From: Cellulomonas phragmiteti
GTDB taxonomy: Bacteria; Actinomycetota; Actinomycetes; Actinomycetales; Cellulomonadaceae
Direction: 5' to 3'
Assembly: GCF_016862775.1 (NCBI RefSeq)
Contig: NZ_BONP01000008.1
Span: 1 to 64,000, forward strand
DNA: 64,000 nt
The notes beneath the pieces are model-generated. The model was not told where the DNA came from. It searched no databases and saw only the letters and a program-made list of their open reading frames with translations. Position numbers and translations under genes: made by a program. Below, in pieces: positions 1 through 64,000 of this stretch; within the stretch, counting starts at the first letter, position 1, and the number at the start of each line of letters is the position of its first letter.

Positions 1-1
1 C

Positions 2-661
2 CACTTCTTCCCGCTGTCGGGCGACCCCGACGGTCGGCACTTCGAGTGCTGGACGATGCTCGGGGCCTGGGCGGAGCAGACCAGCCGCGTCGAGATCGGT
101 GCGCTGGTGTCCTGCAACTCCTACCGCAACCCCGACCTGCTCGCGGACATGGCGCGCACGGTCGACCACATCAGCGGCGGGCGGCTGATCCTGGGGATCG
201 GGGCGGGGTGGTTCGAGCGGGACTACGTCGAGTACGGGTACGACTTCGGCACCGCGGGGTCACGGATCGCGGACCTCGCGCAGGCGATGCCGCGGATCCG
301 TGCGCGGTGGGCGGCCATGAACCCCGCACCGACGCGCGACATCCCGGTGATGATCGGCGGGGGCGGTGAGCGCAAGACGCTGCGCGTCGTCGCGGAGCAC
401 GCGGACATCTGGCACTCGTTCGGCGACATCGACACCCTGCGACGCAAGAGCGCGATCCTCGACGAGCACGGCTCCGCCGTGGGCCGGGACACCGCTGCGC
501 TGGTGACGCGGTCCACGGCCGTGGACGGCGCCGACCCCGGCGAGGTCGGCGCCGAGCTGGTGGCGGCGGGCGTCCGGCTGGTCACGTGCAGCACCAGCGG
601 CCCGGACTACGACCTCACCCACGCCGCCGCGTGGGTCCGCTGGCGCGACGAGCGCGCCTGA
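2..661 (+). CDS. LLM-class (F420-dependent type) oxidoreductase, 5' truncated
   Basis: The reading frame is open from base 2, so the N-terminus lies outside the window; 219 codons remain. The retained part carries the luciferase-like TIM-barrel pattern: a stretch ending in SCNSYRNPDLLADMARTVDH, then SGGRLILGIGAGWFERDY, then PVMIGGGGERKTLRVVAEHAD, which form the flavin/F420 phosphate-binding edges in this family. LLM proteins use FMN or coenzyme F420 to oxidise or reduce diverse substrates; the substrate here cannot be read from sequence. The usual family length is about 280-340 residues, so roughly a third is missing. It is followed by a gap of about 90 bases and an unrelated gene. The family call is firm; F420 rather than FMN is inferred from the actinobacterial context. 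Confidence 0.85.
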   Translation, partial: HFFPLSGDPDGRHFECWTMLGAWAEQTSRVEIGALVSCNSYRNPDLLADMARTVDHISGGRLILGIGAGWFERDYVEYGYDFGTAGSRIADLAQAMPRIRARWAAMNPAPTRDIPVMIGGGGERKTLRVVAEHADIWHSFGDIDTLRRKSAILDEHGSAVGRDTAALVTRSTAVDGADPGEVGAELVAAGVRLVTCSTSGPDYDLTHAAAWVRWRDERA

Positions 662-735
662 TCCCCCCGCTGCCGTGGCGCGCACCTCACCCGGCGCCAC
701 GCGACCGCGGCCGCGCTGACGTGCGCGACCGCGTC

Positions 736-741
736 TAGGCT
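736..741 (+). promoter_or_regulatory. -10 box (TAGGCT) of a leaderless promoter for the metallophosphoesterase
   Basis: TAGGCT fits TANNNT and ends 8 nt before the ATG at 750, so transcription would start at or next to the start codon. No Shine-Dalgarno sequence is present before this ATG. No clear -35 is visible. Confidence 0.5.
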
Positions 742-749
742 CGGCACCG

Positions 750-2690
750 ATGACCGACCCGACCACCGACCCGACCACGGACCCGACGACCGGAGCGACG
801 GCTGCCCGCCTCCTGGGGCGCGCCCGGCGGGGCGCCGTCCGCGCGGTGCGGTCGGTGCGCGGGTGGCGGCCCCGGCACGGCTGGCTGCCGATGGTCGGGC
901 TGGTCGTCGCCGGGCTGCTGGCCTCGGTGGTGTTCGGGGTGACGACCGCGTCGGTGCAGTCGGCCCTCGGGCCCCACGTGACCCGGTACGACGTCACGAC
1001 GGACGCGACCGTCACCATCGACTTCGGGCCGCTGGGCACCCTGCAGATCGACTCGCCGCTGCCGGCCACCCTGGGGATCCGCGCGACGGTCCAGGAGATC
1101 CCGGCGAGCGTCACGGAGCTCGGCGAGGCGCGCACGCTGCAGGCGCTGAGCGAGGACCTCAACGCCTACGTGGCCTTCTTCTCGGGTCCGGCCGCCGCGG
1201 TGCGGGACGTCGGGTACGCGCTGGTCGCCGACGCCGTGGCGCGTGCCGTCGTCGCGTTCGTCGTGCTGGTGGGCGTCTGGTGGCTGGGATCGCTGCTGCT
1301 CGGCGGCGACCGGCGACGCGAGCTGCTCGCCCACCTGAGTGCGCGCGGGCGTCCCCTGCGGGCGGGGCTCGTGGTCGTCGTCGTCGGCACGACCGTGCTG
1401 ACCTCCAGCGTCGGACCCGGTGACCGCCCCGCGTCCCGGCCGGTGGCGTCCGCCGTGTTCGAGGGCACGCCGTTGGCAGGTGCGCGGGTGACGGGCCGGC
1501 TCGGCGGCGTCATCGACACGTACGGCGGGTACGCGCTGGACGCCTGGCGGGCCAACGAGGACTTCTACCGCGGCGCGGACGAGGCTCTGGTCGTCGCCTG
1601 GCAGGAGTGGGAGGCCGACGAGGAGCGCCGGGCGGACGAGGCGGAGCGCCGGGACGCGGCGGAGCGCGCAGCCGCGCAGCGCGCGGCGCGCACGACCACG
1701 GACGGGCCCGGTGACGCGGCGCCGGAGCCCGTGGACGGCGCGACCGCGCCCGAGGGGCAGGACGAGGACGCCGGGACCGGGTCCGCCGACGCGGCGACGG
1801 ACGGCGAGGCGCCGACCCCGAGCCCGACCCCGACCCCGAGCCCCACGCCCACGCCGACGCCCGCGGCGGACCCCGTGGTGCTCCTCGTCGTCTCGGACCT
1901 GCACTGCAACGTCGGGATGGCCCCGCTGATCGGGACGCTCGCGGAGCTCGCCGGCGCCGACGCGGTGCTCGACGCGGGTGACACGACGATGAACGGGACG
2001 TCGGTCGAGCAGTACTGCGTCACGTCGTTCGCGCGCGCCGTGCCGCCGGGCGTGCCGCTCGTGACCTCGCCGGGCAACCACGACTCGCGCGAGACCACCG
2101 CGAACTACGCGCGCGCCGGCGCCACCGTCCTCGACGGCTCCGTCCTGGAGGTCGCCGGGGTGCGCATCCTGGGGGACAGCGATCCGAACGAGACGCGCGT
2201 GGGAGGCGGCGGGACCGTGGCGGGCGTCGACGAGACGCCGGCCGAGGCGGGGCGGCGCCTCGCGGACGTCGCGTGCGACGACGGCGCGGTCGACCTGCTC
2301 CTCATCCACACCCCGACCGTCGGTGACGCCGCGCTCGACCGGGGCTGCGTCCCGGCACAGGTGTCCGGGCACTACCACCGGCGCATCGGCCCCGAGCAGG
2401 TCGGGCTCGGCGTGCGGTACGTCTCGTCGAGCACCGCGGGGGCGACGCTCAACCAGCCCACGGTCGGCCCGCTGCGCGGGGTGGCCGAGATGACGGTCCT
2501 GCGCGTCGACCCGGACTCGCGGCTGGTCGTCCAGTACCAGGTCGTGCGCGTCTCGCCGGACGCCACCGTCACCGTGGGGCGTCCCCAGCCCTGGCCCGCG
2601 GTCGTCGTGCCGCAGGACGAGGACGAGGCCGTCGACGGCCCGGGCGCCGGCGTCCCCGTGCCCGGGGGCGGGCCCGCGCCGCAGGGCTGA
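750..2690 (+). CDS. Membrane-anchored calcineurin-like metallophosphoesterase
   Basis: A 646-residue protein. A Thr/Asp-rich start and an Arg-rich stretch precede a membrane helix (about residues 50-70, GWLPMVGLVVAGLLASVVFG); further hydrophobic segments lie near 150-185 and 208-222. A charged Glu/Arg/Ala-rich region and a Thr-Pro/Ser-Pro linker (about 350-372) lead into the phosphoesterase domain (about 373-600). The dinuclear metal motifs are all there: SDLH, AGDTT, GNHD, LLLIHT and the GHYH histidines. The layout implies an enzyme displayed outside the membrane on an extended Pro-rich stalk. The substrate (nucleotide, phosphodiester or protein phosphate) is unknown. It appears to be transcribed alone from a leaderless promoter; the next gene begins after a 138-base gap. 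Confidence 0.85.
   Translation: MTDPTTDPTTDPTTGATAARLLGRARRGAVRAVRSVRGWRPRHGWLPMVGLVVAGLLASVVFGVTTASVQSALGPHVTRYDVTTDATVTIDFGPLGTLQIDSPLPATLGIRATVQEIPASVTELGEARTLQALSEDLNAYVAFFSGPAAAVRDVGYALVADAVARAVVAFVVLVGVWWLGSLLLGGDRRRELLAHLSARGRPLRAGLVVVVVGTTVLTSSVGPGDRPASRPVASAVFEGTPLAGARVTGRLGGVIDTYGGYALDAWRANEDFYRGADEALVVAWQEWEADEERRADEAERRDAAERAAAQRAARTTTDGPGDAAPEPVDGATAPEGQDEDAGTGSADAATDGEAPTPSPTPTPSPTPTPTPAADPVVLLVVSDLHCNVGMAPLIGTLAELAGADAVLDAGDTTMNGTSVEQYCVTSFARAVPPGVPLVTSPGNHDSRETTANYARAGATVLDGSVLEVAGVRILGDSDPNETRVGGGGTVAGVDETPAEAGRRLADVACDDGAVDLLLIHTPTVGDAALDRGCVPAQVSGHYHRRIGPEQVGLGVRYVSSSTAGATLNQPTVGPLRGVAEMTVLRVDPDSRLVVQYQVVRVSPDATVTVGRPQPWPAVVVPQDEDEAVDGPGAGVPVPGGGPAPQG
1803..1866 (+). repeat. 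Short tandem repeat encoding Thr-Pro/Ser-Pro linker
   Basis: Iterated ACCCCG / AGCCCG / ACGCCC hexamer-like units encode alternating Pro with Thr or Ser. It forms the low-complexity stalk between the membrane region and the phosphoesterase domain. Slippage-prone DNA of this kind often varies in length between strains. Confidence 0.75.
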
Positions 2691-2828
2691 CGCGCGCCAC
2701 CCGTCGTCCCGCGGATGAAACCCCGCGCGACCTGTTGCGCATCCGCCGTCCGGGTGATCGCCTGGTCGGGTGCGTCCCGCACGCGGCCCACCGGCGTGCC
2801 GCGCGGGGCGTCACCCCGGGGGGTCGGT

Positions 2829-4376
2829 GTGCGGCGGACGACGGTCGCGGTGGTCACCGCGGTGCTGGTGCTCGCCGTGGCCGGGCCCGCGTCCGCCGGT
2901 CCGGGCGAGGACGTGCTGCGTCCGGGGGAGCGGCTCGGCCCCGGGCAGGCGCTGCTCGCGCCCGCCGGCGGCGACGTGCTCGTCGTGCAGCCCGACGGTG
3001 CGCTCGGGCTGTACGCGCTCGACGACCAGGTGCGCTGGTCCACCGGCCGCGGCGTCCCCGGAGCCACGCTCACGACCGACGCGACGGGCGACGTGCTGCT
3101 CGTCGCCCCCGACGGCGCGGTGCTGTGGAGCACCGCGACCGGCGGGTCGGGCGGGACGCTGCGGCTGCGGGACGACGGCGACGTCGTCGTGGAGGACCCC
3201 GACGGCGGTGTCGTGTGGAGCAGCGGGACGGGACGCGCCCCCGCGGTGCTCGACGCACCGGGCCGGCTGGACGACGGTGACCTGCTGTCCTCGCCCGACG
3301 GCCGGCACACGCTGCTGGTGGACGGTGACGGGGGCGTCCAGCTGCGAGGTCCCGACAGCTCCGTGCGGTGGGCACCGGGCGGCGCGGACGCCGCAGCGCA
3401 GCCGACGGTCGCCCTCGAGTTGCGCGCGGACGGTGACCTCGTGGCGCGCGGGGCTGACGGTGGCGCGGTGTGGCGCAGCCGTACCGCCGGACGCGGCGCG
3501 GTGACGCTCGTGGTGCAGGACGACGGGGACCTCGTACTGCTGGACGACGAGGACGAGCCGGTCTGGCGCGCGGGCACGGCGATCGGCCCGTCGACGCTCG
3601 ACCCGGGCGCCGTGCTCGGCGAGGGGGCCTCCCTGGGCTCGCCGTCCGGGCACCTCGGGGTGTCGGTGACGGGCGGTGCGCTCGTCGCGACGTGGCGGGG
3701 CCGCCCCTTCTGGTCCTCGCCGGCCGCAGCGGCGCGGACCCTGCAGGTGAGCGACGACGGCGACCTGCTGCTGCTCGACGGTGCCGGGGCACCCGTGTGG
3801 AGCACGGCGACGGGTGGACGTGCGGGTGCGCGGCTCGTCCTCGAGGAGACGGCGGTGCTGCTCGTCGCGCCGCGGGGCGAGGTCCTGTGGCAGGTGGCGG
3901 TGCCCGCGGAGCTCGTGGCGGCGACCCCCGCGCCGGCGGTGCCGCCGCCCACGGACTGCGCCCTGGTGGACGCGCCGGTGGCGGAGGCGGACGTGGTGCG
4001 CTCGCGCAGCGGGATCCGTGTGCACCCGTGCCTCGCCGGGTCGCTCGACGCGCTCGTGGCCGCGGCCCGGGCGGACGGCGTCGTGCTGGGTGGTGGCGGG
4101 TGGCGCAGCAGCGCGCAGCAGGTCGCGCTCCGGCGCGCCCACTGCGGACCCACGGACGCCGAGGTGTTCGACGTCCCCGCGTCGGCGTGCTCGCCGAGCA
4201 CGGCGCGACCGGGCAGCTCGCGCCACGAGCGGGGGCTCGCCGTCGACTTCACGGTGGGGGGCCGCACGGTGTCCGCCGGGTCCCCGGCGTACGCGTGGCT
4301 GGTCGAGCACGCCGGTGCGTACGGGCTGCGGAACCTGCCCTCGGAGCCGTGGCACTGGAGCGTCGACGGGCGGTGA
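2829..4376 (+). CDS. Secreted bulb-lectin repeat protein with C-terminal M15 (VanY-type) D,D-carboxypeptidase
   Basis: The GTG at 2829 follows a G-rich ribosome site and starts a signal peptide (RRTTVAVVTAVLVLAVAGPASA), giving 515 residues; an in-frame ATG at 2715 would add 38 uninformative residues. Residues about 28-360 are repeated blocks such as GDVLVVQPDGALGLY and DGAVLWSTATG, the bulb-type (B-type) mannose-lectin pattern, arranged as several tandem modules. The last 130 residues form a peptidase M15B/VanY domain: GGGWRSSAQQ, the zinc-binding SSRHERGLAVDF, and the closing EPWHWS motif. M15 enzymes cleave D-Ala-D-Ala or related peptidoglycan peptides. Lectin repeats probably bind glycans and place the peptidase on the wall. 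Secretion and fold are well supported; the exact bond cleaved is inferred. Confidence 0.82.
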   Translation: MRRTTVAVVTAVLVLAVAGPASAGPGEDVLRPGERLGPGQALLAPAGGDVLVVQPDGALGLYALDDQVRWSTGRGVPGATLTTDATGDVLLVAPDGAVLWSTATGGSGGTLRLRDDGDVVVEDPDGGVVWSSGTGRAPAVLDAPGRLDDGDLLSSPDGRHTLLVDGDGGVQLRGPDSSVRWAPGGADAAAQPTVALELRADGDLVARGADGGAVWRSRTAGRGAVTLVVQDDGDLVLLDDEDEPVWRAGTAIGPSTLDPGAVLGEGASLGSPSGHLGVSVTGGALVATWRGRPFWSSPAAAARTLQVSDDGDLLLLDGAGAPVWSTATGGRAGARLVLEETAVLLVAPRGEVLWQVAVPAELVAATPAPAVPPPTDCALVDAPVAEADVVRSRSGIRVHPCLAGSLDALVAAARADGVVLGGGGWRSSAQQVALRRAHCGPTDAEVFDVPASACSPSTARPGSSRHERGLAVDFTVGGRTVSAGSPAYAWLVEHAGAYGLRNLPSEPWHWSVDGR

Positions 4377-4382
4377 GCCCTC

Positions 4383-4388
4383 TACGCT
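4383..4388 (+). promoter_or_regulatory. -10 box (TACGCT) before the DtxR/MntR-type regulator
   Basis: TACGCT lies 7 nt before the GTG at 4396, consistent with a leaderless transcript. It sits only a few bases after the stop codon of the preceding peptidase, so this regulator has its own promoter despite the short gap. Confidence 0.5.
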
Positions 4389-4395
4389 GGTCGTC

Positions 4396-5076
4396 GTGAC
4401 GGAGAGCCCTGCACCCCTGTCCGCGGTGACCCAGGACTACCTCAAGGTCATCTGGGGCGCCCAGGAGTGGTCCGACGTCCAGGTGACGACGAAGCTGCTC
4501 GCGAGCAGGCTCGGCGTCGGCGCGTCGACCGTCTCGGAGACCGTCAAGCGGCTCGCCGACGCGGGCCTGGTCTCGCACCGCCCCTACGGCGCGGTCGAGC
4601 TCACCGCGTCGGGGCGTGCGCACGCGGTCGCGATGGTCCGCCGGCACCGGCTGATCGAGACCTACCTCGTCGAGAGGCTGGGCTACGGCTGGGACGAGGT
4701 GCACGACGAGGCGGAGGTGCTCGAGCACGCCGTCAGCGACCGGTTCGTCGAGCGGGTCGCCGCCCTGCTCGGTCACCCGGACCGGGACCCGCACGGCGAC
4801 CCGATCCCGGCGGCGGACGGCACGGTCCACCTGCCGGACGCGCGTGCCATGTGGGAGGTCGAGACGGGGGAGTACCGGGTCGCGCGGATCTCCGACGCGG
4901 ATCCCGAGCTGCTGCGGTACCTCGAGGGTGTCGGGCTGGTCCTCGACGCCCCGGTCGCCCTCGAGGAGCGGCGTGCCGTCACCGGCGTCGTCAGCGTGCG
5001 GATCGACGGGGCGCCGGACCGCGTCGAGCTCGGCGAGGTCGCCGCGAGCGCGATCTGGCTCGCCGCACGCGGCTGA
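4396..5076 (+). CDS. DtxR/MntR family metal-dependent transcriptional regulator
   Basis: A 226-residue protein starting at GTG 4396. Residues 1-65 form the winged helix-turn-helix ([25 protein letters not shown]), followed by the metal-binding dimerisation domain ([34 protein letters not shown]) and a C-terminal SH3-like part (about 150-226). In iron regulators such as IdeR and DtxR the metal site uses a Cys in the EAC..EH segment. Here that position is Glu (EAEVLEH), as in manganese regulators of the MntR kind, which suggests Mn(II) rather than Fe(II) sensing; that is inference from the ligand swap. It lies between a cell-wall peptidase and leuS with no metal transporter next to it. Confidence 0.85.
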
Positions 5077-5146
5077 CCCGTGCCGTCGGCGTCCCGCCGG
5101 CGGTGGACCCGGGCGCCCCGCGCGCGTGGGGTGCGCCGCGCGTCGG

Positions 5147-5152
5147 TACGAT
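5147..5152 (+). promoter_or_regulatory. -10 box (TACGAT) of leuS promoter
   Basis: TACGAT ends 6 nt before the GTG at 5159. No Shine-Dalgarno sequence precedes that GTG, so a leaderless leuS mRNA is likely. It also helps choose 5159 as the start. Confidence 0.5.
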
Positions 5153-5158
5153 TCCCCG

Positions 5159-8074
5159 GTGAGCGACCAGTCCCCGACCCCGGCCCCCGACGACGTCCCC
5201 TTCCGCTACACCGCCGCCCTCGCCCAGGAGATCGAGCTGCGGTGGCAGGACGAGTGGGAGCGGCGCGGCACGTTCTTCACGCCGAACCCCGTCGGGCCGC
5301 TCACGGACGGTCAGGGTCGCCACGCCGACCCCGGCGCGCGGCCGTTCTTCGTCATGGACATGTTCCCGTACCCGTCGGGCGCCGGCCTGCACGTCGGGCA
5401 CCCCCTGGGCTACATCGCGACGGACGTCGTCGGTCGCTTCCGGCGCATGTGCGGCGACAACGTGCTGCACGCCCTCGCGTTCGACGCGTTCGGCCTGCCC
5501 GCCGAGCAGTTCGCCGTGCAGACCGGGCAGCACCCCCGCGTGACGACCGAGGCGAACATCGCGATCATGCAGCGGCAGCTGCGCCGCCTGGGCCTCGCGC
5601 ACGACCCGCGACGCTCGTTCGCGACGATCGACGCCGACTACGTGCGCTGGACGCAGTGGATCTTCCTGCAGATCTTCGAGTCCTGGTACGACGAGGACGC
5701 CGTGCGCCCCGACGGCGGCACGGGCCGGGCCCGCCCGGTGTCCGAGCTGGTCGAGGAGTACGCCGCGGGCACGCGGGCGCTACCCACCGACGTCGAGGGC
5801 GTCCCGGCGGGGGCGACCTGGGCTGACCTGGACGACGTCACGCGCCGCCGCGTGGTCGACGTGCAGCGCCTGGCGTACCTGTCCGAGACGCCCGTCAACT
5901 GGGCGCCGGGGCTGGGCACGGTGCTGGCCAGCGAGGAGGTCACGTCCGAGGGGCGCTCCGAGCGTGGCAACATGCCGGTCTTCCAGCGCAACCTGCGCCA
6001 GTGGAACATGCGCATCACCGCCTACGCCGACCGCCTGACCGACGACCTCGAGCGCATCGACTGGCCCGAGAAGGTCAAGTCCATGCAGCGGCACTGGATC
6101 GGGCGATCGACCGGCGCGCGGGTGCGGTTCGCCGTCCAGGGCGGTGAGCAGGTCGAGGTGTTCACGACCCGCCCCGACACGCTGTTCGGGGCCACGTTCC
6201 TCGTCGTGTCGCCCGAGCACCCGCTGCTGGACGAGGTGCCGCAGGCGTGGCCCGACGGCACGTCGAGCGCCTGGACGGGCGGCCACGCCTCGCCGGCGGA
6301 CGCGGTGGCCGACTACCGCCGGCAGGCCGCGGCCAAGACGGCCGTCGAGCGGCAGCAGGACGCCGGGCGCAAGACGGGTGTCTTCACGGGTCACCTGGCC
6401 GCCAACCCGGTCAACGGCGACCTGCTGCCGGTCTTCACCGCCGACTACGTGCTCATGGGCTACGGCACGGGCGCCATCATGGCGGTCCCGGGCGGCGACG
6501 AGCGCGACTTCCAGTTCGCCGAGGCGTTCCGGCTGCCGGTCGTCTACACCGTCGACGCCCCGGAGGGCACGCCGCCGGGTGCGCGCACGGGCGCCGGCGC
6601 GGTGATCAACTCCTCGAACGACGAGATCAGCCTCGACGGGCTGGACGTGGCCGAGGCCAAGGAGCGCATCGTCGAGTGGCTGAGCGCCAAGGGCGTCGGC
6701 GAGGGCACCGTCACCTACCGGCTGCGCGACTGGCTGTTCAGCCGGCAGCGCTACTGGGGCGAGCCGTTCCCCATCGTCTACGACGAGCACGACACCCCCA
6801 TCGCCCTGCCCGACTCGGCCCTGCCCGTCGAGCTGCCCGAGGTCCCCGACTTCTCGCCGCGCACGTACGCGCCGGACGACGCGGACTCCGAGCCCGAGCC
6901 GCCGCTGGGCCGCAACACCGACTGGCTGCACGTCGAGCTCGACCTGGGCGACGGCCCGAGGCGCTACCGGCGCGACGCCAACACCATGCCCAACTGGGCC
7001 GGCTCGTGCTGGTACTACCTGCGCTACCTGGACCCGCGCTCGGACGACGTGCTGATCGACCCCGAGCTCGAGGCCTACTGGATGGGCCCGGGGCACGGTG
7101 CGCAGCCCGCCGGGTCGACCGGTGGCGTCGACCTGTACGTCGGCGGCGTGGAGCACGCCGTCCTGCACCTGCTGTACGCCCGGTTCTGGCACAAGGTCCT
7201 CTACGACCTGGGGCACGTCCGCAGCGCGGAGCCGTTCCACAAGCTCTTCAACCAGGGCTACATCCAGGCGTACGCGTACACCGACGAGCGCGGCGTCTAC
7301 GTGCCGGCGGCCGAGGTCGTGGAGGACGAGGCGTCCGTCACCGGCTTCACGTGGGACGGTCAGCCCGTCCACCGCGAGTACGGCAAGATCGGCAAGTCGC
7401 TGAAGAACGCCGTCTCGCCGGACGAGATGTACGAGGCGTACGGGGCCGACACGCTGCGCGTCTACGAGATGTCGATGGGACCGCTCGACCTGTCCCGCCC
7501 GTGGGAGACGCGTGCCGTCGTGGGTGCCCAGCGCTTCCTGCAGCGGCTGTGGCGCAACGTCGTCGACGAGACGACGGGCGAGCTCGTCGTGTCCGACGAC
7601 GAGCCGTCGACCGAGACGCTGCGCGTCCTGCACCGCACGATCGCCGACGTGCGCGAGGACATGACGAACATGCGGATCAACACCGCGATCGCCAAGCTGA
7701 TCGTCCTCAACAACCACCTGACCACCCTCGAGCGCAGCCCCCGCACGGTCGTCGAGGCGCTGGTCGTCATGACCGCCCCCGTCGCGCCGCACGTGACCGA
7801 GGAGCTTTGGGCCCGCCTCGGCCACGACGAGTCGGTCGTGCACGCGGCGTTCCCGCAGGCCGACGAGCGGTACCTGGTCGAGGACACCGTCACGTGCGTC
7901 TTCCAGGTCCAGGGCAAGGTCCGGGGCCGTGCCGAGGTCGCCCCGTCCGTGGGGGACGCCGAGCTGCGTGAGCTCGCGCTCGCGGACGCCGGCGTCCAGC
8001 GCGCCCTCGCCGGACGGGACGTGCGCACGGTCGTCGTGCGCGCGCCGAGGCTCGTCAACGTGGTGCCCGCCTGA
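5159..8074 (+). CDS. leuS: Leucyl-tRNA synthetase
   Basis: A 971-residue class I aminoacyl-tRNA synthetase that charges tRNA-Leu. The HIGH signature appears as [15 protein letters not shown] near residue 75; the CP1 editing domain with [13 protein letters not shown] lies around 340-350; the KMSKS-equivalent loop reads KIGKSLKN near 745, the variant usual in actinobacterial enzymes. The C-terminal anticodon-binding domain includes [13 protein letters not shown]. The GTG start at 5159 sits just behind a TACGAT box and gives the normal N-terminus; upstream in-frame codons overlap the preceding regulator. The gene is complete and intact, part of the conserved backbone leading to the competence genes. 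Confidence 0.97.
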
Positions 8075-8085
8075 GCCCCGCCACG

Positions 8086-9102
8086 GTGCCGACCCCCCGC
8101 GTCGCGGTCGTCACCGACTCCACGTGCGCGGTGCCGCCCGCGCTCGCGCGGGACGCCGGTCTGCACGTCGTGCCGCTCGACGTCAGCATCGACGGCGCCT
8201 GGTACGCCGAGGGTGTCGACGTGACGCCCGACCAGCTGCTCCGCGCCCTCGAGCGCGGCGCGAAGGTCACCACGTCGCAACCGCCGCCCTCGGCGTTCGC
8301 CGCGGCGTACGAGCGTGCCGCCGCCGCGGGAGCCCACGAGATCGTGTCGGTCCACCTGTCGGGGGAGATGTCCGGCACGGTGCGCTCCGCGCGGACCGCC
8401 GCGACCGTCAGCCCGGTGCCCGTCCGGGTCGTGGACTCGCGCACCGCGGCGCTCGGGCTCGGCTTCGCGGCGCTCGCGGCCGCGCGGTACGCGGCGACGC
8501 CTCTCGACCCCGCCCCGGGCGACCCCGCCGACGTCGAGGACGGCGTCGGCGGTGCCGTCCGACGCTGGGTGACGCGGGCGGTCCACCGGGGTGCTGCGGC
8601 GCCCGTGTGGCCCGACGCCGCCCAGGTCGCGGGCGTCGCGGCTGCGGCGGCCGAGAGCAGCCGCGTCTGGTTCCTCGTCGACTCGCTCGAGCACCTGCGG
8701 CGCGGCGGCCGGCTCGGCACCGCGGCGGCCGCCCTCGGCACCGTGCTCGGCCTGCGGCCGATCCTCGCCGTGCAGGACGGCCGCCTGGTGGTGGGCGAGA
8801 AGGTCCGCACGCGTCGCGCGGCGCGCGAGCGACTCGAGCAGCTCGCGCTCGCCGAGCTCGCGGACCGGCCGTCGGCGCGCGTCGCCGTGCACCACGTCGG
8901 CCCGCCCGACGTGGCCGCCGAGCTCGCGGCGCACCTGGCCGCGGCGACCGGCGTGCGGCCCGCGGACGTCCTCGTGGCGGACGCGGGAGCGGTGCTGGCC
9001 GCGCACGTCGGCCCGGGGTTGCTGGCGGTCGTCGTCGCCGACGGCGAGCCGGCCGCTCCCGCCCCGCACGACGACGAGGCCGCCGCTCCCGGGCGACGCT
9101 GA
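8086..9102 (+). CDS. DegV family fatty-acid-binding protein
   Basis: A 338-residue protein beginning at GTG 8086, 11 bases after the leuS stop. It opens with the DegV hallmark VAVVTDSTCAVPP and contains KVTTSQPPPSAF and VSVHLSGEMSGTVRSA, the loops that bind the carboxylate and chain of a fatty acid. DegV/FakB proteins deliver fatty acids to a kinase (FakA) in Firmicutes; the function in actinobacteria is less clear. The protein is longer than the usual 280 residues because of an Ala-rich middle insertion (around 145-180). The location before comEA is commonly seen in this group. No regulatory signal is visible; read-through from leuS is likely. Confidence 0.88.
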   Translation: MPTPRVAVVTDSTCAVPPALARDAGLHVVPLDVSIDGAWYAEGVDVTPDQLLRALERGAKVTTSQPPPSAFAAAYERAAAAGAHEIVSVHLSGEMSGTVRSARTAATVSPVPVRVVDSRTAALGLGFAALAAARYAATPLDPAPGDPADVEDGVGGAVRRWVTRAVHRGAAAPVWPDAAQVAGVAAAAAESSRVWFLVDSLEHLRRGGRLGTAAAALGTVLGLRPILAVQDGRLVVGEKVRTRRAARERLEQLALAELADRPSARVAVHHVGPPDVAAELAAHLAAATGVRPADVLVADAGAVLAAHVGPGLLAVVVADGEPAAPAPHDDEAAAPGRR

Positions 9103-9179
9103 GCCGCCCACAGCCCACCCCGGCGCCGGCGTCGTCCACGGGTCGGCCGCCCCGGCGCCTGCTCGCGAGCCGACGCTCC

Positions 9180-9185
9180 TAGCGT
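9180..9185 (+). promoter_or_regulatory. -10 box (TAGCGT) before comEA
   Basis: TAGCGT lies 7 nt before the GTG at 9193 and there is no ribosome-binding sequence between them. This suggests a leaderless comEA-comEC transcript independent of degV. Confidence 0.45.
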
Positions 9186-9192
9186 CACGCCG

Positions 9193-10244
<1,052 letters not shown>

Positions 10245-10248
<4 letters not shown>

Positions 10249-11792
10249 GCCCCGGGCCGGCGGCAGCGGCGGCCGCGGCGGACCTGCGCCTGGTGCCGCC
10301 CGCGCTCTGCGCGTGGGCCACCGCGCTCGCCGTGGTGCACGCGCCCCACGCCGCGGTCCGCGGCGGGCCGGTCGCGCTCGGGCTGCTGGCGCTGGCGGGC
10401 GCGGCGGTGGTGTCGGCCGCGCTCCGGTGGGTGCTGCGTGGCCCCCGCGGCGGCCGGCCCGTCGTCGACGACGACGGGCGGAGCGGTGGGGCGCGGCGCG
10501 CCCTGCCCGCCGTCGCGCTCTGCCTGGCGACGGCCGCGCTCGTGGTCGTCTCGGGTGCCGCGGCCCAGCAGGTCCGCGCGCCCCACGCGCTGCTGGCGGC
10601 AGCAGCGACCGGCCGCACCGTCGAGGTCGTCGGCCGGGTGTCGACCGAGCCGCGCCCCGCGGCCGGTGACACCCGCGAGCGCTTCACCGTGACCGCCTCG
10701 GCCGTCCGACGGGACGGTGCGTGGGTCCGCGTGCGCGGTCCGGTGGAGGTCGTGGCACCGGCCGGGGCGGTCCTCGGCTCCGCGGTGCACCTGCACGGTG
10801 TCGCGAGCACCACGACCCGGGGCGACCGGGCCGCGGTCCGGCTGCGGGCCGACCGGGCGCCCCGCGTCACCGCGGGTCCGCACGGGCTCACCGCGCGAGC
10901 AGCACGTGTCCGCCTCGGCGCGCGGGAGGTGGCGCGGGACCTTCCCCCCGACGTCCGTGGCCTGCTGTCGGCCGTGACGGTCGGGTCCACCGCCGACGTG
11001 CCGGCCGACCTCGTCGAGGCGATGCGGACGTCGGGGCTCGCCCACGTCATGGCGGTGTCGGGCGCGCACTTCGCGATCGTCGGGGCCCTGGTGCTCGCCG
11101 TGACCGCCTCGCTGGGCGCGCCGCGGCCGCTGCGGGTGGCGGCTGCGGGCGCTGCCGGCGTCGGCCTGCTGCTCGTCGTCGGTCCCGAGCCCAGCGTCGT
11201 GCGCGCCGCGGTGATGGGTGCCGTCGGGTTGCTCGGGCTGCTCGCGGGCCGGCGCTCCGCCGGCCCGGCGGCGCTCGCGGCCGCGGTGGTGGTCCTCCTG
11301 GTGGCGGACCCGTGGCTCGCGGTCGACGTCGGGTTCGCGCTGTCGGTCGGGGCGACCGCCGGGCTGGTGGTGCTCGGTGCGCCGATGGTCGCGCGGTGGT
11401 CCCCGCGCTGCGGGCGGGACGTCGCCGCACTGCTGGCCGCGCCGGTCGCTGCTCAGCTCGGGTGCCTGCCCGTGACGCTGGCGCTGTGGCCGACGTTCGG
11501 CCCGTGGTCCGTCGCCGCCAACGTCGCGGTCGCGCCGGCGGTGGCCCCCGCGACGGTGCTCGGCCTGGGCGCTGCCCTGCTCGCGGGCCCGTGGCCGTCG
11601 GGGGCCGCGGTCCTGGCGGCCGGCGCGGGAGCGGCCTGCTGGTGGATCGCGGCGGTCGCGCGGTGGACGTCGGGACTGCCCGGCGCCGCGCTGGCGTGGT
11701 GGCCGGGAGCCGGGGGCGCCGTGGCCGCGGCCACGGTCGTGCTCGCGGTGGCGGCACTGGTCCTGCGTCCGCCCGGCCCGCCGGGCCGGTGA
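10245..11792 (+). CDS. comEC: ComEC/Rec2 family DNA-uptake channel (short form)
   Basis: A 515-residue polytopic membrane protein starting at GTG 10245, overlapping the comEA stop by 4 bp. The OB-like soluble segment (TVEVVGRVSTEPRPAAGDTR) is followed by the Competence domain with its signature MRTSGLAHVMAVSGAHFAI and about seven further membrane helices. ComEC forms the pore for single-stranded DNA entry during transformation. Most full-length homologues carry an extra C-terminal metallo-beta-lactamase-like domain of some 250 residues; here the protein ends right after the last helices (VAALVLRPPGPPGR), and holA begins 58 bases later, so no second part is hidden nearby. Otherwise complete and without frameshift. 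Confidence 0.9.
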
Positions 11793-11850
11793 ACAGTGGC
11801 GGTCGGACGCGCGTACCGGCGTTGTCGGCGCCGCGTGGCAGGCTGGGCCC

Positions 11851-12897
11851 GTGGCCGCCCGCACTCCCGCACGCTCGTCCCGCAGCACGGCAGGCTCCGC
11901 GCGTGGCCGAGCCGGTGGCGCGTCCGGCGGCGTGCCGTGGACCCAGGCCGAGCCCGCCCCCGTCGTGCTGGTCAGCGGCCCGGAGGACCTCCTGGCCGAG
12001 CGTGCGTGCGAGCGCATCGTCGCCCAGGCCCGTGCGTCGGACCCCCAGGTCGAGGTGACGCGCGTGGACGCGGCGACCTACGCGCCCGGCGAGCTGGCCG
12101 TCCTGACGAGCCCGTCGCTGTTCGCCGAGGGCAAGGTGCTCCTGGTCGAGGGCGTCGAGCGCGCGGGCGACGCGCTGCTCGTCGACGCCGAGGCGTACCT
12201 GGCGGCCCCGGTCCCCGACGTCGTGGTCGTGCTGCGGCACGCGGGCGGGCAGCGTGGCAAGCGGCTCCTCGACGCCGCCAAGCGCGCGCAGGTGCCCACG
12301 GTCGGCTGCGAGCAGGTGCGCAGCGACGCGGACAAGGCGTCGTTCGTGTCCGAGGAGCTCCGGCGTGCCGGTCGGCGCGCCGACGGGCGGGCGGTGCGGG
12401 CGCTCGTCGACGCGGTCGGCTCCGACCTGCGCGAGCTCGCCGCCGCGTGCGCCCAGTTGGCGGCCGACACCACCGGGCTGATCGGTGAGGACGCCGTGCA
12501 GCGCTACCACGGCGGGCGCGTGGAGGCGACGGGCTTCCAGGTGGCCGACGCGGCGGTCGCGGGGGACGCCGGCCGTGCGGTCGCGCTGCTGCGGCACGCG
12601 CTGGCCACGGGGCTCGACCCCGTGCCGGTGGTCGCTGCGGTCGCGGCACGCCTGCGCACCCTGGCGAAGGTCGGTGCGGTGCGGGGTCGGGGTGCCGCTG
12701 CGGCTCGGGAGCTCGGCATGGCGCCGTGGCAGGTCGACCGTGCGGCGCAGGACCTGCGCCGGTGGACCCCGGAGGGGCTCGCCGTCGCCATCGCGGCGGT
12801 CGCGCAGGCGGACGCCGAGGTCAAGGGGGAGGGGCGCGACCCGCGGTTCGCGGTGGAGCGTGCCGTCCTGCGGGTCGCGGCGGCGGTGGACCGGTGA
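11851..12897 (+). CDS. holA: DNA polymerase III delta subunit
   Basis: A 348-residue AAA+-type clamp-loader subunit. After a 35-residue Arg/Ser/Gly-rich N-terminal tail come the typical blocks PVVLVSGPEDLLAERACERI, VDAATYAPGELAVLTSPSLFAEGKVLLVEG and the C-terminal collar helices (AVALLRHALATGLDPVPVVAAVAARLRTLAKV). HolA opens the beta sliding clamp together with DnaX and HolB. It lacks a Walker A site, as expected for delta. In related genomes holA is normally followed closely by rpsT; here three extra genes intervene (see findings). Start GTG 11851 is chosen because no alternative upstream is plausible after the comEC stop. Confidence 0.93.
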   Translation: MAARTPARSSRSTAGSARGRAGGASGGVPWTQAEPAPVVLVSGPEDLLAERACERIVAQARASDPQVEVTRVDAATYAPGELAVLTSPSLFAEGKVLLVEGVERAGDALLVDAEAYLAAPVPDVVVVLRHAGGQRGKRLLDAAKRAQVPTVGCEQVRSDADKASFVSEELRRAGRRADGRAVRALVDAVGSDLRELAAACAQLAADTTGLIGEDAVQRYHGGRVEATGFQVADAAVAGDAGRAVALLRHALATGLDPVPVVAAVAARLRTLAKVGAVRGRGAAAARELGMAPWQVDRAAQDLRRWTPEGLAVAIAAVAQADAEVKGEGRDPRFAVERAVLRVAAAVDR

Positions 12898-12955
12898 GCC
12901 CGGCGCAGCGGTCGCGCACGTCTGCCCCGAGCGACTGACCTCGCCCGGCCCCCGG

Positions 12956-12974
12956 CGACCGACCCTGCCGGTCG
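12956..12974 (+). terminator. Hairpin after holA
   Basis: Stem CGACCG/CGGTCG with a 7-nt loop, 59 bases after the holA stop. The stem is short and there is no T-tract, so it is a modest candidate for 3'-end formation. Confidence 0.35.
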
Positions 12975-13029
12975 GACCGCCGGCACCGGTCTCCCCACTG
13001 GTCACGCCTGAGGCGCTCGAGCGTGGTCA

Positions 13030-13048
13030 CACCGCCCGTGCGGCGGTG
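13030..13048. terminator. Hairpin between convergent holA and EAL gene
   Basis: Perfect 7-bp stem CACCGCC/GGCGGTG with loop CGTGC, about 87 bases beyond the end of the EAL gene on the minus strand. Symmetry lets it act on either strand. The rest of 12898-13134 shows no reading frame or other element. Confidence 0.4.
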
Positions 13049-13134
13049 GGCAGGAGGTCATGACGTCCTCGTCCGGGGCGTCACCCGAGCGGCCGCAGCC
13101 GGAACGGTGACGTCGTGACCGCGGCCTGAGCCGG

Positions 13135-13863
13135 TCAGTGGCCGACGAGCCGGGCGCCCGCGCGGTCCAGCACTCCGGCGCGCTCGATGAGGTTCCCCTG
13201 GAAGAGGGTGAAGCCGAGGTCGCGGGCGTGGCGCAGGACCTCCGGGGACTCGACGTACTCGGCGACGAGGGTCGCGCCGAACGACCGTGCGACGCGGACG
13301 ACGGGGTGGCCCTCCACGTCGAGGTCACGCACGTCGACCTTGACGAAGTCGACGTGCGGCAGCAGCCGGCGCTGCTCCGGGCGGTCGGTGAACGAGGGGA
13401 GCGCGACACGGAACCCCTGCTCACGCAGGCGGCGCAACCCGGCGAGCGCGGCAGCGTCGACCTCGGTGGTCGTGCTGACCTCGATGACGAGGCGGTCGGG
13501 CCGTGCGGGCAGGGGCAGCTCGCCCAGGAGGTGGGCGCGGGGGCACCGGACGAAGAGCAGGCGTCCGTGCGCCACGTCGTCGAGGTCGACGCGGCCGAAC
13601 GTCGCCCGCAGGACGTGGTCGGTGGCGCGCTCGTGGTCGGCGCGTCCCCACGTCCGCGCGAGCTGCGGGTGGTGCCCGGGCGCCCGGTAGGAGAACTGGT
13701 AGGCGAACGGCCGCCCGTGCGCGGAGTAGATGCCCTGGCGTGCGACGAGCACGGGCTCGTGCGCGAGGTGCTGCTCCCACGCCCGCCGCAGCGCCCGCGG
13801 GATCGCCGCGTCGACCGCCGCGCCGAGCAGCGCGACCGTCGCCTCCGGGTCGTCCGATGTCAT
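13135..13863 (-). CDS. Degenerate EAL-domain protein (c-di-GMP phosphodiesterase-like, probably non-catalytic)
   Basis: A 242-residue protein read leftwards from the ATG at 13863. It aligns by eye with single EAL domains of the YuxH kind: ARQGIYSAHGRPFAYQFSYR occupies the place of the motif that gives the domain its name, FVKVDV the metal-site strand, and AEYVESPEVLRHARDLGFTLFQGN the C-terminal conserved block. The first glutamate (E of EAL/ELL) is replaced by Gln (YQFSYR), and the loop-6 DDFG motif reads PSFTDRP, so metal-dependent hydrolysis is unlikely; binding of c-di-GMP or a protein-interaction role is more plausible. No sensor or GGDEF domain is attached. A 26-bp palindrome lies immediately upstream. 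Confidence 0.75.
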   Translation of the reverse strand: MTSDDPEATVALLGAAVDAAIPRALRRAWEQHLAHEPVLVARQGIYSAHGRPFAYQFSYRAPGHHPQLARTWGRADHERATDHVLRATFGRVDLDDVAHGRLLFVRCPRAHLLGELPLPARPDRLVIEVSTTTEVDAAALAGLRRLREQGFRVALPSFTDRPEQRRLLPHVDFVKVDVRDLDVEGHPVVRVARSFGATLVAEYVESPEVLRHARDLGFTLFQGNLIERAGVLDRAGARLVGH

Positions 13864-13873
13864 GGCGACTATG

Positions 13874-13899
13874 ACATCACAAGTCCGGACATGTGATGT
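13874..13899. promoter_or_regulatory. 26-bp near-perfect palindrome, candidate operator
   Basis: Arms ACATCACA and TGTGATGT flank a perfect palindromic core GTCCGGAC; only the two bases bordering the core (A and A) break the symmetry, so 24 of 26 positions are symmetric. It lies 11-36 bases upstream of the minus-strand EAL start, exactly where its promoter should be, and upstream of the plus-strand peptide gene. The AT-richer arms stand out in this genome. A dimeric regulator is the obvious ligand; which one is unknown. Confidence 0.6.
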
Positions 13900-13979
13900 T
13901 CTGGTCGCAGGGTGGAATCTCGACGCACCCGATCGGGTGGTCGGGGTGTTCGCACGGATCCGGTGGAATGTGTCACCCT

Positions 13980-14025
13980 GTCGGCGACGTGTCCCGACCT
14001 GGCGGGGCCGTCGGCGACATGCCCC
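13980..14025 (+). repeat. Phased 16-bp direct repeats upstream of the secreted-peptide gene
   Basis: GTCGGCGACGTGTCCC (13980-13995) and GTCGGCGACATGCCCC (14010-14025) match at 14 of 16 positions and start exactly 30 bp apart, about three helical turns. They end 33 bp before the peptide start codon. This is the geometry of two adjacent activator or repressor sites on one DNA face. Confidence 0.5.
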
Positions 14026-14058
14026 CAGGGAGCACGGAGTCTCTGACAGGAGAACGAC

Positions 14059-14187
14059 ATGAAGGCCCTCACCAGCGCAATCGCCGCTCTCACCATCGTT
14101 GGATCGCTCGTCGTCGGTGCCCCGGCAGTGACTGCCTCCGTCTCGCTCAACGGCGGGGCCAGCGGCTGCTGCAAGGACTTCCACTGA
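14059..14187 (+). CDS. Small secreted peptide precursor (candidate signalling peptide)
   Basis: A 42-codon gene with a good ribosome site (ACAGGAGAACGAC, then ATG). The product has a textbook Sec signal peptide: Lys2, a hydrophobic core (about residues 8-20), and an A-x-A-like site in PAVTA/SVS. Predicted mature part: SVSLNGGASGCCKDFH, 16 residues with a vicinal Cys pair. It matches no family I recognise. It stands upstream of an XRE-TPR regulator on the same strand, with a strong hairpin between them. RRNPP-type quorum systems use exactly this pairing, so a pheromone is the leading idea; a small bacteriocin, redox or metal-binding peptide, or a toxin is possible. The coding call rests on the signal peptide, ribosome site and a clean stop. 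Confidence 0.75.
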   Translation: MKALTSAIAALTIVGSLVVGAPAVTASVSLNGGASGCCKDFH

Positions 14188-14255
14188 GCTGATCGACCCG
14201 AGGGGTGCGGTGTCGCGACAGCTGTCGTCGCGCACCGCGCCCGTCCGTGCGGGCA

Positions 14256-14300
14256 CGCGCCGGGGCCTCCGACCCTGCCCAGGGTGGGAGCCCCGGCGCG
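14256..14300 (+). terminator. Strong hairpin after the peptide gene
   Basis: A perfect 10-bp outer stem CGCGCCGGGG/CCCCGGCGCG continues inward through CTCC/GGAG and ACCCT/AGGGT with small bulges. It sits 69 bases after the peptide stop and ends 40 bases before the TACAAT box of the next gene. No T-tract follows, as is usual for high-GC terminators. It would separate the abundant short peptide mRNA from the regulator transcript. Confidence 0.7.
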
Positions 14301-14339
14301 CCGTGCGCGACGGGGGATGGCAATCACGGACGTCATACG

Positions 14340-14345
14340 TACAAT
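14340..14345 (+). promoter_or_regulatory. -10 box (TACAAT) of the XRE-TPR regulator
   Basis: TACAAT is close to the TATAAT consensus and ends 8 nt before the ATG at 14354, so the regulator mRNA is probably leaderless. A weak TGGCAA at 14318-14323 could serve as -35. Confidence 0.6.
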
Positions 14346-14353
14346 GACTTCTC

Positions 14354-15682
14354 ATGACGACTATCGGTGACCGTGTGCGCGAGTCGCGGTTGGCCGCTGG
14401 GCTCTCCCAGACGGCCCTGGCGGGGAACGCGTTCTCGCCCAGCTACATCTCCCTCATCGAGGCCGGGCACCGTGAGCCCACGGACGCCGCGCTCGGTGTG
14501 CTCGCCGAGCGGCTCGGCACGACCCTGGAGTTCCTCAAGCACGGCGAGGACGGTCCCAACGAGGCCCGGACGCGGCTCGAGCTCGACTACGCGCGCCTGG
14601 ACCTGGCCAGCGGCGACGCCGCCGGTGCCGTCCACCGGATCGGGGCCCTCGACCTGACGGTCGTCACCCCCGTGCTGCGCGTCGAGGCGCTGTCGACCCT
14701 CGCGCGCGCCCACGAGCTCCTCGGTGAGCTCGAGACGGCGATCACGCTGCTCGAGCCGCTGCTCGCCGAGACCCAGCAGCGCCCCGACCACCTGCGGGCG
14801 GCCGTGCTCACCACGGCACTCGTCGGGTGCTACCTCGAGGCCGGGGACCTGCACCGGGCGGTGGAGGTCGGGGAGCGCACGCTCGCCGACCTGGACAGCG
14901 CCGACCTGGTCGGGACCGACGAGCACCTGCGCCTGGCGTCGACCGTCCTCTGGGCGTACGTCGAGCGCGGCGACCTGCTGTACGCGACGCACCGCGCCGC
15001 CGAGCTGGTCCGTCTGGCCGAGTCGCTCGGCACGCCGCGGGGCCGCGGCAGCGTGTACTGGAACGCCGCGCTCGTGGCCGAGCAGCGGCGGGACTACGAG
15101 CTCGCCCAGCGCTACACGGAGCGTGCCCTCGCGCTCCTCTCGGAGGGCGAGCCCGACCGGGACCTGCCGCGTCTGCGGGTCAACTACGCGTGGCTGCTGC
15201 TGCGCTCCGAGCCGGCCGACCCGCACGCTGCGCTCGAGCAGATCGACCGGGCGGAGCCCGGCCTGAACGCCGTCGGGTCCGCCCTCGACGTCGCGCGGCT
15301 GCAGGTCGAGCGGTCGCGCGCGCACCTCATGCTCGGTGACGAGGCGGCGGCGGAGAGCGACGCGCGCGCCGCGCTGGCCGGGCTGGGGGACTCCCCGCGC
15401 CTGGAGGCCGCGACCGCGCACATCGCGCTGGGTGACGTGCTCGACGCGCGCGGCGACCACGAGGGCGCGTCCACCGCGTTCCAGTGGGGCGCCGACATGC
15501 TCGGCATGATGGCGGCCACCCGGCACTCGGCCGGCGTCTGGCGCGACCTCGGGGACCGGTACCTGCGGCGCGGGGACGTCGACGCGGCGGCCCGCGCCTT
15601 CGACCGTGCCCTGCGCGAGGCCGGTTTCCAGCCCTCCGTGCCGACGGGTGCGCCGCGGGAGACGTGGTCCCTGGGCGGCTGA
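14354..15682 (+). CDS. XRE-family regulator with tetratricopeptide repeats (RRNPP-like)
   Basis: A 442-residue protein. Residues 1-62 form an XRE/Cro helix-turn-helix (GDRVRESRLAAGLSQTALA, SPSYISLIEAGHREPT). From about residue 75 to 430 it is all-helical with repeated two-helix units such as VEALSTLARAHELLGELETA, YLEAGDLHRAVEVGERTLAD and IALGDVLDARGDHEGASTAF, typical of tetratricopeptide repeats. This architecture defines peptide-responsive regulators (PlcR, PrgX, Rap/Rgg group) in Firmicutes, where the repeat superhelix binds a secreted and re-imported peptide. Similar XRE-TPR proteins are common in actinobacteria and mostly uncharacterised. The secreted-peptide gene ends 166 bases upstream. 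The gene ends at a strong bidirectional terminator facing rpsT. Confidence 0.88.
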   Translation: MTTIGDRVRESRLAAGLSQTALAGNAFSPSYISLIEAGHREPTDAALGVLAERLGTTLEFLKHGEDGPNEARTRLELDYARLDLASGDAAGAVHRIGALDLTVVTPVLRVEALSTLARAHELLGELETAITLLEPLLAETQQRPDHLRAAVLTTALVGCYLEAGDLHRAVEVGERTLADLDSADLVGTDEHLRLASTVLWAYVERGDLLYATHRAAELVRLAESLGTPRGRGSVYWNAALVAEQRRDYELAQRYTERALALLSEGEPDRDLPRLRVNYAWLLLRSEPADPHAALEQIDRAEPGLNAVGSALDVARLQVERSRAHLMLGDEAAAESDARAALAGLGDSPRLEAATAHIALGDVLDARGDHEGASTAFQWGADMLGMMAATRHSAGVWRDLGDRYLRRGDVDAAARAFDRALREAGFQPSVPTGAPRETWSLGG

Positions 15683-15731
15683 TCTGGTGGGCGGCTGAGT
15701 GGGTGGGCGGCTCAGCCGGCCGCACAGCGCG

Positions 15732-15763
15732 AAGGGCGGCACCCCCGAGGGGGTGCCGCCCTT
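15732..15763. terminator. Bidirectional terminator between the XRE-TPR gene and rpsT
   Basis: Perfect 14-bp stem AAGGGCGGCACCCC/GGGGTGCCGCCCTT with a 4-base loop, followed on the plus strand by GCGTCGTT. The A/T ends give short T-runs in both directions. It serves two convergent genes. Confidence 0.9.
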
Positions 15764-15823
15764 GCGTCGTTCGTCGCGGGACGTCGTCCCGACGCGCGCG
15801 GGTGGAAGCCGCGCGCGGTCGCC

Positions 15824-16084
15824 TCAGAGGCTGTTGACGGCCTTCGACAGCGCCGACTTGCGGTTGGCGGCCTGGTTGGCGTGGATCACGCCCTTGGACA
15901 CCGCCTTGTCGAGCTTGCGGGCCGCGACGACGAGCGCGGTGCTCGCTGCGTCCTTGTCGCCACCGGCGACGGCCTCGCGGACGCGCCGGACGTACGTCTT
16001 GAGCTCGGACTTCACTGCCTTGTTGCGCAGCCGAGCCTTCTCGTTCGTACCGATGCGCTTGATCTGGGACTTGATGTTCGCCAC
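15824..16084 (-). CDS. rpsT: 30S ribosomal protein S20
   Basis: An 86-residue, strongly basic protein starting at [23 protein letters not shown], then [20 protein letters not shown] near the C-terminus, the S20 signature. S20 binds the 5' and 3'-minor domains of 16S rRNA during early 30S assembly. It is encoded opposite to its neighbours, as usual in actinobacteria where rpsT faces holA and is divergent from lepA. It ends before a strong terminator. The upstream gap (16085-16336) holds its promoter; a TAGCAT hexamer on the minus strand (16226-16231) is a possible -10 about 140 bases before the start. Confidence 0.98.
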
Positions 16085-16324
16085 GTGTGGACTCTCTTGG
16101 GTAGGTCGCCGAAGCGATCTGACAGGTCGTAGAGGGCATGCGCAGCGCCAGGACTGGGGCGTGGGGACACCCGCGGGAAAGGCCTGCGCCCGCGCCCGCC
16201 GACCCGGGCGGGCACGCGGTTCAACATGCTACCAGCCGTGCAGGCGCGACGCGGCGCCCGCCTCGGCGTCCTGCGCCGTGACGGCGTCGTCGTGTCACGT
16301 AACGCGACGTTGACACGGGCCGAC

Positions 16325-16330
16325 TACATT
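16325..16330 (+). promoter_or_regulatory. -10 box (TACATT) before the ATP-grasp gene
   Basis: TACATT ends 6 nt before the ATG at 16337, implying a leaderless transcript for the three-gene ATP-grasp/alpha-E/transglutaminase unit. A TTGACA at 16310-16315 lies too close (9 bp) to be its -35. Confidence 0.5.
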
Positions 16331-16336
16331 CGCGCC

Positions 16337-17917
16337 ATGGCGGACCTCTTCGACGACTACCCGGCGGGGACCGCCTGGGACGAGATGATCGGTCCCGGGG
16401 GCGAGGTGCGCACGGCGTACCGGCACGTGCACTCGGCGCTGGCCCAGCTCTCCGCAGGTGAGCTGCGGGCACGCGCCGACACCCTGGCGCGCTCCTACCT
16501 CAAGCAGGGCGTCACGTTCGACTTCGCGGGCGAGGAGCGGCCCTTCCCGCTCGACGTCGTCCCGCGGGTGATGGGCGGCGACGAGTGGGAGCACGTCGCA
16601 CCGGGCGTCTCGCAGCGCGTCCGGGCCCTCGAGGCGTTCCTCGCGGACGTCTACGGGCCGCAGAAGGCGGTCGCGGACGGCGTCGTGCCGCGCTCGGTCG
16701 TGGTGTCCTCCACGCACTTCCACCGCGCGGCGCGGGGCATCGAGCCGCCCAACGGGGTCCGGGTGCACGTCTCGGGCATCGACCTGGTGCGCGACTCGTT
16801 GGGCGGCTGGCGCGTGCTGGAGGACAACGTGCGCGTCCCGTCCGGTGTGAGCTACGTCCTGTCGAACCGTCGGGCGATGGCCCAGACGTTCCCCGAGCTG
16901 TTCGCCGCGCTGCGGATCCGGCCCGTCGTGGACTACTCGCGCCGCCTGCTGTCCGCGCTGACGGCGGCGGCCCCGCACGGTGTCGACGACCCGACCGTCG
17001 TCGTCCTCACGCCGGGCGTCTTCAACTCCGCGTACTTCGAGCACACCCTCCTGGCCCGCACGATGGGCGTCGAGCTGGTCGAGGGACGCGACCTGTACGT
17101 CTCCGGCGGACGGGTCTGGATGCGCACCACGCAGGGGCGGCGGCGCGTCGACGTCATCTACCGCCGGGTCGACGACGAGTTCATCGACCCGGTGACGTTC
17201 CGCTCCGACTCGCTGCTGGGGTGCCCCGGCCTCATGACGTGCGCCCGGCTGGGCAACGTGACCATCGCCAACGCCATCGGCAACGGGGTGGCGGACGACA
17301 AGCTCCTGTACACGTACGTGCCGGACCTCATCCGGTACCACCTGGGGGAGGAGCCGATCCTGCCGAACGTCGACACCTGGCGCCTGGAGGACCCCGGCGC
17401 GCTCGAGGAGGTGCTCGACCGGCTCGACGAGCTCGTCGTCAAGCCGGTCGACGGGTCCGGGGGCAAGGGCCTGGTCGTCGGCCCGCGGGCGACCCGTGCC
17501 GAGCTCGACGTGCTGCGCGGGCGGCTGCGCGAGGACCCGCGCGGGTGGATCGCCCAGCCGGTCGTCCAGCTCTCGACGGTCCCCACGCTCGTGGAGGACG
17601 GGCTCCGGCCGCGGCACGTCGACCTGCGGCCGTTCGCGGTGAACGACGGCGACTCCGTCTACGTCCTGCCCGGCGGGCTGACCCGCGTCGCGCTCCCCGA
17701 GGGGCAGCTCGTCGTCAACTCCTCGCAGGGCGGCGGCTCGAAGGACACGTGGGTCCTCGGGGGACGGGTGCCCCGGCGTGCCCAGACGCAGCACCAGTCC
17801 CTGCCGCAGGCGGTGCCGAAGGACGCGTCCGTGCCGATCGACTCCCACCCGTCCGACGTGCGCGGCCAGGTCATGCAGCAGCAGCAGCAGCGGACGACGG
17901 GGGGATCGACGTGCTGA
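16337..17917 (+). CDS. Circularly permuted ATP-grasp protein (DUF404/DUF407 family)
   Basis: A 526-residue protein. Characteristic segments: FPLDVVPRVMGGDEWEHVA, RALEAFLADVYGPQKAVADG, SGIDLVRDSLGGWRVLEDN, RVPSGVSYVLSNRRAMAQ, ELVVKPVDGSGGKGLVVGP (the nucleotide-binding glycine-rich part) and RHVDLRPFAVN. The family has a circularly permuted ATP-grasp fold and is predicted to form amide bonds, like glutathionylspermidine synthase-related ligases; substrates are unknown. Start ATG 16337 lies 6 nt behind a TACATT box. The 3' end overlaps the alpha-E gene by 7 bp, and a transglutaminase follows, a trio found together in many bacteria. The protein is typical in length and appears intact. Confidence 0.9.
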   Translation: MADLFDDYPAGTAWDEMIGPGGEVRTAYRHVHSALAQLSAGELRARADTLARSYLKQGVTFDFAGEERPFPLDVVPRVMGGDEWEHVAPGVSQRVRALEAFLADVYGPQKAVADGVVPRSVVVSSTHFHRAARGIEPPNGVRVHVSGIDLVRDSLGGWRVLEDNVRVPSGVSYVLSNRRAMAQTFPELFAALRIRPVVDYSRRLLSALTAAAPHGVDDPTVVVLTPGVFNSAYFEHTLLARTMGVELVEGRDLYVSGGRVWMRTTQGRRRVDVIYRRVDDEFIDPVTFRSDSLLGCPGLMTCARLGNVTIANAIGNGVADDKLLYTYVPDLIRYHLGEEPILPNVDTWRLEDPGALEEVLDRLDELVVKPVDGSGGKGLVVGPRATRAELDVLRGRLREDPRGWIAQPVVQLSTVPTLVEDGLRPRHVDLRPFAVNDGDSVYVLPGGLTRVALPEGQLVVNSSQGGGSKDTWVLGGRVPRRAQTQHQSLPQAVPKDASVPIDSHPSDVRGQVMQQQQQRTTGGSTC

Positions 17918-18840
17918 GCCGCATCGCGGAGTCCCTGTTCTGGATCGGCCGGTACGTCGAGCGTGCGGACGACACCGCGCGGCTGCTCGACGTGCACGTG
18001 CAGATCCTGCTCGAGGACCCGTGGGCCGAGGAGGACCTGGCCTGCCGGTCGCTGCTGTCCGTGATGGACCGCCCGGACCCGCCGGCCGACCTCGACGTCG
18101 GGCGCGAGCACGTGCTCGACGTCCTCGGCTACGACCGGTTCTCGCCGTCGTCGATCGCCGGGGCGCTCGTCGCCGCCCGGGAGAACGCGCGCCGCGCGCG
18201 GGAGATCGTCTCGACCGAGCTGTGGGAGTGCCTCAACGCCAGCTGGAACCAGCTGCCGTCGCAGATGCGCCCGGCGCGACCGCACGACTACTTCACGTGG
18301 GTGCGCGAGCGGGCCGCGATCGTCACGGGGATCATCGAGTCGACGACGTCCCGCGACGACACGTGGCACTTCATGGTCCTGGGCCGTTCCATCGAACGTG
18401 CCGACATGACCGCGCGGCTGCTCACGACGCGCGCGCTCGCGGGATCGGCCGGCCCGAGCTGGGCGACGCTGCTGCGCTCGTGCGGCGCGCACGAGGCGTT
18501 CCTGCGGACGTACCGCGGCAACACCTCCGACGAGCGCGCGGCCGGGTTCCTGCTGCTCGACCGGCTCTTCCCCCGGTCCGTCGTGTACTCGCTCAACCAG
18601 GCCGAGGCGTCGCTGGCGGCGCTCGAGCCCATCGCGGACCGGACGACGATCGACGACGCCCGGCGCCACATCGGCCTGGTGCGCACCAACCTGGAGTACC
18701 GGCCGCTGCTCGAGATCGTCGACGCGCTGCCGCGCGAGATGGAGCTCGTGCAGCGGGCGTGCTCGGCGGCGTCCGACGCGATCCGCGCGCGGTACTTCCC
18801 GTCGGGTGCGGAGCTGACGTGGGTCGGGGAGGCACTGTGA
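17911..18840 (+). CDS. Alpha-E domain protein (DUF403)
   Basis: A 309-residue, mainly helical protein starting at GTG 17911. It opens with the family hallmark LSRIAESLFWIGRYVERADD and contains FMVLGRSIERADMTARLL, VYSLNQAEASLAALEPIAD and the closing YFPSG segment. Alpha-E proteins nearly always pair with the permuted ATP-grasp protein, either as neighbours or as fusions, and are thought to act with it in a ligase complex; no enzyme activity of its own is established. It overlaps its upstream neighbour by 7 bp and the downstream transglutaminase by 4 bp, so expression is tightly coupled and probably stoichiometric. Confidence 0.92.
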   Translation: MLSRIAESLFWIGRYVERADDTARLLDVHVQILLEDPWAEEDLACRSLLSVMDRPDPPADLDVGREHVLDVLGYDRFSPSSIAGALVAARENARRAREIVSTELWECLNASWNQLPSQMRPARPHDYFTWVRERAAIVTGIIESTTSRDDTWHFMVLGRSIERADMTARLLTTRALAGSAGPSWATLLRSCGAHEAFLRTYRGNTSDERAAGFLLLDRLFPRSVVYSLNQAEASLAALEPIADRTTIDDARRHIGLVRTNLEYRPLLEIVDALPREMELVQRACSAASDAIRARYFPSGAELTWVGEAL

Positions 18841-19676
18841 GCAGGCTGCGGATCGTCCACACGTCGACGTTCCGGTACACGGACCCGGTCGTCGCGTCCT
18901 ACAACGAGGCCCGGATGACGCCGTTGTCGCAGCCCGGCCAGGCGGTCCTCGAGTCGCGGCTCGACGTCCACCCGCAGACGTGGATGCACGACTACCGCGA
19001 CTACTGGGGCACGCAGGTGACGGTGTTCGAGGTCCTCGCTCCGCACCAGTCGCTCCTGCTGACCGCGGAGCACCTCGTCGAGGTCGTCGAGCGTCCGGCG
19101 GCGTCCTCGTCGGTGGACTGGGAGGTCCTGCACGGTGCGGAGGTGCGCGACCGGCTCTCCGAGCAGCTCGCGGACACGGCGGCGACCGAGGTGCCCGACG
19201 AGGTCGTGCAGATCGCACGCCGCGTCGCCGACGGTCTGGACCCCGCGGCCGCGGCCGAGGCGGTGTGCCGCGCGCTGCGCGACGAGATGGAGTACATCCC
19301 GGGGGTGACCACCGTGCACACGCCGGCCACCGAGGCGTGGGCCAAGCGCACGGGCGTGTGCCAGGACATGGCCCACCTCGCGCTGGGTGCCCTGCGGGCG
19401 ATCGGGATCCCGGCGCGCTACGTCTCCGGCTACCTGCACCCCGACTCGTCGGGCGAGATCGGCGCGACGGTCACGGGCGAGTCGCATGCGTGGGTCGAGT
19501 GGTGGACGGGGGAGTGGACCGGGTACGACCCGACCAACCGCGTGCGTGCCGGCGAGCACCACGTGGTGCTCGGGCGCGGACGCTGCTACGACGACGTCCC
19601 ACCGCTGCGCGGCATCTACGCCGGGCCGCAGACGCAGGACCTCGTGGTGCAGGTGCGGATCACGCGCGAGGCCTGA
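18837..19676 (+). CDS. Transglutaminase-like cysteine peptidase (BTLCP-associated type)
   Basis: A 279-residue protein starting at GTG 18837 within the stop of the alpha-E gene. An N-terminal beta domain (LRIVHTSTFRYTDPVVASYNEARMTP) precedes the papain-like transglutaminase core. The triad is complete: Cys175 in RTGVCQDMAHLALG, His217 in ESHAWVEWW, Asp231 in GYDPTN. In this family the enzyme is predicted to cleave or transfer amide bonds. With the ATP-grasp and alpha-E proteins it could remove or recycle a peptide tag that the ligase adds. There is no signal peptide, so it works in the cytoplasm. It contrasts with the transglutaminase-fold protein at 50408-52789, which has lost these residues. 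Confidence 0.92.
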   Translation: MSRLRIVHTSTFRYTDPVVASYNEARMTPLSQPGQAVLESRLDVHPQTWMHDYRDYWGTQVTVFEVLAPHQSLLLTAEHLVEVVERPAASSSVDWEVLHGAEVRDRLSEQLADTAATEVPDEVVQIARRVADGLDPAAAAEAVCRALRDEMEYIPGVTTVHTPATEAWAKRTGVCQDMAHLALGALRAIGIPARYVSGYLHPDSSGEIGATVTGESHAWVEWWTGEWTGYDPTNRVRAGEHHVVLGRGRCYDDVPPLRGIYAGPQTQDLVVQVRITREA

Positions 19677-19708
19677 GGTGTGCCGGCGGCCCCGGACCGC
19701 ACGGCGTG

Positions 19709-20437
19709 TCAGGGGGTGAGGCCGGCCCCGAGCGCGGCGAGGAGGGCCGCGCGGTCGCCCGTGACCCGGAGGTCCCGGTCGTCGGGGGTCGTGCGCCCCC
19801 ACACCAGCAGGGCGAGCGAGGCCGCGGGCCCGGCCACCTCGACCGCGGGCGCCTCGTCGACCGCGTCCAGGGTCCAGGTCCGGCCCGCGTCGGCCGCGAC
19901 GAGCGTCAGCCGCACGGGCAGCGGGGCAGTGCGTCCCAGCGCGACCTGGCGGGGCTGCATCACGTGGACGACCTCGTCGACCGTGTCCGCCCACAGTCCG
20001 GGCGCCACGTCCAGGTGCAGCCCGCCCGCGGTCCGCAGGTCCCACAGGTGCACGAGCGTCTCGTGCACCTGCCGGCGGTGCCAGAACCGCACGACGCCGC
20101 TGTCGTCGAGCGTCCACGCGGGTGCGTCGGGGTCCAGGCCGGCGAGCGTCTCGCGCAGCTCGGTGGCCTGCGCCGCGTAGAACTCGTCGAGGACGAAGGG
20201 TCCGCGCCCCAGCGGCGTCTCCTGCCGGCGGCGTGCCTGGCCCGCCGCCCAGTGGTGGATGCGGCCGAGGTGCACCACGAGGTGCTGCACGCGCCACCGG
20301 CCGCACCACGGGACGCGGGTCGACGGGTCGACCTGCCCGATGGTGGTGAGGAACTGCTCCTGCAGGACCGCCAGCGTCGTCAGGTCGGCGGCGGGCCGGT
20401 CCACGGCTGCCGGTGCGGCGTCCACGTCGTGCTTCAT
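19709..20437 (-). CDS. Maleylpyruvate isomerase family (mycothiol-dependent type, DinB-like) protein
   Basis: A 242-residue protein read leftwards from ATG 20437. The N-terminal half is a DinB-like four-helix bundle with [23 protein letters not shown] and [17 protein letters not shown]; the spaced histidines are the metal ligands typical of mycothiol-dependent maleylpyruvate isomerases. The C-terminal part (about 150-242) resembles the SCP2-like domain that often follows ([21 protein letters not shown]). Members act in mycothiol-linked detoxification or aromatic degradation, but many are uncharacterised, and no catabolic genes are nearby, so the substrate is unknown. It converges on the transglutaminase and diverges from lepA. 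Confidence 0.82.
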
Positions 20438-20594
20438 GGGACCATGGTGGTGCCCACCACCGACGCCCGACAGGGCCGGGCCCGCCACCGCGGGTCGGGA
20501 TCCCGCCGACCACCGGTCGCGCGGGCGCCGCGGCGGTGCGCCAGCCGTGGTCGACGACCGTCGACCGACCGTCCAGAAGCCGGAGAACGCCGAG

Positions 20595-22487
<1,893 letters not shown>

Positions 22488-22518
22488 GCCGCCCGCCCAC
22501 CCGCCGCGGCGGCGTGCG

Positions 22519-23757
22519 GTGAGCCCCGCACTGCCCGCGGGCGACCCCGCGCCGCCCGACGGCGCGCTGCCGGCCTCGGCGGCCACCGGTGCGGACGGGC
22601 GCGGGTTCGGCGTGTACCTGCACGTGCCGTTCTGCGCGGTGCGGTGCGGCTACTGCGACTTCAACACGTACACGGCGACCGAGCTGGGTGGTGGTGCGAG
22701 CCTGGCGTCCTACGCCGGGACCGCGCTGGACGAGGTGGCGCTCGCGGACCGCGTGCTGCGCACCTCCGGCCTGCCGTCGCGGCCGGTCGCGACGGTGTTC
22801 GTCGGTGGTGGCACCCCGACGCTGCTGCCGGTCGACGACCTCGCCCGGCTCCTCGAGGGTGTGCGCGGCACCTGGGGCCTGGTGCCCGGTGCCGAGGTCA
22901 CGACCGAGGCGAACCCCGACTCCGTGACGCCCGACGCGCTCGCCCGGCTCGCGACGGCCGGGTTCACCCGGGTGTCGTTCGGCATGCAGTCCGCCGTCCC
23001 GCACGTGCTGGCGACCCTCGAGCGGACGCACGACCCGGCCCGTGTCCCCGACGTCGTGCGCTGGGCGCGGGACGCGGGCCTGAGCGTCTCGCTCGACCTC
23101 ATCTACGGCACGCCCGGGGAGTCCCTCGACGACTGGCGGCGGTCCCTCGAGGTCGCGCTCGCCACGGGCGTCGACCACGTCAGCGCGTACGCGCTGGTCG
23201 TCGAGGCCGGCACCCGGATGGCGGTGCAGGTGCGGCGCGGGGAGCTCACGCTGCCCGACGAGGACGACCAGGCCGCCAAGTACGAGCTCGCGGACGACCT
23301 GCTCACCGCCGCCGGCCTGCACTGGTACGAGGTGAGCAACTGGGCGCGCACGCCCGCCGACGCGTCCCGGCACAACCTCGGCTACTGGCGCGGCGACGAC
23401 TGGTGGGGGATCGGCCCCGGCGCGCACAGCCACGTCGGGGGCGTGCGGTGGTGGAACGTCAAGCACCCCCGTGCGTACGCCGACCGCCTCGCGCGCGGCC
23501 TGAGCCCGGCGGCCGGCCGGGAGGTCGTCGCGGGTGACACGGCGGCGCTGGAGCGCGTCATGCTCGGCGTGCGGATCGCCGAGGGGCTGCCGCTCGCCGA
23601 CGTGCCCGCGGCGTCCCGCCCGGCCGTCGCCGGGCTGGTCGCCGACGGGCTCGTGGACGGTGCCGCGGCGCTCGGGGCGGACGGGCCGCGGCGGGTGGTG
23701 CTCACGCGGCGCGGACGCCTGCTCGCCGACACCGTGGTGCGGACCCTCGCGGCCTGA
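22519..23757 (+). CDS. hemW: HemW, radical SAM heme chaperone / coproporphyrinogen oxidase-like
   Basis: A 412-residue radical SAM protein beginning at GTG 22519. The Fe-S cluster motif is CAVRCGYC near residue 42; SAM-binding GGGTPTLL and the TTEANPDS, FGMQSAVPHVLATLERTH segments follow, and the HemN C-terminal domain closes the protein. Annotations once called it oxygen-independent coproporphyrinogen III oxidase; the CxxxCxxC spacing with no N-terminal HemN extension fits HemW, which hands heme to target proteins. The gap to lepA is 31 bases, so co-transcription is likely. The gene ends inside a bidirectional terminator. Confidence 0.93.
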   Translation: MSPALPAGDPAPPDGALPASAATGADGRGFGVYLHVPFCAVRCGYCDFNTYTATELGGGASLASYAGTALDEVALADRVLRTSGLPSRPVATVFVGGGTPTLLPVDDLARLLEGVRGTWGLVPGAEVTTEANPDSVTPDALARLATAGFTRVSFGMQSAVPHVLATLERTHDPARVPDVVRWARDAGLSVSLDLIYGTPGESLDDWRRSLEVALATGVDHVSAYALVVEAGTRMAVQVRRGELTLPDEDDQAAKYELADDLLTAAGLHWYEVSNWARTPADASRHNLGYWRGDDWWGIGPGAHSHVGGVRWWNVKHPRAYADRLARGLSPAAGREVVAGDTAALERVMLGVRIAEGLPLADVPAASRPAVAGLVADGLVDGAAALGADGPRRVVLTRRGRLLADTVVRTLAA

Positions 23758-23788
23758 GCGACGCGCCGGCCCGGTGGCCGGGGCTCAG
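23754..23788. terminator. Bidirectional terminator between hemW and the DUF4870 pair
   Basis: Nested inverted repeat: outer arms CTGAGC/GCTCAG contain the hemW stop codon and the downstream gene's stop on the other strand, inner stem CCGGCC/GGCCGG with loop CGGT. Two convergent units end here. Confidence 0.65.
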
Positions 23789-24159
23789 CCCACCAGGCGC
23801 AGCGTGCCGGGGTAGCGGTACCACTCCCACCGGTTCGCGGCGACGGCCGCCAGGATGCACAGCACGAGCCACGCCAGCAGGACGCCGAGCAGGACGGGCG
23901 TCGCCAGCCCGAACGTCACGACGGTCAGGACGGCGGCCACGACCAGAGCGATCAGGGCGGTGATCTGGAAGTTGAGGGCCTCCGTGGCGTGGTGCTCGAG
24001 GAAGCGCCCGCGGCCGCGGAACACCAGCCACACGACGAGCGGGACGAGGAGACCCGGTCCCAGCAGCGGCAGCACGTGCGCGAGGATCGCCCACGTGCGC
24101 TCCTCGTCGGGCCGCAGCGGCGGCGGTGGCGGCGGCCATCCCGCCGGCGCGTCGCTCAC
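23785..24159 (-). CDS. DUF4870 membrane protein (copy B)
   Basis: A 124-residue protein beginning at GTG 24159. A short Pro-rich N-terminus (GWPPPPPPLRPDEERTWAIL) leads into three to four hydrophobic segments with the DUF4870 hallmark GRGRFLEHHATEALNFQIT. Function is unknown; DUF4870 proteins are small inner-membrane proteins found across bacteria, and members resemble Tic20-like folds. It overlaps the upstream paralogue by 4 bp (24156-24159), so the two are coupled and could form a heteromer. Confidence 0.8.
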   Translation of the reverse strand: MSDAPAGWPPPPPPLRPDEERTWAILAHVLPLLGPGLLVPLVVWLVFRGRGRFLEHHATEALNFQITALIALVVAAVLTVVTFGLATPVLLGVLLAWLVLCILAAVAANRWEWYRYPGTLRLVG

Positions 24160-24533
24160 CGGACCAGCTCCAGGCTGAACGGGTACCGGTACGACCCGCC
24201 CCGGTAGACGGCGGCGGCCGCGAGCAGGGACAGCACGAGCGCGATGACGCCCACGGCGAGCTGGCCGACCCAGCCGATCACCCCGATGACCGGGAACTGA
24301 CGGACCACCTCCAGGACCACCATCGCGATCAGGGCGGTGAGCTGGAAGTTCAGGGCCACGCGCGCCTCGTTCGCGGTCGCGGGGTCCTTGTCCCGCTGCA
24401 CCAGCCAGACGACGAGCGAGGCGACCCACCCGGCGAACAGGTAGGTGAGCACACCGCCGAGGTGCGCCACCATCGCCAGGGTGCTGCCCTGCGAGGGCCG
24501 CCCGTGCGGGGCGGACCGAGGGTCGTGGGTCAC
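24156..24533 (-). CDS. DUF4870 membrane protein (copy A)
   Basis: A 125-residue protein. The GTG at 24533 is preferred because it follows a CGGGAG ribosome-like site and begins a compact protein; a longer open frame extends to 24665 but encodes an unlikely Arg/His-rich N-terminus. It carries the same core as its neighbour: TLAMVAHLGGVLTYLFAGWV, ATANEARVALNFQLTALIAM and three membrane segments. The two copies share the NEA/TEALNFQ-T motif yet differ widely elsewhere, suggesting an old duplication. Function unknown. Confidence 0.78.
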   Translation of the reverse strand: MTHDPRSAPHGRPSQGSTLAMVAHLGGVLTYLFAGWVASLVVWLVQRDKDPATANEARVALNFQLTALIAMVVLEVVRQFPVIGVIGWVGQLAVGVIALVLSLLAAAAVYRGGSYRYPFSLELVR

Positions 24534-24658
24534 GTGCGTCTCCCGGAGGTGGTCGTGGCGGCTGGTGCAGGCGGTGGTCCGGTGCAGACCCACCGACGTC
24601 GCGCCCGCAGCGTACCGGCGCGGGCGGGTGGATGTGGTTCTTCGCCCGGCGCGGTGTC

Positions 24659-24664
24659 TTGACA
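24659..24664 (+). promoter_or_regulatory. -35 box TTGACA upstream of the Pro-rich membrane protein
   Basis: A consensus TTGACA at 24659-24664; a poor -10 (TTCCCT, 24683-24688) is spaced 18 bp downstream. Together they would start transcription about 40 bases before the ATG at 24735. The remaining part of 24534-24734 shows nothing else. Confidence 0.4.
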
Positions 24665-24734
24665 CGTTCTGTGGCGTTTCGGTTCCCTGACGCCAGGGGC
24701 GTGCCTACGCCCCGCCACGCGCCAGGAGGCATGC

Positions 24735-25661
24735 ATGAGCGAGAACCCCGGCGGAACTCCGCCGCGCGACGACGACGCGAGCGTCCCGCCGCCCCCGCCC
24801 CCGTACGGGTCGTCGGGGGGCAGCGTCCCGCCCACCCCGCCGCCGCCGCCCGGTGCCGCGTACCCGCCGCCGGCGTACGGCACGCCGGGCGCGCAGCCCG
24901 GCGGCTACCCGCCTCCCGCCTCGCCCTACGGCCAGCCGGGCGGCCAGCCCGGTGCCCAGCCGTACGCGCCGCCGCCGGGTCAGGTCGACATCGGCGCGGG
25001 CTTCTCGTGGGCGTTCTCGAAGTTCGGGCAGCACTGGGTGGCGTTCGTCCTGGGTGGGCTGGCCTGGTTCGTGGTCATCGCCGTCGTCGCCGTGGTCGGG
25101 CTCGGTCTGATCGGTGGCGCCGCGGCGCTCACCGGCGGGTCGGACGGGGTCGCCGGCGCCGCGGCAGGGATCGGCGCGTCGATCGGGATCGCGATCTACG
25201 TCGCGCTGATCGTGCTGCTGCTCGTGCTGTTCAGCGCGGCCTTCATCAAGGCCGCGCTCAAGGTGGCCGACGGCCACGCGATCTCGGTCGGCGACCTGTT
25301 CGACACCTCGCACGCCGGGCAGCTGGTCCTGCTCGCCCTCGTGATCGGTGCCGTCGGGCTCGTCGCGAGCTTCATCCCCGTGATCGGCCAGATCGCGTTC
25401 GTCGTCGCCGGGTTCTTCGTCTTCTACGCGGTGGTGGCGATCGTCGAGCGCAACGAGGGGGCGATCGACGCGATCCGGACGAGCGTCGCGCTGCAGACGC
25501 GCGACCTCGGCACGGGCGTCCTGGTGTACCTGGTCGTGGCCGTGGTGAGCTGGGTCGGGTCGCTGGTCTGCTTCGTCGGTGTGCTCGTGTCGCTGCCCGT
25601 GGGCGCTCTGCTCACGGTCTTCGCCTACCGGCGCCTGACCGGCGGCCAGATCGCCGCCTGA
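24735..25661 (+). CDS. Pro/Gly/Tyr-rich integral membrane protein of unknown function
   Basis: A 308-residue protein with a strong ribosome site (CCAGGAGGCATGC before ATG 24735). Residues 1-88 are a disordered Pro/Gly/Tyr/Gln-rich tail, probably cytoplasmic and able to form multivalent contacts. Residues 95-300 contain about six membrane helices, including VAFVLGGLAWFVVIAVVAVV, LIVLLLVLFSAAFIKAALK, FVVAGFFVFYAVVAIVERN and VYLVVAVVSWVGSLVCFVGV. The helix pattern, with charged FIKAALKVADG between helices, recalls DUF975/YIP1-like families, but I do not recognise it with certainty. It is transcribed alone and ends at an 11-bp-stem terminator. Confidence 0.75.
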   Translation: MSENPGGTPPRDDDASVPPPPPPYGSSGGSVPPTPPPPPGAAYPPPAYGTPGAQPGGYPPPASPYGQPGGQPGAQPYAPPPGQVDIGAGFSWAFSKFGQHWVAFVLGGLAWFVVIAVVAVVGLGLIGGAAALTGGSDGVAGAAAGIGASIGIAIYVALIVLLLVLFSAAFIKAALKVADGHAISVGDLFDTSHAGQLVLLALVIGAVGLVASFIPVIGQIAFVVAGFFVFYAVVAIVERNEGAIDAIRTSVALQTRDLGTGVLVYLVVAVVSWVGSLVCFVGVLVSLPVGALLTVFAYRRLTGGQIAA

Positions 25662-25672
25662 CCTCCGCGACC

Positions 25673-25703
25673 CCGTGGGCCCGGCCGGTGGTCGGGCCCA
25701 CGG
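25673..25703. terminator. Bidirectional terminator
   Basis: Perfect 11-bp stem CCGTGGGCCCG/CGGGCCCACGG with a 9-nt loop between the convergent membrane-protein gene and the DUF3097 gene. No T-tract. Confidence 0.85.
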
Positions 25704-25721
25704 CGTCCGTCCGACGCGCCG

Positions 25722-26591
25722 TCAGGCGGTGACGAAGTCGATGAGCTCCTCGACCCGGCCCAGCAGGCTGGGCTCGAGGTCGGCGTAGGACCGCACCGAG
25801 CGCAGGATGCGCTGCCACGCGCGGGCGACGTCCGCCTGGTCCTCGGCGGGCCACCCGAGCTCGCGCAGGATCCCGCGCTTCCACTCGGTGCCCCGCTCGA
25901 TCGTCGGCCACGCCGTCAGGCCCACCCGCTCCGGGCGCACCGCCTGCCAGACGTCCACGTAGGGGTGCCCCAGGACCAGCACGGTGCCGCGCGGCACGGC
26001 CCGCAGGGCGTCGGCGGCGATCCGGCTCTCCTTGGCGCCGGGCACCAGGTGGTCGACGAGGACGCCGACGCGCCGGTCGGCGGTCGGGCCGAAGTCGCGC
26101 AGCGCGTCGGCCAGGTGGTCGACGCCGTCGAGGAGCTCGACGACCACGCCCTCGACCCGCAGGTCGTCGCCCCAGACCTTCTCCACGAGCTCGGCGTCGT
26201 GCTTGCCCTCGACCCAGATCCGCGACCCGCGCGCGACGCGCGCCGGGGCGTCGGGCACGGCGACGGAGCCCGACGCCGTGCGGGTGGGACGGACCGGGGC
26301 GCGGCTCGTCACGGGCGCGGTGAGCACGACGGGCTCGCCGTCGACCCAGAAGCCCGGGCCGAGCCGGAACGTGCGCGTGCGCCCGCGGCGGTCCTCCAGC
26401 ACCACGACGTGCAGGCCCCCGGACTTCTCCACGCGGACCACGGCGCCGACCCACCCGGTCTCGACGTCCTCGACGACCAGGCCGCGGTCCGCCGCCTGCT
26501 CGCGGGCCGCGCGCGGCGGTCGGTGGTGGGCGGTGCGGGGTGCGGTGCGGCCCCCGCCGAGCACGTCGGAGCCGTAGCGGTCGTCGGTCAC
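25722..26591 (-). CDS. DUF3097 family protein
   Basis: A 289-residue protein starting at GTG 26591. After a basic, disordered N-terminus comes a small beta-rich region (VGAVVRVEKSGGLHVVVLED, TFRLGPGFWVDGEPVVLT), then RIWVEGKHDAELVEKVWGDD, which resembles the start of a Toprim-type domain (EG..DA), VVVELLDGVDHLADAL, VGVLVDHLVPGAKESRIA and VLVLGHPYVDVWQAV. DUF3097 is almost restricted to actinobacteria and is typically found next to hrcA, as here. The function is not known; a Toprim-like fold would hint at nucleic-acid work, but that is inference from short motifs. It diverges from hrcA. Confidence 0.85.
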   Translation of the reverse strand: MTDDRYGSDVLGGGRTAPRTAHHRPPRAAREQAADRGLVVEDVETGWVGAVVRVEKSGGLHVVVLEDRRGRTRTFRLGPGFWVDGEPVVLTAPVTSRAPVRPTRTASGSVAVPDAPARVARGSRIWVEGKHDAELVEKVWGDDLRVEGVVVELLDGVDHLADALRDFGPTADRRVGVLVDHLVPGAKESRIAADALRAVPRGTVLVLGHPYVDVWQAVRPERVGLTAWPTIERGTEWKRGILRELGWPAEDQADVARAWQRILRSVRSYADLEPSLLGRVEELIDFVTA

Positions 26592-26597
26592 GCGGGC

Positions 26598-26603
26598 ACT
26601 CTA
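26598..26603 (-). promoter_or_regulatory. -10 box (TAGAGT) of the DUF3097 gene
   Basis: Read on the minus strand, TAGAGT is followed by GCCCGC and then the GTG start at 26591, a 6-nt distance implying a leaderless mRNA. Confidence 0.5.
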
Positions 26604-26669
26604 GGAGGTCGGGCGCCGTGCTCGTCGAGCGACGCGCGGCGGCGCCCGGGCCCCGCCGGGACGACCGCG

Positions 26670-26675
26670 TAGAAT
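26670..26675 (+). promoter_or_regulatory. -10 box (TAGAAT) of the hrcA operon
   Basis: TAGAAT directly abuts the CIRCE element, so HrcA bound there would cover the transcription start. The predicted leader is about 95 nt. No good -35 is visible in the GC-rich upstream sequence. Confidence 0.5.
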
Positions 26676-26701
26676 TGGCACTCGGTCCTGCCGAGTGCTA
26701 C
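26675..26701. promoter_or_regulatory. CIRCE operator upstream of hrcA
   Basis: TTGGCACTC, nine bases, GAGTGCTAC: nearly identical to the CIRCE consensus (TTAGCACTC-N9-GAGTGCTAA). HrcA, the product of the downstream gene, binds this element and represses chaperone transcription until heat shock. Position right after the -10 box fits autorepression. Confidence 0.95.
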
Positions 26702-26777
26702 GCAGGACCGCCGGCGCACCCGCCTCGGGCACGAGGCGGACGTACGGTGAGGACCCCGGGGGGACGGAGGGAGCGAC

Positions 26778-27800
26778 ATGAGCGAGGACCGCAGGCTGGA
26801 CGTGCTGCGCGCGATCGTCGAGGACTACGTCGCGACCCGCGAGCCCGTCGGGTCGCGTGCTCTGGCCGAGCGCCACGCGCTCGGCGTGTCCCCGGCGACG
26901 ATCCGCAACGACATGGCGGCGCTCGAGGAGGCCGGGCTGATCGTCCAGCCGCACACCTCGGCGGGCCGTGTGCCCACCGAGCAGGGGTACCGCGAGTTCG
27001 TCGACCGGCTGTCCGGGGTGCGGGCGCTGTCCGCGGCCGAGAAGCGCGCGATCGGCACCCTCCTGGAGGAGGCCGTCGACCTCGACGACGTCATGGACCG
27101 TGCGGTCCGCCTCATCGCCCAGCTCACCCACCAGGTCGCGGTCGTGCAGTACCCGTCGCTGCGGCGCTCGGCGCTGCGGCACGTCGAGCTCGTGCCGGTG
27201 GGCGCGCGCCACCTGCTGGTCGTCATCATCACCACGACGGGCCGCGTCGAGCAGCGCACCCTCGAGCTGACGGGCGACCTCGACGAGGGCGTCGTGGCAC
27301 GGCTGCGGGTCCGCCTCAACGTCGCGGCCGCCGGCCTGCGGCTCTCGGAGCTGGACGTGGCGCTCGAGGCCCTGGCGGGGGAGTTCGGGCCCGAGGGTGC
27401 CGACCTGGCCCGGTCCGTCGTCGCCGTGGTCGCCGAGACCCTCGCGCAGGAGCGTGAGGAGCGCGTCGTCGTCGCCGGCGCCTCGCACCTGGCCCGCAGC
27501 GCGGGTGCCGACTTCCCCCACACCATCGGCCCCGTCCTCGAGGCGCTCGAGGAGCAGGTGGTCCTGCTCCGCCTGCTCTCGGAGATGGCCGAGGACTCGG
27601 CGGGCGTCGCCGTGCGCATCGGGCGCGAGACGCAGCACGAGGGCCTCGCCGAGACGAGCATCGTGACCAGCGGGTACGGCGGGCAGGGCTCGTCGGTCGC
27701 CGTCCTCGGCTCGGTCGGACCGCTGCGCATGGACTACCCCCAGACCATGGCGGCGGTCCGTGCCGTCGCCCGGTACCTCACCCGGATCCTCGCGGGCTGA
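26778..27800 (+). CDS. hrcA: Heat-inducible transcription repressor HrcA
   Basis: A 340-residue repressor. The N-terminal winged helix ([58 protein letters not shown]) contains all family signatures; the remaining part is the GAF-like dimerisation and inserted domain, ending with [21 protein letters not shown]. HrcA binds CIRCE and needs GroEL for folding, which ties repression to chaperone load. A strong ribosome site (GGAGGGAG) precedes the ATG. The CIRCE at 26675-26701 makes it autoregulated together with the downstream dnaJ and rsmE. Confidence 0.97.
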
Positions 27801-27887
27801 CCCCGTCGTCCCGCGTGCGCGCCGTCCGGCGCCCCGCACGCGGGCCCGGGCACCCCACGCACGAGCAGGAAGCGAGCAGCACGCCAC

Positions 27888-29012
27888 GTGACCGACTACT
27901 ACGAGATCCTCGGCGTCCCGCGGGACGCGACCCCCGAGCAGATCAAGAAGGCCTACCGACGCCTGGCACGCGAGCTGCACCCCGACGTCGCGGGCACCGA
28001 CCCCGGCTCGGAGGAGCGGTTCAAGGACGTCTCGCGCGCGTACGACGTGCTCGGCAACCCCGACAAGCGCCGTGCGTACGACATGGGCGCCGACCCCGCG
28101 TCCCCCGGTGGCGGCATGGGCGGGGGCTTCGGCTTCCAGGACATCTTCGAGACGTTCTTCGGCGCCGCCGGCGGCGGGGCCCCGCGCGGCCCGGTGCCGC
28201 GCGCCCGCCGGGGTCAGGACGCGCTCGTGCGCCTCGACCTCGACCTCGCCGAGGCGGCGTTCGGCGTGCACCGCGAGGTCCAGGTCGACACGGCCGTCCT
28301 GTGCCCCACCTGCGGGGGGACCTGCTGCCGGCCCGGGACCTCGCCGCGCACCTGCGAGGTGTGCGGCGGGCGCGGGTCCGTGCAGCGGGTCGCGCGCTCG
28401 TTCCTCGGCCAGGTCATGACGACCCAGCCGTGCGCCGCGTGCCACGGCTTCGGCACCGTGATCCCCGAGCCGTGCACGGAGTGCGCCGGCGAGGGCCGGG
28501 TGCGCTCGCGCCGGACGCTGTCCGTCGACGTCCCCGCGGGCGTCGACACCGGCACCCGCATCAAGATGACGGGGCAGGGCGAGGTGGGCCCTGCCGGCGG
28601 CCCCCCGGGGGACGTCTACCTCGAGGTGCGCGAGCGCAAGCACGAGACGTTCGTGCGACGTGGCGACGACCTGCACGCCACGCTCCAGGTCCCGATGACG
28701 GCCGCGGCCCTGGGCACGGTCGTCTCGATGGACACGCTCGACGGACCGCAGGAGGTCGACCTGCGCCCCGGCACGCAGCCCGGCCAGGTCCTGACGATGC
28801 GCGGGCTGGGCGTCGGCCACCTGCACGTCGGGGGGCGCGGCGACCTGCACGTGCACGTCGAGGTCCAGGTCCCGACGCCGGCGGACGAGGAGCAGGCCGA
28901 CCTGCTGCGCCGCCTCGCGGTGCTGCGCGGGGAGGAGCGTCCCGAGGCGCGGCTCGCCGCGGCGAACCCGGGGATGTTCGCCAAGCTGCGCGACAAGCTC
29001 TCGGGCCGGTGA
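27888..29012 (+). CDS. dnaJ: Chaperone DnaJ (DnaJ2-type, hrcA-linked)
   Basis: A 374-residue J protein starting at GTG 27888. The J domain (DYYEILGVPRDATPEQIKKA, with HPD in RELHPDVAG) is followed by a Gly-rich stretch (about 68-110) and four zinc-finger repeats: CPTCGG, CEVCGG, CAACHG, CTECAG, then the substrate-binding C-terminal domain and a dimerisation tail. The first zinc repeat is slightly unusual: CPTCGGTCC followed by RPG rather than CxGxG. DnaJ stimulates DnaK. It follows hrcA by 87 bases and overlaps rsmE by 4 bp, so it belongs to the CIRCE-regulated unit. Confidence 0.96.
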   Translation: MTDYYEILGVPRDATPEQIKKAYRRLARELHPDVAGTDPGSEERFKDVSRAYDVLGNPDKRRAYDMGADPASPGGGMGGGFGFQDIFETFFGAAGGGAPRGPVPRARRGQDALVRLDLDLAEAAFGVHREVQVDTAVLCPTCGGTCCRPGTSPRTCEVCGGRGSVQRVARSFLGQVMTTQPCAACHGFGTVIPEPCTECAGEGRVRSRRTLSVDVPAGVDTGTRIKMTGQGEVGPAGGPPGDVYLEVRERKHETFVRRGDDLHATLQVPMTAAALGTVVSMDTLDGPQEVDLRPGTQPGQVLTMRGLGVGHLHVGGRGDLHVHVEVQVPTPADEEQADLLRRLAVLRGEERPEARLAAANPGMFAKLRDKLSGR

Positions 29013-29767
29013 GCGCGCCGGTCTTCGTCGTCGAGCCGGGTGATCTCGACGGTGTGCGCGCCGGCGGGGACTTCCTGCTCGACGGCTCCGAGGGCCGTCA
29101 CGCGGGCGTCGTGCAGCGGCGCGGCACCGGTGAGCGCGTCGACGTCGTCGACGGCGCGGGGGTCCGTCTCGTGGGGCGCGTGCGGTCGGCGGGTCCCGAG
29201 GGCGTGCGCGTCGACGTCGAGGACGTCGTCGTCGAGCCCGCGCCCCAGCCGCGGCTGGTGCTCGTGCAGGCGCTCGCCAAGGGCGACCGCGACGAGCTGG
29301 CGATCGAGGCCGCCACGGAGGTCGGCGTGGACGTCGTCGTCCCCTGGCAGGCCGAGCGCTCGATCGTCGTGTGGCGCGGCGAGCGCGCGCAGAAGAGCCG
29401 GGCCCGCTGGATCGGCACCGTCCGGGCGGCGACCAAGCAGTCGCGACGCGCCCGCACGCCCGTCGTCGAGTACGCCCTCGACGACGCCGGTCTGGTCGCC
29501 CGCGCAGGCGCCGTCGTCGCCGACGGCGGCGTCGTGGTCGTCCTGCACGAGTCCGCGACGACCCCGCTGCACCGGGTCGACCTGCCCGGTGCGGGCGAGG
29601 TGCTCGTCGTCGTCGGCCCGGAGGGCGGCATCAGCGACCGGGAGGTGGCGGCCCTCGTCGGCGCCGGCGCGGTGACGTGCCGCCTGGGTCCGCACGTCCT
29701 GCGCACGTCGACCGCCGGGCCGGTGGCCCTGGCGATGCTCGCGGACCGCCTCGGTCGCTGGGGCTGA
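29009..29767 (+). CDS. rsmE: 16S rRNA (uracil-1498-N3)-methyltransferase RsmE
   Basis: A 252-residue SPOUT-class methyltransferase starting at GTG 29009 inside the dnaJ stop. An N-terminal PUA-like domain (DGSEGRHAGVVQRRGTGERV) is followed by the knotted SAM-binding domain with VLVQALAKGDRDELAIEAAT, TEVGVDVVVPWQAERSI, VVVGPEGGISDREVAAL and the knot-closing LGPHVLRTSTAGPVALAML. RsmE methylates U1498 at the decoding centre of the 30S subunit. Coupling with dnaJ is a standard actinobacterial arrangement. The gene is complete and ends before a convergent terminator region. Confidence 0.96.
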   Translation: MSAPVFVVEPGDLDGVRAGGDFLLDGSEGRHAGVVQRRGTGERVDVVDGAGVRLVGRVRSAGPEGVRVDVEDVVVEPAPQPRLVLVQALAKGDRDELAIEAATEVGVDVVVPWQAERSIVVWRGERAQKSRARWIGTVRAATKQSRRARTPVVEYALDDAGLVARAGAVVADGGVVVVLHESATTPLHRVDLPGAGEVLVVVGPEGGISDREVAALVGAGAVTCRLGPHVLRTSTAGPVALAMLADRLGRWG

Positions 29768-29771
29768 GGAG

Positions 29772-29847
29772 GCCCCGCCGGGGCGGGCCGGGCGTGGGGC
29801 CGGCGGCACGTGACGGGGAGTGGTGCGCCGCCGACCCCACGGGTCGG
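29772..29847. terminator. Convergent terminator region between rsmE and ppdK
   Basis: Two hairpins: GCCCC-GCC-GGGGC at 29772-29784, just after the rsmE stop, and CCGACCC-CAC-GGGTCGG at 29831-29847, just beyond the ppdK stop. Each probably serves its nearest gene. Confidence 0.6.
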
Positions 29848-29850
29848 TGG

Positions 29851-32565
29851 TCAGCGGGAGTCGCTGGCCTCGTGCTCGACGGCCGCGCGACCGGCCTCCA
29901 GCCGCGCGATCGGCACGCGGAACGGTGAGCACGACACGTAGTCCAGGCCGACGGCGTCGAAGAACCGGATCGACTCCGGGTCGCCGCCGTGCTCGCCGCA
30001 GACCCCGAGCGTGAGGTCGGCACGGGCGGTGCGCCCGCGCTCGACCGCGATCCTCACCAGCTGCCCGACCCCCGTGACGTCGATGGTCTCGAAGGGCGAC
30101 ACGGACAGCACGCCGTTCGCGGTGTACTGCGAGAAGAACGCCCCCTCGACGTCGTCGCGGCTGAAGCCCCACGTCGTCTGCGTGAGGTCGTTGGTCCCGA
30201 ACGAGAAGAACTGCGCCTGCGTGGCCAGCCGGTCCGCGGTCAGCGCCGCGCGCGGCAGCTCGATCATGCAGCCGACCGGCAGGTCCACGGTGACGCCCTG
30301 CTCGGCGCTCACCTCGGCCATGATCGTCGTGGCGCGCTCACGGACCAGCCGCAGTTCCTGCACGGAGGCCACGAGCGGGACCATGATCTCGGCGTGCGGG
30401 TGCCCACCGTCGGCGAGGCGGGCCGCGACCGCCTCGGCGACCGCCCGGATCTGCAGGTCGAACAGGCCGGGCACCACGAGCCCCAGCCGCACGCCGCGCA
30501 GGCCCAGCATCGGGTTGGCCTCGTGCATGCGGCGCACCGCGGCGAGCAGGGTGACGTCCCGCTCGTCGACCGAGCCGCGCTCGGCGGCGAGCGCGACCCT
30601 GACGGACAGCTCGGTGAGGTCGGGCAGGAACTCGTGCAGCGGCGGGTCGATGAGCCGGATCGTCGTCGGCAGCCCGTCCATCACCGCGAGCAGGTCCGTG
30701 AAGTCCTGGCGCTGCAGCGGCAGCAGGGCGTCGAGCGCCTCCTGGCGTCCGTCGTCGTCGTCCGCCAGCACCACGCGCTCGACGAGCACGCGCCGCTCGC
30801 CCAGGAACATGTGCTCCGTGCGGCACAGGCCGATGCCCTCGGCCCCCAGGCTCCGGGCGCGGGTGGCGTCCTCGGCGGTGTCGGCGTTGGCGTGCACCCG
30901 CAGCCGGCGGGTGGTGTCGGCGTGCTCGAGGATGCGGTGCACGGCCAGGACGAGGTCCCGCGTCTCGTCGTCCGGCGCCTCGTCGAGCGCGACCTCCAGG
31001 CCGTCCTCGAGGTACCGCTGCACCGGCGAGGGGACGACGGGGACGTCGCCGAGGAAGACCTCGCCGCTGGTGCCGTCGATGGCGATGACCTCGCCCTCGG
31101 TGACGGTCCGACCACCGCGGGTCACCATCGTGCGCGCCGTCGCGTCGACGACGAGCTCCTCGGCACCGACGACGCACGTGCGTCCCATGCCGCGGGCGAC
31201 GACCGCCGCGTGGGACGTCTTGCCGCCGCGTGCGGTGAGGACGCCCACGGCGGCGATCATGCCGCCGAGGTCGTCGGGGTTGGTCTCGCGGCGCACGAGG
31301 ACGACGTCCTTGCCCTCCGCGGCCCACTGCTCGGCCGTCGCGGGGTCGAAGACGGCCATGCCGACCGCGGCCCCGGGGGAGGCCGGCATCGCCCGCGTCA
31401 GGAGGACGCGGTCGACGCCGTCGGCGGCGAACTGCGGGAACTGCAGCTGCGAGAGCTGCGCACCGGTGACGCGGGACAGCGCCTCGTCCATCGTGATGAG
31501 GTGCTCGTCGACGAGCTGGCACGCGATCCGGAACGCGGCGGGCGCCGTGCGCTTGCCGACGCGGGTCTGCAGCATCCACAGCTTGCCGCGCTCGATCGTG
31601 AACTCGATGTCGCACAGGTCGCGGTAGTGGGTCTCCAGGCGCCGCATCGCCTGACGCAGCTCGGCGTACGCGGCGGGGTCGACCTGCTCGAGGTCGGCCA
31701 GGGACAGCGTGTTGCGGATGCCCGCGACGACGTCCTCGCCCTGGGCGTTGACGAGGTAGTCGCCGTAGTCGCCGAGCCGGCCGTTGCCGGGGTCGCGGGT
31801 GAACGCGACGCCGGTGCCCGACGTCGGACCCAGGTTGCCGAAGACCATCGAGCACACGTTGACCGCCGTGCCGAGGTCGTCCGGGATGCGCTCCTTGCGC
31901 CGGTAGAGCCGCGCCCGGTCCGTCCCCCACGAGTCGAGGACCGCCACGATGGCCAGGTCGAGCTGCTCGCGCGGGTGCTGGGGGAACTCCCGGCCCGACT
32001 CGTCGCGCACGATCTGCTTGTACGTGTCGACCAGGGCCCGCAGGTCACCGGCGTCGAGGTCGACGTCCGCCGTGACGCCGCGGGCGGCCTTGGCCTTGTC
32101 GAGGGCGTCGGCGAACAGGTCGGGGTCGATGCCGAGGACCGTGCGGCCGAACATCTGGACCAGGCGCCGGTAGGAGTCCCACGCGAAGCGCTCGTCGCCC
32201 GACAGCTCGGCCAGCCCCTGGACGGACGCGTCGTTGAGCCCGACGTTGAGCACCGTCTCCATCATCCCGGGCATCGAGAACTTCGCGCCCGAGCGCACCG
32301 AGACCAGCAGGGGCTCGTGGAAGTCGCCGAGGCGGCGGCCGAGCTCGTCCTCGAGGTGCCGCACGGCCATGGTGACCTCGACGCGCAGCTCGGGGGGGAC
32401 CTCACCCGTGCGCATGTAGGCGCGGCACGCCTCGGTCGTGATGGTGAACCCGGGCGGCACGGGCAGACCGAGCCGGGTCATCTCGGCGAGGTTGGCGCCC
32501 TTGCCGCCGAGCAGGTCCTTCTGGTCCTTGTCGCCCTCGCTGAAGTCCTTGACGTACCGAGCCAT
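29851..32565 (-). CDS. ppdK: Pyruvate, phosphate dikinase
   Basis: A 904-residue enzyme read leftwards from ATG 32565 with a purine-rich ribosome region upstream. It interconverts pyruvate + ATP + phosphate and PEP + AMP + pyrophosphate. The ATP-grasp domain begins with KDLLGGKGANLAEMTRLGLPVPPGF; the swivelling phosphohistidine domain has the catalytic His in GGKTSHAAVVARGMGRTCVV; the PEP-binding barrel contains EGIGLCRTEHMF, GCMIELPRAALTAD, FSFGTNDLTQTTWGFSRDD and the C-terminal CGEHGGDPESI. It is intact, and full length for the family (about 880-910). It is divergent from phoH. The gene is found in many Cellulomonas-like bacteria that run pyrophosphate-linked glycolysis; that link is inference. 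Confidence 0.97.
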   Translation of the reverse strand: MARYVKDFSEGDKDQKDLLGGKGANLAEMTRLGLPVPPGFTITTEACRAYMRTGEVPPELRVEVTMAVRHLEDELGRRLGDFHEPLLVSVRSGAKFSMPGMMETVLNVGLNDASVQGLAELSGDERFAWDSYRRLVQMFGRTVLGIDPDLFADALDKAKAARGVTADVDLDAGDLRALVDTYKQIVRDESGREFPQHPREQLDLAIVAVLDSWGTDRARLYRRKERIPDDLGTAVNVCSMVFGNLGPTSGTGVAFTRDPGNGRLGDYGDYLVNAQGEDVVAGIRNTLSLADLEQVDPAAYAELRQAMRRLETHYRDLCDIEFTIERGKLWMLQTRVGKRTAPAAFRIACQLVDEHLITMDEALSRVTGAQLSQLQFPQFAADGVDRVLLTRAMPASPGAAVGMAVFDPATAEQWAAEGKDVVLVRRETNPDDLGGMIAAVGVLTARGGKTSHAAVVARGMGRTCVVGAEELVVDATARTMVTRGGRTVTEGEVIAIDGTSGEVFLGDVPVVPSPVQRYLEDGLEVALDEAPDDETRDLVLAVHRILEHADTTRRLRVHANADTAEDATRARSLGAEGIGLCRTEHMFLGERRVLVERVVLADDDDGRQEALDALLPLQRQDFTDLLAVMDGLPTTIRLIDPPLHEFLPDLTELSVRVALAAERGSVDERDVTLLAAVRRMHEANPMLGLRGVRLGLVVPGLFDLQIRAVAEAVAARLADGGHPHAEIMVPLVASVQELRLVRERATTIMAEVSAEQGVTVDLPVGCMIELPRAALTADRLATQAQFFSFGTNDLTQTTWGFSRDDVEGAFFSQYTANGVLSVSPFETIDVTGVGQLVRIAVERGRTARADLTLGVCGEHGGDPESIRFFDAVGLDYVSCSPFRVPIARLEAGRAAVEHEASDSR

Positions 32566-32729
32566 GGGGCTTCCTCCGTCGCACGCAGCCGCCGGGCTCC
32601 GTTGCCCGGCGTCCTCGTCCCAGTGTTCTCCCACCCCCTCGGCGCCGCCCGGGGACGAAGGGCCCACGTCGGGGCCGTCCCCCGGGTGCGTCCTGGGGAA
32701 ACCTGCCGGTACCGGACCGGCCGGAGCCG

Positions 32730-32759
32730 TAGGATGGCGACGTGCCCGCCGGAGGGCAC
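32730..32759 (+). promoter_or_regulatory. phoH operon -10 box (TAGGAT) and 5'-end hairpin
   Basis: TAGGAT (32730-32735) predicts transcription starting near 32742, where the RNA would begin with the hairpin GTGCCC-GCCGGA-GGGCAC (32742-32759). The phoH ATG is 55 bases downstream with an AGAAGGAG ribosome-like tract about 22 nt before it. A 5'-terminal stem can stabilise mRNA or control entry. Confidence 0.45.
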
Positions 32760-32796
32760 GCGTCGAGAGAAGGAGCGCACGGCACCCGCCGAGCAC

Positions 32797-33798
32797 ATGG
32801 CCGAGCCCAGCACCACACCCCGCGTCCCCGAGTCCCGGCACGCGCGCATCGAGCACCGCATCACCGTCCCGCCGGACGTGTCGATGGTCGACCTGCTCGG
32901 CCTGCGCGACGAGGTGCTGCGCAGCATCGAGGACGGCTTCCGCACCGTCGACGTGCACGTGCGCGGCAACGAGGTCACGCTCGCCGGCCCGTCCGGGGAC
33001 GTCGCGCTCGTCACCCAGCTGGTCGACGAGCTCGTCGAGATGGCCGCCTCCGGCACGCCGCTGAGCCCCGACGTCGTCGCACGGTCCGTCGTGATGCTGA
33101 CGGACGCCGCGGCGGCCCGGCCCGCCGACGTGCTGTCGTTCAACATCCTGTCCTCGCGCGGCCGCACGATCCGGCCCAAGACCTCGGGGCAGAAGGACTA
33201 CGTCGAGGCGATCGAGCGCAACACCGTGACCTTCGGCATCGGCCCCGCCGGCACCGGCAAGACCTACCTGGCGATGGCCAAGGCCGTGCAGGCGCTCCAG
33301 GCGCGCAAGGTCAACCGCATCGTGCTGACGCGTCCCGCGGTCGAGGCGGGGGAGCGGCTGGGCTACCTGCCGGGCTCCCTGTCGGACAAGATCGACCCGT
33401 ACCTGCGTCCCCTGTACGACGCGCTGCACGACATGGTCGACCCCGAGTCGATCCCGCGCCTCATGGAGGCCGGCACCATCGAGGTCGCGCCCCTGGCGTA
33501 CATGCGCGGACGCACGCTCAACGACGCGTTCGTCATCCTCGACGAGGCCCAGAACACGTCCGTCGAGCAGATGAAGATGTTCCTCACGCGGCTGGGCTTC
33601 GGGTCCAAGGTCGTCGTGACCGGCGACGTCACGCAGGTCGACCTGCCGAGCAGCACCACCTCGGGGCTGCGGGTCGTCGAGCAGATCCTGGCCGGGGTGG
33701 ACGACGTGGAGTTCTGCCGGCTGACGTCGTCCGACGTCGTGCGCCACCGCCTGGTGGGGGAGATCATCGACGCGTACGCGAGGTGGGACAGGTCATGA
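32797..33798 (+). CDS. phoH: PhoH family ATPase (PhoH-like, YbeZ type)
   Basis: A 333-residue ATPase. An N-terminal KH-like domain ([32 protein letters not shown]) precedes the PhoH domain with Walker [37 protein letters not shown], Walker [18 protein letters not shown] and [15 protein letters not shown]. YbeZ-type PhoH proteins work with the endoribonuclease YbeY in rRNA maturation; ybeY follows with a 4-bp overlap. The ATG at 32797 is chosen for the known N-terminus; the ribosome site is unusually distant. It is the first gene of phoH-ybeY-corC-era, all overlapping by 4 bp. Confidence 0.95.
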
Positions 33799-34247
33799 GC
33801 GTCGAGGTGAGCAACGAGTCGGGCGTCGAGGTCGACGAGGCCGAGTTCGCGGCCCTCGGACGGTACGTGCTCGACGCGATGCACGTGCACCCGCAGGCCG
33901 ACCTGTTCGTGCGCCTGGTCGACACGGCGACCATGACGGACCTGCACGTGCGGTGGATGGACGAGCCGGGCCCGACCGACGTGCTGTCCTTCCCCATGGA
34001 CGAGCTGCGGCCCGGGCGCGAGGGCGAGCCGGCCGGCCCCGGCGTGCTCGGCGACGTCGTGCTGTGCCCCGAGGTCGCGGCCACGCAGGCGCGCGCCGCC
34101 GGTCACTCGACGGCCGAGGAGATGCTGCTGCTCACGACGCACGGCATCCTCCACCTGCTCGGGTACGACCACGCGGAGCCGGACGAGGAGAAGGAGATGT
34201 TCGCGCTGCAGCGACGCCTGCTCCTGACGTTCCTGGCCGGGCGATGA
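33795..34247 (+). CDS. ybeY: Endoribonuclease YbeY
   Basis: A 150-residue metalloenzyme beginning at ATG 33795, overlapping the phoH stop. The zinc motif [11 protein letters not shown] carries the three histidines, preceded by the conserved [15 protein letters not shown] loop. YbeY is a single-strand endoribonuclease that takes part in 16S rRNA 3'-end maturation and 70S quality control. Length is standard. Co-translation with PhoH and Era matches their joint work in ribosome assembly. Confidence 0.97.
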
Positions 34248-35626
34248 ACGGGGTCCCCGTCGCCCTGCTCGTCACCGTCGCGCTGCTCGGGATCGTCCTG
34301 GCCGCCGCGCTGTCCGCGGGTGAGGTCGCCGTCCTGCGCGTGACGCGCGCGCGCGTCGCCGAGCTCGAGACCCAGCGACCGGGAGCCGCGGCGCGCGTGC
34401 GCCGGCTCGTGGACGACCCGGCACGGGTCGCCGCGGCCGCCGCGTTCGTCCGGCTCCTGGGCGAGATGACGGCGACCGTGTGCCTCACGCTGGCCATCAG
34501 CGCCGGCAGCCTGTCGTGGTGGGCCACGGCGCTCCTCGCGATCGCCGCGTGCGCCGTCGTCGCGTTCCTCCTGGTGCGCGTGAGCCCGCGCAGCATGGGC
34601 CGGCGCCACCCGGTGGGCGTGCTGGCGACCCTGTCCCGGCTGCTCCTGGTCGTGACGGTGCTCGCCGGCGGGGTCGGGCGACGCGCCGACCCGTCGTCCT
34701 CGACGAGCGCCGAGGACGACGCCGAGCTGCGCGACATGGTCGAGCGGGTCAGCGAGTCGGACGCGATCGAGGAGAACGAGCGCGAGATGTTCCGCTCGGT
34801 CCTCGAGCTCGGGGACACCCTCACGCGCGAGGTCATGGTGCCCCGCACCGACATGATCACCACGCCGGCCGACACGCCGCTGCACAAGGTGCTCGCCCTG
34901 CTGCTGCGCTCGGGCTTCTCGCGCGTGCCGGTGGTCGGGGAGTCCGTCGACGACGTGGTGGGCGTGCTCTACCTCAAGGACATCGTGCGGCGCGTGCCCG
35001 CGCGCGGTGCGGGCGCCGAGGCGGTCGCACCGGTCGAGGACGGCGACCCGCTGGACGCGCCGGCGTCCTCGCTGGCACGTCCACCGGTGTACGTGCCCGA
35101 GTCCAAGCCCGTCGACGAGCTGCTCCACGAGCTGCGCGACGGCTCCAGCCACATCGCCCTGGTCGTCGACGAGTACGGCGGCATCGCCGGGCTGGTGACG
35201 ATCGAGGACGCGCTGGAGGAGATCGTCGGCGAGCTCACCGACGAGCACGACACCAGCGCGCCGGGTGTCGAGGAGCTCGCCGACGGCGGCTACCGTGTCC
35301 CGGCGCGGATGAGCCGCGACGAGCTGGGCGACCTGTTCGGCATCGACGTGGAGGACGAGGACGTGGACACCGCCGCCGGCCTGCTGGCCAAGGCCCTCGG
35401 CAAGGTCCCCCTGCCGGGCTCCGTGGGGGAGATCCACGGGCTGCGCCTGGAGGCGGAGCGCGTCGAGGGCCGGCGCAAGCGGCTCGCGACGGTGCTCGTG
35501 CACCGAGCGGTCGAGCCCGAGGACGCCGCCGCCCCGGCGACGCCCGCCCGCGGCACGTCGGCCGCGGGCACACCGGCGCGCGGCACCCCCGCCGCGCGCG
35601 ACCACGGCTCGGAGGCCACCCGATGA
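34244..35626 (+). CDS. CorC/HlyC-type CNNM domain and CBS-pair transporter protein
   Basis: A 460-residue protein beginning at ATG 34244 (4-bp overlap with ybeY). An N-terminal CNNM/DUF21 membrane domain with three to four helices ([45 protein letters not shown]) leads to a CBS pair ([69 protein letters not shown]) and a CorC-HlyC C-terminal domain (GTYRV-type fold around 350-430). Such proteins are Mg2+/Co2+ exporters or modulators of transport, and some are haemolysin-like by name only. The tail is Ala/Pro/Thr-rich repeats ([20 protein letters not shown]). Confidence 0.92.
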
Positions 35627-36543
35627 CCCACCGTTCCGGCTTCGCGTGCTTCGTCGGGCGGCCCAACACCGGCAAGTCGACCCTGACCAACGCGCTCGTC
35701 GGGCAGAAGGTCGCGATCACGTCCGGTCGGCCGCAGACGACGCGCCACGTCGTGCGCGGCATCGTGCACCGCGACGACGCGCAGCTCGTGCTCGTCGACA
35801 CCCCCGGCCTGCACCGGCCCCGCACTCTCCTGGGCGAGCGGCTGAACGACCTCGTGCGCGACACGCTCACCGAGGTGGACGTCGTCGGGTTCTGCCTGCC
35901 GGCCGACGAGAAGATCGGGCCCGGCGACCGGTTCATCGCCGAGCAGCTCGCCCGTCTCACGTCGCCGGGCCGTGCCGGCGCGCCCGTGGTGGCGGTGGTC
36001 ACCAAGACCGACACCGTGCCCCGGGCACGCCTGGCCGAGCAGCTCCTGGCGGTCGACCAGCTGGGGGAGTGGGCGGACATCGTGCCGGTGTCCTCGCGCG
36101 ACGGCTACCAGGTCGACGTGCTGGCCGACGTGCTCGTCGGGCACCTCCCGGAGGGCCCGGCGCTGTACCCCGAGGGTGAGCTGACCGACGAGCCCGAGGC
36201 CGTGATGGTCGCCGAGCTCGTCCGTGAGGCCGCGCTCGAGGGCGTGCGCGACGAGCTGCCGCACTCGCTCGCGGTCGTCGTCGACGAGATCGTGCCCCGC
36301 GACCAGCCCCCGGGTGCCGACGGGCGCCCCCTGCTGGACGTCCGCGTCCACCTGTTCGTCGAGCGGGACAGCCAGAAGGCCATCGTCATCGGTCGCGCCG
36401 GCGCTCGTCTGCGTGACGTCGGGACGCGCGCCCGCACGCAGATCGAGGCCCTGCTGGGCGCCCGCGTGTTCCTCGACCTGCACGTCAAGGTGGCCAAGGA
36501 CTGGCAGCGTGACCCCAAGCAGCTCGGACGGCTGGGATTCTGA
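35623..36543 (+). CDS. era: GTPase Era
   Basis: A 306-residue GTPase starting at ATG 35623, overlapping corC by 4 bp. The G domain has CFVGRPNTGKSTLTNAL (G1), PQTTRHVVRGI (G2), LVDTPGLH (G3) and TKTD (G4); the C-terminal KH domain contains SQKAIVIGRAGARLRDVG. Era binds the 3' end of 16S rRNA and checks 30S maturation. G1 reads GRPNTGKS, the actinobacterial form of GxPNxGKS. It is followed after 1 base by an alpha/beta-hydrolase gene, so the operon may continue. Confidence 0.97.
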   Translation: MTHRSGFACFVGRPNTGKSTLTNALVGQKVAITSGRPQTTRHVVRGIVHRDDAQLVLVDTPGLHRPRTLLGERLNDLVRDTLTEVDVVGFCLPADEKIGPGDRFIAEQLARLTSPGRAGAPVVAVVTKTDTVPRARLAEQLLAVDQLGEWADIVPVSSRDGYQVDVLADVLVGHLPEGPALYPEGELTDEPEAVMVAELVREAALEGVRDELPHSLAVVVDEIVPRDQPPGADGRPLLDVRVHLFVERDSQKAIVIGRAGARLRDVGTRARTQIEALLGARVFLDLHVKVAKDWQRDPKQLGRLGF

Positions 36544-36544
36544 C

Positions 36545-38134
36545 GTGGCGGTGACCTCCTCCGGGGCGCGGGCCGCGCGGCCGGACGGCGGTCGGCCGCG
36601 CGCGGGACGCCTCTCCTCGGTCTACGGGCTCGTCGCGAGCGTCGCGCTCGGCTCCCTGCTGCTCGCGGTCGTCGGGGCCGTCACCGGGCCCCACTGGGAC
36701 CCGGGGCCCCTCGAGGACGGCATCGAGGTGGCGACGACGGACACCGCGATCGGCGGCGCGCCCGAGCCCGGGACGTACGAGGTGCGCACCGTCGACGTCT
36801 CCGTGCGCCTCGACGGCACGAGCGTCGGCGCCCGGCTGTCCCTGCCCGTCGGGCTGGCCGAGGCCGGTCCCGCGGTCCTGTTCGTCCACGGCGCCGGGAC
36901 CGGTCGGTCCACCCAGGCGTTCCGGCGCCAGGCGCAGGCGCTCGCCGAGGCGGGCGTCGTGGCGATGGTCCCGGACAAGCGCCTGGACACGTACTCGACG
37001 CGGCACCGCGACTACGTCGCGATGGCCGCCGACTACCACCGCTCGCTCGACGTGCTGCGGGACCGGCCCGAGGTCGACCCCGCCCGCGTCGTCGTCTACG
37101 CCGAGAGCGAGGGCGGCTGGATCGCCCCGGTGATGGCGGCCGACGACCCGGGGATAGCGGGCCTCGTGCTCGTGTCCTCCCCGGTGGTGCCGCCCCGCCA
37201 GCAGGCGGCGTTCGCGGTCGACGCCTACCTGCGCAACACCGGGGTGCCGCACGCGGTGTTCCGGGCGATCCCGCGGGCCGTCGGCATGTCGATGCCCGGG
37301 GGCGGGTTCGAGTACGCGGACTTCGACGTCCGGCCGTGGCAGCAGCGGCTCACGCAGCCGGTGCTGGTCGTCTACGGCACGGCGGACGCGTCGATGCCGA
37401 TCGTGCAGGGCGCGCTGCAGGTCCGCGCCGACGCGGCGCAGGCCGGCAACCGGGACGTCACCGTCCGCTACTACGCGGACGCCGACCACGGCATCCGCGT
37501 GGGCGGCTCCCCGACGCCGGAGTTCCTGCGCGACCTGTCGGGCTGGGTGCTGGGTCTGCCCGCGACCGGGGACGGCGCCCCGCGCGTGGCGGGGGCGGAG
37601 CCCTCGCAGGCCTACGTCGCCGGTCCGGTGCCGCAGCCCCGGTGGCTGCGGGACGGGACCGCGCTCCTCGTGCTCGTGATCGGCGCGCCGGCGCTCATGG
37701 TGCTGTGCGCGCTCGCGGTCGCGGCGACACGCGTCGTGCAGCGCACGACCTCGGCACGGGCGGGCGGCGGCGCCGTGCGGACGCCCCGTCGGTTCGCGCC
37801 GGGCGTGGCGGTGCGGCTCGCGGCACTCGGCGGGGTGACGGTGGCGACCGTCGGCGCGCTGGTCTGGTACCTCCTGTCGGTCGCGCGGCTCGCGCTGGAC
37901 TACCAGCGTGACGCCTGGGTCGTCCAGGGTGGGTGGCTCGGCGTCCGGGTGCTGGGTGTCGGGGCGGTGCTCGTCGCGGTGCTGCTGGCGCGTCGCGTGC
38001 ACGACGCGCGGCAGGAGGGGGTGCCGGTGGCACCCGGGGTCGTCCGGCGGGTCGCGGCGGCCGGTGTGCTGGGCGGATCGGCCGTGCTGCTGGTCGTCCT
38101 GGCCTACTGGGGTGTCTACCAGCTGAACATCTGA
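36545..38134 (+). CDS. Membrane-tethered alpha/beta hydrolase with C-terminal membrane domain
   Basis: A 529-residue protein; GTG 36545 is chosen, with a second GTG at 36551 as alternative. An N-terminal helix (GLVASVALGSLLLAVVGAVTG) is followed by an extracellular alpha/beta-hydrolase fold: oxyanion-loop VLFVHGAGTGRS, nucleophile elbow AESEGG (Ser near 188), acid strand VLVVYGTADASMPI and catalytic His in DADHGI. The last 160 residues hold four membrane helices (LLVLVIGAPALMVLCALAVAA and others). The combined hydrolase-plus-multi-helix layout is uncommon. The substrate may be an acyl ester or peptide of the envelope. It follows era by one base and likely shares the transcript; no function is assigned. 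Confidence 0.8.
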   Translation: MAVTSSGARAARPDGGRPRAGRLSSVYGLVASVALGSLLLAVVGAVTGPHWDPGPLEDGIEVATTDTAIGGAPEPGTYEVRTVDVSVRLDGTSVGARLSLPVGLAEAGPAVLFVHGAGTGRSTQAFRRQAQALAEAGVVAMVPDKRLDTYSTRHRDYVAMAADYHRSLDVLRDRPEVDPARVVVYAESEGGWIAPVMAADDPGIAGLVLVSSPVVPPRQQAAFAVDAYLRNTGVPHAVFRAIPRAVGMSMPGGGFEYADFDVRPWQQRLTQPVLVVYGTADASMPIVQGALQVRADAAQAGNRDVTVRYYADADHGIRVGGSPTPEFLRDLSGWVLGLPATGDGAPRVAGAEPSQAYVAGPVPQPRWLRDGTALLVLVIGAPALMVLCALAVAATRVVQRTTSARAGGGAVRTPRRFAPGVAVRLAALGGVTVATVGALVWYLLSVARLALDYQRDAWVVQGGWLGVRVLGVGAVLVAVLLARRVHDARQEGVPVAPGVVRRVAAAGVLGGSAVLLVVLAYWGVYQLNI

Positions 38135-38222
38135 GGGTGAACTGGACGGATGCACGTGAAGCGCACGCCTCGGGTGAGGCACCATGTGCGCCGGTGGCTT
38201 CTGAGGTTGGGACGGTGGTGGA

Positions 38223-39110
38223 GTGCGCACGTCGTGGGGTTCGGCGACGGACCGGGGACGCGTCCGTGAGGTGAACGAGGACGCGCTCCTCGCGTACCCC
38301 CCGGTCTTCCTCGTCGCCGACGGCATGGGCGGGCACGACGCGGGTGACCTCGCGAGCCGCATCGCCGTCGAGGAGTTCGCGCAGCTGGCCGGTCAGTCGT
38401 CCGCGACGTCGGACGACGTGCACGCGTGCTTCGCCCGGACGTCGATGCGCATCCGCACCGAGTTCACGCGCGGACGCCAGGGCGGCACGACGGTGGCCGG
38501 GGTCGCCGTCACCGAGCACGACGGCGGCTGGTACTGGCTGGTCTTCAACGTGGGCGACTCACGCGTCTACCGCTGGTCGGAGGGCGCACTGTCCCAGGTG
38601 AGCGTCGACCACTCGGTGGTGCAGGAGCTCATCGAGGCGGGCGAGCTGACGCCCGTGACCGCGCGCAGCCACCCGGAGCGCCACGTCCTGACGCGCGCAC
38701 TCGGCACCGGTGAGCCCCCCGAGCCCGACTACTGGCTGATCCCCGCCGGCGTCGACGACCGGCTCCTGATCTGCACGGACGGCCTGACGCGCGAGCTCGC
38801 CGACGCCGAGATCGCGGACGTCCTGGCGGCGCTCGACGACCCGCAGGAGGCCTCGGCCCGGCTGGTGCAGGACGCGCTGGAGCGCGGGGGGCGTGACAAC
38901 GTCAGCGCGGTCGTGGTCGACGTCGCGACGAGCACCGCTCCCGAGCAGACCCACACCACCCTGCCGCGCTCGGCACCCGACCTCGGCCCGCACCTGTGGG
39001 ACGAGATGCTCAACGGCGCGACCGTGCCTCGGTCCGCTGCGCCGGACCACCCGCCCACGCCCGTCCCACCGGCGCCGTCGCCGGCCGACGCCCAGGAGGA
39101 CCCCGCATGA
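38223..39110 (+). CDS. PP2C-family protein serine/threonine phosphatase
   Basis: A 295-residue cytoplasmic phosphatase starting at GTG 38223. The metal-binding motifs are complete: RGRVREVNEDALL, LVADGMGGHDAGDLAS, FNVGDSRVYRWSEG, LLICTDGLTRELAD, GGRDNVSAVVVDV. The core ends near 240, followed by a Pro-rich tail (residues 245-295). Unlike mycobacterial PstP it lacks a membrane anchor. It starts the eight-gene same-strand cluster and overlaps the FHA gene by 4 bp; it is the natural counterpart of the kinase at 40612-42108. The preceding 88 bases probably hold the operon promoter, but no clear boxes are visible. Confidence 0.93.
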   Translation: MRTSWGSATDRGRVREVNEDALLAYPPVFLVADGMGGHDAGDLASRIAVEEFAQLAGQSSATSDDVHACFARTSMRIRTEFTRGRQGGTTVAGVAVTEHDGGWYWLVFNVGDSRVYRWSEGALSQVSVDHSVVQELIEAGELTPVTARSHPERHVLTRALGTGEPPEPDYWLIPAGVDDRLLICTDGLTRELADAEIADVLAALDDPQEASARLVQDALERGGRDNVSAVVVDVATSTAPEQTHTTLPRSAPDLGPHLWDEMLNGATVPRSAAPDHPPTPVPPAPSPADAQEDPA

Positions 39111-40615
39111 CCGAGCGCGCCCACCACGAGTACCAGGACGGGTCGTGGACGGCCGTCGCCGGCGACGGGTTCCTCGCGCTGGTCGAGCCCGACGCGCCGT
39201 GGCGTCTCGTCGACGGGTTGTGGCAGGTCGCGCTCGGCGGCGGTGACGTGCTGGGGGCGCTCGGCGTCGTCGCGGCCGACGGGTTCGCGGCACTGCCGCA
39301 GTTCGCGCTCGTGCGGACGGACGCCGACGGCTCCGTGCACGCCGTGCTGCGCGGACCGGTGCGGCTGCGGCTGCACGGCGCCGACGGTGCGCAGGAGGTC
39401 GACGCGCGCGACGGCGCGGTGTGGACCGAGCACCGTGCGCTGGGCGTGCAGGGGATCGAGGTCGTCGTCGAGGACGCGCCCGCCGCCACCTGGTGGCCCC
39501 TGGTCGGAGGCGTCGTGCGGGCCGGTGGTCTGCGCACCGGCGCGACCGCGCAGTCCGCCGTGCTGCCCGACACCGCCACGCACGAGCAGCCGGTGGTCGC
39601 CGAGCCGGTCCACGACGCACGGGAGGTCGGGGACGAGCCGGCGTCGGGCGCGGAGGCGGGGGCGGTCGTCGCGTCCGAGCCGGTCGAGCCCGTCGCCGCG
39701 GGCGAGCCCGAGCTCGTGGTCGCGCCGGAGCCGGTCGTCGAACCCGAGCCGCAGCCCGTCGTCGAGGCGGCGCCGGAGACCGTCGTCGAGCCGGAGCCGG
39801 AGCCCGTCGTCGATGCGGAGCCCGAGCCCGTCGTCGCGCCGGAGCCCGAGCCCGTCGTCGCGCCGGAGCCCGAGCTGTGGCCCGCCGCCGAGCTGTCGAC
39901 CGCAGCCGTCGCCCCGCCCACGGACGCCCCGCCCACGGACGCCCCGGAGCTCACGGTCGACGCGTGGTCGTTCGCGCCCGAGCCGGCGCCCCAGCCGGCC
40001 GCGCCCGAGCCGGCCCCCGCCCAGCACACGGCACCCGAGCCCGAGGCCGTCCCCGACATCCCCTGGTGGCCGCTCGCGTCGCCGGGCGGTCCGGCAGCAG
40101 CGGCACCTGCACCGGCGCCTGCCGAGCCCGAGGCGACCGAGCCCGAGGGCGCCGACGACCACGACGGCATGACGATCCTGTCGAGCGACCTCGCGCGGCT
40201 GCGCGACCGCCTGCCCGCGTGGTCCCAGGACGCCGTCCCCGGACCGTTCGCCACGCCCGAGGCGACGCCGCTGCCGGCACGGCTCGTGCTGTCCACGGGA
40301 CTGGTCGTCGCGCTGGACCGGGCGGTGCTGCTCGGCCGTGCGCCCCAGGTCGCGCGGGTCACCAACCGGGAGCTGCCGCGGCTCGTCACGGTGCCCAGCC
40401 CCAACCAGGACATCTCCCGCACGCACGCCGAGGTCCGCGTCGAGGGTGAGCACGTCGTGGTGACGGACCTCGACTCCACCAACGGGGTGCACGTCTCGCG
40501 GTCGGGCGAGGGCGTGCGACGCCTGCACCCGGGGGAGCCGAGCGTCGTGGGGACCGACGAGGTCGTCGACCTGGGCGACGGAGTGACGTTCACCGTGGAG
40601 CGCAGCGCGTCGTGA
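39107..40615 (+). CDS. FHA-domain protein with Glu-Pro-Val repeat linker
   Basis: A 502-residue protein starting at ATG 39107. Residues 1-140 form an unassigned beta-rich domain (WRLVDGLWQVALGGGDVLGAL, AVLRGPVRLRLHGADG). Residues about 165-360 are a disordered Glu/Pro/Val-rich linker with EPEPVV repeats. The C-terminal 110 residues are an FHA domain: VVALDRAVLLGRAPQVAR, the phosphothreonine-binding SRTHAEVRV and DSTNGVHV. FHA domains read pThr on kinase substrates. It overlaps both the phosphatase and the kinase genes by 4 bp. Threonines near residues 382-385 (GMTILSS) before the FHA domain resemble a phospho-site of the Fha/GarA type; that is inference. Confidence 0.88.
   Translation: MTERAHHEYQDGSWTAVAGDGFLALVEPDAPWRLVDGLWQVALGGGDVLGALGVVAADGFAALPQFALVRTDADGSVHAVLRGPVRLRLHGADGAQEVDARDGAVWTEHRALGVQGIEVVVEDAPAATWWPLVGGVVRAGGLRTGATAQSAVLPDTATHEQPVVAEPVHDAREVGDEPASGAEAGAVVASEPVEPVAAGEPELVVAPEPVVEPEPQPVVEAAPETVVEPEPEPVVDAEPEPVVAPEPEPVVAPEPELWPAAELSTAAVAPPTDAPPTDAPELTVDAWSFAPEPAPQPAAPEPAPAQHTAPEPEAVPDIPWWPLASPGGPAAAAPAPAPAEPEATEPEGADDHDGMTILSSDLARLRDRLPAWSQDAVPGPFATPEATPLPARLVLSTGLVVALDRAVLLGRAPQVARVTNRELPRLVTVPSPNQDISRTHAEVRVEGEHVVVTDLDSTNGVHVSRSGEGVRRLHPGEPSVVGTDEVVDLGDGVTFTVERSAS
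39715..39886 (+). repeat. Imperfect repeats coding EPEPVV
   Basis: Iterated GAGCCCGAGCCCGTCGTC-like units within the FHA-protein linker. They code for a negatively charged Pro-rich spacer. Length variation between strains would be expected. Confidence 0.75.
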
Positions 40616-42108
40616 CCGCACGTCGAGAGGCGTCCGCGCCACCGGACCTGCCCGGGTACGAGTACGTGCGCGTGCTCGGCCTGGGCGGTTTCGCGGACGT
40701 CTTCCTGTACCGCCAGCACCTGCCGCGCCGCGACGTCGCGGTCAAGGTGCTCCTGGCGGGCAGCCTCGACGACGACGTGCGCGAGAGGTTCCAGACCGAG
40801 GCCAACCTCATGGCCCAGCTGTCCCACCACCCGTCGATCGTCACGATCCACCACGCCGCCATCGCGGCCGACGGGCGACCGTTCCTCGTCATGGAGTACT
40901 GCTCGCGGGCGGGACTGGCCGAGCGCTACCGCGCCGAGCGGATCCCCGTGCCCGAGGTGCTGCGGATCGGCGTGCGGCTGGCGTCGGCGGTCGAGACGGC
41001 CCACCGTGCGGGCATCCTGCACCGCGACATCAAGCCGGCGAACGTCCTGACCACCGACTTCGGCTGGCCGGCGCTCACGGACTTCGGCATCGCGGCGACC
41101 ACCGGCCCGGCCGTGCAGACCATGGGGATGTCGATCCCGTGGTCCCCCCCGGAGCTGCTGGCCGAGCACCCCACGGGGGACGAGCGGTCCGACGTGTACG
41201 CGCTCGCGGCGACCGTCTACTCCCTGCTGGCCGGTCGCACGCCCTTCGAGCTCCCCGGCGGCAACAACAGCGCGCAGCAGCTCGTGGCCCGTATCGAGCG
41301 CTCGCCGCTGCCGCCGGTCGGGCGCGAGGACGTGCCGCCGCAGCTGCAGGCGGTGCTCGACCGCGCGATGGCCAAGCACCCGTCGCGGCGCTACGCGTCG
41401 GCCATGGCGGTCGCGCGGGCGCTGCAGGAGGTGGAGGCGGCGCTGCGGCTGCCGGTGACACCGCTCGACCTGCCCGACGAGCCGCCGACGCCGCCGGGCG
41501 ACGCCCGGCCCGACGACGACCCGACACGACTGCGTGGCATCGCCCTGCCGGCCCCGGGCCGTGGAGGGGACGACGAGGACGCCACGCGGGCCCGGTCGGT
41601 CGTCGTGGGTCGCCCGACGCTCGTCCCGCCTGCGGCGCCCCCACCGGCGCCGGCGCCCGTCGGGGTGCCCGACGGTCCGGGGACGCGGCGTGGTGCCCGC
41701 ATCGCGGCGGGCGTCGCGGGTGCCGTCGTGGTCGCGGCCGTCGTCGGCGTCGTCGCCGCGTCGCTGGGCGGCACCGACCCGGGACCGACGCCGGCACCCA
41801 CGGACACCTTCGCGCCCGCGCAGACCGGCCCGGCGGCCGCGCCCGTGCCCGCGCCGCACTCGCTGGTGGGCACGCGCGCTCCCGACGGTTCTGTCACGTT
41901 CACGTGGCAGAATCCCGATCCGCAGGACGGGGACCGGTACCTCTGGGGTGTGCTCGCCGTGACCGGTGAGCCGACGCTCGCGCTCGTCGACGAGGAGCGC
42001 GTGACGGTCCCCGCCGACCAGGCGACCGGTGAGGTGTGCGTCCAGGTGTCCATCGTGCGGGCGGACCGCAGCAGCTCGACGCGTCCTGCGCAGGGGTGCG
42101 CGTCGTGA
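40612..42108 (+). CDS. Receptor-type serine/threonine protein kinase
   Basis: A 498-residue Hanks-type kinase starting at GTG 40612. Kinase domain 15-275: Gly-rich loop VLGLGGFADVFLY, catalytic Lys in DVAVKVLL, HRDIKPANVL (Asp near 139), TDFGIA and the activation segment with TTGPAVQTMGMSIPWSPPE. A Pro-rich juxtamembrane region leads to one helix (about 363-384, GVAGAVVVAAVVGVVAASLG) and a roughly 110-residue outer domain. That domain (VTFTWQNPDPQDGDRYLWGV) resembles a single fibronectin-III module, not PASTA repeats as in PknB. The next gene product contains six Fn3 modules, making cross-talk plausible. Its start and stop overlap neighbours by 4 bp. Confidence 0.93.
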   Translation: MTARREASAPPDLPGYEYVRVLGLGGFADVFLYRQHLPRRDVAVKVLLAGSLDDDVRERFQTEANLMAQLSHHPSIVTIHHAAIAADGRPFLVMEYCSRAGLAERYRAERIPVPEVLRIGVRLASAVETAHRAGILHRDIKPANVLTTDFGWPALTDFGIAATTGPAVQTMGMSIPWSPPELLAEHPTGDERSDVYALAATVYSLLAGRTPFELPGGNNSAQQLVARIERSPLPPVGREDVPPQLQAVLDRAMAKHPSRRYASAMAVARALQEVEAALRLPVTPLDLPDEPPTPPGDARPDDDPTRLRGIALPAPGRGGDDEDATRARSVVVGRPTLVPPAAPPPAPAPVGVPDGPGTRRGARIAAGVAGAVVVAAVVGVVAASLGGTDPGPTPAPTDTFAPAQTGPAAAPVPAPHSLVGTRAPDGSVTFTWQNPDPQDGDRYLWGVLAVTGEPTLALVDEERVTVPADQATGEVCVQVSIVRADRSSSTRPAQGCAS

Positions 42109-45100
42109 GCTGGTGGGACCCCCGGACGTGGCGCCGGCGGCCGATGACCACGGCTGCGGCCATCGTCACGGTCCCCGCGATCGTCCTGTCGCTCGCACTG
42201 GTGGACCGCGGCTTCCCGCTCGCGCGGGTGGACCTCAACGACGGCGGCGTGTGGCTGACCGCGACGGGCCAGCTCAGCCTCGGGCGCTACAACGTGCCGG
42301 TCGAGGAGCTCGACGGCGGGATCGTCACGACGAGCAGCACGTTCGACGTGCAGCAGGACGCGGGCTGGGTCCTGCTCGTCGAGCCGAACGCGGTCGCCGT
42401 GGTGGACCCGGCGACGGTCGCCACGACCACCCAGCTCGCGACGCCGGACACGGACGTGTCGATGGCCGCCGGCCGGGTGGTCCTCGTCGACGGTGCCGGC
42501 GACGCGTGGGTGCGCCAGGTCGCCGAGCTCGACGCGCTCGACCTCACCGACGGGGCGCCCGACCTGCAGCTCGGCGAGGGCGGTGCCGCGGTCGTGGCGC
42601 GCAGCGGGGCCGTGCTCGCGGTCGCCCCCGAGGACGGTGCGGTCACGCTCGTCCCCGCGACGCAGCCCGTGGCCCCGCAGGAGATCGGCACGCTCGGGGC
42701 CGTCGACGTCGACGCGGTGACCACCGTCGGCGACGAGATCGTCGTGCAGTCCGGCAGCACGGTCCGCACGCTGTCCGGCACCGTGACGATCGACGACACG
42801 GACCTGGTGCTGCAGCAGCCGGGCCCGCCGGCCGCCAGCGTCCTGCTCGCCGGCCGCGCGGCGCTGTGGGAGGTCCCGCTCGACGGCGGGACGCCCCGGC
42901 GCCACGACACCACCGGGTCGGGGACACCCGCGGAGCCGGTGCGCGTGGGCGAGTGCGCCTACGCCGCGTGGGCCTCGACGCTGGGCGCGTCGCTGCGCCT
43001 GTGCGACGGGCAGGACGCGCAGGTCGACGACCTCGAGGGCATGCGGGCGGGGGACCGACTGAAGTTCCGCGTCAACCGCGGGTTCGTGGTCCTCAACGAG
43101 ACGGTCGGCGGGCGGGTGTGGCTCCCGCAGGAGGACACCGCCGTGCGGGTCCCCAACTGGGAGGACATCGTCCCGGAGGAGGACCCCGAGGACTCCGAGG
43201 AGGACTCCGAGAGCGGCGAGGTCACGCAGGAGCCGGTGACCGAGTGCAGCGACCAGAGCGCCCCGCCGGTCGCGGTCGACGACGACTTCGGTGTGCGGGC
43301 CGGGCGGACCCGCGTCCTGCCCGTCATCGACAACGACTCGTCCGCGGACTGCGGGATCCTCGTGATCTCCCAGGTCGACCCGCTCCCTGCCGACTTCGGC
43401 ACCGTCGAGCCGGTCCGTGGTGGTCGGGCGCTGCAGGTCCAGGTCCTCGAGGGCGCCACCGGCACGGCCGAGATGACGTACACGGTGACGGACGGCCGCG
43501 GTCAGAACGCGCCGTCGACGGCGACGGTGCGGCTCACGGTGAGCGACGGCGACACCCCCCCCACGCAGGTGCGCACGTCGGCGCTGACGGTCGAGACCGG
43601 CGGGCAGCTCGTGCACGGCGTGCTCGCCGACTTCCAGGACCCCGACGGCGACGACCTGCTCCTGGTCGGGGCGAGCGCGGACCCCACGGCCGGCACCGCG
43701 CGGTTCCGGCAGGACGGCGTGCTGACCTTCACCGCGGACGGCGGCGGGCTGGGACGCACGACCGTGCAGGTGCAGGTCTCGGACGGCACGAACGTGGTCG
43801 ACGGCGAGGTGGTCGTCGACGTGCGGGCGGCCGGGTCCGTCCCACCGCAGATCGACCCCGTGCACGCCGTCACCTACGTCGGGCAGGAGGTCGTGGTCCG
43901 GCCGCTCGCCGCGGTGCGCTCGGCGTCCACCGAGCCGCCGCGACTCGCGGCCGTGTCCGACGTGGTCGGCGGGACGGTCGTGCCGGACCTGCGCGCGGGC
44001 ACGTTCGCCTTCAAGGCGGCGCGTGCCGGCAGCTACTACGTGAACTTCGTCGTCACGGCGGCGCCGCAGCAGGCGACGGGGGTCGCACGGATCGACGTGC
44101 GCGAGTGGCCCGAGCAGGCCCAGCCGCCGGTCGCCGTGCGCGACCTCGCGCTGCTCCCGGCCGGTGGCGTCGTGACGATCGACCCGCTGGCCAACGACGA
44201 GGACCCCGCCAACAACGTCCTGGTCCTGCAGGGGGTGACTACGCCGGAGGGCTCGGGCCTGCAGGTGGCGGTCATCGAGCACCGCTACGTGCAGATCCGC
44301 GCCGAGCGCACCCCGGACGGGCCCGTCGTGCTCACGTACGAGGTGTCCAACGGGTCGGCCTCCGCGCGCGGCGAGATCGTCGTGCAGCCCGTGCCCCCGG
44401 CCGCGTCGTCGCAGCCGCCCGTGGTGCCCAACGTCGAGGCGAGCGTGCGGGCCGGCGGCGTCGTGACGATCCCGGTGCTCGAGGGCGCGTCGGACCCCGA
44501 CGGCGACCGGCTCACCGTGCTGCGGGACCTGCCCGAGCCGCTCGCGGAGGGCGACGGCCTGCTGTTCGTGTCGGGCGACGTGCTGCGGTACCAGGCGCCC
44601 GACCGCGCGCTGACGGCGCGTGCCACGTTCGCCGTGCAGGACACCGCGGGCAACGTCACGGCCGCGACGGTCACCGTGCGCGTCCACGAGTCCGACCCGG
44701 CGACCAAGTCGCCGCCGCGCCCGCGGGACGTCGATGCGCGGGTGTTCGCCGGTGACACCGTGCGCATCCCCGTGCCGCTCGTGGGCATCGACGACGACGG
44801 CGACGGCGTGACGCTGCTCGGGCAGGCGTCCGCGGCCGGGCTCGGCCGTGTCGTCGAGGTCGGTCCGGACTGGCTCGAGTACGAGGCCTTCGCGGACGCG
44901 CGCGGCACCGACACGTTCACGTACGCGGTGGAGGACTGGGTCGGCCAGCGTGCCGTGGGGACGGTGCGGGTCGGCATCGCCCCGCGGCCCTCGGGGGCCT
45001 CGGGGGTCGTCGCGATCGACGACGCGGTGACGCTGCGGCCGGGGCAGCGCGTCGAGGTGCGCGTGCTGGCCAACGACATCGACTCCACGGGACGCGCGCT

Positions 45101-48100
45101 GTCGCTCGAGTCCATCGAGGTGCCGCCGGGGATCGAGGCGCAGATCCAGGGGCGTCGCATCGCCCTGACGGCGCCGTCGTCGCCGACGGTGGTGCAGATC
45201 CAGTACCTGGTGACCAACGACGGCGGCGGACGCGACTACGGGGTCCTCACCGTGACGGTCACCGACGACGCCCCCGTGCTCCCGCCGGTGGCACGCGACG
45301 TGCGCGTGCCGGCGATCGACACGCTCGGCAAGACCGAGGTCGCGGTCGACGTGCTGGCCGTCGCGCAGAACCCGTCCGGTCCGCTGTCCGACCTCGAGGT
45401 GTCGGTGCCGGCGTCGCACGCGTCCGTCGCCCGCGTCACGCCCGCGGGCGACGTCGTCGTCACGCTCGTCGACCACGCCCAGACCGTGCCGTACCGGCTG
45501 GTCAACCGGACGGCCGTCGAGGCCGACGCGTACGCGTTCATCACCGTGCCGGCGCTGGGGTTCTTCCCGCCGCAGCTGCGCCCCCGTGCACCCGAGCTGC
45601 GGGTCGCCAGCGGTGAGCAGCTGGTGATCCCGCTCGCCGAGCACGTCCAGGTCGCGCCCGGGCGCGTGCCGACCATCGCCGACCCGACCCAGGTGACCGC
45701 GACCCGGTCCGACGGTGCTGAGCTCGTGCAGGACCTCGGCACCCTCGTGTTCACGTCGGCGCCCGGGTACGCGGGACCGGCGTCGATCACGGTGCCCGTC
45801 ACGGACGCCACCGGTCAGACGGACGCCACGGCACGCACGAGCGTGCTGACGCTGCAGGTCACCGTGTACGCGGTGGACGACTACCCGCCGACGTTCGAGG
45901 CGACGCCCGTCGAGGTCTACCCCGGCGAGGCGCCCACGCGCGTGGACCTGCTCGCGCTGACGCGTGGCCCGGAGCAGGCCGACAGGACGGCGACCCCTGC
46001 GGACCGCTACGGCTTCCGGATCGTGTCCGCGGTGCCCGCCGGGTTCGCGGTGACCCTCGACGGCTCCCAGCTGCGCGTCGCCGCGGAGGCCACGACGCCC
46101 AAGGGGACGACCGGTCGGCTCGAGATGCAGGTGACGTACGGCCGCAGCGGGGTCCTGGACGTGGCTGTGGACCTGCGCGTCGTCGCCAGCAACCGCCGCA
46201 CGGCGACCGTCCAGAACTTCGTCGTCGACGACGGCGAGCAGGGCAGGGAGCGGACCGTCGACGTCCTCGCGGGGTCGGTCAACCCCTTCCCGGACCAGGG
46301 GCCGTTGACCGTCGTCGGCGCCGTCGTGGAGACGGCGGGTGCGGGCACCGCCGGCGCGACCTCCAGCAGCGTGTCGGTGCGCCCGGGCAACGACTTCATC
46401 GGCCTCATGGTGGTGCGGTACCGGGTCCGTGACGTGACGGGCGACCCCGGGCGCGAGGTCGAGGGCCGCATCACGGTGCGGGTCAGCGGCGTCCCGCTCG
46501 CCCCCGCGCCCCCACGGGTCGGTGAGGTGCGGGACCGCACCGTGGTGCTGTCGTGGACCGCTCCGGACAACCGCGGCGAGCCGATCCTCGACTACCGGGT
46601 CACCGCGCCGCAGGGCGGGGGCGTGTCGCGCACGTGCGTCAGCACGACGTGCACGATCGACGGCCTGACCAACGACGTCGAGTACACGTTCACGGTCGCT
46701 GCCCGCAACCGCGTGGGGCTCTCCGCGGAGTCGCCGGCGTCGGCACCCGCACGCCCCGACGCCGTCCCGGACGCACCCGGCCCGCCGCGACTCGTACCGG
46801 GCAACCGGTCGGTCACCGTCACCTGGTCGGCGCCGACGTCCAGCGGGTCGCCCGTGACGAGCTACGAGGTGTGGATCTCGCCGGCGCCCGAGTCGGGCTC
46901 CGCGACGAGGACGACCTCGTCGACGTCGTACACCTTCGACAACCTGCGCAACGGCGTCGCCTACACGGTGCAGGTCCGCGCCTACAACCGTGCGCCCGCG
47001 CCGAGCCCGTGGAGCGTGTCGTCGGCACCGGAGGTCCCCGCCGCACCGCCGTCGGCGCCCCCGGGGCTGAGCGCGACGCGCGTGGACACCCCCGTCGGTG
47101 GGCAGATCAACGTGACCTGGGGGGACCCGGCACCGAACGGGGACCCGGTCAAGGGCTTCGAGCTCGTCGTCCGCGGGTCCGGCGGCGGGACCTTCGGCCT
47201 CAACGCCGACGCCCGGGGCTACGCCTTCACGCAGGCCAGGAACGGCGAGAGCTACACGTTCGAGGTCCGTGCCTTCAACAAGGCGGGACCGGGCGAGACC
47301 GCCTCGGCCACCGCCGCCACGTACGGGCTGCCGGGGGCCCCGGGGCGGCCGACGGCCGAGACCGTGGTGGGCGCCGGGGCCGTCCGGCTGACCTGGGCAC
47401 CCGCCGACGGCAACGGCGCCCCGGTGCAGCGGTACGTCGTCCAGGTCTCCGACGGCCGTCGCGTCGACGCAGGGGGGACCTCGACCACGGTGCCCGACCT
47501 CGTGGGGGGGCAGGCCTACTCGTTCACCGTCACGGCGGTCAACGCCCAGGGTGAGGGCCCGGCCTCGGAGCAGGCGTCCGCCGACGCCTCGACGCCGCCG
47601 GGCACCCCAGTCGTGGACGCCCCGGTGGTGTCCGGCACGACCGACTTCGGGCGCGCGACCCAGCTGCGGATCTCGTGGGGTGCGGTGCCGGCCAACGCGC
47701 GGGGGGCCACGGTCACGTACGACTACGAGGTGACGAGCCGGGCGGGGTCGGCGAGCGGGACCACGACGGGCACGTCCGAACCGGTCGACGTCAGCGGCTG
47801 GCGCTTCCCCGTCACCGGGACCGACGTGACCGTGACGGTGCGTGCGCGCACCACGGTGTCCGGCCAGACGCTGCAGGGCGTGGCCGGGTCGCGGACCGCA
47901 CCCGTGGGGCGCTGGGGCTCACCCCCCTCGGCCCCGGGAGCACCGAGCTTCGTCGTGGACGGCGACGTCCTCACGGCGACGTGGTCCGCCCCCGGCGTCA
48001 CCGGCGGCAGCGACGTCGAGCGGTACCTGCTCACCTGGTCCGTCGCCGGTCGCCCCGACGTCACGCGTGAGACCGACGCGGCGACCCTGCGCGACTCCTT

Positions 48101-48230
48101 CGACCTCCGGGACGTGGCGCCGGGCAGCGATGTCACGCTCACCGTGCGGGCGCGCAACGCCAGCGGCACCGGAGACCCCGCCACCGGCGTGCACCGCGTC
48201 CCCGCGTCGCCCGGCGGCGGCGGCGGATGA
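42105..48230 (+). CDS. Giant surface protein with tandem Ig/cadherin-like and six fibronectin-III modules
   Basis: A 2041-residue protein starting at GTG 42105 inside the kinase stop. A short cytoplasmic basic start (WWDPRTWRRRP) precedes one membrane helix (AAAIVTVPAIVLSLALVD), so it is a type II anchored outer protein. Residues about 30-345 look like a beta-propeller-like domain; 360-380 form an acidic linker. From about 384 to 1460 there are around eleven Ig/cadherin-like units, several beginning PPVAVDD, PPVARD or PPRPRDVDA and containing DPDGDRLTVL (calcium-site-like). Six Fn3 modules follow (from about 1465), for example VVLSWTAPDNRGEPILDYRV and VTVTWSAPTSSGSPVTSYEV, ending in a Gly tail with no sorting signal. 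Probably an adhesin or wall-spanning rod; function unproven. Confidence 0.88.
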   Translation: MSWWDPRTWRRRPMTTAAAIVTVPAIVLSLALVDRGFPLARVDLNDGGVWLTATGQLSLGRYNVPVEELDGGIVTTSSTFDVQQDAGWVLLVEPNAVAVVDPATVATTTQLATPDTDVSMAAGRVVLVDGAGDAWVRQVAELDALDLTDGAPDLQLGEGGAAVVARSGAVLAVAPEDGAVTLVPATQPVAPQEIGTLGAVDVDAVTTVGDEIVVQSGSTVRTLSGTVTIDDTDLVLQQPGPPAASVLLAGRAALWEVPLDGGTPRRHDTTGSGTPAEPVRVGECAYAAWASTLGASLRLCDGQDAQVDDLEGMRAGDRLKFRVNRGFVVLNETVGGRVWLPQEDTAVRVPNWEDIVPEEDPEDSEEDSESGEVTQEPVTECSDQSAPPVAVDDDFGVRAGRTRVLPVIDNDSSADCGILVISQVDPLPADFGTVEPVRGGRALQVQVLEGATGTAEMTYTVTDGRGQNAPSTATVRLTVSDGDTPPTQVRTSALTVETGGQLVHGVLADFQDPDGDDLLLVGASADPTAGTARFRQDGVLTFTADGGGLGRTTVQVQVSDGTNVVDGEVVVDVRAAGSVPPQIDPVHAVTYVGQEVVVRPLAAVRSASTEPPRLAAVSDVVGGTVVPDLRAGTFAFKAARAGSYYVNFVVTAAPQQATGVARIDVREWPEQAQPPVAVRDLALLPAGGVVTIDPLANDEDPANNVLVLQGVTTPEGSGLQVAVIEHRYVQIRAERTPDGPVVLTYEVSNGSASARGEIVVQPVPPAASSQPPVVPNVEASVRAGGVVTIPVLEGASDPDGDRLTVLRDLPEPLAEGDGLLFVSGDVLRYQAPDRALTARATFAVQDTAGNVTAATVTVRVHESDPATKSPPRPRDVDARVFAGDTVRIPVPLVGIDDDGDGVTLLGQASAAGLGRVVEVGPDWLEYEAFADARGTDTFTYAVEDWVGQRAVGTVRVGIAPRPSGASGVVAIDDAVTLRPGQRVEVRVLANDIDSTGRALSLESIEVPPGIEAQIQGRRIALTAPSSPTVVQIQYLVTNDGGGRDYGVLTVTVTDDAPVLPPVARDVRVPAIDTLGKTEVAVDVLAVAQNPSGPLSDLEVSVPASHASVARVTPAGDVVVTLVDHAQTVPYRLVNRTAVEADAYAFITVPALGFFPPQLRPRAPELRVASGEQLVIPLAEHVQVAPGRVPTIADPTQVTATRSDGAELVQDLGTLVFTSAPGYAGPASITVPVTDATGQTDATARTSVLTLQVTVYAVDDYPPTFEATPVEVYPGEAPTRVDLLALTRGPEQADRTATPADRYGFRIVSAVPAGFAVTLDGSQLRVAAEATTPKGTTGRLEMQVTYGRSGVLDVAVDLRVVASNRRTATVQNFVVDDGEQGRERTVDVLAGSVNPFPDQGPLTVVGAVVETAGAGTAGATSSSVSVRPGNDFIGLMVVRYRVRDVTGDPGREVEGRITVRVSGVPLAPAPPRVGEVRDRTVVLSWTAPDNRGEPILDYRVTAPQGGGVSRTCVSTTCTIDGLTNDVEYTFTVAARNRVGLSAESPASAPARPDAVPDAPGPPRLVPGNRSVTVTWSAPTSSGSPVTSYEVWISPAPESGSATRTTSSTSYTFDNLRNGVAYTVQVRAYNRAPAPSPWSVSSAPEVPAAPPSAPPGLSATRVDTPVGGQINVTWGDPAPNGDPVKGFELVVRGSGGGTFGLNADARGYAFTQARNGESYTFEVRAFNKAGPGETASATAATYGLPGAPGRPTAETVVGAGAVRLTWAPADGNGAPVQRYVVQVSDGRRVDAGGTSTTVPDLVGGQAYSFTVTAVNAQGEGPASEQASADASTPPGTPVVDAPVVSGTTDFGRATQLRISWGAVPANARGATVTYDYEVTSRAGSASGTTTGTSEPVDVSGWRFPVTGTDVTVTVRARTTVSGQTLQGVAGSRTAPVGRWGSPPSAPGAPSFVVDGDVLTATWSAPGVTGGSDVERYLLTWSVAGRPDVTRETDAATLRDSFDLRDVAPGSDVTLTVRARNASGTGDPATGVHRVPASPGGGGG

Positions 48231-48279
48231 CGCCGCGCCCCTCACCCACGTCCACCCCCACCGACTGGAGCCCTCGCAC

Positions 48280-49236
48280 ATGACCCCGGAGCAGACCACC
48301 TGGTTCGCCGAGACCTTCGACGCCCTCGTGGCCAACGTCGGGCAGGCGCTCCTCGGCAAGGAGGAGACCGTCCGCCTGGTGCTCATCGCGATGCTCGCGG
48401 ACGGGCACGTGCTGCTCGAGGACGCGCCCGGCACGGGCAAGACGTCGCTCGCCAAGGCGATCTCGGCGACCGTGCAGGGCTCGCACCACCGCATCCAGTT
48501 CACGCCCGACCTGCTGCCGTCGGACGTGACGGGCGTGACGATCTACGACCAGTCCTCGCAGCGGTTCGAGTTCCACCCCGGGCCGATCTTCGCGTCCGTC
48601 GTCCTGGCGGACGAGATCAACCGCGCGTCGCCCAAGACGCAGGCGGCGCTGCTCGAGGTCATGGAGGAGGCGAACGTCACGGTCGACGGTGTCACGCACC
48701 CCGTCGGACGGCCGTTCATGGTGATCGCGACGCAGAACCCCATCGAGCAGGCGGGCACCTACCGCCTGCCGGAGGCGCAGCTCGACCGGTTCCTGCTCAA
48801 GACGTCGCTGGGCTACCCGGACCGCGCCTCGTCGGTCGAGATCCTCGCGGGGCTCAAGGACCGCACGGCCGCGCTGCGCCCGCGGATCACGACCCAGGCC
48901 GTGGGGACCATGGCCGACCTGGCGCTCACGGTGCACGTCGACGACGCGGTCCTCGACTACGTCGCGCGTCTGCTGGAGGCCACCCGCGACGACCCGCAGA
49001 CGTCGCTCGGCGCGAGCATCCGCGGGGGTCTGGCGCTGGTGCGCTGCGCCAAGGTCGCGGCGGCTGCCGACGGACGGGACTACGTGCTGCCGGACGACAT
49101 CAAGGTGCTCGGCCAGGCCGTGCTCGCGCACCGGCTCGTGCTGGACTCGGAGGCCGAGTTCGCGGGCGTCACCGCGACGGAGGTCGTCGCTCGCGTGCTC
49201 GGCCAGGTCGCGCCCCCGGCCCTGCGGCAGGGCTGA
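48280..49236 (+). CDS. MoxR family AAA+ ATPase
   Basis: A 318-residue ATPase starting at ATG 48280 (GGAG at 48267 as a loose ribosome site). Walker A is EDAPGTGKTSLAKAI, Walker B VVLADEINRASPKTQ, sensor 1 VIATQNPIEQAGTYRLPEAQLDRF, and the C-terminal lid follows. MoxR ATPases act as chaperones that mature or activate partner proteins, usually with VWA or DUF58 proteins; the DUF58 gene follows 3 bases later. The position between a giant surface protein and the DUF58-TgpA pair suggests it helps assemble envelope components. Intact and normal length. Confidence 0.95.
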   Translation: MTPEQTTWFAETFDALVANVGQALLGKEETVRLVLIAMLADGHVLLEDAPGTGKTSLAKAISATVQGSHHRIQFTPDLLPSDVTGVTIYDQSSQRFEFHPGPIFASVVLADEINRASPKTQAALLEVMEEANVTVDGVTHPVGRPFMVIATQNPIEQAGTYRLPEAQLDRFLLKTSLGYPDRASSVEILAGLKDRTAALRPRITTQAVGTMADLALTVHVDDAVLDYVARLLEATRDDPQTSLGASIRGGLALVRCAKVAAAADGRDYVLPDDIKVLGQAVLAHRLVLDSEAEFAGVTATEVVARVLGQVAPPALRQG

Positions 49237-49239
49237 GGC

Positions 49240-50388
49240 ATGGGTCTGCGCGTCGCGCCCCTCGGGTGGGGGGTGGCCGTCGTGGCGCTCCTCGCCGTGG
49301 GTGCGGGGCGCCTGCTCGGCTGGGGCGAGCTCGCCGCGCTCGGCATCGCGCTGCTCGGCGTCCTCGTCGCCTCGCTGCTCATGACGGCGGGGCGCACCCG
49401 GTACCGCGTCGTCCTCGACCTGGCGGACCACCGTGTGCGCATCGGGCAGCGCGCCGTGGGGCGCGTCGACGTGCACAACGCGGCCAAGCGCCGCTCGTTG
49501 CCGTCGCAGGTCGACCTGCCGGTGGGGGACCGGGTCGTCGAGCTGTCCGTGCCCAGCCTGCCGGCGGGCGCCGCGCACGACGACCTCTTCGCCGTCCCGA
49601 CGGAGCGGCGCGCCGTGATCGTCGTCGGGCCCGTCGTCTCGCGTCGTGGCGACCCGCTGGGGCTGCTGCAGCGCCGGCTGCGGTGGACCGAGCCCGCCGA
49701 GCTCTTCGTCCACCCCGAGGTCGTCGCCCTCGGTGGCGCCAACGCCGGGCTGCTGCGCGACCTCGAGGGCCAGGCGACACGCGACCTGTCGGACTCGGAC
49801 CTCAACTTCCACGCGCTGCGCGACTACGTCGCCGGCGACGACCGCCGCTACATCCACTGGCGCACCACCGCACGCCGCGGCAAGCTCATGGTCAAGCAGT
49901 TCGAGGACACGCGGCGCACGCTCACGTCGATCGCGCTCGCGACGGCCGTCGCCGACTACGCGCACCCCGACGAGCTCGAGCTCGCGGTCTCCGTCGCCGC
50001 GTCGATCGCCGTGCAGGCCATCCGCGACGAGCGGGACGTCGAGGTCCTCGCCGGCGTCGGCCGGCTGCGCACCGCCACGCCGCCGCTGCTGCTCGACGAC
50101 TGCTCGCGACTGTCCTGGTCGCCGGCGGGTGCCGGGGTGGTGCTGCTCGGCCGGCGCGTCGTCCGCGAGACGCCCGACGCCTCCGTCGCCTTCCTCGTCA
50201 CGGGGGGCGCGCCGTCGGACACCGACCTGCGCCTGGGTGCGCGTGCTCTGCCCGCCGGCACCCGCGCGGTCGTGCTGCGCTGCGCCCTGGGGCAGGACGT
50301 CGCGGTGCGGACCCAGGGGGCGCTGACGCTGGGGACCGTCGGGCGGCTCGAGGACCTGCCGCGCGCGCTGCGCCGGGTGGTCGGATGA
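49240..50388 (+). CDS. DUF58 family membrane protein
   Basis: A 382-residue protein starting at ATG 49240. Two membrane helices (VAVVALLAVGAGRLLGW, LAALGIALLGVLVASLL) are followed by a beta-rich soluble region and the DUF58 signature LNFHALRDYVAGDDRRYIHW plus RTTARRGKLMVKQFEDTRR. The C-terminal half resembles a vWA-like fold. DUF58 proteins are the usual clients or partners of MoxR. Function remains unproven; links to envelope stability have been seen in other bacteria. The 3' end is 19 bases before the TgpA-like gene. Confidence 0.93.
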   Translation: MGLRVAPLGWGVAVVALLAVGAGRLLGWGELAALGIALLGVLVASLLMTAGRTRYRVVLDLADHRVRIGQRAVGRVDVHNAAKRRSLPSQVDLPVGDRVVELSVPSLPAGAAHDDLFAVPTERRAVIVVGPVVSRRGDPLGLLQRRLRWTEPAELFVHPEVVALGGANAGLLRDLEGQATRDLSDSDLNFHALRDYVAGDDRRYIHWRTTARRGKLMVKQFEDTRRTLTSIALATAVADYAHPDELELAVSVAASIAVQAIRDERDVEVLAGVGRLRTATPPLLLDDCSRLSWSPAGAGVVLLGRRVVRETPDASVAFLVTGGAPSDTDLRLGARALPAGTRAVVLRCALGQDVAVRTQGALTLGTVGRLEDLPRALRRVVG

Positions 50389-50407
50389 GCGCGCCGGGGG
50401 TGCCCTC

Positions 50408-52789
50408 GTGAGGCCGGGGCAGCGGATCGGGGTGCGGGAGCCCGCGGACGCCATGCGGGACGTCCTCGTCCTCGTCGTCGCCGTGGGTCTGGCCCTGACG
50501 CCGCTGCTGCCCGTCTACGGGACGGCGGCGGTCCTGCCCGCCGTCGTGGGCGGCGTCGTGCTCGCGACGGCCGTCACGGTCGTCGGTGCCCTGCGGCGGT
50601 GGTCGGCCCTCGTCGTGGTCGCGTTGCTCGTCGCGGCGTACGCCCTGGCCGGGGGCGCGCTCGCCGCGCCGACGACGACGGTCGCGGGTGTGGTGCCCAC
50701 GCCCGCGACGCTCGCGGCCCTGGCCCGTGGTGCCGCGTCCACGTGGAAGCAGGTGCTCACGCTGCAGCCGCCCGTCGGATCGGGCGGGACGCTCCTCGTC
50801 GCGGCGTTCCTGCTCGCTCTCGTCGGCACCGCCGCGGCCCTCGGTCTGACCCTGCGGGTGCGTCGGCCCGCGGTCGCGGCGCTGGCGGCCGTCGTCCCTG
50901 TCCTGGTGCTCGTGGGCGCGGTCGTGCTGGGGACGCGCCAGCCGCCCGTGCCCCCGGTGGTCGCGGGCACCGTGCTGGCCGTCGTGGGCCTGACCTGGGC
51001 CGCGTGGCGCACCGGCGCGTGGCGGCCCCGGCGCGTCGTCGCGACGGGTGTCCTCGCCGCCGTCGCGGTGGCCGGCGGTCTCCTCGGGGGCCCGGCGGTC
51101 ACGGCCGAGCAGCCCCGGGTCGTCGTCCGCGACGAGATCGTCCCGCCCTTCGACCCCCGTGACTACCCGAGCCCGCTCGCGTCGTTCCGGCGCCTGGTGA
51201 AGCTCGACGACACGGTCCTGCTGACGGTCGACGGCCTGCCGCCGGGCGCACGCGTCCGCCTGGCGACCTTCGACCGGTACGACGGCGTCGTGTTCAACGT
51301 GGCCGGCGACGGGTCCGCCCAGGCGTCGGGGGAGTTCCGGCGCGTCGGCGAGAGCATCGACGTCGCGGTCCGCGGGGAGCGGGCGCGCGTCGAGGTCACC
51401 GTCGGGGCGCTGCAGGGCGTGTGGCTGCCCACCGTGGGCCACGCCCGCTCGGTCGACCTGGGACGCGCCTCGGGGGACCTGCGGTTCAACGACGCGACGG
51501 GTGCCGCGGTCGTCACCTCGGGCGTCCGCGAGGGGATGACGTACACGCTCGACGTGGTCGTGCCGGCGCAGCCCGACGACGAGGAGATCGGCGGTGCGGC
51601 GGCCGGCTCGGTCGTGCTGCCGCCGCGGGTGGGCGTCCCGCAGTCCGTGGTCGTCGCGGCCACCGACGTGGCGCGCGACGCCGGCACACCTGTCCAGGTC
51701 GCGCGCGCCCTCACCACGTACCTCAGCGAGCAGGGGTACTTCAGCCACGGCCTGACCGACGCCGGGGACTACCCGTCGCTGTCGGGCCACGGTGCCGCGC
51801 GGCTCGCCGACCTGGTCGGCGGCGGCGTGATGGTCGGTGACGGCGAGCAGTACGCGTCGGCGGCCGCGCTGATGATCCGCGAGATGGGCCTGCCGGCGAG
51901 GGTCGTGCTCGGCTTCGTCCCCGGGTCGGGGGACGACGAGGGCGAGGGTGCCACGGTGCCCACGACGCAGGACGGCGCCGTCGAGATCCGTGGGCGCGAC
52001 GTCCAGGCGTGGGTCGAGGTCGCGTTCGCGGGCCACGGCTGGGTGACGTTCGACGTGACCCCGCCGCGCTCGCGCACGCCCGAGCAGGAGCAGGAGGAGA
52101 CGGACACCGACCCGCAGCCGCAGGTCGTCCAACCGCCCGCCCTGCCGCCCGACCGGGTGACGCCCCCGGACGACGACACCGAGCAGCCGCAGACCGAGGA
52201 CCCGCCCGCCGACGACTCGGGCCTGGCGCTGTGGCTGCGGATCGCCGGCTGGGTGGGGATCGGTCTCGGCGGCGTCCTGGTGCTCCTGTCACCCCTCCTG
52301 GTGGTCGTCGCCCTCAAGGCACGCCGACGCCGCCGGCGGCGTCGCGCCACCGATCCGGTGCGGCGCGTCGCGGGTGGCTGGGACGAGGTCGTCGACACCG
52401 CGCTGGACATGGGCGGCGCCCCGCCGCCGGCGGCGACGCGGCGGGAGACCGCCCGGCTCTGGACGACGACGATCGCGGGCGACCACCCGGCGGTCGCGGC
52501 CCGCGTCGAGGCGCTCGCCCGCCGCGCGGACCGTGCCGTCTTCGCGTCCGGCGTCCCGGACCGGACCGAGGTGGAGTCGTACTGGGCGGACGTCGACGCG
52601 ACGGTGGGCGCGCTGCGCCGGACGCTGCCGTGGCGTCGACGCATCCGGGCGCACGCGTCACCGGTGTCGCTGCGCCGCCGGTCCGCCGCGCGCCGCACGG
52701 CACCGGACCGGGCCGCCCCGCCGTCGACGGGGGCCGCGTCGACCCGTCGTGACCGACGTCCCCGCCGAACCCGTCGAGGTGAACCATGA
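50408..52789 (+). CDS. TgpA-like transglutaminase-fold membrane protein with degenerate active site
   Basis: A 793-residue protein starting at GTG 50408. About six helices span residues 15-235, followed by a large outer beta domain, the transglutaminase-like core (around 405-555), a Pro/Asp-rich linker, another helix (about 620-645) and an Arg-rich cytoplasmic tail ([13 protein letters not shown]). The fold signature is clear: GEQYASAAALMIREMGLPARVVLGFVPG and QAWVEVAFAGHGWVTFDVTP. But the catalytic Cys position reads Gly479 (GDGEQYA, normally GDCEQFA) and the His position Gln533 (VQAWVEV, normally HAWVEV); only Asp549 remains. It is therefore very likely non-enzymatic, with a binding role. 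It overlaps the RDD-FHA gene by 4 bp. Confidence 0.9.
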   Translation: MRPGQRIGVREPADAMRDVLVLVVAVGLALTPLLPVYGTAAVLPAVVGGVVLATAVTVVGALRRWSALVVVALLVAAYALAGGALAAPTTTVAGVVPTPATLAALARGAASTWKQVLTLQPPVGSGGTLLVAAFLLALVGTAAALGLTLRVRRPAVAALAAVVPVLVLVGAVVLGTRQPPVPPVVAGTVLAVVGLTWAAWRTGAWRPRRVVATGVLAAVAVAGGLLGGPAVTAEQPRVVVRDEIVPPFDPRDYPSPLASFRRLVKLDDTVLLTVDGLPPGARVRLATFDRYDGVVFNVAGDGSAQASGEFRRVGESIDVAVRGERARVEVTVGALQGVWLPTVGHARSVDLGRASGDLRFNDATGAAVVTSGVREGMTYTLDVVVPAQPDDEEIGGAAAGSVVLPPRVGVPQSVVVAATDVARDAGTPVQVARALTTYLSEQGYFSHGLTDAGDYPSLSGHGAARLADLVGGGVMVGDGEQYASAAALMIREMGLPARVVLGFVPGSGDDEGEGATVPTTQDGAVEIRGRDVQAWVEVAFAGHGWVTFDVTPPRSRTPEQEQEETDTDPQPQVVQPPALPPDRVTPPDDDTEQPQTEDPPADDSGLALWLRIAGWVGIGLGGVLVLLSPLLVVVALKARRRRRRRRATDPVRRVAGGWDEVVDTALDMGGAPPPAATRRETARLWTTTIAGDHPAVAARVEALARRADRAVFASGVPDRTEVESYWADVDATVGALRRTLPWRRRIRAHASPVSLRRRSAARRTAPDRAAPPSTGAASTRRDRRPRRTRRGEP

Positions 52790-54048
52790 CCAGCCGACCC
52801 GTTCCCGCCCTCGACGACCGGCCCGCGGGCCTGGGCCGCCGGTTCCTGGCCGTCCTGGTCGACCAGGTGATCGTCCTGGCCCTCGGTGGTGGTGTCGTGC
52901 TCGTCGCCGCCCTGCAGGTCGCTACCGCGGTCCGGGACGGCGCGGTCGACGCGGCTGCGGCGGCGACGGTCCCGTCCCCGCTGCTCGCCGCCGCCACGGT
53001 GCTGGCCGTGCTCGTGACGGTGCTGCAGTGGCTCGCGCACGGACGCCTCGGGTGGACGCTCGGCCGACGCCTGCTCGGGGTCCGGACCGTCGACGCGCAC
53101 AGCCGCCGGCCGGTCGGCGCGGGGCGGGTGCTCGTGCGCGGCCTGGTCGTCGCCGTGGGCGTGCTCGTGTGCGCCGTCGGGCAGTACCTCGTGCTGCTCT
53201 CCCCGCTGCTCGACCGGACGGGGCGGCGCCGCGGCTGGCACGACCGTGCCGTCGGCGCCGAGGTGCTGCGGGTGGTCCCCGGTGCACGCCCCGCGGCGTC
53301 GGCGGCGTCGCGACGGGCCGCGCAGGTCGCTGCCCGTGCGTCGGCACCGGCCGCGCCGACGTCCCCCGGCGAGGACGACAGCGCGTACCGTCCGCCGGCG
53401 GGCGACGCTGCCGCACCGGGGGCCGCAGGCGCGAGGTCTGTCCCGCCCGCTGCCGTGCCGCGGGAGGACCCGGGCGCCGGTGCGCAGCCCGCCGCTCCCG
53501 CGACTCCCGCAGGCGGTCTGGTGCTGGCCCCGCTGCACCCGCAGCGCTCGGCCCCCGACCTCGACACCCGTGCGATCCCCGTGGTGCGCGCCGCGCCCAC
53601 GCTCGCGTTCGGTCTCGCGCCCGAGCTCGAGCTCACGCGCCCCGCCCCGCCGCGCGCGGACGTGGTGCCCGAGCCCCGGCCGGGGACGGGTGCAGCGCTG
53701 CGGGTGGCGCTCGACGACGGCCGCGTGCTGTCGGTGACCCGTCTGGCCCTGGTGGGCCGCAACCCGTCGCCGGGCCCGGACGTCCAGGTGCTGCGTGTCG
53801 TGGACCCGGCACGCTCGGTGTCCAAGACCCACCTCCAGCTCGCCGTGGACAGCAGCGGCGGCGCGTGGGTCGTCGACCGGGGGTCGACGAACGGCACCCT
53901 GGTCACGCTGCCCGACGGTGCGCAGGTCGTCTGCCCGGTGGACCACCCCGTGCGGCTGCGCGAGGGCGCCGTCGTCGCCTTCGGGGACCGCTCGCTGCGC
54001 GTCGTCGCGATGCCGGCCGCGACGGGCGGACGCGGCTCTACGGCGTAG
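52786..54048 (+). CDS. RDD-domain membrane protein with C-terminal FHA domain
   Basis: A 420-residue protein starting at ATG 52786. Residues 10-155 form an RDD domain with three helices and the charged motifs LGRRFLAVLVDQVIVLALGG, GWTLGRRLLGVRTVD and WHDRAVG. A disordered Ala/Pro linker (about 160-290) leads to an FHA domain: VTRLALVGRNPSP, SVSKTHLQLAV, DRGSTNGTLV. It would recruit threonine-phosphorylated partners to the membrane and is a plausible receptor for the output of the cluster's kinase. The last gene of the 15.8-kb cluster; its 3' end overlaps the convergent TetR gene by 11 bases. Confidence 0.9.
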   Translation: MTSRPVPALDDRPAGLGRRFLAVLVDQVIVLALGGGVVLVAALQVATAVRDGAVDAAAAATVPSPLLAAATVLAVLVTVLQWLAHGRLGWTLGRRLLGVRTVDAHSRRPVGAGRVLVRGLVVAVGVLVCAVGQYLVLLSPLLDRTGRRRGWHDRAVGAEVLRVVPGARPAASAASRRAAQVAARASAPAAPTSPGEDDSAYRPPAGDAAAPGAAGARSVPPAAVPREDPGAGAQPAAPATPAGGLVLAPLHPQRSAPDLDTRAIPVVRAAPTLAFGLAPELELTRPAPPRADVVPEPRPGTGAALRVALDDGRVLSVTRLALVGRNPSPGPDVQVLRVVDPARSVSKTHLQLAVDSSGGAWVVDRGSTNGTLVTLPDGAQVVCPVDHPVRLREGAVVAFGDRSLRVVAMPAATGGRGSTA

Positions 54049-54805
54049 GTGCGTCGGACGGGGTGTGCCCCGGGCCGACGTCCGCGCCGCGGACGAGCAC
54101 GTCGAGCGCGTCGAGGACGCGGTCGAGCCCGAACCGCCACGCGTGCTCCGGGCTGGACGGCGCGTCCATGGCCGCGCCCGCGGCTGCCCCGACGCGTCGG
54201 GCCAGGGGGTAGCGGTCGCCGACGTACTCGCCGAGGCGTGCGTGCCACGCGGCCCACACGGCGGCGATCTGCGCGTTGCGGGGGTCGGGGAGGCGGGCAC
54301 GCGCCGATGCCCGGGCCAGGTCGAGGACGAGCGTGAGCGCGGCGTCGCGGTCCACGTCGCCCAGGCCGGTGCCGTCCAGCGCGTGCAGCTGGTGGTCGTA
54401 GACCGCGATGGTCCCCGGGCCGAAGGCGGTCCGCTGGTCCGTGACGTCCAGCAGCCACGGGTGCGCGAGGAACAGCGCCAGCTCGTCGTCGGCGACCTGC
54501 CGGACGCGGTCCCGCCACGTGGCGCCGGTGTGGTGCGCGAGCGGCTGCCGGGCCCGCACCGCGTCCGTCATGAGGACGAGCAGGTCGTCACGGGAGCCGA
54601 CGTGCGTGTAGACCGCGTTCGGCGCGATGCCGAGCGTCGCACCGAGGCGCCGCAGGGTCACGGCCCCGAGCCCGTCGACGTCGGCGATCCGCAGGGCGGC
54701 CTCGACGGCCTGCGACGTCGACACCTTCGACCGCGGGCCGCGGCCGCCGCCGGGCGGCGCGGCGGGGTGGTCACGCCAGAGCAGGTCGACGAGCTCGCGC
54801 ACCAC
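54038..54805 (-). CDS. TetR family transcriptional regulator
   Basis: About 255 residues. Two GTG codons fit: 54805 (GGAGG about 10 nt upstream) is preferred; 54814 would overlap that ribosome site. The DNA-binding domain (STSQAVEAALRIADVDGLGAVTLRRLGATLGIAPNAVYTHVG) starts around residue 31, after a Gly/Arg/Pro-rich tail. The C-terminal domain is of the TetR_C type (LVLDLARASARARLPDPRN, EHAWRFGLDRVLDALDVLV). It diverges from a VOC-family gene with an inverted repeat between them, suggesting control of itself and that gene. Ligand unknown. Confidence 0.9.
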   Translation of the reverse strand: MVRELVDLLWRDHPAAPPGGGRGPRSKVSTSQAVEAALRIADVDGLGAVTLRRLGATLGIAPNAVYTHVGSRDDLLVLMTDAVRARQPLAHHTGATWRDRVRQVADDELALFLAHPWLLDVTDQRTAFGPGTIAVYDHQLHALDGTGLGDVDRDAALTLVLDLARASARARLPDPRNAQIAAVWAAWHARLGEYVGDRYPLARRVGAAAGAAMDAPSSPEHAWRFGLDRVLDALDVLVRGADVGPGHTPSDAPTP

Positions 54806-54842
54806 TGCTGCCACCCCTCCGACGTCGGGAACATCCGCCACC

Positions 54843-54874
54843 GAGATTACCTTGTACGGTGAACAAGGTATCTC
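54843..54874. promoter_or_regulatory. Inverted-repeat operator for the TetR regulator
   Basis: TACCTTGT (54848-54855) and ACAAGGTA (54863-54870) with a 7-bp spacer, extended by GAGA/TCTC arms with one extra base. It lies in the divergent gap between the TetR gene and the VOC gene. The AT-rich composition contrasts with the surroundings. It is the expected autoregulatory site. Confidence 0.8.
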
Positions 54875-54889
54875 GACGAGAGGATCACC

Positions 54890-55267
54890 ATGCGCATCAC
54901 CGGCAGTGCCGTCTCCCTGAACGTCGCCGACCCCGGGGCGTCGGCCGACTTCGCCCGCACCCACCTCGGCTTCACCGAGACGATGTCCGCCGACGGCTTC
55001 GTCGCGCTCGCGCACCCCGACGGCGGGTCCAGCCTCACGTTCCTGCGCACCGGGCTCGCGAGCTTCCGGCCCGCGCGGATCGCCGGTCCCGCCGGGCAGG
55101 GCCTGCTGCTCGCCTTCGTCGTGGAGGACCTCGACACCGAGTTCGCGCGCCTCGCCGCCGCAGGTGCCGAGGTCGTCACGCCGCCCGAGACCGAGCCCTG
55201 GGGGGAGAGGTACTGCCAGTTCGCCGATCCGAACGGGATCGTCTGGCAGCTCGTCCAGTGGGTCTGA
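54890..55267 (+). CDS. VOC-family (glyoxalase/bleomycin-resistance-like) protein
   Basis: A 125-residue protein starting at ATG 54890 with a GAGAGG ribosome site. The two beta-alpha-beta-beta-beta halves are visible: AVSLNVADPGASADFARTHLGF and LLAFVVEDLDTEFARLAAAG, ending ERYCQFADPNGIVWQLVQWV. VOC proteins use a metal site for isomerase, dioxygenase or drug-binding roles; the small single-domain form often confers resistance to thiol-reactive or antibiotic compounds. Control by the neighbouring TetR protein through the 54843-54874 site is inferred. Confidence 0.88.
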   Translation: MRITGSAVSLNVADPGASADFARTHLGFTETMSADGFVALAHPDGGSSLTFLRTGLASFRPARIAGPAGQGLLLAFVVEDLDTEFARLAAAGAEVVTPPETEPWGERYCQFADPNGIVWQLVQWV

Positions 55268-55299
55268 GCGCACGCCCGGCCGGGGGCGCGCACGTGGCC

Positions 55300-55305
55300 T
55301 AGTCT
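55300..55305 (+). promoter_or_regulatory. -10 box (TAGTCT) of the PQQ-like propeller gene
   Basis: TAGTCT ends 6 nt before the ATG at 55312, implying a leaderless mRNA. Confidence 0.5.
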
Positions 55306-55311
55306 CGGGCC

Positions 55312-56790
55312 ATGGGTGCCGTGCGCCCGGCCTCGCAGATGCGGCCGGTCGAGCTGGTCGAGGAGGACGACGACCGTCCGGGAGCGGGCGGTGCCTCGGC
55401 GCGCGACGACGCCCCCCGGGCGGGCGGGCACGGCGGCAGCGGTGACCCGCTCGACGGCACCACGCGGGCGCCGGGGCGCCGGCGGTGGCCCTGGCTCGTC
55501 GCCGCCCTCGCGCTCGCGGTCGGTGTCGCGGCGCTCGCCACGGGCGTCACGGAGCGTGCGGCGCGCGAGCGGGCCGACGCCTTCGCCGCGCTGCCGGGTG
55601 TCGTCCGCCCCCTCGAGGCCGCGCCCGTCGAGCGGTGGCGCACCACCGCGGACGGTCCCACACCCGTCCTCGGTGCGGCCGGCGCCGTCGTGACCGTCGC
55701 CCGCACGCAGGGGACCTGGGCCGTGCGGTCGTCCGACCCGACGTCGGGCGAGGTCCGCTGGCAGGTCGAGGTGGTCGCGGAGGCCGGGTCCGGGTTCGAG
55801 TCCGTCGCCGTCGCGTGCGCACCCGGCACGGACCCGGCAGCGGTGCTGATCTGCCTGTGGAACGAGCCGAACGTGCTCTACGGCAGCGCGGGGGAGTCGA
55901 CGCCGTACGTGCCGCCCACGCACGTCCTCGCGCTCGACCCGGACGACGGTGCCACGTACGGGACGTGGCAGATCGAGGGCCGGCTCCTGGGCGTGACACG
56001 GCACGACGACGACCTGGTCGTCGCCACCGGGCAGCGCGACCGCCACGTCCTGGTCGAGCGGCGCGGCAGCGCCGACGGCGACGTCCGCTGGTCGTGGACC
56101 TCACCGGGCCCGCTGGTCGACAGCGGCGGCGTGCGCGCCGCCCCTGCGCTGGCCGACGGCGGCAGCGTCGTCGCGCTCGTGGCCGTGTCGACCACCGTCC
56201 TCGACGTGCGCACGGGCGACGTGCTCGAGGCCGGGCCGCCCGGTCGGCAGATCCTCGTCGGTGGGCTGCCCGACGGCGGCTACGTGACCTGGGAGTCCGC
56301 GGTCGGCGGGACCCTGCGCGACCCGGACGGGTCCGTGCGCGGCGCCGTTCCCGCGCTGCCGTCGCCCGTCGTGGGCGACGGGTCCGTCGACGCCCTCCTG
56401 CTGGACGCGGGCAACCGCGCGCTCGCGGTGCAGCCGACCGACGGTGCGGTGACGTGGGCCCTGCCGACGTCGATGACGCCCGTCGCCGTGGCGCGCGGCG
56501 TGGTCGTCATGGCGGGCGATGCGACCGTCGGTGCCGTCGACGGCGTCGACGGGCGCCTGCTCTGGGAGCAGCGCCTCGCGGCGGAGCAGCGCATCCGGCC
56601 CCTCACCGACGGGCTGCACGTGCTGACGGCCGAGCCCGACGGCGCGGACGGGCACGAGCTGGTGGCGCGCGGGCTGCGCGACGGGGTCGAGGCGTGGCGG
56701 GTCGCGCTCCCGGCGGACCTGCAGGGCGTCGCGGCCGTCAGCGGGCTGGTCGTCGTCCGGACCGGGACCGAGGTGATCGTGCTCCGGTGA
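55312..56790 (+). CDS. Membrane-anchored PQQ-like beta-propeller protein
   Basis: A 492-residue protein. A disordered, charged N-terminus (1-55) precedes one helix (WPWLVAALALAVGVAALATG), and the rest is outside the membrane. Propeller-type repeats recur, each ending with a tryptophan strand such as GEVRWQVEV, GDVRWSWTS, GAVTWALPT, GRLLWEQRL and EAWRVALPA. The pattern matches PQQ-binding-like repeats (BamB/outer-membrane assembly type), but cofactor residues are not evident. Possibly a scaffold for envelope complexes. It is transcribed alone ahead of leuA. Confidence 0.82.
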   Translation: MGAVRPASQMRPVELVEEDDDRPGAGGASARDDAPRAGGHGGSGDPLDGTTRAPGRRRWPWLVAALALAVGVAALATGVTERAARERADAFAALPGVVRPLEAAPVERWRTTADGPTPVLGAAGAVVTVARTQGTWAVRSSDPTSGEVRWQVEVVAEAGSGFESVAVACAPGTDPAAVLICLWNEPNVLYGSAGESTPYVPPTHVLALDPDDGATYGTWQIEGRLLGVTRHDDDLVVATGQRDRHVLVERRGSADGDVRWSWTSPGPLVDSGGVRAAPALADGGSVVALVAVSTTVLDVRTGDVLEAGPPGRQILVGGLPDGGYVTWESAVGGTLRDPDGSVRGAVPALPSPVVGDGSVDALLLDAGNRALAVQPTDGAVTWALPTSMTPVAVARGVVVMAGDATVGAVDGVDGRLLWEQRLAAEQRIRPLTDGLHVLTAEPDGADGHELVARGLRDGVEAWRVALPADLQGVAAVSGLVVVRTGTEVIVLR

Positions 56791-56828
56791 CGGGGCGTGC
56801 GGGTTGCGGCGCCCGGCACACCCGGGGG

Positions 56829-56834
56829 TATGGT
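56829..56834 (+). promoter_or_regulatory. -10 box (TATGGT) of leuA leader
   Basis: TATGGT lies 6 nt before the GTG of the leader peptide; a TTGCGG at 56804-56809 (19-bp spacing) is a candidate -35. Transcription would begin at the leader's start codon. Confidence 0.6.
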
Positions 56835-56840
56835 CGTCCC

Positions 56841-56888
56841 GTGCGCGCACGCTCGCTGCTTCTTCGTCGCCGCGACGAGGCCCTCTAG
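56841..56888 (+). CDS. leuA leader peptide (attenuation)
   Basis: A 15-codon frame starting at GTG 56841: product VRARSLLLRRRDEAL. Three Leu codons in a row (CTG CTT CTT), two of them the CTT codon that is rare in this genome, are followed by a cluster of Arg codons. The stop TAG lies in the loop of a perfect hairpin. This is the standard design for sensing charged tRNA-Leu: ribosomes stall when leucine is scarce. The leader appears to be leaderless itself. Leucine leaders of this sort are known upstream of actinobacterial leuA. Confidence 0.85.
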   Translation: MRARSLLLRRRDEAL

Positions 56889-56906
56889 GCCGGCTCCTCG
56901 TCGCGG
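56870..56906 (+). promoter_or_regulatory. Attenuator hairpin overlapping the leuA leader
   Basis: Perfect 11-bp stem CCGCGACGAGG (56870-56880) / CCTCGTCGCGG (56896-56906) with the leader stop codon in the loop. The 5' arm starts 6 nt after the last consecutive Leu codon, so a ribosome stalled on those codons would cover it and block folding. No T-tract follows; the hairpin may act by termination or by limiting leuA translation. Confidence 0.8.
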
Positions 56907-56926
56907 TGTGTGTCGTGCCCGGCTGA

Positions 56927-58747
<1,821 letters not shown>

Positions 58748-58760
58748 CGGACCCGGACCG

Positions 58761-58797
58761 CACCGCCCGCCGTCGCCGCGCGCCGCGACGGGCGGTG
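58761..58797 (+). terminator. Terminator after leuA
   Basis: Nine-bp stem CACCGCCCG/CGGGCGGTG, extended by an inner GTCGC/GCGAC, 14 bases after the leuA stop. It separates leuA from recO. Confidence 0.8.
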
Positions 58798-58823
58798 TCG
58801 GTGCGCAGGGGGACAATGGCCCC

Positions 58824-59555
58824 GTGAGCCTCTACCGCGACGAGGCGATCGTGCTGCGCACCCACAAGCTGGGCGAGGCCGACCGCATCGTCACCCTCCT
58901 GACGCGCGAGCACGGCAAGGTGCGCGCGGTCGGCAAGGGGGTGCGCCGCACGACGTCCCGGTTCGGCTCCCGGCTCGAGCCGTTCATGCACGTCGACGTG
59001 CAGCTGAGCACGGGCCGCAACCTCGACGTGGTCACGCAGGTCGAGACTATCGGGGCCCACGGTCGGCACATCTGCGAGGACTACGCCCTGTACACCGTGG
59101 GCACCGTCATGCTCGAGACGGCCGAGCGGCTCGTCGAGGCGGAACGTGAGCCCTCGGTGCAGCAGTACCACCTGCTGGTCGGCGCGGTCCGGGCGCTCGC
59201 CACCCGGGCCCACGCGGCCGGCCTGGTGCTCGACTCCTACCTGCTGCGCGCGCTCGCGATCGCCGGGTGGGCGCCCAGCTTCACCGACTGCGCGCGCTGC
59301 GGTGCGCCCGGGCCGCACCACGCGTTCGCCCCGGCCGTGGGCGGCGCGGTGTGCGGCGCCTGCCGTCCGCCCGGGGCCGCGGCCCCCGCCCCGGAGACGT
59401 TCGAGCTGCTGGCGGCCCTCCTCACGGGCGACTGGGCCGTCGCCGACGCGAGTGCCGAGCGCCACCGGGCCGAGGGCAACGGGCTCGTCGCGGTCTTCTG
59501 CCAGTTCCACCTCGAGCGGCGGCTGCGCTCGTTGCCGATGGTCGAGCGGGTCTGA
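58824..59555 (+). CDS. recO: DNA repair protein RecO
   Basis: A 243-residue recombination mediator starting at GTG 58824; a GACAAT hexamer 6 nt upstream could be a leaderless promoter. The OB fold opens with [26 protein letters not shown] and [23 protein letters not shown]; the zinc finger is [11 protein letters not shown] with CGAC downstream. RecO loads RecA on SSB-covered DNA with RecR. Length is typical and the gene lies in the usual place before uppS. Confidence 0.95.
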
Positions 59556-59599
59556 GGACGCACGCCCCCGTGGGGGCCCCGGGTGGCACGATGTGCAGC

Positions 59600-60385
59600 G
59601 TGCCTCGCGAGACCGTCCCGCCCTACCCGCACCCGTCCGGCGCCCGCCCGCCGCAGATCCCCCGCGAGCTGGTGCCGCGGCACGTGGCGATCGTCATGGA
59701 CGGCAACGGGCGCTGGGCCAACGCCCGGGGGCTGCCGCGCGTCGAGGGGCACCGCGCGGGCGAGGCGTCCTTGCTGGACGTGGTGGCCGGGGCGATCGAG
59801 ATCGGCGTGCAGCACGTGTCGGCGTACGCGTTCTCGACGGAGAACTGGTCGCGCTCGCCCGAGGAGGTGCGGTTCCTCATGGGCTTCAACCGCGACGTGC
59901 TGCGCCGTCGCCGCGACCTCATGGACTCGTGGGGCGTCCGGGTGCGGTGGGCCGGGCGCCGCCCACGGCTGTGGCGCTCGGTCATCGCCGAGCTCGAGAC
60001 GGCCGAGCGGCAGACCGTCGGGAACACGACGTGCACCCTGACCATGTGCGTCAACTACGGCGGTCGCGCCGAGATCGCGGACGCCGCGCAGGCGATCGCG
60101 CGCGAGGTGGCCGCGGGCCGGCTCAAGCCCGAGCGCGTCACCGAGAAGACGGTCCAGAAGTACCTGGACGAGCCCGACCTGCCGGACGTCGACCTGTTCC
60201 TGCGGTCGTCCGGGGAGCAGCGGATCTCCAACTTCATGCTGTGGCAGTCGGCGTACGCCGAGATGGTGTTCCTCGAGGAGGCATGGCCCGACGTCGACCG
60301 CCGGCACCTGTGGCGGGCCGTCGAGACGTACGCGCGGCGCGACCGGCGGTACGGGGGAGCGGTCGACGTCCCGGCGGCCACCTGA
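59600..60385 (+). CDS. uppS: Isoprenyl transferase (polyprenyl diphosphate synthase, UppS family)
   Basis: A 261-residue cis-prenyltransferase. GTG 59600 is preferred because a CACGAT box ends 7 nt before it; an in-frame ATG at 59591 would add three residues but overlaps that box. Signatures: [20 protein letters not shown] (catalytic Asp), [50 protein letters not shown]. It makes long-chain polyprenyl diphosphate, the lipid carrier for peptidoglycan and wall polymers. Located after recO as in most actinobacteria. Confidence 0.96.
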
Positions 60386-60413
60386 GCGACCCGGCGGTGT
60401 CGGTGGCGGCCGC

Positions 60414-60419
60414 TACCGT
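60414..60419 (+). promoter_or_regulatory. -10 box (TACCGT) of the second VOC gene
   Basis: TACCGT lies 6 nt before the ATG at 60426, with no ribosome site, implying a leaderless mRNA. Confidence 0.45.
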
Positions 60420-60425
60420 CGCCGC

Positions 60426-60785
60426 ATGGGACCGACCGTGAGCATGGTGACCTTCGACACGCACGACGCACCGGGGCTGGCGCACTGGTGGGCGGAGCAC
60501 CTGGGTGGGCAGGTGCAGGCGTACGACGACGAGTTCGTGATGGTGCTGCCGACCGCGCCGGGGCAGCCGGCCCTCGGGTTCCAGCGCGTCGACGACCCCA
60601 CGCCGGGCAAGAACCGCGTGCACGTCGACCTCGGCGTGGACGACGCGGCGGCGTGGGTCGAGCGCCTCCTGGCGGCGGGCGCGACGCAGGTGGCCGAGCA
60701 CACGATGCCGGACGGGTTCCGCTGGACGGTGCTGGCCGACCCGCACGGCAACCAGTTCTGCGTCTCCGCGGCGCACCCCTCCTGA
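60426..60785 (+). CDS. VOC-family glyoxalase-like protein
   Basis: A 119-residue protein starting at ATG 60426. It shows the glyoxalase-like domain pattern found in actinobacteria: VSMVTFDTHDAPGLAHWWAE, PALGFQRVDDPTPGKNRVHV, GVDDAAAWVERLLAAGATQV and the closing WTVLADPHGNQFCVS. Function unknown; possibly detoxification. It is transcribed on its own and converges with a DedA-like gene. Confidence 0.86.
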   Translation: MGPTVSMVTFDTHDAPGLAHWWAEHLGGQVQAYDDEFVMVLPTAPGQPALGFQRVDDPTPGKNRVHVDLGVDDAAAWVERLLAAGATQVAEHTMPDGFRWTVLADPHGNQFCVSAAHPS

Positions 60786-60816
60786 CACGTGGCGGCCATC
60801 GGGTGCGGCCGCGCGG

Positions 60817-61398
60817 TCAGGTCGGGTCGTGCGCGGGGGCGAGGTCGGTGTCGGGCGGGGCGAGCTGCGGCTCGCGACGCCGCCGCGAGAGCGTGACGAC
60901 GGTGGTGACCACGGCCGCGGCCGCCACCGCGAGCACGAGCAGGCCCCACGGCGACCCGGCGGCCAGGGCCAGCGCACCCCACACCGCGCCGATGCCGACC
61001 GTGCCCCAGGCGACCGCCCAGGCGGCGGCGCCCGGGACCGACGCGAGGGTGAAGCGCAGGTAGGGCATGCGCAGCAGCCCGGCCCCGGCGAAGACGGCCG
61101 TCTGCACCCCGACGGTCAGGTAGGCGAGCGTGACCGCGACCGGGCCCCACCGGTGGACGAGCGCGACGCCGCGCCGTGCGGACGGTGTGGCCGACATCCG
61201 CGCCGTCCGGTCGACGGTCCGCTGCCACCAGGCGGGCCCGTGCCGGTGCTCGCCCTCGAAGCGCGCACCGCGGGCGACACCGCGACCGGCCCAGTACGTC
61301 AGGTGCGAGCGGGCCATGACGATGCCGAAGAGGCTCAGCAGCGCGACGGCGACGGGGAGGCCGTCCAGCCCGTACGCACGCATCGCCTCGGTCGTCAC
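60817..61398 (-). CDS. DedA/VTT-domain-like membrane protein
   Basis: A 193-residue protein starting at GTG 61398. Three to four helices (LPVAVALLSLFGIVMARSHL, WGPVAVTLAYLTVGVQTAVF, LASVPGAAAWAVAWGTVGIG, WGLLVLAVAAAAVVTTVVTL) and the VTT-type feature of a re-entrant segment around GLLRMPYLRFTLASVPGAA. DedA proteins move or flip lipid carriers such as undecaprenyl phosphate. Proximity to uppS would fit, but the protein is short and diverged. The tail is charged and probably cytoplasmic. Confidence 0.75.
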   Translation of the reverse strand: MTTEAMRAYGLDGLPVAVALLSLFGIVMARSHLTYWAGRGVARGARFEGEHRHGPAWWQRTVDRTARMSATPSARRGVALVHRWGPVAVTLAYLTVGVQTAVFAGAGLLRMPYLRFTLASVPGAAAWAVAWGTVGIGAVWGALALAAGSPWGLLVLAVAAAAVVTTVVTLSRRRREPQLAPPDTDLAPAHDPT

Positions 61399-61404
61399 GG
61401 CACG

Positions 61405-61410
61405 ATCCTA
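61405..61410 (-). promoter_or_regulatory. -10 box (TAGGAT) of the DedA-like gene
   Basis: On the minus strand TAGGAT precedes CGTGCC and then the GTG start at 61398: a 6-nt distance, so leaderless. Confidence 0.5.
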
Positions 61411-61429
61411 CGACGGGCGAAGGGTGGCC

Positions 61430-62401
61430 TTACCTGACCGAGGTCCCGGGCTCGCCGGCGGCGCTGCCGGCCGGGGTCGCGCAGTCGGGGTCCGAGGCCG
61501 GCACGACGACGTCGTCCGACATGTCGGGGTGCGGGTCGGAGTCGGCATGCCGGCGTGTGAGCAGCGGCTGCAGCACCGCGGCTGCCGCGTACACGACGAT
61601 GGCCAGCACGACGATGGTCGCGCCGGGGGGGATGTCGCGCCAGTACGTCACGACGAGCCCGACGACGCTGACCGTCGTGCCGATGCCGCTGGCGACCGCC
61701 ATCGTGCGCCCGAACGAGCGGGCGTAGAGCTGGGCGATCGCGACCGGCACGATCATCAGGGCGCTCACGAGCAGGACGCCCACGACGCGCATCGCGATGG
61801 TGACCGTGAGGGCGGCGAGGGTCGCGACGACCATCGACAGCAGCCGGACGGGCAGCCCGCTGGCGCGGGCGAACTCCTCGTCGTGGCTGACCGCGAACAG
61901 CGCGCCGCGCAGTCCGACGCCCACGCACAGCACGAGCACGGCGAGCGCCGCCGTCCACCACAGGTCCTGCGTCGACACGGTCGAGATCGACCCGAACAGG
62001 TAGCCCATGAGGCTGGCGTTGGTCCCGCCGGCGAGGTTCATGAGCAGCACGCCGCCGGCGATGCCGCCGTAGAACATGATCGCGAGGGCCAGGTCGCCGC
62101 TGGTGCGACCGCGTTCGCGCACGAGCTCGATGACGACCGAGCCCACGATCGCGGCGATGACCGCGCCCGGCACCGCGAGGGTGTCGGCCGGGGAGATGGC
62201 GGCCCAGCTGCCGACGAGCCAGCCGAGCGCGACACCCGTGAGCGCGACGTGCCCGACGCCGTCGCCCATGAGGGCCATGCGGCGCTGCACCAGGAAGGTG
62301 CCGACCACGGGAGCCGCGGCGCCGACCAGCACGGCCGCGATGATCGCCCGCTGCATGAGCGGCGAGCCCAGCATCGTCAGGACCTGCTCCCAGCCGGTCA
62401 C
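61430..62401 (-). CDS. znuB: Zinc/manganese-type ABC transporter permease
   Basis: A 323-residue permease starting at GTG 62401. About eight helices with the family features VLVGAAAPVVGTFLVQRRMALMGDGVGHVALTG and GLPVRLLSMVVATLAALTVTIAMRVVGVLLVSALMIVP (the ATPase coupling loop). It belongs to the ABC-3 family of Zn/Mn importers (ZnuB). It overlaps the ATPase gene by 4 bp. The C-terminal tail (DSDPHPDMSDDVVVPASDPD) is acidic and may bind metal weakly. Zn rather than Mn is suggested by the His-rich binding protein upstream. Confidence 0.93.
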   Translation of the reverse strand: MTGWEQVLTMLGSPLMQRAIIAAVLVGAAAPVVGTFLVQRRMALMGDGVGHVALTGVALGWLVGSWAAISPADTLAVPGAVIAAIVGSVVIELVRERGRTSGDLALAIMFYGGIAGGVLLMNLAGGTNASLMGYLFGSISTVSTQDLWWTAALAVLVLCVGVGLRGALFAVSHDEEFARASGLPVRLLSMVVATLAALTVTIAMRVVGVLLVSALMIVPVAIAQLYARSFGRTMAVASGIGTTVSVVGLVVTYWRDIPPGATIVVLAIVVYAAAAVLQPLLTRRHADSDPHPDMSDDVVVPASDPDCATPAGSAAGEPGTSVR

Positions 62402-63168
62402 GGGGCCACCTCCAGGGTGAGGTCCGGGCCCTCGAGCGGCTGCTCGGGGTCGGCGTGCGGGTGGGTGTGGTCGTGACCCGCCTCGCCGTGCTCGCCGCGC
62501 GCGGCGGGCGGTGGCCCGTCGTGCACGACCCGGCCGTGACGGAGCACGACGGCGCGGTCGATCAGGGGGGTGAACGCCCCGAGCTCGTGGAGGATGACGA
62601 CGACGGTCGTGCCGGCGTCGCGCAGCCCGGACAGCGCCGCGACGAACGTCTCCTGCGTGGGGACGTCGACGCCGGACGTCGGCTCGTCGAGCACCAGCAG
62701 CGCCGGCTCGCGCACCAGCGCCCGGGCGATGAGCACGCGCTGCTGCTGCCCGCCGGACATCTCCTGGACGCGGCGGTCACGCAGGTGACCGACACCGAGC
62801 TTCTCGAGCGCCGCGGTGGCGCGTGCGCGGCGGTCGCGAGGCGGACGGAGCCGCCGGCCGTGCAGCAGCCCGGAGACCACGATCTCGAGGGCGGTGGCGG
62901 GCACCCCGCCACCGGCCGCCATGCGCTGGGGGACGTACCCGATCCGCTGCCAGGGCGTGGCGCGCCCCAACGGCTCGCCGAGGAGGTGCACCGAGCCGGC
63001 TGCCAGCGGCACGACGCCGAGCAGACCGCGGACGAGGGTGGACTTGCCGGAGCCGTTGGCACCCAGCAGCGCCAGCACCTGCCCGGACGGCACGGTCAGG
63101 TCCACGCCGCGCACGACGGGCCGCCCGCCGAGCACCACCTGGAGGTCGCTGGCGTCGATCGCGTTCAC
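62398..63168 (-). CDS. znuC: Zinc/manganese-type ABC transporter ATP-binding protein
   Basis: A 256-residue ATPase starting at GTG 63168. Walker A LGANGSGKSTLVRGL, Q-loop YVPQRMA, signature MSGGQQQRVLIARAL and Walker B LLVLDEPTSGVD are intact; the H-loop is VVILHELGAF (with E in place of the common D/N). The last 35 residues are His-rich (GEHGEAGHDHTHPHADPEQP), a metal-binding tail common in ZnuC proteins. It overlaps the substrate-binding protein gene and the permease gene by 4 bp each. Confidence 0.95.
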   Translation of the reverse strand: MNAIDASDLQVVLGGRPVVRGVDLTVPSGQVLALLGANGSGKSTLVRGLLGVVPLAAGSVHLLGEPLGRATPWQRIGYVPQRMAAGGGVPATALEIVVSGLLHGRRLRPPRDRRARATAALEKLGVGHLRDRRVQEMSGGQQQRVLIARALVREPALLVLDEPTSGVDVPTQETFVAALSGLRDAGTTVVVILHELGAFTPLIDRAVVLRHGRVVHDGPPPAARGEHGEAGHDHTHPHADPEQPLEGPDLTLEVAP

Positions 63169-64000
63169 GAGCAGGACAATGCCACGCGCAGCGACTCGAG
63201 GTTGGTCCCGGCGATGGAGAAGTAGTCCTGCGTGTCGTCGACGAGGCCCTCCAGGGGGTCGAGGACCGCCGTGTCGACGCCGAGGTCGGCGGCCAGCGTC
63301 TCGGCGACCTTGGGCGACACGAGCGTCTCGAAGAAGATCGTCGTCACGCCCTCGGCCTCGACGATGCTCGCGACCTCGCGCAGCCGCGCCGGGGACGGCT
63401 CGGTCTCGGGGTCGATGCCGGAGATGCCGACCTGCCGGAGGTCGTAGCGGTGGGCGAGGTAGCCGAACGCCTCGTGCGTCGTGACCATGACGCGCCGCTC
63501 GCACGTCGCCAGCCCGGCCGCGTAGTCCGCGTCGAGCTCGGTGAAGCGCGCGGACAGCGCCTCGGCGTTCGCGCGGTAGGTGTCCGCTCCGCCGGGGTCG
63601 ACCTCCGTGAGCGCGTCGGCGACGGCCTCGGCCACGGCGGGCATGCGGGACGGGTCGAGCCAGAAGTGCGGGTCGAGGCCGCCGTGGTCGTGGCCGTCGT
63701 GGTCCTCCGCGGCGTGGTCCTCGGTCGCGTGGTCGTCGGCCGTGTGCTCCTCGGTCGCGTGCTCCTCGGCTGCGTGCTCGTCGTCGTGACCGTGCTCGTC
63801 CTCGTGACCGTGCTCGTCGTGGCCGTGCCCGTCGTCCGTCGCGGTGTCGTCGGTCGGCACGTCCGCCGCCGGCGCCTCGGCGGCGGCCGGCTCCTCGTCG
63901 TGCCCCTCGTCCTCGGTCGTCAGGAGGTCGGCGTACCGGGTGGCGTCGACGACGTGCTCCGGCGAGGTCTGCTCGAGGGCGTCGTCGACCGCCGGCTGGA
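63165..64000 (-). CDS. znuA: Zinc ABC transporter substrate-binding protein, 5' truncated
   Basis: The N-terminal half, including the signal peptide, lies beyond the window end; about 278 codons are seen, ending at 63165. A long His/Asp/Glu-rich loop (about 63680-63850) precedes the cluster-A1 core: GGLDPHFWLDPSRMPAVAEAVA, VMVTTHEAFGYLAHRYDLRQVG, TIFFETLVSPKVAETLAADLG. The conserved His (HFWLDP, THEAFGYL), Glu (FFETL) and Asp of ZnuA/TroA are present. The charged loop is a known feature of zinc-specific ZnuA proteins and probably gathers Zn(II). A Zur box would be expected upstream, outside the window. Confidence 0.93.
   Translation of the reverse strand, partial: QPAVDDALEQTSPEHVVDATRYADLLTTEDEGHDEEPAAAEAPAADVPTDDTATDDGHGHDEHGHEDEHGHDDEHAAEEHATEEHTADDHATEDHAAEDHDGHDHGGLDPHFWLDPSRMPAVAEAVADALTEVDPGGADTYRANAEALSARFTELDADYAAGLATCERRVMVTTHEAFGYLAHRYDLRQVGISGIDPETEPSPARLREVASIVEAEGVTTIFFETLVSPKVAETLAADLGVDTAVLDPLEGLVDDTQDYFSIAGTNLESLRVALSCS
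63676..63846 (-). repeat. Repetitive His/Asp/Glu-coding tract in znuA
   Basis: Imperfect 9- to 24-base units (such as CACGACGAGCAC, GAGGACCACGC on the minus strand) encode HGHDEHGHEDEH-like and ATEEHTADDHATEDH-like repeats. It is the metal-gathering loop; likely variable in length. Confidence 0.75.

Follow-up and report, generated by a model that had tools for sequence, protein, structure and literature searches.

Among the described peptide-receptor systems, those closest to the locus analysed here are NprR-NprX and PlcR-PapR, members of the RRNPP (RRNPPA) class of Bacillota, in which, as here, a regulator with an HTH domain and TPR repeats is encoded beside a small exported-type propeptide whose C-terminus is the would-be signal. 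The Rap-Phr pairs of the same phylum likewise join a superhelical TPR fold to a small adjoining exported-type propeptide; Rap proteins typically have no HTH domain, and the Phr genes typically lie downstream. A first-pass annotation of the window, by which we mean the whole analysed stretch of 64,000 nucleotides of Cellulomonas phragmiteti (contig NZ_BONP01000008.1, positions 1 to 64,000), had proposed an RRNPP-like pair there and had stated that such systems are barely described in actinobacteria. In the parts of the literature cited here, RRNPP_detector was applied to Firmicutes and to viruses (PMC10075063), the main text of PMC9765709 contains neither "actinobacteria" nor "actinomycet", both surveys are to this extent confined to Bacillota, and the corresponding parts of PMC10075063, PMC9765709, PMC13236596, PMC4748050 and PMC13220807 describe no such Actinomycetota pair. 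Nor was there an earlier description of the pair among the matches listed in a search of the open-licence literature, divergent or aromatic-Pro peptides lying outside its scope. The present pair differs from NprR-NprX and PlcR-PapR in that it belongs to Actinomycetota, often has a Cys-Cys tail, is weakly related to them in sequence, has its peptide gene upstream, downstream or divergent depending on the lineage, and is known from sequence and a structural model. It differs from Rap-Phr in that the regulator of the window has an HTH domain and the peptide gene is upstream.

The prepeptide gene of the window (14059-14187, forward strand) is real. It has its ATG at 14059 and its TGA at 14187, encodes MKALTSAIAALTIVGSLVVGAPAVTASVSLNGGASGCCKDFH, 42 residues and a stop, and is preceded by the Shine-Dalgarno sequence AGGAG (14048-14052, forward strand), which ends 6 nt before the start codon, thus the 43-codon gene with ribosome site and stop was correctly recognized. 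In an alignment of 43 loci TGAC-AGGAG is kept at the ribosome site of the prepeptide. The product can be written as MKALTSAIAALTIVGSLVVGAPAVTA-SVSLNGGASGCCKDFH, where the signal cleavage was placed by eye; the presumed mature 16-mer SVSLNGGASGCCKDFH (14137-14184, forward strand) includes the tandem Cys codons TGCTGC (14167-14172). A Pfam and NCBIfam look-up of the prepeptides gave no match above cut-off. An Rfam scan of window positions 13000-16200 gave no match, and TTCACCC-type elements upstream of the window peptide were not in excess (3 found, 3.0 expected). The proposed selection check on the 14059-14187 frame showed that the prepeptide is under purifying selection in the window clade, with dN/dS values of 0.11-0.49 in seven pairs and differences distributed 31/21/73 over the three codon positions in six pairs. 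Only these seven window-clade pairs were used for dN/dS, distant pairs being rejected with a pN/pS of about 1 and saturated synonymous sites.

The conservation of the pair was followed in a genus survey of 81 genomes, a close orthologue being defined as a regulator at least 60% identical to that of the window. Such a regulator occurs in 66 of the 81 genomes, a CC-tailed prepeptide lies within 500 bp upstream of it in all 66, and a peptide profile (E <= 1e-6) matched exactly the same 66 genomes. Neither regulator nor peptide was found at these thresholds in 13 genus genomes, one of which is 67% complete. Two others, represented by loci L105 and L106, carry a divergent regulator (47% and 52%), with no peptide by the filter on either strand and no repeat; they are natural candidates for signal loss, and L241 is on the same contig as L106. 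We kept 80 named loci, 67 of them at 53-95% regulator identity; these overlap the genus genomes and come from Cellulomonas, Actinotalea, Pengzhenrongella, one genome labelled Cellulosimicrobium and metagenome-assembled genomes. The peptide is upstream in all 67: each has a signal-peptide-like ORF with a CC tail within 600 bp, with an SD-like motif in 66, and the rest of the same loci, used as a control, yielded 4 such CC ORFs (none with SD) in 1.37 million strand-bases (71 ORFs altogether). It must be noted that a CC tail and a basic start were requirements of the ORF filter, and that no locus was lost thereby. When the search was extended to 70 of the 140 other genomes of the family, chosen by us, the regulator was found in 29, all from three further genera, and was accompanied by the peptide in 29 of 29.

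The signal peptide originally proposed for the window recurs as an export-type N-terminus in all 68 compared prepeptides (window plus 67), with K or R in residues 2-6 in 68/68 and D or E in residues 2-18 in none. Each of the 68 contains exactly two Cys residues, adjacent and followed by 2-6 residues to the end; a G precedes the pair in 66 and K or R follows it in 65, and the Cys codons are TGCTGC in 65 and TGTTGC in 3. A small exported-type gene was thus found beside every close orthologue tested, and also beside most distant homologues (see below), when the suggested comparison of neighbourhoods was made. At two loci, L099 and L104, the CC peptide is flanked by two regulator genes, since another XRE-TPR paralogue is located upstream.

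In close relatives the pair has a fixed position in the order holA - [EAL-like] - peptide - regulator - rpsT, the flanking genes having been identified as holA and the S20 gene (rpsT). The peptide had been described as directly upstream of the regulator; it is upstream, but the two are separated by a gap of 166 bp, 146 nt of which have a very stable predicted folding (z -5.6). The gap contains a strong GC-rich hairpin without a T tract (14256-14300, forward strand), the presumed transcript end, and a regulator promoter, ATGGCA-17-TACAAT (14317-14345, forward strand; 1 found, mean of the shuffles 0.0), which ends 8 nt before the regulator ATG, making the transcript leaderless or nearly so. Among 18 sampled relatives the gap folding is stable (z <= -2) in 12 and not in 6. 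Given the stable fold and the regulator's own promoter, peptide and regulator are probably separate transcription units and not one operon. The divergent EAL-like gene (13135-13863, reverse strand) is present in 54 of the 67 named loci and is mostly absent or moved in Actinotalea. Because its Pfam match is restricted to profile positions 113-235 of 236, which is the latter half of the EAL domain, the protein is probably non-catalytic, and probably serves as a binding or regulatory protein, not as an active phosphodiesterase.

Two window copies of an inverted repeat of the form GTCAT-N7-ATGAC are candidate operators: GTCATACGTACAATGAC (14332-14348) lies at the regulator promoter, over the -10, and GTCATGGCGACTATGAC (13859-13875) spans the position where the EAL-like gene has its start codon. 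A weaker copy, GTCACCCTGTCGGCGAC (13972-13988), is upstream of the peptide gene. The strict form has three sites genome-wide, of which two are at the window locus. Of the 67 named loci, 55 have the form GTCAY-N7-RTGAC at the regulator promoter, 37 have it no more than 140 bp upstream of the peptide and 52 have it farther upstream, at 140-320 bp; the nine other spacers (3 to 12) together gave 1 at the regulator, 2 at the peptide and 4 at the far upstream position. Other clades have a better peptide-side repeat, 38-59 bp upstream of the peptide (37/67). In 46 of the 52 loci with the far upstream repeat, a minus-strand ORF longer than 180 aa starts at an ATG inside it, and this far upstream copy was present in 20 of 20 genus genomes that we chose (reversed control, 0-3 per genome). 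Because a comparable repeat occurs in 8 of 22 paralogue loci, and none of the GTCAY-N7-RTGAC form was found in 26 divergent intergenic regions of the class, the putative operator is lineage-specific. The relaxed repeat is common in the genome of the window, with at least 33 sites versus 1 for the reversed control; we claim no regulon from it, because many of the sites look like coding repeats.

The regulator (14354-15682, forward strand), the presumed peptide receptor, is the 442-residue XRE and TPR protein that had been described, with HTH_31/HTH_3 and TPR matches. Its structural model (60 sequences, pLDDT 90.4) consists of an HTH followed by a TPR superhelix, the architecture of RRNPP/RRNPPA receptors, and, as with those receptors, a small exported-type propeptide gene lies beside the receptor gene. 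The best solved matches to the model are LGN-type TPR proteins (Z 25.6), and the most similar bacterial proteins are Rap with CSF (4gyo, Z 23.3) and NprR (Z 22.0), MalT being close behind (Z 21.5). Residues 63-425 of the model align with residues 64-418 of NprR, and a profile of 60 regulators matches PlcR over residues 4-183 with E 3.4e-7, HTH and TPR being common to many proteins. The predicted fold fits a peptide receptor and is no proof of one. The claim of an RRNPP-type system is supported in part by the linkage to an exported-type gene, the common repeats, the paralogous cassette described below and the NprR/Rap-like model, and is limited by the fact that proteins other than peptide receptors also have TPR folds of this kind. 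The NsdA family (NF053720), which also consists of TPR-like regulators, was considered and rejected: the regulator matches it weakly (E 0.0017), and its 18 of 75 bits are below the NCBIfam membership cut-off. The genome of the window contains five SBP_bac_5 proteins, a family also matched in 11 of 14 control genomes.

A second, paralogous cassette exists in this group. Paralogue regulators, 36-42% identical to that of the window, have related prepeptides downstream, mostly of the form MKK/MNK...PCCKxx, which were found in 20 of the first 20 paralogue loci and in 27 of 27 when all paralogues found are counted. One such regulator-peptide pair is in the genome of the window, on another contig. 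PCCK prepeptides also occur in tandem, with two each in six loci, four in two species and five in one; these arrays of four, four and five genes (L353, L354 and L355) lie 3' of the regulator and have differing tails. At L126 and other paralogue loci, many PCCK prepeptide genes have an inverted repeat of the GTGCCGGAC/GTCCGGCAC type ahead of their ribosome site. In some loci, such as L110 and L112, the end of another gene precedes the paralogue regulator; in L110 it weakly matches an Rce1-like CAAX protease (E 0.006, below cut-off), and a protein of this type might have a role in peptide processing. A lone PCCK prepeptide was seen in two genus genomes, G033 and G047, neither of which has a window-type regulator (L356, 683-802; L357, 3245-3364), with no homologous regulator within the stretch examined and next to a gene that we take to be HxlR-like. 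It is possible that these lone prepeptides are signals without a receptor.

The distant set comprised 55 loci, that is, 13 named loci, 40 loci taken from 37 of the 48 matching genomes elsewhere in the class, and L105 and L106. A CC-tailed exported-type ORF was found within 900 bp in 43 of the 55; most of these ORFs are encoded on the strand opposite to the regulator, and in many of them CC forms the very end of the peptide. Jiangella, Phytoactinopolyspora and Haloactinopolyspora are among the loci with such an ORF. A relaxed search of the 12 loci lacking a CC peptide gave no convincing CC peptide and a non-Cys candidate in four. We also applied a Cys-free filter to both strands (25-60 aa, SD, basic start, no acidic residue in positions 2-18, hydrophobic). 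By this filter 45 of 53 class loci, or 39 of 47 after the removal of six double-counted contigs, have an exported-type ORF next to the regulator, and 38 of the 45 ORFs are divergent from the regulator, 30-400 bp away; eight of the 53 loci, two of them cut by contig ends, had no such ORF. A few loci show a second candidate ORF, possibly by chance. When 396 genomes from across the phylum were searched, the regulator turned up in another 21, all belonging to other classes, at 22 loci, 19 of which have an exported-type ORF beside it (divergent in 16) and three of which have none by the filter. The same filter, applied to the rest of the class and other-class loci as control strand, returned 2 ORFs in 492,148 and 0 in 134,206 strand-bases, respectively (626 kb in total).

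The tails differ between lineages (CC, WCC, FPWPK, WPHH). Those of the other classes include FPWPK, YPWPK, NWPHH and WPHVP, with APWPHCC and APWPPCC as linking forms, and the whole prepeptides there have 28-35 residues, few of them past the hydrophobic part. Very short divergent exported-type ORFs with aromatic-Pro ends were seen at L360-L380 and L382, where the regulators share about 26-35% identity with the nearest relatives in the present set. The Cys pair emphasized by the first-pass annotation is therefore a property of many lineages, including all 68 close homologues, but not of every lineage. In one family, f23, the first 32 residues of the prepeptides are 38% identical and the last 10 are 14% identical (45 pairs), and CC is absent from 4 of 10 tails. 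Four of its members (L301, L313, L314 and L318) have similar signal parts and dissimilar Cys-free tails, and CC-tailed members occur in the same family. A conserved signal part with a variable tail, as it appears from these alignments, is the pattern that would be expected of diversifying signals. In the regulator tree the window's group and the paralogues are split from 26 homologues of other families with support 100/100, and because peptides occur on both sides, the association of peptide and regulator is probably older than this split.

We consider it likely, and the best reading of these data, that the locus belongs to an RRNPP-like peptide-receptor signalling system of Actinomycetota. 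We infer the following loop. A Sec-type signal peptide would direct export of the prepeptide, and trimming would leave a short peptide from its C-terminus, which would re-enter the cytoplasm, probably by an oligopeptide permease, and bind the TPR superhelix of the XRE regulator. The GTCAY-N7-RTGAC sites that the regulator would bind in the window's group are those at its own promoter, before the peptide gene and at the EAL-like gene, the last being a likely local target. Since the regulator-side repeat covers the -10, the regulator would most simply be a repressor whose binding to the repeat is altered by the peptide. Different lineages of Actinomycetota would use different tails, Cys-Cys, aromatic-Pro or variable. 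Peptide tail and TPR part co-diverge beyond holA (partial r 0.23, 0 of 500, 63 loci); this does not point to a specific contact, because the signal part behaves equally (0.24).

The same observations can be read in other ways. The peptide could be secreted as an effector, with antimicrobial activity or with a metal- or redox-related activity due to its Cys pair; the neighbouring regulator would then sense something else and simply control the peptide gene. The two adjacent Cys residues of all 68 close homologues would suit this role, tandem arrays suit an effector as well as a pheromone, and co-regulation through a common repeat is compatible with either order of events. We nevertheless regard an effector as unlikely, because the tails vary freely by lineage while the linkage to one regulator family persists; besides, the 28-35-residue prepeptides of the other classes would leave few residues after the hydrophobic part, and there is no maturation, immunity or transport gene between holA and rpsT in the window (in the relatives the comparison covered five window genes). 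Retention of the peptide at the membrane or envelope, where it would act without being a free signal, is less probable still: the shortest other-class prepeptides are indeed mostly hydrophobic, and the lipoprotein attachment model PF08139 weakly matched one of 35 prepeptides (E 0.002), but it matched none of the other 34 at E <= 0.1, and the Cys pair is located towards the C-terminus instead of following the signal peptide.

It could also be argued that the small ORF is a cysteine-sensing leader, in which ribosome stalling at the tandem Cys codons attenuates transcription into the regulator. Polycysteine leader ORFs exist in Actinobacteria, as stated in the part of PMC13236596 that cites Canestrari 2020, and the order of elements in the window, with adjacent TGC codons close to the stop followed by a strong hairpin and the regulator, is what such a leader would look like. 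The mycobacterial leaders resemble the present ORF in being short with adjacent Cys codons near the end, but they are, according to the same part of PMC13236596, leaderless attenuators, whereas the ORF here is SD-led (SD-like motif in 66 of 67), has a signal peptide and is often divergent from the regulator. The export-type N-terminus of all 68 prepeptides, the position of the regulator's own promoter and repeat beyond the hairpin, and the location of the paralogue peptides downstream of their regulators speak against attenuation too. In most distant homologues the ORF and the regulator gene are divergently transcribed, and many of the tails lack a Cys pair; on these grounds the explanation falls, and we give it hardly any credence.

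If the locus is indeed a peptide-receptor signalling system, it may be one representative of a phylum-wide family of pheromones and TPR receptors, parallel to RRNPP of Bacillota, with private tail codes (Cys-Cys, aromatic-Pro, hypervariable) and including redox gating and species with two loops; for this wider proposal we see the chances as evenly balanced. In the Cys-Cys lineages a disulfide, dimer or metal-bound state may gate recognition, and gating by the Cys pair would, if true, tie the sensing of cell density to the redox state. Some species would then run two receptor loops, with arrays of up to five pheromone genes. A peptide-receptor pair whose adjacency is kept across classes of Actinomycetota would open direct peptide signalling in this phylum to test, and in the small locus described here the candidate signal, receptor, operator and local target can each be named.
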